From: Roseovarius sp.
GTDB lineage: Bacteria > Pseudomonadota > Alphaproteobacteria > Rhodobacterales > Rhodobacteraceae
NCBI GenBank assembly: GCA_002720475.1
Contig: PBIL01000015.1
Span: 1 to 36,587, forward strand
Direction: 5' to 3'
DNA: 36,587 nt
This document shows positions 1 through 36,587 of the stretch, one piece after another (position 1 is the first letter of the stretch; the number at the start of each line of letters is the position of its first letter). Under the pieces are notes generated by a model, which did not search any database, had not been told where the DNA came from, and worked only from the letters and a program-made list of their open reading frames with translations. The position numbers and the translations under genes are program-made.

Positions 1-105
1 AAGGGAAAGATGGACCCGGGAGCGAGCCGCGGACGCGCCGACAGACATGACCCATCAGTCGAACCGGACCTGATGACGGGAAAGCGTTCCGGCTCAGCTA
101 TCATG

Positions 106-180
106 TCAGCGACCTGCTAGGGTCTGCTTCAGCGCGGGCAGCAGCGCCGCGCGTCGGTCTTGCCCGGGTGTCACGGTCAT
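106..180 (-). CDS. Putative 24-residue peptide coupled to the radical SAM gene
   Basis: A 25-codon frame starts with an ATG that overlaps the TGA of the upstream radical SAM gene (ATGA junction) and ends at a TGA at 108-106. The peptide begins MTVTPGQDRR, has a leucine/alanine-rich middle and ends LAGR. It contains no cysteine. The overlap is the normal coupling arrangement in this genome, but so short a frame can arise by chance, or can be the remnant of a longer gene broken by a stop or frameshift. I do not recognise the peptide. The remaining bases 1-105 hold nothing I can name. Confidence 0.25.
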   Translation of the reverse strand: MTVTPGQDRRAALLPALKQTLAGR

Positions 181-1247
181 TCCGCCGCCCGCTTCGCCGC
201 AATCCGCTCCTCGCGCAGCCGTGCCAGTTCCGGCCCCAGCACCTTTTCAAAGAACCGGTCACAGCCGATGCAGAGGTTGCGATAGGGCGCGCCATCGGGC
301 CGCTTGGTGCGCGATTCCTCGAGGAACCGGGACAGGTCCCAGCCATGCGCCAGCCCCATCCGCTCGGGGTGGCCCATGGAAATCGCCTCGAACGCCGGGT
401 GGCCCACGAGGCTGTCGAGGATATCCTCGAGCCGCTCCTCGCAGAGATTGCCCAGGGGTGCTGCGGTTTTCAAACAGCAGGGAAACACATCGCCATTGGG
501 GTCGATCGACACCTCTGACCCCGAATAGCCCCGGTTGAGAAAGCCCAGGCCCCCCGACCACACGTTGCAGAAATTGTCTGTGATCCCGGCCTTGGAAAGC
601 GAATTCTCCCAGGCCCGCCCGCGCGGCCAGATCTTGCCGATCCAGGCATCTTCCGTGGCACCGAACATCGAATAGACCGGCTGATCTGCCGTCTGATCGG
701 CCCAGTTGCGGGTGGTCGAGGCGAGCGCGCTGTCGCGCATCCCCGCCGCTTGAAACATCTCGCGCAGCCGGTCGATCAGCGGCAGGCGCTTGTCGCCCTC
801 GTGGCCCACATGGAAATCGTCCATCCCGGCACAGGAGATCATCCAGACCCCGCGCGCGAGCAGATCGTCCACGATCTGCGGTGTCACCAGATCGCCCGTG
901 GTCTGCACGATGACGCGCACGCCCTGCGACCCGTATTTCGCCTGAATGGCCTCAAGTGCGGGATACAGCACCTCCTCGCGCACCGGATCGACCAGCACCT
1001 CGCCGCCCGCGAGGATGATCCGGCTCGCGCGCCGCTCATAGCCGCCGGGGGCACTCTCCGACGGCGCGTTGAGATCGAGATAGCTCAGCTCGTCCGGCAG
1101 GTTCGCAAGCACCTGCGGAAAACTCGCTCTCGCCTCCTCCACCACCTTGCGCAGCGCGCCACGAAGGTAGGGGCGAAACCGGCTTTCGTAACAGTGCTTG
1201 CAGCGGCGATGGCAGGCCCAGCACAGCACGTAATACAGGCTTTCCAT
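177..1247 (-). CDS. Radical SAM protein with SPASM/twitch-like C-terminus
   Basis: This 356-residue protein has a radical SAM CxxxCxxC motif at its very N-terminus (C12, C16, C19, with an extra C9) that would bind the [4Fe-4S] cluster cleaving S-adenosylmethionine. A GGE motif at about 81-83 fits the SAM-binding strand of the barrel. The C-terminal third has further cysteines (C227, C257, C258, C269, C326, C329), including a CxxC near the end, as in SPASM/twitch domains that hold auxiliary clusters. SPASM enzymes often modify peptides or proteins, but the substrate here is unknown. The start is the ATG preceded by AAGGAG about 10 bases upstream. It is transcribed divergently from the esterase gene. 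The fold family is clear; the specific function is not. Confidence 0.85.
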   Translation of the reverse strand: MESLYYVLCWACHRRCKHCYESRFRPYLRGALRKVVEEARASFPQVLANLPDELSYLDLNAPSESAPGGYERRASRIILAGGEVLVDPVREEVLYPALEAIQAKYGSQGVRVIVQTTGDLVTPQIVDDLLARGVWMISCAGMDDFHVGHEGDKRLPLIDRLREMFQAAGMRDSALASTTRNWADQTADQPVYSMFGATEDAWIGKIWPRGRAWENSLSKAGITDNFCNVWSGGLGFLNRGYSGSEVSIDPNGDVFPCCLKTAAPLGNLCEERLEDILDSLVGHPAFEAISMGHPERMGLAHGWDLSRFLEESRTKRPDGAPYRNLCIGCDRFFEKVLGPELARLREERIAAKRAAE

Positions 1248-1359
1248 CGGCGCGCGCTCCTTCCTGGCGTTCGGGTCATGACTGCCCGATCGCCCGTCGC
1301 GAGGAAAGCCCTCTTCACGGGATTGTCAGGCCGAACCCTCGCAAAAGCGTGTCATCGGA

Positions 1360-1388
1360 ATGCTATGCAGAGGGTCTTCCTTGTGCAA
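1360..1388 (-). promoter_or_regulatory. Putative sigma-70 type promoter for the radical SAM gene
   Basis: Reading the minus strand, TTGCAC (1388-1383) is followed after exactly 17 bases by TAGCAT (1365-1360), which matches a housekeeping -35/-10 pair. It would start transcription near 1353, giving a leader of about 105 bases. It lies in the 170-base divergent region 1248-1417. Bacterial promoters are poorly predicted by eye, so this is tentative. Confidence 0.3.
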
Positions 1389-1417
1389 CGGTTCTTGCAT
1401 CGTCCGGAGTGTTGCCC

Positions 1418-2245
1418 ATGCGACTTGCGCTCAATCTCACCCTCTGCCTTTGTCTTGCCCTGCCCGCTCGGGCCGAGCCCGCCTGCGGTGGCGATCTGCC
1501 CTGCGAGACGGCCTCCGGAAGCTATCGCATCGCCCTGCCCGAAGGCGACGGGCCCTATCCAGTGGTCATGTTCCTGCATGGCTATGGCGGCAGCGCCCGC
1601 GGCACGATGCGCGGCAGCACAGCGCGCACGGCATTGGCGCGTGGCTATGCCTTCATCGCGCCAGAGGGCCTCGTGCGGCAGGGGCGCGAGCGGACAAGCT
1701 GGAATTTTCACCCCGATTTTCCGGGCCGGCGGAACGAAGCCGCCTTTCTTCGAGAAGTGATGCAGGATGCCGGGCATCGGTTCGGGATCGACCCGGCGCG
1801 AAGCCTGCTGGCCGGCTTCTCCATCGGCGGCTCGCTTGCCAGTTACGTCGCCTGCTCCCATCCTGGCGATTTCGCCGCCTATGCGCCGGTTTCGGGCAGT
1901 TTCTGGCTACCGCTTCCCGAGAGCTGCGCCGGTCCGGTGCGGATCCTGCATGTTCATGGCTGGCGCGACCGGGTGGTGCCGCTCGAGGGCCGCGAGATCC
2001 GGCCCGGTTTCGCGCAGGGCGATGTTTTCGAAGCCATGCGACTGTGGCGCGGCACCAATGAATGCGCGCGCCACGACCCCGATCTTTTCGAGGCCGCAGA
2101 GGGATATTGGCGGCGGGCGTGGCTCGATTGCGCGCCCGGCTCGGCGCTGGAGATGGGTCTTTTCGATGGGGGCCACGGTGTGCCACGCGGCTGGAGCGAC
2201 ATGGCGCTCGACTGGTTCGAGGCACAGATCGGAGCGACCCAGTAG
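1418..2245 (+). CDS. Secreted alpha/beta hydrolase, LpqC/PHB depolymerase family esterase
   Basis: The 275-residue product starts with a signal peptide (positively charged start, leucine-rich core, cleavage likely after ARA at about 19), so it should act in the periplasm or outside the cell. The hydrolase core shows an HGYGG oxyanion-hole segment at 54-58, the nucleophile motif GFSIG with S135, a probable acid D184 in GWRDR, and a catalytic histidine H253 in GGHG. This is the arrangement of the LpqC/poly-3-hydroxybutyrate depolymerase and feruloyl-esterase-like families; the true substrate cannot be read from sequence. I chose the ATG at 1418 because GGAG lies just upstream and the signal peptide begins there; an upstream in-frame start at 1349 would bury the signal. 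It is convergent with opgH, with 3 bases between the stops. Confidence 0.85.
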   Translation: MRLALNLTLCLCLALPARAEPACGGDLPCETASGSYRIALPEGDGPYPVVMFLHGYGGSARGTMRGSTARTALARGYAFIAPEGLVRQGRERTSWNFHPDFPGRRNEAAFLREVMQDAGHRFGIDPARSLLAGFSIGGSLASYVACSHPGDFAAYAPVSGSFWLPLPESCAGPVRILHVHGWRDRVVPLEGREIRPGFAQGDVFEAMRLWRGTNECARHDPDLFEAAEGYWRRAWLDCAPGSALEMGLFDGGHGVPRGWSDMALDWFEAQIGATQ

Positions 2246-2248
2246 AGA

Positions 2249-4111
2249 CTATTCCGCCGCAAGCGGCGGGGTTTCGGACGCCCGGAACATGGCGCGGTGA
2301 TGCCAGGCGCGTCGCAGGATCTCTGGCGGGTCGATCATCTCGGGCGTGGCCATGAGCGCCCCCACCCTCCGCCCGGAGAGCATCGACAGCGGCACCGCCG
2401 CGACCAGACTCAGCGCGATCGGCAGGAGCCAGAGCGACACGGCCCCCGCCCCCATGCCGACGGCCAGAAGCGCGCCGCTCACCGTCTCGAGCGCATGGAA
2501 GCGCATCACCGTTCCAGGGCTGTAATCGCCGCCCTTGCGCGCCTGCGGCGACCAGATGGGGCGGATACCCACAAGTGTGCGCAGCACCGCCACCACCTGC
2601 TGCACCATCATGATCGGCGAAAACAGGATCGAAAGCGCGATCTCGGCGAGAAGCGACAGCGCGAACGGCCCCGCGCCCCCGAACCGCGCGATACGCACCT
2701 CGCCCAGCACGATCGCCAGCGCGCCCAAGAGTTTCGGCGCGAGCAGCATCCCGTACATGAAGAGCAGGATCACAACCGAACTGACCCCGCTCATTTCGGG
2801 CCAGACGGGATAGAGCGGGTTCTCGGCCGAGAAATAGGTGATCACGCTATCCGGGCCGTTGCCCAGCAGGGCCCATATCACCAGAAGCCCGAACCAGGCG
2901 GGCGAGAGAAGATAGCTCATCGCGCCGTGAAAGAGATGAAACCGCGAGACGGGGTGAAACCCGCGGGCGCCGAGAAGCCGCAGATGCTGAAGGTTGCCGT
3001 GGCACCAGCGCCGGTCACGCAGCGCATAGTCGATCAGCGTCGCGGGGGGCTCTTCATAGCTGCCCGTGACGTGCGGAACGAAGCGCACCGCCCAGCCCGC
3101 GCGCCGCAAGAGCCCCGCCTCGACGAAATCATGGCTGAGGATGAGCGCCCCTTTCCCCCAAAAGGACGGCATTCGCGGCAGCCCCGCGCAATCGGCGAAG
3201 GCGCGGGTGCGGATGATAGCGTTATGGCCCCAGTAATTCCCCTCCGTCCCGGTCCAGCCCGCCAGACCCGCGCTCAGAAGCGTGCCATAGACGGCGGCGG
3301 AGAATTGCTGCATCCGGCCGAAGAGCGTGTCGGACCCGATCACCATCGGAGCCGACTGGATGAGGCCCGCCGCCGGATCGGCGGCCAGCTCATCGGCTAG
3401 GGCGATGATCGCCCCGGCGCTCATCAGGCTGTCCGCGTCGAGCACGAGCATCGCGTCATGGGCCGCGCCCCAGCCCTCGATCCAGTCCCTGATATTGCCC
3501 ACCTTGCGTTCGGTGTTGCGGGCGCGGCGACGATACCACACCCGCTGATCGGGCGGCAGGACGGCCCGCAGCCGCTCGAAGGCGCTGCGTTCGGCCAGGG
3601 CGATCCCGGCATCCTGCGTGTCGCTCAGGATGAACAGGGCGAAGCGGTGCGCCGTGGCGCTCTCGCGCAGGGCCATCATCATCGCGCAGGCATTGCCGAA
3701 AACCTCGGCCGTGTCTTCGTTATAGATCGGCACGAGAAGCGCCACATCGAGCGGCGGGACTTCTGAAACGCGCTCGCGCCGCTGCATCAGGTGACAGGCC
3801 AGGCCCAGCGTCGCCGTGCCCACCGAAAGCGCGATCCAGAAGAACGTGGCCGCGACCAGCGCCAGGAGCACCCATTCGAGCCACCACATGCCGCCCTCGG
3901 ACAGCCTGTCGGCAAATATCCCGGCCAGCGCGCCGGTGGTCAGCGCCGCCGGGCCGAAGGCCGCTGCCCGCCGCCACCAGATGCGCGACACAGCCCGCAA
4001 TGCCGGTGCATTCGGGTCGATATGCCGGGCGGTCAGGTTCTGGACCGGATGGCTCAGGGGCGCGCACGACGGCATGTGCGCAGCGCCCGGGAAGGGGGTC
4101 ACGCCGTCCAT
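2249..4111 (-). CDS. opgH: Glucans biosynthesis glucosyltransferase H (OpgH/MdoH)
   Basis: This inner-membrane family 2 glycosyltransferase polymerises glucose from UDP-glucose into the backbone of osmoregulated periplasmic glucans. The 620-residue protein has two N-terminal membrane segments (about 52-68 and 78-105), a cytoplasmic GT2 domain with the LVPIYNED start at about 126, a DAD metal-binding motif at 225-227, the SHDFVE acid motif at 326-331 and RDRRW (a Q/RxxRW-type motif) at 365-369, then several C-terminal membrane segments. It is shorter than the E. coli protein, which has long terminal extensions. Its ATG lies inside the end of opgG, overlapping it by 13 bases, so translation is probably coupled. 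It is the last gene of the opg operon. Confidence 0.95.
   Translation of the reverse strand: MDGVTPFPGAAHMPSCAPLSHPVQNLTARHIDPNAPALRAVSRIWWRRAAAFGPAALTTGALAGIFADRLSEGGMWWLEWVLLALVAATFFWIALSVGTATLGLACHLMQRRERVSEVPPLDVALLVPIYNEDTAEVFGNACAMMMALRESATAHRFALFILSDTQDAGIALAERSAFERLRAVLPPDQRVWYRRRARNTERKVGNIRDWIEGWGAAHDAMLVLDADSLMSAGAIIALADELAADPAAGLIQSAPMVIGSDTLFGRMQQFSAAVYGTLLSAGLAGWTGTEGNYWGHNAIIRTRAFADCAGLPRMPSFWGKGALILSHDFVEAGLLRRAGWAVRFVPHVTGSYEEPPATLIDYALRDRRWCHGNLQHLRLLGARGFHPVSRFHLFHGAMSYLLSPAWFGLLVIWALLGNGPDSVITYFSAENPLYPVWPEMSGVSSVVILLFMYGMLLAPKLLGALAIVLGEVRIARFGGAGPFALSLLAEIALSILFSPIMMVQQVVAVLRTLVGIRPIWSPQARKGGDYSPGTVMRFHALETVSGALLAVGMGAGAVSLWLLPIALSLVAAVPLSMLSGRRVGALMATPEMIDPPEILRRAWHHRAMFRASETPPLAAE
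2254..2275 (+). terminator. Possible terminator hairpin for the esterase gene
   Basis: Nine bases after the esterase stop is a perfect 6-bp GC stem (CCGCCG / CGGCGG) with a CAAG tetraloop, followed by GGTTTC. It lies inside the last codons of opgH on the opposite strand. The T-run is only three bases long, so termination would be weak, or the repeat may simply reflect opgH coding constraint. Confidence 0.3.
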
Positions 4112-5607
4112 CGGTAGAGCCAGACCTCGCTCACGCCGCGCCCCTCGTGAAAGAGCTGCGCGCGGAACTCGGCCACCTGTGCCGTGCCGGGATCGAAGGT
4201 GAAGGCGAGGCGCGGACCGCCGGTCTCCGGGTTGCGCTGGATGAGCCCCGGCGAGGTCTCGACCTGGGCGGAATGGACATAGGCCACGAGCGCCTCGTAA
4301 TCCTCGGGCAGCGCGGCATGAGGGGCAAAGTCAATGGTCACCACCTGCCGCAGATCATGCGGAAAGCCGCGCCCGATGCGGGTCTCGAGCACGCGGGCGA
4401 CCGGCTTCTGCTCGGGGATCTCCGCCGTCCAGGCCATGCGATAGGTAAAGGCGTGCTCCTGTCCCGCGCCAAGCGGTGTGCTCGGCCGCCAATAGGCCAC
4501 GATATTGTCGAAGATCTCCTTGTCCGTCGGGATCTCCACCAGCGTCACGGAACCGCGGCCCCAATCCTCGCCGGGTGTGATCCAGAGGCTCGGGCGGCGA
4601 TGATACTGCGCCTCGAGATCGTGGAAATCCGAATAGCGCCGCGCGCGCTGCGCAAGGCCGAAGCCTTGCGGACCGTCGTCCGCGAAGCTCGAAACCTGAA
4701 GCTGGCGCGGATTGCCCAGCGGGCGCCACAGCATCTCGCCATTGCCGTTGAGGATCGTCAGCCCGTCGCTGTCATGCACGGCAGGGCGGAAATCGTTGAA
4801 GCGGTCGCGCATCTTGGCGTCGAAATAGAACATCGAGGTGAGCGGCGCGATGCCGACATTGGCCAGATCCACCCGCGGCCAGAGCGTGCAGCGCACATCG
4901 ACATCCGCCGAATCGCCGTAAGGCTCCAGGGTAAAGTGATACATCCCCGTCACCGACGGGCTTTCCATCAATGCGTGGATGCGGTGGTGCCGTGCGCCCG
5001 GCGCAGGCCGTTCGATCCAGAACCGCGTGAAATCGGGAAATTCCTCTCCCTCCGGCGCGGCGGTATTGATGGCAAGCCCCCGCGCCGAAAGCCCGTAGAC
5101 CAGACCGCGCGGGATCACGCGGAAATAGCTCGCCCCCTGGAAGACGGCATATTCCTGGAAGAATCCCGGCTTGGCGATCTCTGCCCGCAGCCGCACGCCG
5201 GAATAGCCCAGCCGGTCATCGACGGGCAGATCCTCCGGCACGATCTCGTGCCTTTCGTATAGCGACAGATCGAAGGGCACGCGGCGCGCGATCCCGTCCT
5301 CGACCAAGTTGACCTCGACCGAATGGGGGAAATAGAGCCCCGGCGGAAAGAGATCGAATTCGAGCGTGCTGTCCGTGCCGGCCCAGAAGGCGCGCGCGGT
5401 GTCGAAGCGGATCGCGCGATACTGGTCATAGGTCAGGTCGCGCCATTCCTGCGGCACGAGCGGGCGCGGCGCGTAGGGCCGCGCCGCCACCTCACGCGCG
5501 AGCGCATCGAGCATCTCCTCGGAGAAGGGCACGCCCGCGGCGGCCCGCGCCATGCCCGTCCAGAGCGCCAGCGCGCCGAGACCCTGCAAGACCTCGCGCC
5601 GGATCAT
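4099..5607 (-). CDS. opgG: Glucan biosynthesis protein, OpgG/OpgD family, with Tat-like signal
   Basis: The 502-residue protein matches the periplasmic OpgG/OpgD (MdoG) family needed for osmoregulated periplasmic glucan synthesis or branching. Family features include PFSEEMLDALA near the start, the YDQYRAIRF segment and the C-terminal Ig-like region. The N-terminus MIRREVLQGLGALAL resembles a twin-arginine signal, which is known for OpgD rather than OpgG, so the G/D assignment is uncertain. The frame runs open far upstream, but the ATG at 5607 is right: it overlaps the opgC stop in an ATGA junction and begins the signal peptide. Confidence 0.93.
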   Translation of the reverse strand: MIRREVLQGLGALALWTGMARAAAGVPFSEEMLDALAREVAARPYAPRPLVPQEWRDLTYDQYRAIRFDTARAFWAGTDSTLEFDLFPPGLYFPHSVEVNLVEDGIARRVPFDLSLYERHEIVPEDLPVDDRLGYSGVRLRAEIAKPGFFQEYAVFQGASYFRVIPRGLVYGLSARGLAINTAAPEGEEFPDFTRFWIERPAPGARHHRIHALMESPSVTGMYHFTLEPYGDSADVDVRCTLWPRVDLANVGIAPLTSMFYFDAKMRDRFNDFRPAVHDSDGLTILNGNGEMLWRPLGNPRQLQVSSFADDGPQGFGLAQRARRYSDFHDLEAQYHRRPSLWITPGEDWGRGSVTLVEIPTDKEIFDNIVAYWRPSTPLGAGQEHAFTYRMAWTAEIPEQKPVARVLETRIGRGFPHDLRQVVTIDFAPHAALPEDYEALVAYVHSAQVETSPGLIQRNPETGGPRLAFTFDPGTAQVAEFRAQLFHEGRGVSEVWLYRWTA

Positions 5608-6836
5608 CTTGCGGTCCTCCAGGGATGGCCCCGGAACCAGGCCACGGTGTAGGCGACCACGATCAGCGCGGCAAAACCGATGAGATTGGCCAGGGTCATG
5701 TTCCAGCTCGTGCGCCCGATCTGGTCCATGACGAAACCCGAGAGCCGCGCGAAGAACATCGAGAAGACGAAGACCGCCAGCGATTGCTGCCCGACCTTGA
5801 GGATCATCGCCAGAAGCCCCGACCAGAGCCGCGAGACAAGACCGCTCCCCGCCGCGCGGAGCCGCGCGCCACCTTCCCCCGCCGCCGTCCAGCACAGATA
5901 GGCAAGGGCCAGGAAATGCACGTAGCGCAGGATGCCGAAGTCGGACTTGTTGAAGAGGTCCCGATGCTCGATCCGCCATTCCCGCGCCCAGTCGAACCCG
6001 AATTCGCGCACCCCGATATTGGACAGCGGAATATTGGCCAGGACGATCACCGCCGCCAGCGCGATCAGGCCATGGCTCACCGGCGGCTTCGGCAGCCAGC
6101 CGCGCATGAACGCGAAGCCGGTGAAGAAAACGAGCTGCCAGCCGAACGGGTTGAAGAACCATTTTCGATCCGACCACGGCTCTGCCGGCAGGCCCAGATG
6201 CCAGCCGATCATGCCCAGCGGCTCGAGCACCGCGCGCTGCGCGAACAGCCAGATCAACCCCACAGCCCCGAACACAGCCCAGGGGCCGATGCGGGCAAGC
6301 GCCATCATGACCGGCATCATGACCAGGATCACCATATACATCGGCAGGATGTCGAAATAGTTGGGCACATAGGTCAGCGTGAAGAGCCCGACGAGCTGCG
6401 GGCCGGGATCGTCGAAGAATTTCCAGAGGTTGAGCGTCCCGATATAGGTCTTGTCGAAACCGCCGATCAGGTCGATCGCGGCGAGCAAGGTGGCCACCGC
6501 GAAGAACAGGCCGATATGCGCCCAGTAGACCTGCCAGACGCGATAGCCCACCCGCGCCGTGCCGAGCCGCCAGCCCGCCCGGTCGAAGGTTCGGCCAAAG
6601 GCGATGGCCGAGGCCATGCCGGAGCAGAAAACGAAGATCTCGGTGGCGTCCGAAAATCCCCAGCGCGCCGGAATCCAGCTGGTGAAGAAATTGCGCGGCG
6701 TATGGGCGGCAAGGATGATGAACATCGCAAGCCCGCGGAAGAAATCCAGCCTTATGTCGCGCGTGGCCGATACGGATGTCGCGCGCGCGCTCCGCGCCTG
6801 CCCATGGGCCACGACCGGATCGGCAACACTCGTCAT
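5604..6836 (-). CDS. opgC: OpgC protein, membrane acyltransferase-like glucan modification enzyme
   Basis: The product is about 410 residues with around ten hydrophobic membrane segments and the OpgC family signature RDIRLDFFRGLAMFIILAAHTP near its start. OpgC proteins succinylate periplasmic glucans and resemble integral-membrane acyltransferases. The reading frame also allows a GTG at 6875 that overlaps the upstream TPR gene stop (GTGA); I prefer the ATG at 6836, which has GGGAG about 11 bases upstream, but the longer start is possible. It is the second gene of the TPR-opgC-opgG-opgH operon. The order, with the modifying enzyme ahead of the synthase pair, suggests the glucans of this organism are routinely substituted. 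Confidence 0.92.
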   Translation of the reverse strand: MTSVADPVVAHGQARSARATSVSATRDIRLDFFRGLAMFIILAAHTPRNFFTSWIPARWGFSDATEIFVFCSGMASAIAFGRTFDRAGWRLGTARVGYRVWQVYWAHIGLFFAVATLLAAIDLIGGFDKTYIGTLNLWKFFDDPGPQLVGLFTLTYVPNYFDILPMYMVILVMMPVMMALARIGPWAVFGAVGLIWLFAQRAVLEPLGMIGWHLGLPAEPWSDRKWFFNPFGWQLVFFTGFAFMRGWLPKPPVSHGLIALAAVIVLANIPLSNIGVREFGFDWAREWRIEHRDLFNKSDFGILRYVHFLALAYLCWTAAGEGGARLRAAGSGLVSRLWSGLLAMILKVGQQSLAVFVFSMFFARLSGFVMDQIGRTSWNMTLANLIGFAALIVVAYTVAWFRGHPWRTAR

Positions 6837-6871
6837 GGCGGTGTCGGCTCCCTGCTGCTTCTGTCGCGCTC

Positions 6872-8248
6872 TCACTCGGCCGGCAGGCGTCCCGCCTCGG
6901 CCCAGCCGCCGCGTGTCTCGGCGATCAGATCGAGCCGGGTGCTGGCATATCGGTCAAGCCCGCCCGCGCGGCGAACGCTGCGCTCCTTGAGGATCGTCTC
7001 GGCCTCGTCGAGAAAGCCGCCCTTGATGCCCGCGTCGATGGTGAGACGCTCGAACAAGTCACGTTGCGCATGGCTGCCGCCGACAAGTTGCATGGAATGG
7101 CGCGCCCGACTCAGGTTGAGGAACGCCGTCTTGTAATCCCCGCTGCCAAAGGCCTCAAGCCCCATCGCCGCCGATCGGCCGGGATTTGCCATCCGCGCCA
7201 TCATCTCGCAGGATCCGACGCGTTTCGCGTCATCGTGCAGCCGCGCAAGAAGCTGCTTGATCGCGCTCTGGTGCCCGCCGCCGATCAGTGCGAGCAGATA
7301 GTGCAGGTCAGCGAAGATCAGGCAGGCATCGCCCGTCCGCCGCTCGCTGATCTCGGCCATCTCCTCCCACCGGTCGCCCACGTCGATCCCCTCGAGCTCA
7401 AGCCGCATGAGCAGCGACGCGCCGTTCGAGATGTCGCGGAAATCGTCGGTGTGATCGCGGCGCACCTCGGTATCGTAGAGATGGAAGACCGCGTCGATCT
7501 CGCCCTGGTCGAGATGCATCAGCGCCTTGTGCCACCAGACGTGGTAGCGGAAATTGTTGCAATGGCTCCAGGCCGCCTCGCGTCCCTCGAGCCAGCCGAG
7601 CCCGGCGCGCGAATCGCAGGTCATGTCGAAGACATGGGCCACCGCGTGAAGCCCCCAGGCATCGTCGGCGGCAAGGCTGAGGCCCATCCGTCCCGCCGTT
7701 TCGGCGCGGCCATACTCGCCGGTTTCCTCCAGCGCGAAGGCGTGGCAGCCGAAGAGATAGCCGCGCGCCGGGTTTCGCGCGTCATAGGCGGGCAGGAGCG
7801 CCTCGACCGAGGCGCGCATCCCCTTGTTGTCGCCCAGGATGAAGCGGGTGGCGTGGCTGATCTTCATCGCCAGCGCATCCTCGGGCCAGCGCGTCAGGAT
7901 CGCCTCCATCTCGCGCACCGTTCCCGAGGGCCGCCCCTCGAGCCAGGCACCGAGCGCGCGCACATACCCCGTCTCGCGCGGCAGCGGTGCCCCTTCGCGC
8001 ACGCAAAGCTGCGCCGCCTCATGGGCGGCGCGGGCGGTTTCGACCATCTCGCTGCGGCCCAGCATCATGCAGAAGAGTCCCTTGACGGCATGGCCCACGG
8101 CAAAGCCAGGCTCGAGGCTCAGAACCTTGCCCAAGTGATCGGGCGTCGCGGCGGCATGGGCGAGGAATGCGAGAACCGTCCGGTCCCAGGCCAGAGCGGC
8201 CTCGGGCGACGAAAGCGAGGTTTCATACCCGAACTGATCAATACGCAT
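6872..8248 (-). CDS. TTC38-like tetratricopeptide repeat protein
   Basis: This 458-residue soluble protein has no signal peptide or membrane segment and is built from helical TPR-like pairs. It resembles the tetratricopeptide repeat protein 38 (TTC38) family, with the segment WGLHAVAHVFDM and a following LGWLEGRE at about 190-225. The molecular role of bacterial TTC38-like proteins is not established. Its end touches or overlaps the start of opgC, so it is co-transcribed with the glucan genes. That suggests an accessory or regulatory link, which is inference only. AAAGGA lies about 10 bases before the ATG. Confidence 0.8.
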   Translation of the reverse strand: MRIDQFGYETSLSSPEAALAWDRTVLAFLAHAAATPDHLGKVLSLEPGFAVGHAVKGLFCMMLGRSEMVETARAAHEAAQLCVREGAPLPRETGYVRALGAWLEGRPSGTVREMEAILTRWPEDALAMKISHATRFILGDNKGMRASVEALLPAYDARNPARGYLFGCHAFALEETGEYGRAETAGRMGLSLAADDAWGLHAVAHVFDMTCDSRAGLGWLEGREAAWSHCNNFRYHVWWHKALMHLDQGEIDAVFHLYDTEVRRDHTDDFRDISNGASLLMRLELEGIDVGDRWEEMAEISERRTGDACLIFADLHYLLALIGGGHQSAIKQLLARLHDDAKRVGSCEMMARMANPGRSAAMGLEAFGSGDYKTAFLNLSRARHSMQLVGGSHAQRDLFERLTIDAGIKGGFLDEAETILKERSVRRAGGLDRYASTRLDLIAETRGGWAEAGRLPAE

Positions 8249-8445
8249 GGCCCGAGATTCCTTTCGGCAAGAGATTTGCGCCTTAGCTAGCCCGCCCTGC
8301 GTGACAGCGGCAACCGAAGCCCGCCACCGATCACCAATACGTTATCCCGTTCAAGCGGATTGTGACGCTTCCCGCGCCGGTGCTCAAGTTATGGGCGAAC
8401 GCATTGCGCAGGAACCCGCTGAGCGGGTGCCCGCCTGCATTGTCA

Positions 8446-8475
8446 CCGCGCAAGCGGATTTCGCTGCTTGCGCGG
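8446..8475. terminator. Perfect 10-bp inverted repeat, possible terminator
   Basis: CCGCGCAAGC and its exact reverse complement GCTTGCGCGG flank a 10-base loop. The repeat sits about 40 bases downstream of the aminotransferase stop, in the 269-base gap 8249-8517. It has no proper T-run on the minus strand, so it may be a non-canonical terminator, an RNA end-stabilising hairpin or a protein site. Elsewhere in this gap I see only short GC palindromes such as CCCGCTGAGCGGG at about 8415. Confidence 0.4.
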
Positions 8476-8517
8476 CCCGGCATTTTGCGAACCCGTCTCG
8501 CTGGCCCCGGCAGCGGC

Positions 8518-9441
8518 CTACGAACCCGACTCACGAAGCGTTTCACGCCGGACCAGAGCCTTGTAAAGCGCCTGGATCCTCGTTGTTACCGGCCCTTGCA
8601 GGCCGTTGCCGATCACCCGCCCGTCGATCTCGCCCACGGGGGTCTGTGCGCCGAAGGTGCCGGTGAGGAATGCCTCGTCGGCCCCATAGGTCTCGACCAG
8701 TGAAAAGTTCCTCTGATGCACGGGAATGCCGTTCTCGCGGCACAGGTCGATCACCTTGGACCGGGTGATGCCGTTCATGCAGTAGTCACCGGTCGAGGTC
8801 CAGACGTCGCCCTTGCGGACGATGAAGAAATTGCAGGCATTGGTCGTGTTCACGAAGCCGTGGATATCGAGCATCAGCGCCTCGTCGGCCCCGGCCTTCT
8901 CGGCCGCGATGCAGGCGAGGATGCAGTTGAGCTTGGAATGGGAATTGAGCTTGGGGTCCTGCGTCATCGGCAGACCGCGCAGATGCGGCACGGTGGCCAG
9001 CCGGATGGGGCGCGCGATCCGGGGGCGGGAATGCTCCATGATGATTGCCACGGTAGGGCCCTGGCGCGAGAGCGAGGGGTGCTGGAACGGCCGCGTCTTG
9101 ACCCCGCGCGTCACCATCAGGCGGGCATGGGCGTCATCGGTCATGCCATTGGCGTGCTGCGTGTCGATCAGCGCCTGAAGAAGCGCGTCGCGCGTCATCC
9201 GGATATCGAGGTCGATGGCGCGAGCGGCCTCGAAGAGGCGGCCAAGATGTTCATCGGCAAAGGCCCATCGGCCATTGTAGAGGCGCAGACCCTCCCAGAC
9301 CCCATCGCCCAGCATGAAGCCGCTGTCATAGACGCTGACACGGGCCTCGGCCTTCGGCACGATCCGGCCGTTGAGCCAGAGCATCACGTTTTCGTTGCGC
9401 GCGTCCTCCTCGGCGGCATGGGTTGTCTGCGGGTCGGTCAT
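8518..9441 (-). CDS. Class IV aminotransferase (BCAT/D-amino acid transaminase fold)
   Basis: This 307-residue PLP enzyme belongs to the branched-chain/D-amino acid aminotransferase superfamily. The PLP-binding lysine is K170 in LNSHSKLN, and DGVWEGLR at about 46-53 and GITRSKVIDLCRE are family hallmarks. The family glutamate that normally contacts the pyridine nitrogen, in GxVxE, is replaced: here GFVNT at 195-199 puts threonine at that position. I believe related alphaproteobacterial proteins share this change, so the enzyme probably forms a distinct subgroup, and the usual ilvE or dat labels should not be trusted. It is divergent from msrA across a 146-base gap. Confidence 0.88.
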   Translation of the reverse strand: MTDPQTTHAAEEDARNENVMLWLNGRIVPKAEARVSVYDSGFMLGDGVWEGLRLYNGRWAFADEHLGRLFEAARAIDLDIRMTRDALLQALIDTQHANGMTDDAHARLMVTRGVKTRPFQHPSLSRQGPTVAIIMEHSRPRIARPIRLATVPHLRGLPMTQDPKLNSHSKLNCILACIAAEKAGADEALMLDIHGFVNTTNACNFFIVRKGDVWTSTGDYCMNGITRSKVIDLCRENGIPVHQRNFSLVETYGADEAFLTGTFGAQTPVGEIDGRVIGNGLQGPVTTRIQALYKALVRRETLRESGS

Positions 9442-9575
9442 CGGGCGCTCCTTGCAGGCATCGTGGGAAGGCGGCGCGCGGGCGGACCAGGGTTGAAACG
9501 CCGCTCAACTGCGTGTGATGTCACAGGCTTGTCGATTGGGTGTGAGAACATCACGCGCCATGCTGGCACGAAAAC

Positions 9576-9580
9576 GGAGG
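9576..9580 (+). promoter_or_regulatory. Ribosome binding site deciding the msrA start
   Basis: GGAGG lies seven bases before the ATG at 9588. It supports that start over the in-frame TTG at 9582, which would sit only one base from the site. Confidence 0.7.
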
Positions 9581-9587
9581 GTTGGCC

Positions 9588-10256
9588 ATGATGATCGGAC
9601 GGCGGGAAATCAAGGCGGCAATGCTGGCGATCCTGATCGCGGTGGGGCTTTGTGTTCAGGCGCGGATGGCGGCCGCGGAGACGCGCGAGACGCTGGTCGT
9701 CGCCGGGGGCTGCTTCTGGTGCGTGGAAGCGGATTTCGAGAAGGTGCCGGGCGTGCTCGAGGCCGAATCGGGCTTTGCCGGCGGCACGGTGGCGAATCCG
9801 ACCTACAAGCAGGTGACGCGCGGCGGCACCGGCCATCTGGAGGCGGTCAGGATCACCTTCGACGTGGAAAAGGTGACGCGCGAAAGGCTTCTGCACCTCT
9901 TCCTGCGCTCGGTCGATCCGACCGTTGCGGGCGGGCAGTTCTGTGACCGGGGAGAGAGCTATACCACGGCCATATTCGTCTCTGGCCCTGCCGAGAAGGC
10001 CTTGGCCGAGGGCGCGCTTGCCGAAGCCGAACGCGCCCTCGGGCAGTCCATCGTCACGCCGGTCCGGCATTTGGATACCTTCTGGCCAGCAGACAGCTAC
10101 CATCAGGATTACTACAAGAGCCACGGCATCGTCCTGACGCGATTCGGACCGCGTCAGAAGGCCAGCGCCTACACGCTCTATCGCAAGGCCTGCGGGCGCG
10201 ACGCACGAGTAAAGGCGCTTTGGGGCGGCGCCGCGCCCTTCGCCGGTCATTCCTGA
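9588..10256 (+). CDS. msrA: Exported peptide-methionine (S)-S-oxide reductase MsrA
   Basis: MsrA reduces methionine-S-sulfoxide in oxidised proteins. The 222-residue product has the catalytic GGCFWCVEADF motif, with nucleophile C42, followed by GFAGG and YKQV, and the conserved GHLEAV and DSYHQDYY segments. Most MsrA proteins are cytoplasmic, but this one starts with a clear signal-type sequence (MMIGRREIKAAML, a hydrophobic core, then ARMAAAE), so it should act in the periplasm. The paired arginines raise the possibility of Tat export. The gene ends 10 bases inside the 3' end of the convergent ribokinase gene. Confidence 0.93.
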   Translation: MMIGRREIKAAMLAILIAVGLCVQARMAAAETRETLVVAGGCFWCVEADFEKVPGVLEAESGFAGGTVANPTYKQVTRGGTGHLEAVRITFDVEKVTRERLLHLFLRSVDPTVAGGQFCDRGESYTTAIFVSGPAEKALAEGALAEAERALGQSIVTPVRHLDTFWPADSYHQDYYKSHGIVLTRFGPRQKASAYTLYRKACGRDARVKALWGGAAPFAGHS

Positions 10257-11140
10257 GCGAGAAAGGCGCGCGTCTCGGCCATGGTGGGTATCGCCTCGGA
10301 CGCGCCGTCGCGCGTGACCTGAAGCGCGGCCGCGGCGCTGGCAAGGCGCAGCGCCTCAGATACCGGCCGTCCCATGGCAAGGGCGGCCACGACATAGCCC
10401 GCGAAACAGTCCCCGGCACCGGTCGTGTCACGAACAGGAACGGAAAAGGCGGGAACAGGGACCGTCTCGCCGGTCTTCCGGTCATGCCAGACGGCCCCTT
10501 CGGCATCTCTTGTCACCAGCATCTGCGGCACCTCGACGGGGCCGAGCGTGGATTCGAGCTGTGCCGCTTCCACGGCGTTCAGGATGAGAAGGGTGACAAA
10601 GGGGAGAACGGCGCGCAGGGCACCGGTCTCGAAAGGGGCCGCCGAATAGGCGACCAGCGCGCCCGCGGCCCGGGCAAGGCGCGCGGCCTCGACCTGAAGA
10701 TTGGTTTCGTTCTGCAGAAGCAGCCAGTCCTCCGGTGCGATCTCTGCCAGCGCATCGGTGATCTTTGCCTGATCGAGCCTGCGGTTGGCACCGGGATGGA
10801 TGACGATGGCTTTCTCGCCCGCCTCGCTCACCAGGACCAGCGCATGACCCGAAACGCCGTCCTCCTTGGCCACGGCACCTGTATCGACGCCGCTTGCCGC
10901 AAGCGCCGCGCGTAGCCACGCGCCATCTTGCCCCACCGCGCCCAGGTGGCGGACCTCGGCCCCGGCGCGGGCAGCGGCGATCGACTGATTCGCACCCTTG
11001 CCGCCCAGCATCGTGCGACAGGACAAGGCGGCCACGGTCTCGCCCTTTCTGGGCAATTGCGCCAGGCGATAGATGTGATCGGCATTGATCGAGCCAAGGC
11101 ACCAGACGCGCCCCGCTTCGGCCCGTTCGGAGGGGCGCAT
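10247..11140 (-). CDS. rbsK: PfkB-family sugar kinase, probable ribokinase
   Basis: The 297-residue protein has both PfkB signatures: the N-terminal GGKGANQS at 46-53 and the C-terminal DTTGAGDCF at 238-246, with catalytic base D244. The spacing and the N-terminal LGSINADHIYRL segment fit ribokinases, which phosphorylate D-ribose at O5 using ATP. No ribose transporter or rbs regulator is nearby. Instead the gene lies 14 bases after maeB on the same strand and is probably co-transcribed with it, so another sugar or nucleoside-derived substrate is possible. Confidence 0.85.
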   Translation of the reverse strand: MRPSERAEAGRVWCLGSINADHIYRLAQLPRKGETVAALSCRTMLGGKGANQSIAAARAGAEVRHLGAVGQDGAWLRAALAASGVDTGAVAKEDGVSGHALVLVSEAGEKAIVIHPGANRRLDQAKITDALAEIAPEDWLLLQNETNLQVEAARLARAAGALVAYSAAPFETGALRAVLPFVTLLILNAVEAAQLESTLGPVEVPQMLVTRDAEGAVWHDRKTGETVPVPAFSVPVRDTTGAGDCFAGYVVAALAMGRPVSEALRLASAAAALQVTRDGASEAIPTMAETRAFLAQE

Positions 11141-11154
11141 CGCGGGAACTCCTC

Positions 11155-13410
11155 TCAGCCGACCTTGCAGGCCGCGAGAATGGCCATGTTGAGGATGTCA
11201 TTGGCGGTGAAGTTCGACGAACAGATCTGGATCGACGCATCGACACCGGTCAGGATCGGCCCGATCACCGTCGCCCCCGCCATTTCCTGCATCAGCTTGA
11301 CCGAGATCGAGGCGGAATGGCGGGCGGGCACGACCAGCACATTGGCCGGGCCGGAGAGCCGCTGGAACGGGTAGTTCGCCTGCGCGGCGGGGTTGAGCGC
11401 CACGTCCACGGTCATGTCACCCTCGAACTCGAAATCCACGCCGCGCCGCTCGAGCACCATAGGCGCGCGTTGCATCTTCTCGGTGCGCTCGGATTTAGGA
11501 TAACCGAAGGTCGAGAAGCTGACGAAGGCCACCCGCGGCTCCAGCCCCAGGTGCCGCGCCACGGCGGCCCCGCGCATCGCGATGGTGGCGAGATCCTCCT
11601 CGTCGGGCCATTCATGCACCAGCGTGTCGGCAATGAGCACGATCCGCCCCTTGTGCAGAACCGCCGTCACGCCCGCCGCGCCATGTTCGGCATCGGCGTC
11701 GAACACGTGGTTGATGAGGCTCAGGACATGGGCGGATTTGCGCGTGGCCCCCGTCACCAGCCCGTCGCCATGACCATGGGCCAGCATGAGGGCGGCGAAG
11801 ACATGGCGGTCTCGCGCGGCCAGGCGATGAATGTCGTGGCGGTCAAATCCCTTGCGCTGCAACCGGGCGTAGAGGAACGCCTTGTAATCGGCAAGCCGGT
11901 CGGTCTTGGCGGCGTTGACCACCTCGAGCTCGCGCACCGCATCGCCCATGCCCGCCGCCTCGAGCTTGGCCTTCACGTCCTCGTCGCGGCCCACGACCAG
12001 CGCCTGACCCAGGCCGGCCCGCTGATATTGCACGGCGGCGCGCAACACGCGCACATCGTCGCCCTCGGCAAAGATCATCCGCGCCTGGGCCCGCCGCGCG
12101 CGGGCATTGATGCCGCGCAGGATGCTTGCGGTCGGATCCATCCGCGACTTGAGCGAAAGCTCGTAGCCCTCCATGTCGATGATGGGCCGTCGCGCTGCCC
12201 CGGTCTTCATGCCTGCCCGCGCCACGGCCGGCGGGATGGTATGGATGAGCCGGGGATCGAAGGGCGTGGGGATGATGTAATCGCGCCCGAAACGGAGCTT
12301 GCGGCCATAGGCCATCGCCACCTCGTCGGGCACGTCCTGACGCGCGAGACTTGCCAGGGCCTCGGCGCAGGCAATCTTCATCTCGTCGTTGATCGCGCGC
12401 GCATGCACGTCGAGCGCGCCGCGAAAGAGATAGGGAAATCCCAGGACGTTGTTGACCTGGTTGGGATAGTCCGAGCGCCCGGTGGCCACGATCGCATCGG
12501 GGCGCACGGCATGGGCCTCCTCGGGCGTGATCTCGGGATCGGGATTGGCCATGGCGAAGATCACCGGATTGTCGGCCATGGAGGCCACCATCTCGGGCGT
12601 CACCGCCCCCTTGGCCGAGACACCGAGAAAGACGTCGGCCCCCCGCATCGCCTCTTCCAGCGTGCGCAGCCCGGTGGCCGCGGCATGGGCTGATTTCCAC
12701 TGGTTCATGCCCTCGGTGCGTCCCTGGTAGATGACGCCCTTGGTATCGCACATGATGCAATTGTCATGCCGCGCGCCCATGGATTTGAGAAGCTCCAGAC
12801 AGGCGATGCCCGCCGCCCCCGCACCGTTGAGGACGATGCGCACCTCCTCGATCCGCTTGCCCGAAAGGTGCAGCGCGTTGATGAGCCCCGCGGCGCAGAT
12901 CACGGCGGTGCCGTGCTGATCGTCGTGGAACACCGGAATATCCATCACTTCCTTGAGCCGCTGCTCGATGATGAAACATTCCGGCGCCTTGATATCCTCC
13001 AGATTGATGCCGCCGAAGGTGGGGCCCATCAGGCGGACGGCATTGATGAACTCGTCCGGATCCTCGGTATCGAGCTCGATGTCGATGGAATTGACATCGG
13101 CGAACCGCTTGAAGAGCACGGCCTTGCCCTCCATCACCGGCTTGGAGCCGAGCGCGCCCAGATTGCCGAGGCCCAGAACGGCAGTGCCGTTGGAGATGAC
13201 CGCGACGAGATTGCCCTTGGTCGTGTAGTCATAGGCCAGTTCGGGATTGGCCGCGATTTCCTCGCAGGGGACGGCGACGCCGGGGGAATAGGCAAGGCTG
13301 AGGTCGCGCTGCGTGGTCATGGGCACGGTGGCCTGGATCTCGAACTTGCCGGGCGTCGGCTCGAGATGAAAGGCCAGCGCCTCTTCGCGGGTGAACTTGG
13401 GCTTGGTCAT
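11155..13410 (-). CDS. maeB: NADP-dependent malic enzyme with phosphotransacetylase-like domain
   Basis: The 751-residue MaeB type enzyme converts malate to pyruvate and CO2 while reducing NADP. The N-terminal malic enzyme half (about 1-420) shows SLAYSPGVAVPCEEI, the DIELDTEDPDEF-ENIKAPECF type metal/malate region and the nucleotide-binding VLNGAGAAGIACLELL. The C-terminal half (about 430-751) is a phosphotransacetylase-like domain, known in this family to act in allosteric control by acetyl-CoA rather than catalysis. The frame extends 60 bases further upstream, but MTKPKFTREEALAFH at 13410 is the family start. It is followed closely by the ribokinase gene. Confidence 0.95.
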   Translation of the reverse strand: MTKPKFTREEALAFHLEPTPGKFEIQATVPMTTQRDLSLAYSPGVAVPCEEIAANPELAYDYTTKGNLVAVISNGTAVLGLGNLGALGSKPVMEGKAVLFKRFADVNSIDIELDTEDPDEFINAVRLMGPTFGGINLEDIKAPECFIIEQRLKEVMDIPVFHDDQHGTAVICAAGLINALHLSGKRIEEVRIVLNGAGAAGIACLELLKSMGARHDNCIMCDTKGVIYQGRTEGMNQWKSAHAAATGLRTLEEAMRGADVFLGVSAKGAVTPEMVASMADNPVIFAMANPDPEITPEEAHAVRPDAIVATGRSDYPNQVNNVLGFPYLFRGALDVHARAINDEMKIACAEALASLARQDVPDEVAMAYGRKLRFGRDYIIPTPFDPRLIHTIPPAVARAGMKTGAARRPIIDMEGYELSLKSRMDPTASILRGINARARRAQARMIFAEGDDVRVLRAAVQYQRAGLGQALVVGRDEDVKAKLEAAGMGDAVRELEVVNAAKTDRLADYKAFLYARLQRKGFDRHDIHRLAARDRHVFAALMLAHGHGDGLVTGATRKSAHVLSLINHVFDADAEHGAAGVTAVLHKGRIVLIADTLVHEWPDEEDLATIAMRGAAVARHLGLEPRVAFVSFSTFGYPKSERTEKMQRAPMVLERRGVDFEFEGDMTVDVALNPAAQANYPFQRLSGPANVLVVPARHSASISVKLMQEMAGATVIGPILTGVDASIQICSSNFTANDILNMAILAACKVG

Positions 13411-13559
13411 GGGGCGGTCTTTCGGCAATGGCGGCTGGACCTGCATACCGGGGGATACGCCGCGCCTCAACCGAAAGCCGAGAAAGGGCTTTCACGGGGG
13501 CAGTGCCACAACCTGTGAAGGGCCGTGGATGACTCTTTGTTACAAGGGATTCCATTGAT

Positions 13560-13583
13560 TTGCGATGACTTGCGATTTGTGAT
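13560..13583 (+). repeat. Three near-tandem heptamers ahead of the small cassette
   Basis: TTGCGAT occurs at 13560-13566 and 13570-13576, with the variant TTGTGAT at 13577-13583. The first two are 10 bases apart, one helical turn. They end 12 bases before the ATG of the 94-residue gene, where an operator for autoregulation would be expected. The rest of the 184-base gap 13411-13594 shows no other structure that I can name. Confidence 0.4.
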
Positions 13584-13594
13584 TCACTGGGCTC

Positions 13595-13879
13595 ATGGAA
13601 AACTCTCTTGCACCTGACATCGATCATATCAATCGCGCTGTTCGCGCGGTCTTGGGCCCGGATCGGGTTCGCGAGGTAGGGTGCGTCTACAAGCAGAATA
13701 TCGACGGTGCCCCCATCATATGGGTTCGAGTAATTTATGACGCTAACGAGGGCATTACTGTCGATGAAATGAGGCGAGTGTCGGACGCACTCTGGCCCGT
13801 GGGAGCCTCGGAAGATCTCGCTGTGCCGGTGATAGATTTCGTGGCCGATACCGACCTTGTCCCCACCGCGGCTGAGTGA
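13595..13879 (+). CDS. Small unknown protein, possible partner of the HEPN-like protein
   Basis: I do not recognise this 94-residue protein. It is acidic, has no membrane segment or signal peptide, and looks like a small alpha/beta fold, with strands around GAPIIWVRVIYD and DLAVPVIDFVAD. It lacks the GSxxxG...DxD motif of the minimal nucleotidyltransferases that usually accompany HEPN proteins. Its last 23 bases overlap the downstream HEPN-like gene. Codon use is less GC-biased than in the flanking core genes (many ATT, AAT, GAT and TAT codons), which suggests acquisition. An antitoxin-like role is inference from gene arrangement only. The Shine-Dalgarno sequence is weak. Confidence 0.6.
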   Translation: MENSLAPDIDHINRAVRAVLGPDRVREVGCVYKQNIDGAPIIWVRVIYDANEGITVDEMRRVSDALWPVGASEDLAVPVIDFVADTDLVPTAAE

Positions 13880-14339
13880 ACAGCTCCTGCTCGTCGCACG
13901 AGCGCGGATTGCTGAGACGGGTATCCGTAACGAGGCAAACCTCCGGCGTGCAACCAGCGATCTCTATTACTCCGTTTTTCATGCTATCTGCGAAGCTTTG
14001 GTTGAGCCTATGGGTGCCATTCCAGATAGCGAAGCCTTCGTTGAAACATACACCAACCTGTATCGTCAACTCGATCACGGGTACGCGGAGAAACGTTGTC
14101 GCGCTGTGACGCAAGACAAGGCCTTCTCCCATAATATCATCCAATTTGCCAAGCTGTTCATTACGCTAAAAAACAAAAGAGAAAAGGCCGACTATCATCC
14201 TCTTGAAACGTTTCAGATTTCGGTTGTCAGGAACGATCTTGAAACAACCGAAACGCGCCTCAAGGAATTCTGGAATGCGCATTCCGCTGAACGTGCGTCT
14301 TTCTCGTGCCTCGTGACACTTCGATCTCGACGAGAGTGA
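13857..14339 (+). CDS. HEPN-like domain protein, candidate toxin or RNA-binding partner
   Basis: The 160-residue helical protein carries the pattern RRATSDLYYSVFHAICEAL at 30-48, typical of HEPN-superfamily proteins, and KREKADYHP at 107-115, where R108 and H114 give the Rx4-6H arrangement of HEPN ribonucleases (RxxADY in UPF0332-like members). HEPN proteins commonly form toxin-antitoxin, abortive infection or RNA-cleavage modules. No ATG or GTG precedes the conserved region; I use the TTG at 13857, which overlaps the upstream gene and would be translated by coupling, though no good Shine-Dalgarno is visible and another rare start is possible. Codon use is AT-richer than the neighbours. Nuclease activity is not shown by the sequence. 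Confidence 0.6.
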   Translation: MSPPRLSEQLLLVARARIAETGIRNEANLRRATSDLYYSVFHAICEALVEPMGAIPDSEAFVETYTNLYRQLDHGYAEKRCRAVTQDKAFSHNIIQFAKLFITLKNKREKADYHPLETFQISVVRNDLETTETRLKEFWNAHSAERASFSCLVTLRSRRE

Positions 14340-14347
14340 CCGAGAGG

Positions 14348-14384
14348 ATGCCATTTGAACCGGTCAGGAGTACCGGGGTGGCAT
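14348..14384. terminator. Imperfect hairpin after the HEPN-like gene
   Basis: ATGCCA (14348-14353) pairs with TGGCAT (14379-14384), and CCGG (14360-14363) with CCGG (14373-14376), giving an interrupted stem nine bases past the stop codon. There is no T-run, so it is a weak candidate for transcript termination. Confidence 0.25.
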
Positions 14385-14430
14385 TCGCTTACTCCGCGTG
14401 GACGGACTGCACAAACGAGCCATGGGAACC

Positions 14431-14465
14431 TATCGAAGGTAGATGAAACCCTGATACCTTCGATA
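14431..14465. promoter_or_regulatory. Perfect 11-bp inverted repeat just upstream of mutS
   Basis: TATCGAAGGTA and its exact reverse complement TACCTTCGATA are separated by 13 bases. The repeat ends 25 bases before the mutS ATG and about 11 bases before its AGGA ribosome binding site. It could be a dimeric regulator operator, an mRNA leader hairpin or a terminator for the preceding cassette. No T-run follows. Confidence 0.5.
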
Positions 14466-14490
14466 AGTTCAATAACAGGAAAGACGTGTA

Positions 14491-17145
14491 ATGGCCGCTG
14501 AACCAGCATCTGGGCAGGTCACCCCAATGATGGCGCAATATCTGGAGATCAAGGCGCAATACCCGGAGGCGCTGCTGTTCTACCGGATGGGCGATTTCTA
14601 CGAGCTCTTCTTCGATGACGCCGTGGCCGCCGCCGAGGCGCTCGACATCGCGCTCACCAAGCGTGGCAAGCATCTGGGCCGCGATATCGCCATGTGCGGC
14701 GTGCCGGTGCATGCCGCCGAGGGCTACCTGCTGACGCTCATCCGAAAGGGGTTCCGCGTCGCCATTGCCGAACAGATGGAGGATCCGGCCGAGGCGAAGA
14801 AGCGCGGCTCGAAATCCGTGGTGCGCCGCGAGGTGGTGCGACTTGTCACCCCCGGCACGCTGACCGAGGAAAGCCTGCTTGACGCGCGGCGGCACAATTA
14901 CCTGGCAAGCTTCGCGCGGGTGCGGGGAGACGGGGCGCTGGCCTGGGTGGATATTTCCACGGGCGCCTTTCACGTCATGGCGCTTGGCCCCGCGCGGCTG
15001 GGGCCGGAACTGGCGCGTCTGATGCCGCGCGAGGTGGTTCTCTCCGACGCGGATGAGGCCGATCTGGCCGAAACAGTGACGGAATCCGGGGCCGCGCTCA
15101 CCACGCTGGGCGCGGCGGCCTTTGACAGCACGGGGGCGGAGGCCCGGCTTTGCGCGCTCTTCGGGGTGGCCACGCTCGAGGCTTACGGGGCCTTTTCCCG
15201 GTCGGAACTGGCGGCGATGGGGGCCATCGTCGAATGGCTCGAGATCACGCAGAAAGGCAAGCTGCCGCTTCTTCAGGTGCCGGTGCGCGAACAGACAAGC
15301 CGCGTCATGCAGATCGACGCCGCCACGCGGCGCAACCTGGAACTCACCCACGCGCTGGACGGGCGCCGCGCCGGCTCGCTTCTGGCAACCATCGACCGGA
15401 CGGTGACGGCGGGCGGCGGGCGGCTGCTCGAACGGCGGCTGTCGAGCCCGAGCCTGGTGCTCGACGTGGTGCAGGGACGGCTCGCCGCCGTGGATTTCAT
15501 GGTGGAACAGTCTCGATCGCGCGCGGATCTGCGGGCCGCGCTTCGGGGCGTGCCGGATCTGGACCGGGCGCTGTCGCGGCTCGGGCTTGACCGGGGCGGA
15601 CCGCGCGACCTTGCCGCGATCCGCAACGGCCTGAGCCAGGCGGCCGCGATCGCGGCACAGCTGGAGGGGATGGACCTGCCCGAACTGCTGCGCGATGCGG
15701 CAGGGGGCTTGCGCGGTCACGAGGCGCTGTGTGACCTGCTCGACCGTGCGCTTGTGGCCGAGCCGCCGCTTCTGGCACGAGACGGCGGCTTCATTGCCGC
15801 CGGTTTCGATGACGAGCTCGACGAGATGCGCAAGCTGCGCGACGAGGGGCGCGGCGTGATCGCCGCGATGCAGGGAGAATATATCCGGGAAACCGGCATC
15901 GCCTCTCTCAAGATCAAGCATAACAACGTCCTGGGCTATTTCATCGAGGTGACGGCCACCCATGCCGAGCGGATGCTTGCCCCGCCGCTCAGCGAGACCT
16001 TCCGCCATCGGCAGACGACGGCCAACCAGCTGCGTTTCACCACGCCCCGGCTGAGCGAGATGGAAAGCCGCATCCTGAACGCGGGCGGGCGCGCCATCGA
16101 GATCGAGAAACGTGCCTATGAAAGCCTGAAATCCGCAATTCTCGAACGGTCGGCCGAGATTGCGCGGGCGGCACGGGGGCTGGCCGAACTCGACCTGACG
16201 GCGGCGCTCGCGGAACTGTCGGCCACCGAGAACTGGTGCGCGCCCAGGGTGGACGAGAGCCGCGCCCTCGTGATCGAGGGCGGACGGCATCCGGTGGTCG
16301 AGCGCAGCCTGCGCGCGCAGGGCGGCGCACCCTTCGTCGCCAATGACTGCGATCTCGGCGGCGAGAGCGATATCTGGCTTCTGACCGGGCCGAACATGGC
16401 CGGCAAGTCCACCTTCCTTCGGCAGAACGCGCTCATCGCGCTGCTGGCGCAGATGGGCAGCCATGTGCCCGCGTCATCGGCCCGTATCGGGCTCGTGAGC
16501 CAGCTCTTCAGCCGGGTGGGGGCCTCGGACGATCTGGCGCGGGGCCGCTCGACCTTCATGGTCGAGATGGTCGAGACGGCGGCGATCCTGAACCAGGCCG
16601 ACGACCGGGCGCTTGTGATCCTGGACGAGATCGGGCGCGGCACGGCCACCTGGGACGGGCTCTCGATCGCCTGGGCGACGCTCGAACATCTGCACGAGGT
16701 GAACCGCTGCCGCGCGCTCTTTGCCACGCATTATCACGAGCTGACCCGGCTCAGCGACCGTCTCGACCGCGTGGCCAATGCCACGGTGAGCGTCAAGGAA
16801 CATGACGGCGAGGTGATTTTCCTGCACGAGGTGCGGCGCGGCGCGGCGGATCGCAGCTATGGTGTGCAGGTGGCGCGGCTTGCCGGGCTGCCCGAGACGG
16901 TGGTGGCCCGCGCGCGCGTCGTGCTCGACGCGCTGGAGAAGGGCGAGCGGGAGGGTGGCGCGGCACGCTCCGCCCTGATCGACGATCTGCCGCTGTTCGC
17001 GGCAGCCCCGGCACCCGCACCCGCCAGCCATCACGAATCGGAAGTGGAGGCGCGGCTGCGCACGATCCTGCCTGACACGCTGAGCCCGCGCGAGGCGCTC
17101 GATCTGATCTACGAGCTTAAGGCGCTTCTCGATGCGCGCGCTTAG
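14491..17145 (+). CDS. mutS: DNA mismatch repair protein MutS
   Basis: The 884-residue MutS recognises mismatches and recruits MutL. The mismatch-binding FxE motif is F36-Y37-E38 in [10 protein letters not shown]. The connector, core and clamp domains follow, then the ABC-type ATPase with Walker [10 protein letters not shown] at about 633-641 and Walker B/signature region around [18 protein letters not shown]. The usual GTSTFDG/GTSTYDG here reads GTATWDG. A short helix-turn-helix dimerisation segment ends the protein. Length is normal for the MutS1 family. The gene ends in a 4-base overlap with the convergent grpE gene. Confidence 0.98.
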
Positions 17146-17744
17146 GTCGCGGCCTTGTTGGAGGATACCCCGACCTTGGCCGGGCGCAGGATGCGGTCAT
17201 GCAGCATGAAGCCCTGTGCCGAAACCTGGATGATTTCGCCCGCAGTGGTCCCCGGAACCGGGGCCTCGAACATCGCTTCGTGATGGCGCGGATCGAACGG
17301 TTCACCCGGCTTCGGATCGATCACGGTGATGCCGTGCTTGGCAAAGACATTGAGCAATTCGCGCAAGGTCAGTTCGATCCCCTCCACCAGCGCCGCGGCA
17401 GAAGCACGCTGCTCGTCGGTGATGGTCTCGAGCGCGCGCTTGAGATTGTCATGCACAGGCAGCATGTCGCGTGCGAACCGCGCGCCGCCGTAATTCTCGG
17501 CCTCGCGCCGGTCCTTGTCGGCGCGCTTGCGGGCGTTCTCGGCCTCGGCCAGGGCGCGCATGAACTTGTCGCGCAGCGCGTCGCGCTCGGCGCGCAAGGC
17601 GTCGAGCTCGTCGCCCTCCTTCAAATGGGGTTGATCAGCGCTGCCGGGGCGCGCGTCGCCGCTGTCTGATTCTGCCAGGTCACGCTCTTCGGCGGCGGCC
17701 TCCTCGATATCGTCCAGGAAACTCTCTTCTTTCGGCTCTGCCAT
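17142..17744 (-). CDS. grpE: Co-chaperone GrpE, nucleotide exchange factor for DnaK
   Basis: The 200-residue protein has a charged, disordered N-terminus (about 1-45), a long coiled-coil helix (about 45-110, with [21 protein letters not shown]) and a C-terminal beta domain with the family segments [21 protein letters not shown] and [14 protein letters not shown]. GrpE releases ADP from DnaK. It follows hrcA by 3 bases in the same operon. dnaK and dnaJ are not in the window. Confidence 0.97.
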
Positions 17745-17747
17745 GTC

Positions 17748-18818
17748 TTACCTCTCACTCCGGTCGGAGATCAGCCTGCCCACAAGCTGTGCCGTGTAAT
17801 CCACGATCGGCACGATTCGCCCGTAGTTGAGGCGCGTGGGGCCGATCACCCCGACCGCGCCGATGATCTTACGGTCCGCGTTCATATAAGGAGAGACCAC
17901 CAGAGAGGAACCCGAAAGTGAGAAAAGTTTGTTCTCCGAGCCGATAAAAATGCGCACACCTTCGCCCTCCTCGGCCCGTTCGAGGAATTCGGCGATGTCA
18001 CGCTTGCGTTCGAGATCGTCGAAAAGCACGCGAATCCGCTCGAGATCGGCCTCATCGACCCCGGCATCGAGAAGATTCGCGCGCCCGCGCACGATCAGAC
18101 GCTCGTGACTGTCGCCGTCGTCCTGCCAGACGGCAAGCCCGCTCTCGACAAGCGCATGGGCCAGCTGGTCGATCTCCTGTCGGCGTGTGACAATTTCCTG
18201 GGAAATGCGGCGGCGCATGTCGGTAAGGGTCTTGCCCTCGACAAGGGCGTTGAGGAAATTCGCCGCCTCCCGCATGGAACTCGGGGTCTGGCCCGGCGGC
18301 GGGGTGAAGATCCGGTTCTCGACATGCCCATCTGCAAAGACGAGAACGACAAGCGCCCGGTCATGGCCGAGGCTCACGAACTCGATATGCTTGATCGGGG
18401 CCTCGTGTTTCGGGGCAAGCACGAGCGAGGCGCTTCGCGTGACGCCGGAGAGCGCCGAGCCGATGCGATCGAGCAGCCCCGTGACATCGCTCGAATTGCT
18501 GGCCACGGTGGAATCGATCAGGTCGCGGTCGCTCTGTTCAAGACTGCCCACCTCGAGCAGGCCATCGACAAACATCCGCAAACCTTCCTGCGTGGGCACA
18601 CGGCCGGCGCTGACATGGGGGCTTCCGAGAAGGCCGAGATACTCGAGATCCTGCATGACATTGCGGATCGTCGCGGCGCTGATCTTCTCGCTGAAGTCGC
18701 GGGTCAGCGTGCGCGAACCGACCGGATCGCCGGTGGCAAGATAGGCTTCGACCACGCGGCGAAACACTTCCCGCGAGCGGTCGTTGAGCTGGTCGAGGAT
18801 GGTGCTGGCATCTGACAT
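17748..18818 (-). CDS. hrcA: Heat-inducible transcription repressor HrcA
   Basis: The 356-residue HrcA has an N-terminal winged helix (LNDRSREVFRRVVEAYLATGDPVGSRTL, about 9-36) and the typical C-terminal regulatory domain with FIGSENKLFSLSGSSLVVSPY. HrcA binds CIRCE elements to repress groESL and related operons until GroEL becomes limiting. I see no CIRCE repeat (TTAGCACTC-N9-GAGTGCTAA) in the 116-base hrcA-rph gap, so its targets are probably elsewhere. The ATG at 18818, with an AAGAGG site upstream, gives the family start; the frame extends 48 bases further. It is divergent from rph. Confidence 0.96.
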   Translation of the reverse strand: MSDASTILDQLNDRSREVFRRVVEAYLATGDPVGSRTLTRDFSEKISAATIRNVMQDLEYLGLLGSPHVSAGRVPTQEGLRMFVDGLLEVGSLEQSDRDLIDSTVASNSSDVTGLLDRIGSALSGVTRSASLVLAPKHEAPIKHIEFVSLGHDRALVVLVFADGHVENRIFTPPPGQTPSSMREAANFLNALVEGKTLTDMRRRISQEIVTRRQEIDQLAHALVESGLAVWQDDGDSHERLIVRGRANLLDAGVDEADLERIRVLFDDLERKRDIAEFLERAEEGEGVRIFIGSENKLFSLSGSSLVVSPYMNADRKIIGAVGVIGPTRLNYGRIVPIVDYTAQLVGRLISDRSER

Positions 18819-18934
18819 TCGCGCGGGCCTCTTGGTCCATCGAGCATTAAAGACGTGTCTGTCCAAAGGTCAATCGGGCTTGCCATCCGGGGCCGCCCCA
18901 AATATCCCCGCCCTGTCAGCACAAGGGGACAGCG

Positions 18935-19651
18935 ATGCGGCCTTCGGGAAGAGACTTAAGCGAGATGCGCCCGGTTTCAATCGAGACCGGGGTTCTGAAA
19001 CATGCCGAAGGCTCCTGCCTGATCCGCATGGGGGACACCCATGTGCTGTGTAGCGCAACCATCGAGGACCGGGTGCCGCCCTTCGTCAAGGGCACCGGGC
19101 TTGGCTGGGTGACGGCGGAATACGGGATGCTGCCGCGCTCCACCACGAGCCGGATGCGGCGTGAGGCAAGCGTGGGCAAGCAGGGCGGGCGCACCGTGGA
19201 GATCCAGCGCCTCATCGGCCGCGCCCTGCGCGCCGGGGTGGATCGCGTGGCGCTTGGCGAGCGGCAGATAACCGTGGATTGCGACGTGATCCAGGCCGAT
19301 GGCGGGACGCGCTGCGCCTCGATCACCGGCGGCTGGGTCGCGCTCCGGCTGGCGGTGGCCAGGCTCATGAAGGCGGGCGATGTGCTCAGCGATCCGATGC
19401 CCGATCCGGTCGCCGCCGTGTCCTGCGGGATCTATGCGGGCCAGCCGGTGCTCGACCTCGACTATCCCGAGGACAGCGCGGCGGGCGTGGACGGCAATTT
19501 CATCATGACCGCCAGCGGACAGCTCATCGAGGTGCAGATGAGCGCCGAGGGCGCAACCTACAGCCGCGCGGAGATGTCCGCGCTGCTCGATCTGGCCGAG
19601 AAGGGGGTGGGCGAGCTTGTCGCCCGCCAGCGAGAGGCAATCGGTGCGTAG
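18935..19651 (+). CDS. rph: Ribonuclease PH
   Basis: The 238-residue RNase PH trims the 3' ends of tRNA precursors by phosphorolysis. It shows the family start MRPSGR, the [14 protein letters not shown] segment, the RRE and [15 protein letters not shown] phosphate/RNA-binding region, and the [12 protein letters not shown] motif. Length is standard. AAGGGGA lies 5 bases before the ATG. It begins a chain of overlapping genes rph-rdgB-hemW. Confidence 0.98.
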
Positions 19652-20252
19652 GCTCTCGGGCGATACGCTGCTGGTCGCAACCCATAACGCTGGCAAGCTG
19701 GAGGAGATCGCGCATCTGCTCCAACCCTTTGGTGTGCGTGTCATCGGTGCCGCCGAATGCAACCTGCCGGAACCGGCAGAGACCGAGACCACCTTTGTGG
19801 GCAATGCGCGGATCAAGGCCCATGCGGCGGCACGAGCGACCGGCCTGCCCGCGCTTGCCGACGACTCGGGGATCGAGATCGACGCGCTAGGCGGCGCGCC
19901 CGGGGTTCATACCGCCGATTGGGCGGAAACAGAGGCCGGGCGGGATTTCGTCATGGCGATGACTCGCGCCCATGAAATGCTTGTCGAGAGCAAGGCGCGG
20001 CAGCCCTGGACCGCGCGGTTTCGCTGCACGCTGGTGCTGGCCTGGCCCGACGGGCATGACGAGGTTTTCGAAGGCACGGTTGACGGCTGGATCGTCTGGC
20101 CGATGCGCGGAACGGAAGGTCACGGCTATGACCCGATCTTTCAGCCCGAAGGCCATGACGTGACCTTTGCGGAGATGGATCGCTGGGAGAAGAACCGGAT
20201 CAGCCACCGCGCCGAGGCGATCCGCAAGTTCGTCGCGGGCTGCTTTGGCTGA
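19644..20252 (+). CDS. rdgB: XTP/dITP pyrophosphatase (RdgB/HAM1 family)
   Basis: This house-cleaning enzyme hydrolyses non-canonical purine triphosphates (dITP, XTP) to monophosphates. The 202-residue product has [11 protein letters not shown] near the start, [13 protein letters not shown], and the catalytic [19 protein letters not shown] segment. I chose the GTG at 19644, which overlaps the rph stop by 8 bases and has GAGAGG six bases upstream, over the TTG at 19617, which lies deep in rph. Confidence 0.96.
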
Positions 20253-21399
20253 GGACTGGCAAAACGGCGGCTTCGGCCTTTACGTGCATTGGCCCTTCTG
20301 CCAGGCCAAATGCCCCTATTGCGATTTCAACAGCCATGTCGCCGCCAGCGTGGATCAGGCGCGCTGGCGCGCGGCCTTTCTCCGGGAAATCGCGCGCCAT
20401 GCGGAACTCGTGCCGCATCGGGTACTGAACTCGATTTTCTTCGGCGGCGGCACGCCAAGCCTCATGCCGCCCGGGACGGTCGCGGGGATCATCGACGCGG
20501 CCCGCGCCGCCTGGCCCACTGCCAACGATCTCGAAGTGACGCTTGAGGCCAACCCGACCTCGGTCGAGGCCGGGCGGTTCGCCGCCTATGCCGATGCCGG
20601 GGTCAACCGTGTCTCGCTCGGGGTGCAGGCGCTCAACGATGCGGACTTGCACCGGCTGGGGCGGCTCCATACTGTGGAAGAGGCAATTCAAGCCTTTGAA
20701 ATTGCAAGAAAATACTTCTCTCATACGAGTTTCGACCTGATCTATGCGCGCCAGGATCAGAGCCTTGTGGACTGGGAGGCGGAACTGCGCCGCGCGCTCG
20801 ATCTTGCGGCCGATCACCTCTCGCTCTACCAGCTCACGATCGAGCCCGGCACCGCCTTCGGCGCGCGCCATGCGGCCGGAAAGCTGCCGGGTCTGCCGGA
20901 GGAGGGCCTTGCAGCCGACATGTACCAGGTGACGCAGGAGATCTGCGGTGCCGCGGGACTGCCTGCCTACGAAGTCTCTAACCATGCCAGATCCGGCTCG
21001 GAATCCCGGCATAACCTGATCTACTGGCGCTATGGCGATTATATCGGGATCGGCCCCGGCGCGCATGGCCGCCTGACGATCGACGGGCTGCGCCACGCAA
21101 CCGAGGCTTGGAGCAGGCCGGAGGACTGGCTTCGTCGGGCGGAGGTTGGAACGGCGGAGAGGCTCGTGGAACCGCTTTCCCCGCAGGAACAGGCGACGGA
21201 ATTCCTGCTCATGGGGTTGCGCCTCTCCGAGGGCATCGACATGGCGCGGTTCGAACGCCTGTCCGGTGCCCCGCTTGACGCGGAAACCGTCGCGCATCTG
21301 GCCGAGATCGGCATGATTCGTCTGGACGGCACCCGCTTGCGCGCCACCAAGGCGGGGCGCGCGGTTCTCAATGCGGTGATTTGCGACTTGCTGCCCTGA
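20245..21399 (+). CDS. hemW: Radical SAM family heme chaperone HemW
   Basis: HemW is a radical SAM protein that binds and delivers heme and was formerly annotated as coproporphyrinogen dehydrogenase. The 384-residue protein has the HWPFCQAKCPYCDFNSH motif with C19, C23 and C26; it lacks the fourth cysteine of true HemN enzymes, which supports HemW. GGGTPSLM and a C-terminal HemN-type domain follow. The only sensible start is the TTG at 20245, which overlaps the rdgB stop by 8 bases. The convergent parB gene ends one base away. Confidence 0.94.
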   Translation: MAEDWQNGGFGLYVHWPFCQAKCPYCDFNSHVAASVDQARWRAAFLREIARHAELVPHRVLNSIFFGGGTPSLMPPGTVAGIIDAARAAWPTANDLEVTLEANPTSVEAGRFAAYADAGVNRVSLGVQALNDADLHRLGRLHTVEEAIQAFEIARKYFSHTSFDLIYARQDQSLVDWEAELRRALDLAADHLSLYQLTIEPGTAFGARHAAGKLPGLPEEGLAADMYQVTQEICGAAGLPAYEVSNHARSGSESRHNLIYWRYGDYIGIGPGAHGRLTIDGLRHATEAWSRPEDWLRRAEVGTAERLVEPLSPQEQATEFLLMGLRLSEGIDMARFERLSGAPLDAETVAHLAEIGMIRLDGTRLRATKAGRAVLNAVICDLLP

Positions 21400-21400
21400 C

Positions 21401-22300
21401 TCAGGCGCTCAGCAAGGCCATAAGCCGATCGAGATCGTCGAGTGAGCGGTAACGGATGGTCAGGCTGCCGTGTTCCTCCCCGGACTTGTGGTCGATGCTG
21501 ACGCGCATGGACAGGGCAGCCGAGAGATCGGATTCGAGCGCCTTCGTGTCTGCGTCCTTTTCGGCCGGTCCCTGCGTTACCTTGTCCCGAACCGTGGCAC
21601 TGTCGCCCGTCCCGGCCTTGGCCAGTTTCTCCGTCTCTCGGACCGAAAGCCCCCTCTGGATGACAGTGCGGGCCAGCGCCACCGCATCGGGCGCGGTGAT
21701 GAGCGCCCGCGCATGTCCTGCCGAAAGGCGTCCGTCGCGCAGATATCCCAGCACTTCCTCCGGCAGGTTGAGAAGGCGCACCGCATTGGCTATATGGCTG
21801 CGGCTCTTGCCGAGCACTTCGGCGAGTTTTTCCTGGGTATGGCCGAATTTCGTCATCAACTGGCTGTAACCTGCGGCCTCTTCCACCGGGTTGAGATCGG
21901 CCCGCTGGACATTTTCGATGATCGCAACCTCGAGCACCTCGGTATCCGTGAAATCACGGACCAGCACCGGGATCTCGTGAAGCTGCGCCATCTGTGCCGC
22001 GCGCCAGCGGCGCTCGCCCGCGACGATTTCCCAGGCTCCCTGCTCATGCGGGCTGGCGCGGACGATGAGCGGCTGGATGATCCCCTTCTCGGCGATCGAG
22101 CGGGCAAGATCCTCCATCGCTTCGGCATCGAAATGCCGGCGCGGCTGTTCGGGATTCGGGTGGACCTTTTCCACCGGCACCATCATGTCAGGGGTGCGGC
22201 GCTGTGTCTGGTCCGAGGAGGCGCTGTCCTTGACATCCGCCATCAGGGCCGACAGCCCGCGGCCCAGCCCGCGCCCCGGCTTGTGCTTCGTGCTCATCAT
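21401..22300 (-). CDS. parB: Chromosome partitioning protein ParB
   Basis: ParB is a CTP-dependent clamp that loads at parS and spreads over the origin region. The 299-residue protein begins with a basic GRGLGRGLSALM segment near 9-20 that contacts ParA, then shows VHPNPEQPRRHFD, the CTP-binding GERRWRA motif at about 95-101, a helix-turn-helix around LAEVLGKSRSHIANAVRLLNLP, and a C-terminal dimerisation domain. Two adjacent ATGs (22300 and 22297) follow a GGGAG site. Two matching parS sites lie in the neighbouring genes. Confidence 0.97.
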   Translation of the reverse strand: MMSTKHKPGRGLGRGLSALMADVKDSASSDQTQRRTPDMMVPVEKVHPNPEQPRRHFDAEAMEDLARSIAEKGIIQPLIVRASPHEQGAWEIVAGERRWRAAQMAQLHEIPVLVRDFTDTEVLEVAIIENVQRADLNPVEEAAGYSQLMTKFGHTQEKLAEVLGKSRSHIANAVRLLNLPEEVLGYLRDGRLSAGHARALITAPDAVALARTVIQRGLSVRETEKLAKAGTGDSATVRDKVTQGPAEKDADTKALESDLSAALSMRVSIDHKSGEEHGSLTIRYRSLDDLDRLMALLSA

Positions 22301-22313
22301 CTCTGCTCCCTGT

Positions 22314-23123
22314 TCATGCCGCAGCGCGGGCGTGTCTCTGCACGATCTCCAGCGCCAGATCCCGGTAAGCCTGGGCCCCCTTCGATGCGGGATCATAGGT
22401 CAGGACCGGCAAGGCATAGGAGGGGGCTTCGCTCACGCGGACATTGCGCGGGATTCGTGTCTGAAAGACGAGGTCTCCGAGGTTCTCGCGCGCGTCGCTC
22501 TCGACCTGTGCCGAAAGGTTGTTGCGCGCGTCCACCATGGTCAGAAGCACCCCCTCGATGCGCAGCTTCGGATTGGCGCTCTGGCGCACCTCCCGGATGG
22601 TCAGCATGAGTTGCGACAGGCCCTCAAGCGCGAAGAACTCGCTCTGAAGCGGGATGAGAACGGAATGGGCCGCCACCATGGCATTGACCGTCAGGAGGTT
22701 GAGCGAGGGCGGGCAGTCGATCAGGATGTAATCGAGCCGGAACCCGTCAATCCCTGGCTGGCGCAGGGCGTCGTGAAGCAGGAAACTGCGCTTCTCATTG
22801 GCCAGCAGTTCGATATCCGCCGACGAGAGATCGACCGTTGCCGGGATGATCAGCAGCCCTTCATGGGCCGTGTTCTGCACGATCTCGTCGAGCGAGGCCT
22901 CGTCAAGGAGAAGATCATAGGTGGTATGGCCGCGCGCCTCCGCCTCTATCCCGAGTCCCGTCGAGGCATTGCCCTGCGGATCAAGATCGACGATCAGGAC
23001 GCGCGCGCCGGTCTCGGCCAGCGCGGCCCCGAGATTGATCGTCGTCGTGGTCTTGCCCACGCCGCCCTTCTGGTTGGCGACCGCGATGATTCGGGGGCTT
23101 GTCTGGCGAAGCGGATCAGACAC
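22314..23123 (-). CDS. parA: Chromosome partitioning ATPase ParA
   Basis: The 269-residue ParA/Soj-type ATPase has the deviant Walker A KGGVGKTT at about 19-26, LIVDLDPQGNAST, and LIDCPPSLNLLT. It forms ATP-dependent dimers on the nucleoid that ParB-parS complexes follow during origin segregation. I chose the GTG at 23123, which has AGAGG eight bases upstream and overlaps the rsmG stop by 8 bases, over the TTG at 23141, which has no site. The gap to parB is 13 bases. Confidence 0.97.
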   Translation of the reverse strand: MSDPLRQTSPRIIAVANQKGGVGKTTTTINLGAALAETGARVLIVDLDPQGNASTGLGIEAEARGHTTYDLLLDEASLDEIVQNTAHEGLLIIPATVDLSSADIELLANEKRSFLLHDALRQPGIDGFRLDYILIDCPPSLNLLTVNAMVAAHSVLIPLQSEFFALEGLSQLMLTIREVRQSANPKLRIEGVLLTMVDARNNLSAQVESDARENLGDLVFQTRIPRNVRVSEAPSYALPVLTYDPASKGAQAYRDLALEIVQRHARAAA

Positions 23124-23712
23124 GGGAGATACCTCTGGCAATCAGGATGACGGAGCCGGTTTCTGTCTCGCTTTTAGCAACCCGATGGGTGAATTGCCAC
23201 GCCGATTGCGCGGCGGCCAGCTCCTCTCTCCAGCGAATGCCCTTGGGAAAGAGAGCGTGCCCCTCGGGCCGCATATGCCGTTCGGCAAAGCCGAGCAAGG
23301 TGGAAAGATCGGCCAGCGCCCGCGCCGAGACCACATCCGCGGCCAGCGGGGCAAGGGCCTCGATCCGGGACGTGTGAAGCTCCGCCGCGATCCCGGTTTC
23401 GCGTATGACCGTTGCCAGAAAGGCCGATTTCCGCGCATCGGACTCCACGAGGCTGACGCGCGCGGGCGATCCCGTCTCCTGCGCGAGCATGGCGATCACG
23501 AGCCCCGGAAACCCGCCGCCGCTGCCGAGATCGGCCCAATGCCCGACGGGATGCGGCACCAGATCGTGGAGCTGCGCGGAATCCGCGACATGCCGCGTCT
23601 GGAACGCGGCAAGCGAGGCCCGCGAGACCAGGTTGATGCGTGGATTCCATTTCTCAAGGAGCGCGCGATAGATCGAGAGCCGCTCTTCTGTTTCACGTGA
23701 AACAACCCTCAT
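23116..23712 (-). CDS. rsmG: 16S rRNA (guanine-N7) methyltransferase RsmG
   Basis: RsmG (GidB) methylates G527 of 16S rRNA (E. coli numbering). The 198-residue protein has NPRINLVSR near the N-terminus and the SAM-binding [12 protein letters not shown] motif at about 59-70. Its ATG overlaps the mnmG stop (ATGA). Codons 4-8 (VSRET) are written by a perfect parS site, so the N-terminal sequence is shaped by a DNA-binding constraint. Confidence 0.96.
23689..23704. other. parS: parS site 1, ParB centromere inside rsmG
   Basis: TGTTTCACGTGAAACA is a perfect match to the conserved 16-bp palindromic bacterial chromosomal parS sequence. It lies in the 5' coding end of rsmG, about 5 kb from the proposed origin and about 0.6 kb upstream of parA. 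Confidence 0.95.
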
Positions 23713-25580
23713 GCGCGGCGGGCTTCGGCGCGATGCCGCAACCGGACAAGGATGAGCGACAGCGCGGCCGGTGTCATCCCGTCCAGCCGCGCCGCCTGGG
23801 CGAGCGTGCCGGGACGCGCGGCTGTCAGCTTCGACTTGAGCTCGTTCGACAGCCCGTCGATCGGCGCGTAGTCGAAATCGCGCGGGATCACGACCGCCTC
23901 ATCCCGGCGCAGCATTTCCACATCCCGCGCCTGCCGGGCGATGTAATTGGCGTAGGTCGCATCCTTCTTGAGCTGCGTGCGAATCTCTGGCTCGATTTCG
24001 CGGAGCTCTTGCGTGAGACCCACCAGATCCGAAACCTCTAAACCCGGGAAGGCCAGAACCTGCATCCCGTTGCGGCGCGCCCCGTCCTGGTTCACCTCGA
24101 TTCCGGCCATGGCCAGATCCTTCGGGGTATAGCTCTGGTTTTCGAGCAGGGCGCGCCCCGCACACAGGCGCGCCATCTTGTCTTCGAACGCGGTTCGGCG
24201 TTCTTCGGGCACGCAACCAAGCGAGACGCCCAGCGGCGTAAGACGTTGATCGGCATTGTCGGCCCGGAGCGAGAGCCGGAACTCCGCGCGCGAGGTGAAC
24301 ATGCGATAGGGCTCCGAAACCCCCCGGGTTGTCAGATCGTCGATCATCACACCGATATAGCTTTCGGTGCGGCTGAACTGCACGGGGGGTTCCTCCATGG
24401 CGCTCCGGGCCGCGTTGAGACCGGCGACAAGCCCCTGCGCCGCGGCCTCTTCATAGCCCGTCGTCCCGTTGATCTGCCCGGCAAGGAAAAGGCCCGGCAC
24501 GGATCGGACAGAGAGCGTGGCGTCAAGCGCCCGTGGATCGACGTAATCATATTCGATGGCATAACCGGGCTGGAGGATCACCGCCTGCTCGAGACCCGCG
24601 ATGGATCGGACATAGGCCTCCTGCACATCCTGCGGCAAGGACGTCGATATCCCGTTCGGATAGATCACCGAATCGGACAGACTTTCGGGCTCAAGAAAGA
24701 TCTGGTGCGACGTCTTGTCCGCGAAGCGCACGATCTTGTCCTCGATGGAGGGGCAATAGCGCGGCCCGACCCCCTCGATATGACCGCCATACATGGCGGA
24801 CCGTCCGAGGTTCTCCCGAATGATTTCATGGGTTCGTTCATTGGTATGCGTGATCCCGCAGGAAACCTGTCGCGTGAACGGACCGCTCGAGAGGAAGGAG
24901 AACATCACCGGGTCCTCATCCGGCGGCTGCATCTCCAGACCGCCCCAGGCGATGCTGCGCCCGTCGAGGCGGGGCGGCGTGCCGGTCTTGAGCCGCCCGA
25001 GCGGCAGAGCGAAACTGTCGAGCCGCGCGGCAAGGCGCAGGCTCGGGGGATCCCCCATGCGGCCGCCGGGGCGCGACACATCGCCGATATGGATCACCCC
25101 GCGCAGGAATGTTCCGGTCGTGAGAACCACCGCGCGCGCGGAAATATCGGTTCCGTCTGCCAGACGCACACCGCGGACGGCCTCCCCTTTCATGAGGAAA
25201 TCGGCGGCCTCGCCTTCGATGATGTGCAGGCCTTCTGCCTGGCCAAGCACCGCCTGCATCGTCTCACGGTAGATCTTCCGGTCAGCCTGGGCGCGCGGGC
25301 CCTGAACGGCCGGGCCCTTGCGCCGGTTTAGAAGGCGAAACTGGATTCCCGCCCGATCCGCGACCTGTCCCATCACGCCGCCAAGCGCGTCGATCTCGCG
25401 CACGAGATGGCCCTTGCCAAGCCCGCCGATGGCTGGATTGCAGGACATCACGCCGATCCCGTTCTTCGACAAGGTCACGAGCGCGGTCCGCGCCCCCATG
25501 CGCGCCGCGGCATGGGCCGCTTCGGCCCCGGCATGACCCCCGCCGATCACGAGCACGTCGAATTGTTTCACGTGAAACAT
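23709..25580 (-). CDS. mnmG: tRNA uridine-5-carboxymethylaminomethyl(34) synthesis enzyme MnmG
   Basis: MnmG (GidA) acts with MnmE to place the carboxymethylaminomethyl group on wobble U34 of tRNAs. The 623-residue flavoprotein has the FAD-binding [10 protein letters not shown] motif at about 13-22, the conserved [22 protein letters not shown] segment and DGRSI, and a helical C-terminal domain. Its first codons MFHVKQ are encoded by a second perfect parS site. It starts 3 bases after the mnmE stop. Confidence 0.98.
25564..25579. other. parS: parS site 2, ParB centromere at the mnmG start
   Basis: A second perfect TGTTTCACGTGAAACA overlaps the start codon of mnmG, encoding FHVKQ. It is 1875 bases from parS site 1 and about 3 kb from the proposed origin. 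Confidence 0.95.
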
Positions 25581-25583
25581 CCC

Positions 25584-26867
25584 TCACTTGCCAAGGCAGA
25601 AGCTTGAGAAGATCTCGCCAAGCACCGCCTCCACATCGATACGTCCTACCAGAGAATCGAGCCCCCGAATAGCCGCCCGCAGTTCCTCGGCGGCAAGATC
25701 CGTTGCGCGATCCCCTTCCTCCAGTCGCCTCTCCGCACCTTTCAGTGCCAGGAGCGCAGACCGCATCGCGCTTTCATGCCGCACCCGGATGGCAAGGCCG
25801 GCACCCTGTGCGCGCGTGGCAAGCCGGTCGACGATAAGGGATATCAGCCGGTCGATCCCTTCGCCGGTAAGCCCGGAAACACCCGGCTCGCCGGGATGCA
25901 GATCCGCCTTGGCACGAACGAAAATATCATCCGGCTGCACCAGTTCATCGAAGCTCTCGTCGCCATCTCTCAGGAAAACCCGCAGATCCGCCGTAGCGGC
26001 GCGCTCCTTCGCTCGCGCGATCCCGATGGACTCGACGGCATCGTCCGACTCTCGCAAGCCGGCCGTATCCAGGATCGTGACGGGCAACCCCTCGAGATCC
26101 ATCCGGACTTCGATCACGTCGCGTGTCGTGCCCGCATGATCTGATGTGATGGCCGCCTCTCGACCCGCAAGCCGATTCAGCAGCGTGGACTTGCCCACAT
26201 TCGGGGCCCCCACGATCGCCACTTCGAAGCCCGCGCGCACACGCTCCGCCGCGCGTACACCGGCGAGCTCGGTCTCGATCCCGTGCCTGACCTCACAAAG
26301 AAGCGCCCGAACCTCTGGCGTGACGTCCACGGGCACCTCTTCATCGGCGAAGTCGATGGTCACTTCCAGAAGCGCCGCCGCCCTAAGAAGCGCCTGCCGC
26401 CAGCGATCACACTGCCGGCCAAGAGCGCCGGAAAACACGCGCATCGCCTGCCGTCTCTGGCTTTCGGTCTCGGACTCCAGCAGATCGGCCAGTGCCTCGA
26501 CCTGGGTCAGATCGAGGCGGCCATTGCCAAGGGCACGGCGGGTAAACTCGCCCGGCTCCGCCGGACGCAGGCCGGGAATATCGCCCAGAACCCGCAACAG
26601 AGCGGCGATGACCGCCGGGCTGCCATGCACCTGAAGCTCCAGCACCGGCTCGCCGGTATAGCTTGCTCCCTCGGGAAAAAAAAGAACGAGCGCCTCGTCG
26701 ATCCGCTCTGCGGCGTCGTCACGCAAGACACGCAATGCGGCGCGACGCGGCGCGGGCAGATCGCCGAAAAGCACCCGTGCAGCATCCGGCACATCCGGAC
26801 CGGAAACCCGGATGACTGCCACTCCGGCGCGTCCCGAAGCGGTCGATAACGCATAGATCGTGTCCAT
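25584..26867 (-). CDS. mnmE: tRNA modification GTPase MnmE
   Basis: The 427-residue MnmE (TrmE) is the GTPase partner of MnmG. It has an N-terminal tetrahydrofolate-binding domain ([18 protein letters not shown]), a helical domain, an inserted G domain with GAPNVGKS at about 220-227, the HAGTTRD switch and DTAG at 267-270, and the C-terminal CLGK that carries the catalytic cysteine. The G4 motif normally written NKxD reads AKAD here (319-322), so the asparagine that contacts guanine is missing. AGGAGGTG precedes the ATG by about 10 bases. It is 22 bases downstream of rho. Confidence 0.96.
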
Positions 26868-26889
26868 GAGACCGCAGCACCTCCTGCGA

Positions 26890-28161
<1,272 letters not shown>

Positions 28162-28681
28162 GGACACCTCGAATGCTGACATGCCGGGGCTGGCGGCAGG
28201 GATGCATGGGGGAATGGCGGCACGCAGGACTGCGCCCGTATCCCTCCTAGGCCGCGTTCATCTGGCCGTCAAGCCAGTGATCGAGGACAGGCGAACACCA
28301 CCCGTCATTCATAATATAAAGACAGATTAAGGTTATTGATGATGCAGAAGGCATTCCCGATCCTGGGGATTACCGGAAAATACTCATGTTCATCCCCATG
28401 TGGGCAAGCCGGTGGTCAAATTCTCCGTGACGTGGAAAAACTCTGAATTCATGGGTATTATATAATGAAATCAATATCTTGAAAATGATGAGATCGGGCA
28501 GTCGTCTTTCCCGGGATGTTGATAACCGCTTATGGACCGGGTTATTCGCGCACGCAATCCATCCTTGTCCCCAAAGGGAAAAACCGGGATTGTGTGGCGA
28601 AGGGTCCGTCCGCACCTGTGCAAATCCGGCAGGCGGTCCCGTGCCGGGGATATCTCGGGCCGTTGTGACAGGGATATCCAC
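28162..28681. other. oriC: Probable chromosome replication origin (oriC)
   Basis: This 520-base gene-free region separates rho (minus) from maf (plus), the position of oriC in Caulobacter-type alphaproteobacterial maps, with parAB and parS nearby. It is far more AT-rich than its surroundings, notably around 28308-28345 and 28430-28490, including the palindrome ATTATATAAT at 28457-28466. DnaA-box-like 9-mers with one mismatch to TTATNCACA or TTWTNCACA occur at 28431-28439 (minus, TTTTCCACG), 28517-28525 (minus, TTATCAACA), 28617-28625 (minus, ATTTGCACA) and 28674-28682 (plus, ATATCCACA). Weaker ones lie at 28542-28550, 28565-28573 and 28593-28601. An IHF consensus lies at 28469-28481. Function is inferred, not shown. 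Confidence 0.75.
28469..28481 (+). promoter_or_regulatory. IHF-binding consensus in the proposed origin
   Basis: AATCAATATCTTG matches the IHF consensus WATCAANNNNTTR at every defined position and sits in the most AT-rich part of the intergenic region, next to DnaA-box-like sites. IHF bends origin DNA in E. coli and Caulobacter. Confidence 0.6.
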
Positions 28682-29281
28682 ATGGTTTTCTCGCTCCTTC
28701 TTGCTTCCGCATCGCCGGTGCGGCGTGCCCTGCTCGAGAATGCCGGCCTCTCGGTCGAGGTCGAACCGGCGCGGATCGACGAGGCGGCCTTGCGTGATTC
28801 TCTCCTGGCCGGAGGGGCGAAACCGCGCGACATTGCCGATGCCCTGGCCGAGATGAAGGCCCTGCGCGTGAGCCGGAAGAAGCCGGACCGGCTTGTGCTG
28901 GGCTGCGATCAGGTTCTTGATCTGGGCGGTGAGATCCTGGCGAAACCCGAAAGCATTGACGAAGCGCGCGCCCAGCTTCTGAGCCTGCGCGGGCGAAGGC
29001 ACGAGCTTTTGTCCGCGGCGGTCCTGTGCGAGGGCAGCGCACCGGTCTGGCGCCATGTCGGCCGGGCGGGGATGACCGTTCGGCCCTTTTCCGAAGCCTG
29101 GCTTGATGGCTACCTGTCGCGCAACTGGCCGGACATTGCCGGATGCGTCGGGGCCTACAAGCTCGAATCCGAAGGCGTACGCTTGTTTTCCCGCGTGGAA
29201 GGCGATTACTTCACGGTGTTGGGCCTGCCCTTGCTCGACCTGCTGGCCTTTCTGACGCTGCGAGGAGATTTGCCGCAATGA
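28682..29281 (+). CDS. maf: Maf-family nucleoside triphosphate pyrophosphatase
   Basis: Maf proteins hydrolyse nucleoside triphosphates, often modified pyrimidines or dTTP/UTP, to monophosphates. The 199-residue protein starts MVFSLLLASASPVRRALL, close to the family hallmark LASxSPxR, and carries the conserved ARIDE and LGCDQVL segments. The ATG at 28682 has AGGGAT about eight bases upstream; the open frame further upstream runs through the proposed origin and is not coding. A DnaA-box-like sequence touches the start codon. The subfamily (YhdE- or YceF-like) is not resolved. Confidence 0.92.
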   Translation: MVFSLLLASASPVRRALLENAGLSVEVEPARIDEAALRDSLLAGGAKPRDIADALAEMKALRVSRKKPDRLVLGCDQVLDLGGEILAKPESIDEARAQLLSLRGRRHELLSAAVLCEGSAPVWRHVGRAGMTVRPFSEAWLDGYLSRNWPDIAGCVGAYKLESEGVRLFSRVEGDYFTVLGLPLLDLLAFLTLRGDLPQ

Positions 29282-30111
29282 GCCAAGAGACCATTCCGCT
29301 GGCTGGCGTGATCGGATCGCCGGTTGCCCATTCCCGCTCGCCGCAGCTGCATGCGCATTGGCTCAAGACCCTCGGGATCCGGGGCTTCTACATCCCCATG
29401 GAGGTGGCCGAAGCGGATCTCGAGACGGTGCTGCGCACGCTGCCGAAGGCCGGTTTCGTGGGCGTGAACGTCACCGTGCCGCACAAGGAAAAGGTCATGA
29501 CGATCGCCGACACGGTGACTGACCGGGCAACGATCATCGGGGCGGCGAACACGCTCGTGTTTCGGCGGGACGGTCAGATTCAGGCCGACAATACCGATGG
29601 CTACGGGTTCATCGAGAACCTGCGTCGCACGGCGCCGGACTGGGATCCGAAGGCAGGACCGGCCGCGGTGCTGGGTGCCGGGGGCGCGGCGCGTGCGGTC
29701 ATCGCGGCGCTTCTGGATGTGGGTGTGCCGGAAATCCTGCTATCGAACCGCACCCGCCTGCGCGCCGAGACATTGCAACAGGATTTCGGGCGCAAGCTGC
29801 GGGTGATCGACTGGGTGCAGGCGGGAAACATGCTCGAACATGCGGCCACGGTGGTCAATACCACCTCTCTCGGGATGGTGGGCAAGCCCGCGCTGCGCGT
29901 GCCGCTCGACGGGTTGCAGAAGGGCGCGCTGGTGACGGACCTCGTATACGCCCCGCTCAAGACAAGGTTGCTGGAAGTGGCGGAAGAGATGGGCTGCATC
30001 ACGGTGGACGGTCTCGGGATGCTTCTGCACCAGGCGGTGCCGGCTTTCGAGCGCTGGTTCGGCACGCGCCCCGAGGTCGATGCAGCGGCAAGGGCGGCGA
30101 CGCTTCGATGA
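29278..30111 (+). CDS. aroE: Shikimate dehydrogenase AroE
   Basis: AroE reduces 3-dehydroshikimate to shikimate with NADPH in aromatic amino acid synthesis. The 277-residue protein has the substrate-binding HSRSPQLH near the start, [10 protein letters not shown] with the catalytic lysine, NTDGYGF, the nucleotide-binding GAGGAARAV and NTTSLGM. Its ATG overlaps the maf stop (ATGA). Confidence 0.98.
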
Positions 30112-30698
30112 GTTTCCGGCTGGGGCTTACCGGGTCGATCGGCATGGGAAAGTCCACGACCGCGAAACTCTTCGCCGAAGAGGGCTGTGCGGTCTGGGAT
30201 GCCGATGCCGCGGTGCATCGCCTCTATGCGCGCGGTGGCGCGGCTGTCGATCCCCTGGCGCGTGTCTTTCCCGAGGCGGTGGTCGAGGGTGCGATCTGTC
30301 GCGCCCGGCTCAAGGATATCATCGCGCGTGACCCCGACGCGCTGGCGCGCATCGAGCAGATCGTCCATCCGCTTGTGGCACAGGATCGCGCGACCTTTCT
30401 CGATGCGCAGCAGGCGGATGTAACCGTGCTCGACATACCGCTTCTGTTCGAGACCGGGGCGACAGGCTTCGATGCCGTTGCCGTGGCAAGCGCCCCGCCC
30501 GAGGCGCAGCGCGCGCGTGTGCTTGCCCGCGGCACGATGAGCCCGGAAGAGTTCGAGGCGATCCTGGCGCGGCAAATGCCGGATGCGGAAAAGCGCGCAA
30601 GGGCAGACTATGTGATCGTGACCGACACGATCGAGCATGCCCGTGAACAGGTTCGGGCCGTGCTGGATGATATCAGGAGGCGAAAGGCCGATGCGTGA
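30108..30698 (+). CDS. coaE: Dephospho-CoA kinase CoaE
   Basis: CoaE performs the last step of coenzyme A synthesis, phosphorylating dephospho-CoA. The 196-residue protein begins with the P-loop [15 protein letters not shown] and has the [11 protein letters not shown] and DIPLLFET segments of the family. It overlaps aroE by an ATGA junction and dnaQ by 8 bases. Confidence 0.97.
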
Positions 30699-31422
30699 GA
30701 TCGTCCTCGATACCGAAACCACCGGGTTCGAGCCGGGAGAGGGTCACCGGATCGTCGAGATCGGGGCCATCGAGCTTGACAATCACATGCCGACGGGACG
30801 CACCTATCATCAATACATCAATCCCGCGCGCGACATGCCCGAAGATGCCTTTCGCGTCCACGGGATCGGGCCGGACCTTCTGCCGGAGCCGCGCGCAGCG
30901 CGCTCGGGCGAAGTCACCCTGCGGGACAAGCCGCTTTTCGCGGCGGTGGCGCGGTCGTTCCTTGCCTTTGTCGGCGATGCGCGGCTGGTCATTCATAATG
31001 CCGCCTTCGACATGAAATTTCTCAACGCCGAGCTTGGCCTGGCCGGGCTTGAGCCTTTGCCGGCATCTCGGGCGACGGATACGCTCACCCTGGCGCGGCA
31101 GAAGTTTCCCGGCGCGCCTGCCTCGCTGGATGCGCTGTGCCGACGCTTTGCCATCGACAATTCGGAGCGCGTTCTGCATGGTGCCTTGCTTGACGCGCAG
31201 ATCCTCGCGGAGGTCTATCTGGAGCTTATCGGCGGGCGACAGCCGGATTTCGCGCTGGCAGCACGGCCGGTCACGCGCGATCAGGCCACCGAGCAGAGCG
31301 AGGACGGATGGCGCGCCGCGCCGCGGCCGCGCCCGCTTGCCCCGCGCCTAACCGACGAAGAGCGAGCCGCCCATGACGCCTTTGTAAGGCGCATGGGCGA
31401 TGCGGCGCTCTGGCTCCGGTGA
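30691..31422 (+). CDS. dnaQ: DNA polymerase III subunit epsilon (proofreading exonuclease)
   Basis: The 243-residue DEDDh-type 3'-5' exonuclease proofreads for the replicative polymerase. Exo I is DTETTG at 7-12, Exo II has N103 and D107 in [12 protein letters not shown], and Exo III has H163 and D168 in [10 protein letters not shown]-terminal tail would contact the polymerase alpha subunit. Between VHGIG and the LRDKPLF segment there is a short insertion (about 62-78) relative to the E. coli protein. AGGAGG lies 10 bases before the ATG. The stop directly abuts that of convergent secB. Confidence 0.96.
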
Positions 31423-31923
31423 TCAGGCGTCGGCGGCCTGCGCCTGACGACGGGCGATTTCCTGGCGGTAGAGCTGAACGAAATCGATATTCTCGAGATT
31501 GAGCGGCGGAAAGCCACCGTCACGGGTCACGTCGCTGACGATCCGGCGCATGAACGGAAAGATCTGGCGCGGGCACTCGATCAGCAGGAAGGGGTGAAGC
31601 TGGTCGTCGGGCACGCCCTCGATATGGAAAATTCCCACGTAATCCATTTCCAGCAGGAACAGCGGATCGTCGCTTCCCTTGTTGCGCGAGGCGATGTTGA
31701 GCTTGCAGGCAACCTCGTATTGATGCTCGGGGGCTCGCTTCTTGCCGTCGAGATTGACGGTCACCTGAACGTCAGGGGCAACCTCGCCGCCGCCCCCCTT
31801 CTGCGCGAGCACGTTCTCGAAGGACAGATCGCGCACGAACTGCGTGAGGATCTGCATTCGCATCTGCGGCTGACGGGGCTGTTCTGCCGCATCCTGTGCG
31901 GCACCGTTCTCGTTCTCGGCCAT
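31423..31923 (-). CDS. secB: Protein-export chaperone SecB
   Basis: The tetrameric SecB chaperone holds preproteins unfolded for SecA. The 166-residue protein has RMQILTQFVRDLSFENV near the start, the YEVACKLNI segment and the ECPRQIFPFMRRIVSDVTRDGGFPP type C-terminal region. GGAGG lies five bases before the ATG at 31923, which fixes the start over an upstream in-frame ATG at 31983. It is transcribed in the same direction as fxsA, with 56 bases between them. Confidence 0.97.
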   Translation of the reverse strand: MAENENGAAQDAAEQPRQPQMRMQILTQFVRDLSFENVLAQKGGGGEVAPDVQVTVNLDGKKRAPEHQYEVACKLNIASRNKGSDDPLFLLEMDYVGIFHIEGVPDDQLHPFLLIECPRQIFPFMRRIVSDVTRDGGFPPLNLENIDFVQLYRQEIARRQAQAADA

Positions 31924-31979
31924 CTGGCCCTCCTCATCGAAGACTTTCCGCGCCTGCTTAGCAGCGGCGCGTGCAAGCC

Positions 31980-32429
31980 TCAATGCCTTGTCCAGCCTGA
32001 CGGACGATCGGGCTCGGTCTCGACCGGTTCGAAATCGCCTTCGATGATGTCCGGCCCGCGCGGTGGTCCTGTCCTGTCATGAACCACGATCCGCGCCCGG
32101 ATCTGCGTGAAGAGATAGGTCCGAACCGGCGGAAAGAGCAGCAGGAACCCCACCGTATCGGTAAAGAATCCGGGTGTGAGCAGCAGCGCGCCCGCGAAGA
32201 GGATCATCGCCCCGTGGATCAGCGGTTCTGACGGGTCGCCTTTGCCCGCGAAGGCCGCACGAAGCCGGTCCAGCTCTCTGAACCCCTGGTGACGCAGGAG
32301 CGCCGTGCCCGCGAGCGCCGTCAGCACGACGATGCTCAGCGTCGGCCAGAGGCCGATCAGCCCGCCGACCTGGATGAAGAGGGCGATCTCGATGAGAGGG
32401 ACGGCGATGAACGCCAGCAAGAGCCACAT
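31980..32429 (-). CDS. fxsA: FxsA-family membrane protein
   Basis: This 149-residue inner-membrane protein belongs to the FxsA family, whose founding E. coli member relieves exclusion of phage T7 by the F plasmid when overproduced. The family start MWLLLAFIAVPLIEIALFI is followed by further hydrophobic segments around IVVLTALAGTALL and AMILFAGALLLTPGFFTD. The ATG at 32429, with AAGGAG eight bases upstream, is chosen over the longer frame. The normal cellular role is unknown. Confidence 0.92.
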   Translation of the reverse strand: MWLLLAFIAVPLIEIALFIQVGGLIGLWPTLSIVVLTALAGTALLRHQGFRELDRLRAAFAGKGDPSEPLIHGAMILFAGALLLTPGFFTDTVGFLLLFPPVRTYLFTQIRARIVVHDRTGPPRGPDIIEGDFEPVETEPDRPSGWTRH

Positions 32430-32537
32430 GGGCGGTCTCCTTCGATTCGCGCGGCTTGTGGTGGACTTGGCCACGCCCCTCCCCTACATAGGGGCAAGTG
32501 ACAGAGCCTGCCATGCCCCGCACGACACGAGGTGCTC

Positions 32538-33197
32538 ATGAATTCGCCGATCCTGCAGTTGCTGGTTCTCGCCGGCATAGCCATCTTTCTGATCGTCCGG
32601 CTCAAGAGCGTTCTCGGCACGCGGGACGGATTCGAAGGGCCACCCGTCACGCGACCGGTTGAGAAACCGGTGGAACGGCGCGGCTTCGAGGTGATCGAGG
32701 GCGGGCCGGATCACGATATCGTCGATCACGTCCCCGAGGATTCGGACGCCGCCGCGGCGCTGGCCGAGATGAAGCGGATCGAGCCCGATTTCAGCGTGAC
32801 CGGGTTTCTTCAGGGCGCGCGCGGAGCCTATGAGATGATCCTGATGGCCTTCGAGCGCGGCACGCTCGACGAGGTGACGCCATTCCTGTCGCCCGAGGTC
32901 TACGAGGCTTTCGCGCAGGTGGTCGATGCGCGCGAGCAGCAGGGGCTCAAGGTCGAGGCGGAATTCATCGGTGTTCGTGACCTTGCCATTGCCGATGCGC
33001 GCTTCGATGCGGCAACCCGCCGCGCCGAGATCGACGTGCGCTGCGTGGGCGAGCTTGTCTCGGTCGTGCGCGATGCGAATGGCGAGATCGTGGAGGGCGA
33101 ACCGGGGCGCAGCAAGCGGCAGAAGGATCTGTGGACCTACGAGCGTGTCATGGGCTCGGACGATCCGAACTGGCGGCTTGTTGCCACGGGCGAATGA
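32538..33197 (+). CDS. Tim44/TimA-like domain protein
   Basis: The 219-residue protein has one N-terminal membrane helix (about 5-22), a linker, and a C-terminal Tim44-like domain (about 75-215, with FLQGARGAYEMILMAFERG). Bacterial Tim44-like proteins are related to the mitochondrial import motor subunit. In alphaproteobacteria they sit beside secB, mltA and smr as here, which suggests a link to protein export or envelope assembly; that is inference. GAGG precedes the ATG at 32538 by five bases; a GTG two codons earlier is less likely. Confidence 0.9.
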   Translation: MNSPILQLLVLAGIAIFLIVRLKSVLGTRDGFEGPPVTRPVEKPVERRGFEVIEGGPDHDIVDHVPEDSDAAAALAEMKRIEPDFSVTGFLQGARGAYEMILMAFERGTLDEVTPFLSPEVYEAFAQVVDAREQQGLKVEAEFIGVRDLAIADARFDAATRRAEIDVRCVGELVSVVRDANGEIVEGEPGRSKRQKDLWTYERVMGSDDPNWRLVATGE

Positions 33198-34231
33198 CGT
33201 CGGCGCTGCGCGCGCTGGCACTCGCGGCGGCCCTGTGGCCGGCAATAGCGGTGGCCTCCGATCTGCGGCACCAGGTTCTCGACTTTTCGGATCTGTCCGG
33301 CTGGGCGGACGATGACCACGCCGCGGCGCTTGCCGTCTTTCTGGAGACCTGCCCGGACATGGCCGATCCCGACTGGCAGGCGCTGTGCGCCCTGGCCCAG
33401 ACGGGACCAGAGGCGCGCACCTTCTTCGAACTGTTCTTTCGCCCGGTCATGATCAGCGACGGGACCCCGGCGCTTTTCACCGGCTATTTCGAGCCCGAGC
33501 TGCGCGGTGCGCTGCGCCCGGACGCGCGTTATCGCTACCCGCTCTACCGGATGCCGCCCGAGGCGCGCGCGGCGAACCCGTGGCTCACCCGACACGAGAT
33601 CCTTGCCAGTGACGTGATGAAGGGCCGCGGGCTCGAGATCGCCTGGGTCGATGATCCGGTGGAACTGTTCTTTCTGCAAATCCAGGGATCGGGCCGCATC
33701 CGTCTGCCGGACGGACGCATGATCCGGGTGGGCTATGGCGGCTCGAACGGTCATCCCTATCGTTCGATCGGGGTCGAACTCGTCCGGCGCGGCATCTACG
33801 AGGCGCATCAGGTCTCTGCCGAGGTGATCAAGTCTTGGGTTCGGCGCTATCCCGAGGAAGGCGAGGCGCTTCTCTTTCACAATCCGTCCTATGTCTTCTT
33901 CCGTCGCATCGACCAGGTTCCGCCCGAGCGCGGCCCGCTCGGTGCGATGAACCGCTCGGTGACGGCCGGGCGCACGGTCGCGGTCGATCCGGCCCATGTG
34001 ACGCTTGGCGCGCCCGTCTGGATCGAGAAGGAGGGGGCCGCGCCGATCCGCCGCCTGATGGTGGCGCAGGATACCGGCTCGGCGATCAGGGGGCCGCAAC
34101 GGGCCGATATCTTCTTCGGCACCGGGGCCGATGCGGGGCGCGCGGCGGGGCGGCTGCGCGATCCGGGGCGCATGGTCGTGCTCATGCCGATCCAGCGCGC
34201 CTATGCCACGCTGATGGGGCAGGATCCGTGA
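33194..34231 (+). CDS. mltA: Membrane-bound lytic murein transglycosylase A family protein
   Basis: MltA cleaves peptidoglycan glycan strands with anhydromuropeptide formation. The 345-residue protein has a signal peptide ending near AVA-SD at about 22, without the lipobox cysteine of E. coli MltA. It shows the GYFEPELRG segment, the FFLQIQGSGRIRLPDG and RVGYGGSNGHPY core, and the 3D domain with QDTGSAIRGPQRADIFFG that carries the catalytic aspartate. Its ATG overlaps the Tim44-like gene stop (ATGA). Confidence 0.95.
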   Translation: MTSALRALALAAALWPAIAVASDLRHQVLDFSDLSGWADDDHAAALAVFLETCPDMADPDWQALCALAQTGPEARTFFELFFRPVMISDGTPALFTGYFEPELRGALRPDARYRYPLYRMPPEARAANPWLTRHEILASDVMKGRGLEIAWVDDPVELFFLQIQGSGRIRLPDGRMIRVGYGGSNGHPYRSIGVELVRRGIYEAHQVSAEVIKSWVRRYPEEGEALLFHNPSYVFFRRIDQVPPERGPLGAMNRSVTAGRTVAVDPAHVTLGAPVWIEKEGAAPIRRLMVAQDTGSAIRGPQRADIFFGTGADAGRAAGRLRDPGRMVVLMPIQRAYATLMGQDP

Positions 34232-34791
34232 CCCGCAAGCGGCAGTTGCGCCCCGAGGAGGTCGCACTCTGGCAGGAGGTCGCCCGCAGAACCGTGCCGA
34301 TCGGGCCGAAACCGGCGGTCCTGCCCGCGCGCGCCACGCCAGCGAAAGCCGAGGAGATCGCCGCGCAACCCTTGCAGCCGTTCCGCATCGGCGAAGCCGC
34401 CCGCCAGAATACCCTTCCCGGTCTCTCTGGCCCGAGCGCCCCGGCAGCCATGGATCGCAAGGCGTTCCAGCGGCTGCGGCGCGGCAAGCTCACGCCCGAG
34501 GCGGAGATCGACCTGCACGGCATGACCCTCGATCAGGCGCAGGGCGCGCTCACGGGGTTTCTTCTGCGTGCCCATGCCCAGGGCAAGCGGCTGGTTCTCG
34601 TGGTGACGGGCAAGGGCAGGGACCGGGACGATGGCGGCCCGATCCCGGTGCGCCGCGGCGTCCTGCGCCATAACGTGCCGCTCTGGCTGCGGGTGCCGCC
34701 GCTTGGCCCTCTGGTCCTGGAGGTGAGCGAGGCGCATCACCGGCATGGCGGCGGCGGCGCCTATTACGTCTATCTAAAGCGGCAGCGATAG
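34228..34791 (+). CDS. Smr domain-containing protein
   Basis: The 187-residue protein has a variable N-terminal half and a C-terminal Smr (MutS2-related) domain with DLHG at 95-98, TGKG at 127-130 and HGGGG at 173-177. Such domains bind or nick nucleic acids, and several act on mRNA in ribosome rescue. The function of this one is not known. The start is the GTG that overlaps the mltA stop (GTGA) after a CAGGA site. The gene overlaps the convergent MFS gene by 18 bases. Confidence 0.93.
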   Translation: MTRKRQLRPEEVALWQEVARRTVPIGPKPAVLPARATPAKAEEIAAQPLQPFRIGEAARQNTLPGLSGPSAPAAMDRKAFQRLRRGKLTPEAEIDLHGMTLDQAQGALTGFLLRAHAQGKRLVLVVTGKGRDRDDGGPIPVRRGVLRHNVPLWLRVPPLGPLVLEVSEAHHRHGGGGAYYVYLKRQR

Positions 34792-35997
34792 GGCCGGACG
34801 TGCCCGCGCCACCCCCAGCATCATCATCCCGCTGGCGAAGGCGAAATAGACGGCAATGAAGACGAATTGCGTCTCGATCCCCACCCCGAGATCGAGCGCA
34901 AGCCCGGTGATCCCCGGCCCGATGGCCGAGCCGAGCACCATGATCGCCGCCGCCATCGCCTTGATCGCGCCCATATGGGCGCTGCCGTAGAACTCCGCCC
35001 AGAAGGCATTCGGCACCACGCTGTTGGCGCCGGTGGTAAGCGCGAGCATGACGAAACCGGCAAGAAGCAGCATCGGCCCTTCGGAGACGGCGAAGAAGAG
35101 GAAGGCCGCGATCATCGGAAGCTGGATGAAGGGCAACACCCTTGAGGTGCCGAGCCGGTCGATCAGACCCCCGGCGACGATCATCGCGCCGATGCCCACG
35201 AAGGTGTAAAGCGGAAACATCGCGGCCAGCTCCAGATGCGTCACGGCCTTGACCCCGGCGATATGGACCTGGTGAAAGAAGAAGGCGGTGTTGAAGGCCG
35301 AGGGGCCGAGCAGCGCCGGAATCATGAACCAGAAGAGGAAATGCCGCAGCGTCTGGCCCCGCGTCCAGTGCCGCCCGGCCATGCCCAGGGACTGCTCGGT
35401 GCGCGCCCAGCTTTGCGGCGTGCGCTCGCGCCGCAGGAGCAGCAGCAGCGCCGGTATCCCCAGAAGCGCGACCCCGCCCGCGCCAATCCACAGAAGCCGC
35501 CAGTCATGGGCCGCAAGCAGCGCCACGAAGATCAGCGGCAGGAAGGCCTCGCCCATGGCAAAGCCGAGCGTGGCAATGGAGAGCGCCTTGCCGCGGGAGG
35601 CGGCGAACCAGCGGGCCATGGCGACGGTGGCGAGATGGCTCATCATGCCCTGGCCGGTGAAACGCAGGGCGAAGATCACCAGCGGCAGCAGCCACCAGAC
35701 CGGGTTCACCGCCATGAAGAGACAGGCGCCGGTCATCAGCAGGAGCACGAAAGGCGCCAGCACGCGGACGCGGAACCGGTCCGTGAGCCCCCCCGCCCAG
35801 ACCATCAGAAGCGCCGAGGCGGTGGTGCCCAGCGTATAGATCCCGCCCCATGCCCCGTGGCTCAGCCCGAAGGCGGCGCGAATTTCCCCCGCGAAGACGG
35901 AGATGAAATAGGTCTGCCCGAAACTCGAGAGAAAGGTCAGCAGCACCCCGGCCCCGAGCCAGGGCGCGTTGCCGCGGAGAAAGGCGAGAATCGGCAT
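34774..35997 (-). CDS. Major facilitator superfamily transporter
   Basis: The 407-residue protein has about twelve hydrophobic segments and the MFS loop motif GGLTDRFRVRV after the second helix, with the related GGLIDRLGTSRV in the second half. It is a secondary transporter of the inner membrane. The substrate cannot be deduced, and no metabolic neighbours point to one. The start at 35997 (MPILAFLRG) has AAGGG close upstream; the frame extends 93 bases further without membrane-protein character. Confidence 0.88.
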   Translation of the reverse strand: MPILAFLRGNAPWLGAGVLLTFLSSFGQTYFISVFAGEIRAAFGLSHGAWGGIYTLGTTASALLMVWAGGLTDRFRVRVLAPFVLLLMTGACLFMAVNPVWWLLPLVIFALRFTGQGMMSHLATVAMARWFAASRGKALSIATLGFAMGEAFLPLIFVALLAAHDWRLLWIGAGGVALLGIPALLLLLRRERTPQSWARTEQSLGMAGRHWTRGQTLRHFLFWFMIPALLGPSAFNTAFFFHQVHIAGVKAVTHLELAAMFPLYTFVGIGAMIVAGGLIDRLGTSRVLPFIQLPMIAAFLFFAVSEGPMLLLAGFVMLALTTGANSVVPNAFWAEFYGSAHMGAIKAMAAAIMVLGSAIGPGITGLALDLGVGIETQFVFIAVYFAFASGMMMLGVARARPALSLPL

Positions 35998-36133
35998 GCG
36001 CCCTTGGTCGCGTGAAATCGGGGCGGAGGAAAGGGGTTTTCGGACGCGCGGTCTCGCACCGGTCTCGACGGCGCCGCGGCACGGGGTCAACGGGGCGGGC
36101 GGCGGGGGCGGTGCGCCTCGCTTTGCCGCCGGC

Positions 36134-36244
36134 TCACTCCGGATCGGGCCCCGTCAGCAGGACGAGATCGCCATAGCCGGGGATCAGAAGGGCCGCGGCG
36201 ATACCGGCGAGGGACAGGAGCAGGAGAAGGAGCGGAACAACCAT
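36134..36244 (-). CDS. Possible 36-residue membrane peptide
   Basis: A 37-codon frame encodes a start of MVVPLLLLLLSLAGIAAALL, a single hydrophobic segment of about 21 residues, and a short acidic tail ending GPDPE. Its composition is unlike random shadow frames here, but there is no good ribosome binding site. It lies in the 446-base stretch 35998-36443 upstream of the MFS gene, where I see no other gene. Confidence 0.35.
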   Translation of the reverse strand: MVVPLLLLLLSLAGIAAALLIPGYGDLVLLTGPDPE

Positions 36245-36443
36245 GAGAGGTGTCTAGCGTGGGGTGCGGGGCGGGGGAAGTGGGCAGGTTGGGGGTGGGG
36301 GGAATGGAACGGAGAAGATGGCGCGCTGTCGCGGGAGTGACGGCTGTGATCGGCGGGGCCGCCAGCACTCAGCCTTCTATTCTTATGAAAAAAAGGAAGC
36401 GCTGCGGCGCAACTTCCGATAGCTTAAGAGTTGAAACTAGCGA

Positions 36444-36587
36444 GGCTCTGTTGCACAAATCCCGTGAGGGATTCATCTCGTGAATCCAGCGTGGTAGCTT
36501 GGATGCATGAGCAGACCCACATCCCCCACCTACAGGACCAGGAACTGGCCGGCCTATAACGAAGCGCTCAAGCGCCGGGGCTCGCTG
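36444..36587 (+). mobile_element. Left end of an IS5-family insertion sequence, cut by the window edge
   Basis: GGCTCTGTTGCACAAAT at 36444-36460 looks like the terminal inverted repeat of an IS5-family element, and the transposase begins 46 bases later. The right end and the target duplication are outside the window. Just outside the repeat, 36375-36443 is more AT-rich than the nearby chromosome. Confidence 0.8.
36507..36587 (+). CDS. IS5-family transposase, N-terminal fragment
   Basis: Twenty-seven codons are visible, starting MSRPTSPTYRTRNWPAYN and continuing EALKRRGSL to the window edge. This is the characteristic N-terminus of IS5-family DDE transposases common in Rhodobacteraceae. The catalytic residues lie beyond the window, so whether the element is intact is unknown. 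Confidence 0.85.
   Translation, partial: MSRPTSPTYRTRNWPAYNEALKRRGSL

Follow-up and report, generated by a model that had tools for sequence, protein, structure and literature searches.

The window analyzed here, 36,587 nucleotides in length, is the entire contig C15 (positions 1 to 36587) of a 24-contig, 2.68-Mb Rhodobacteraceae MAG with a completeness of 73.8%. The top-scoring named neighbors of its Rho protein are Rhodobacteraceae, e.g., Roseovarius and Pseudooceanicola. Family matches confirmed the names and directions of ten genes, parB, parA, rsmG, mnmG, mnmE, and rho running leftward and maf, aroE, coaE, and dnaQ running rightward, so that the genes on both sides run away from the gap between rho and maf, as the original prediction from the sequence had it. 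The left flank of this gap is rho (26890 to 28182, minus strand; NCBIfam NF006886 and TIGR00767, above cut-off). The right flank is a maf-like gene (28682 to 29281, plus strand), whose matches to NCBIfam NF002690 and TIGR00172 are both under cut-off. Where they align, it and its positional counterparts in family loci are 51 to 73% identical. The family matches also served to set the maf, aroE, and dnaQ starts by hand. The gap measures 499 bases with the longest rho open reading frame (ORF) and 520 bases (28162 to 28681) with the second rho ATG (28161), which lies near the onset of similarity to most relatives (residues 5 to 8). A search of the window for structured RNAs gave no Rfam match at gathering score and no tRNA or tmRNA.

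Composition and predicted sites of the gap

An unusually long AT-rich gap had been predicted, and this is the only large one in the parB-dnaQ block, the other eight joins being 22 bases or less, with a GC content of 0.54 versus 0.65 for the window. In a nearest-neighbor stability scan, the two least stable 60-base stretches of the window both fell inside it. The least stable (28435 to 28495) contains the predicted AT palindrome, ATTATATAAT, at 28457 to 28466. The second (28304 to 28364) is AT-rich, aligns with a conserved A/G-rich block in relatives, and is the probable unwinding element.

The number of DnaA boxes depends on the consensus used. The predicted minimum of four one-mismatch sites holds with TTWTNCACA, which gives exactly four in the gap (28431, 28517, 28617, and 28674), but not with TTATCCACA, which gives two (28517 to 28525, minus strand, and 28674 to 28682, plus strand) versus 0.10 in gap shuffles (P = 0.008). 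The TTWTNCACA count for the whole window, 16, is not unusual (shuffle mean of 10.66, with 9 of 100 shuffles reaching 16). The weaker boxes that had also been noticed are well represented: with up to two mismatches, TTATCCACA has eight sites in the gap versus 1.47 expected, a number reached in none of 500 gap shuffles, and any 510-base stretch not overlapping the gap has at most three. No exact DnaA box was found in the gap, and the boxes of the window are weak.

Several of these sites align with blocks conserved in relatives. A conserved box identified by alignment and profile at 28363 to 28372 (minus strand) adjoins a conserved track described below and is a weak DnaA box, CTGGGGATTA, where the family consensus is CTGTGGATTA. 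Two weak DnaA-like sites at 28390 to 28407, TCATCCCCA (plus strand) and TTGCCCACA (minus strand), with two mismatches each, align with a conserved TTaTCCaC. The one-mismatch site at 28517 to 28525, TTATCAACA, aligns with a conserved TGtGGATAA. A conserved TCCTTgTCC block (28557 to 28573, plus strand), recovered by profile, box scan, and alignment, includes the weak box TTGTCCCCA (28565 to 28573). The other one-mismatch site, ATATCCACA at 28674 to 28682, extends to the first base of the maf start codon, where relatives have a conserved TTaTCCAC. The predicted integration host factor (IHF) site is also present: the consensus WATCAANNNNTTR has its sole exact match in the window, AATCAATATCTTG, at 28469 to 28481 on the plus strand (shuffle mean of 0.12, with 10 of 100 shuffles having at least one).

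An AT-rich, easily melted stretch, clustered DnaA boxes between genes (here in the window and in 65 relatives), and an IHF site are features by which an alphaproteobacterial oriC is recognized, and all are found here; of the features of the Cori type, the flanking hemE is not, rho bordering the gap. The CtrA consensus TTAA-N7-TTAA was not found in the gap, and 8 of the 65 relatives have one versus 1.4 expected. CtrA sites are not taken as required for an alphaproteobacterial oriC, given that they are relatively scarce in other alphaproteobacteria according to the available part of PMC1914354. The CcrM motif GANTC is absent from the gap (2.58 expected) and less frequent than expected in the relatives' gaps (95 versus 135.3), which gives no sign of Caulobacter-like methylation control.

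Conservation of the gap and its surroundings

A profile was built from the gaps of 65 relatives, with the window excluded. It matches the window at 28305 to 28690 with an E value of 1.5e-22 and 73.4 bits, while the best score among 200 shuffled copies of the gap was 8.8 bits. When 3.24 Mb of fetched loci not used for training was searched, each of the 30 matches (E ≤ 1) fell in a locus or stretch containing rho, among them the gaps of G003 (E value of 2.9e-42) and G045 (3.5e-15), neither of which was used for training. Scores above that of the window, 106 to 248 bits, were obtained for six other loci, of which two had contributed their gap to the training set; G045 (55.5 bits) and L050 (53.4 bits) score lower. 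The 65 gaps represent 64 distinct ones, as L039 and L136 are identical over the 470 bases used; no further pair reaches 90% identity over 400 bases. L008, which has the length and peptide of L035, and L052 were omitted from the profile, and L008, L052, and L047 from an alignment of 45 loci. L050 (1.9-kb gap) and L115, L130, L134, and L137 to L142 (no maf in the stretch) were excluded.

The 65 gaps hold 141 DnaA boxes with up to one mismatch versus 8.8 in shuffles, and 24 exact boxes versus 0.15 expected; the exact IHF consensus is found in 14 of the 65, with 17 sites versus 3.3 expected. In the 45-locus alignment of the final 460 bases before maf, the order is an A/G-rich run, AAAGGATGATGATTTTGTAGG, the DnaA box CTGTGGATTA, TTaTCCaC, an IHF-like block, TGtGGATAA, TcCTTaTCC, and TTaTCCAC at the maf start. 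The boxes recur at set offsets from maf, in a conserved multipart layout with near-constant spacing. On sequence similarity, the rho-maf gap is homologous to a conserved noncoding element at the same place in relatives.

As predicted, hemE is not among the ten named genes around the gap. It was not found in the MAG either, where at this completeness the sequence may be missing. All nine relatives tested have hemE, at most 0.6 kb from rho, on the same strand and the oriC side, in two (G093 and G101) and elsewhere in the other seven. Its absence from this spot is not special to the window's genome, and the comparison drawn with Caulobacter, where hemE lies next to the origin, fits with its position near rho in those two relatives. 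We infer that the arrangement with hemE next to rho is probably the older one and that part of the family has lost hemE from this spot.

In many relatives, another ORF adjoins rho, which we take from its peptide to be HemJ-like. Among 48 loci of our first two sets (rho and maf present, gap below 1.2 kb, window's locus included), 16 gaps are gene free and 32 have this ORF; in a genus set of 20 loci, the numbers are 1 and 19. The HemJ-like protein from L039 has a match in every one of the 51 long gaps but in none of the 17 short gaps, and the gap is conserved with or without hemJ between it and rho. No HemJ-like ORF was found beside rho in the window. Elsewhere in the MAG, L267 (contig C8, 217671 to 218072) has a weak TIGR00701 match of 54 bits, below cut-off.

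Probable replication origin and rival readings

Two exact parS consensus sites were found by motif scan at 23689 to 23704 and 25564 to 25579, 4.5 and 2.6 kb from the gap, in line with the two sites predicted within 5 kb. No further sites were found in the 2.68-Mb MAG with up to two mismatches allowed. They lie 1.9 kb apart, within the 5' ends of rsmG and mnmG. In four relatives scanned (G003, G045, G126, and G122), two parS sites (up to one mismatch) about 1.9 kb apart lie beside rho and are the sole ones in the dense stretches covered.

Cumulative GC skew was determined for the same four relatives, and its minimum is at the gap in two, 25 kb away in one (G122, with 80 kb read), and 94 kb away in one (G126). 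In G003, the minimum is at 3.476 Mb and the gap at 3.4774 to 3.4778 Mb; in G045, the minimum is at 3.220 to 3.221 Mb and the gap at 3.2210 to 3.2215 Mb. Both minima, obtained over dense stretches of about 0.45 Mb, are within about 2 kb of the gap, and both genomes are among five single-contig genomes of the family. The G045 minimum is shallow, 3.208 Mb being almost as low, and coarse sampling of this genome agrees with it, with skew of opposite signs on the two sides of the locus. Coarse sampling alone puts the lowest point of G003 at 3.145 to 3.165 Mb, with a skew of about zero for the first 0.4 Mb past the contig start. The cumulative skew of the window itself is lowest at about 8 to 9 kb, not at 28 kb, with only a local fall and rise at 25 to 31 kb.

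We hold with high confidence that the rho-maf gap is the chromosomal replication origin (oriC), a reading drawn from homology, site enrichment, synteny, parS, and the skew in two of the four relatives. The original prediction of a candidate oriC is thus supported by the conserved element in relatives, the skew minima at the gap in two of them, and the sole parS sites of the MAG nearby. The gap is very probably an alphaproteobacterial oriC of a known kind, at the place expected for the relatives.

The true origin might instead lie near dnaA, tens of kilobases off, with the gap serving as a DnaA-titration or DnaA-regulated site. The skew minimum of G126, at 1.953 Mb, about 3 kb from dnaA, is what this reading would predict, but those of G003 and G045 fall at the gap, and dnaA is 81 and 67 kb away, respectively. 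The distance between dnaA and rho ranges between about 25 kb in G093 and 500 kb in G101, whereas parS stays beside rho in all four genomes scanned, and the multipart layout of the gap with its near-constant spacing also argues against this reading. We regard an origin near dnaA as improbable. The coarse skew of G126 flips sign many times, and a rearrangement is likely there, though not proved. A 200-kb block of mostly negative skew between positive flanks (G126 contig C1, 1.755 to 1.955 Mb) contains the rho-maf gap and looks like an inversion or a displaced minimum.

Divergent genes require promoters, and two promoter-like matches were found at 28100 to 28750 versus 0.4 expected; the gap may be both origin and promoter region. 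A role solely as the divergent rho-maf promoter region is very improbable, since this would leave unexplained the excess of DnaA boxes in relatives and their recurring offsets from maf, as well as the conservation of the gap regardless of hemJ between it and rho. It is harder still to credit a degenerate, retired origin whose boxes decayed in the window's lineage while another site is in use. The lack of an exact DnaA box and the higher profile scores of six other loci would fit such decay, but the gap retains its eight near-boxes and exact IHF site, and the TGGGGAT that replaces TGTGGAT in the box adjoining the track is also present in other relatives. What weighs most here is that G045 scores below the window on the profile and yet has its skew minimum at the gap.

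If the gap is the origin, DnaA would bind the box at 28363 to 28372 and the weaker boxes to its right, and IHF would bend the DNA at 28469 to 28481. From the first box, DnaA would then extend to the left over the trinucleotide track and the AT-rich DNA at 28304 to 28344, which would be opened for the helicase. Replication would proceed both ways, along the direction of transcription of the flanking genes, and ParB at the two nearby parS sites would separate the new origins.

Conserved track and comparison with known origins

Between the AT-rich DNA and the first DnaA box lies a conserved AAGGWTGWTG track, whose version in the window, located by profile alignment, is AAGGTTATTGATGATG (28329 to 28344, plus strand). 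Measured from AAAGG up to the box, the track is 37 or 38 bases long in 56 of 65 loci. Two consecutive WTG units occur in 48 of 65 tracks versus 8.5 expected and RGGWTGWTG in 23 of 65 versus 0.4, expectations that come from a first-order Markov control and flatter the pattern, as the regular expression was chosen after viewing the alignment.

Canonical DnaA-trios, defined as a DnaA box, a spacer of up to 16 bases, and three or more trios, were also searched for. With up to two mismatches allowed, none was found in the window, whether the trios were defined loosely (NAN) or strictly; among the 65 relatives, loose trios occur in 19 versus 25.8 in shuffled controls and strict trios in none versus 1.6. 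Across four geometries tried, strict trios were found in 0 or 1 of the 65 relatives (controls, 0.8 to 1.4). A canonical DnaA-trio system in the gap was rejected on these counts.

Since canonical trios are not above chance, the conserved track may be a deviant unwinding motif. As a tentative proposal, the origins of this family and of some other alphaproteobacteria with hemE still at this spot could be opened via a deviant DnaA-trio track of the form AAGGWTGWTG, which keeps an almost constant distance from a DnaA box. The trio would be a 5'-WTG-3' repeat (3'-GTW-5') with a middle T instead of A, to be used by DnaA. Trios without the middle adenine are suspected among the 15% of genomes in which none were found, according to the part of the basal unwinding system (BUS) paper available (PMC8287927).

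Outside our first 20 named loci, hemE is present in the fetched rho stretch of 43 of 60 loci (L053 to L112). A core profile run against the DNA upstream of hemE in these 43 (slices of 600 bases, one mis-cut at 8.2 kb) gave plus-strand matches in 27; 9 of these score above 10.2 bits, the highest value reached on the opposite strand; reversed sequence reaches 1.0 bits. The WTG pattern with a box occurs in 4 of the 43 versus 0.7 expected. A few loci of other orders have similar cores in the DNA preceding hemE, and a spread beyond the family is weakly supported. Upstream of hemE in a Rhodobiaceae MAG (L063, 2412 to 2828), GGTTGTTGTAGTAGTGG adjoins box-like sites and is by eye nearer to a canonical trio than the family form is.

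The proposed oriC would locate the origin of a chromosome known here in pieces only. It indicates that the Caulobacter-type origin of Rhodobacteraceae stayed next to rho, a spot that hemE, and in some members hemJ, no longer occupies, and the conserved WTG track offers a testable target for DnaA opening of origins in which standard trios were not found.

For comparison, we drew on the available parts of PMC6699656, PMC6315104, PMC1914354, PMC8287927, PMC6209633, PMC6650430, and PMC4285127. In these parts, work on Rhodobacteraceae origins consists of in silico predictions, with no account of the rho-maf gap or the track, either of which may be listed in supplementary tables. Ori-Finder predicted oriCs in 101 of 109 Rhodobacteraceae strains, at sites near parAB (PMC6699656), and for Paracoccus yeei, an AT-rich intergenic oriC with three DnaA boxes was predicted 965 kb from dnaA (PMC6209633). 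These oriCs are from the same family as the window and near parAB, but no other flanking genes or conserved unwinding track are named in the portions available. Marker-frequency sequencing of Hyphomonas neptunium peaks near hemE, from which parAB is about 7 kb distant, and two parS sites are present (PMC6650430); that origin has hemE and was mapped experimentally, whereas the oriC of the window is predicted from sequence and hemE is not there. The origin of Caulobacter crescentus, Cori, lies between hemE and COG1806 (PMC1914354, in the part available). Unlike Cori, the gap is bordered by neither gene and has no TTAA-N7-TTAA CtrA site; like it, the gap lies on the same side of rho by synteny and has DnaA-like boxes, an IHF site, and AT-rich DNA. 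Like the basal unwinding system, as described in the available part of PMC8287927, the gap combines a DnaA box with a spacer and a track of trinucleotides that runs into AT-rich DNA; unlike it, canonical trios were not found in the window and are not above chance in the 65 family loci.
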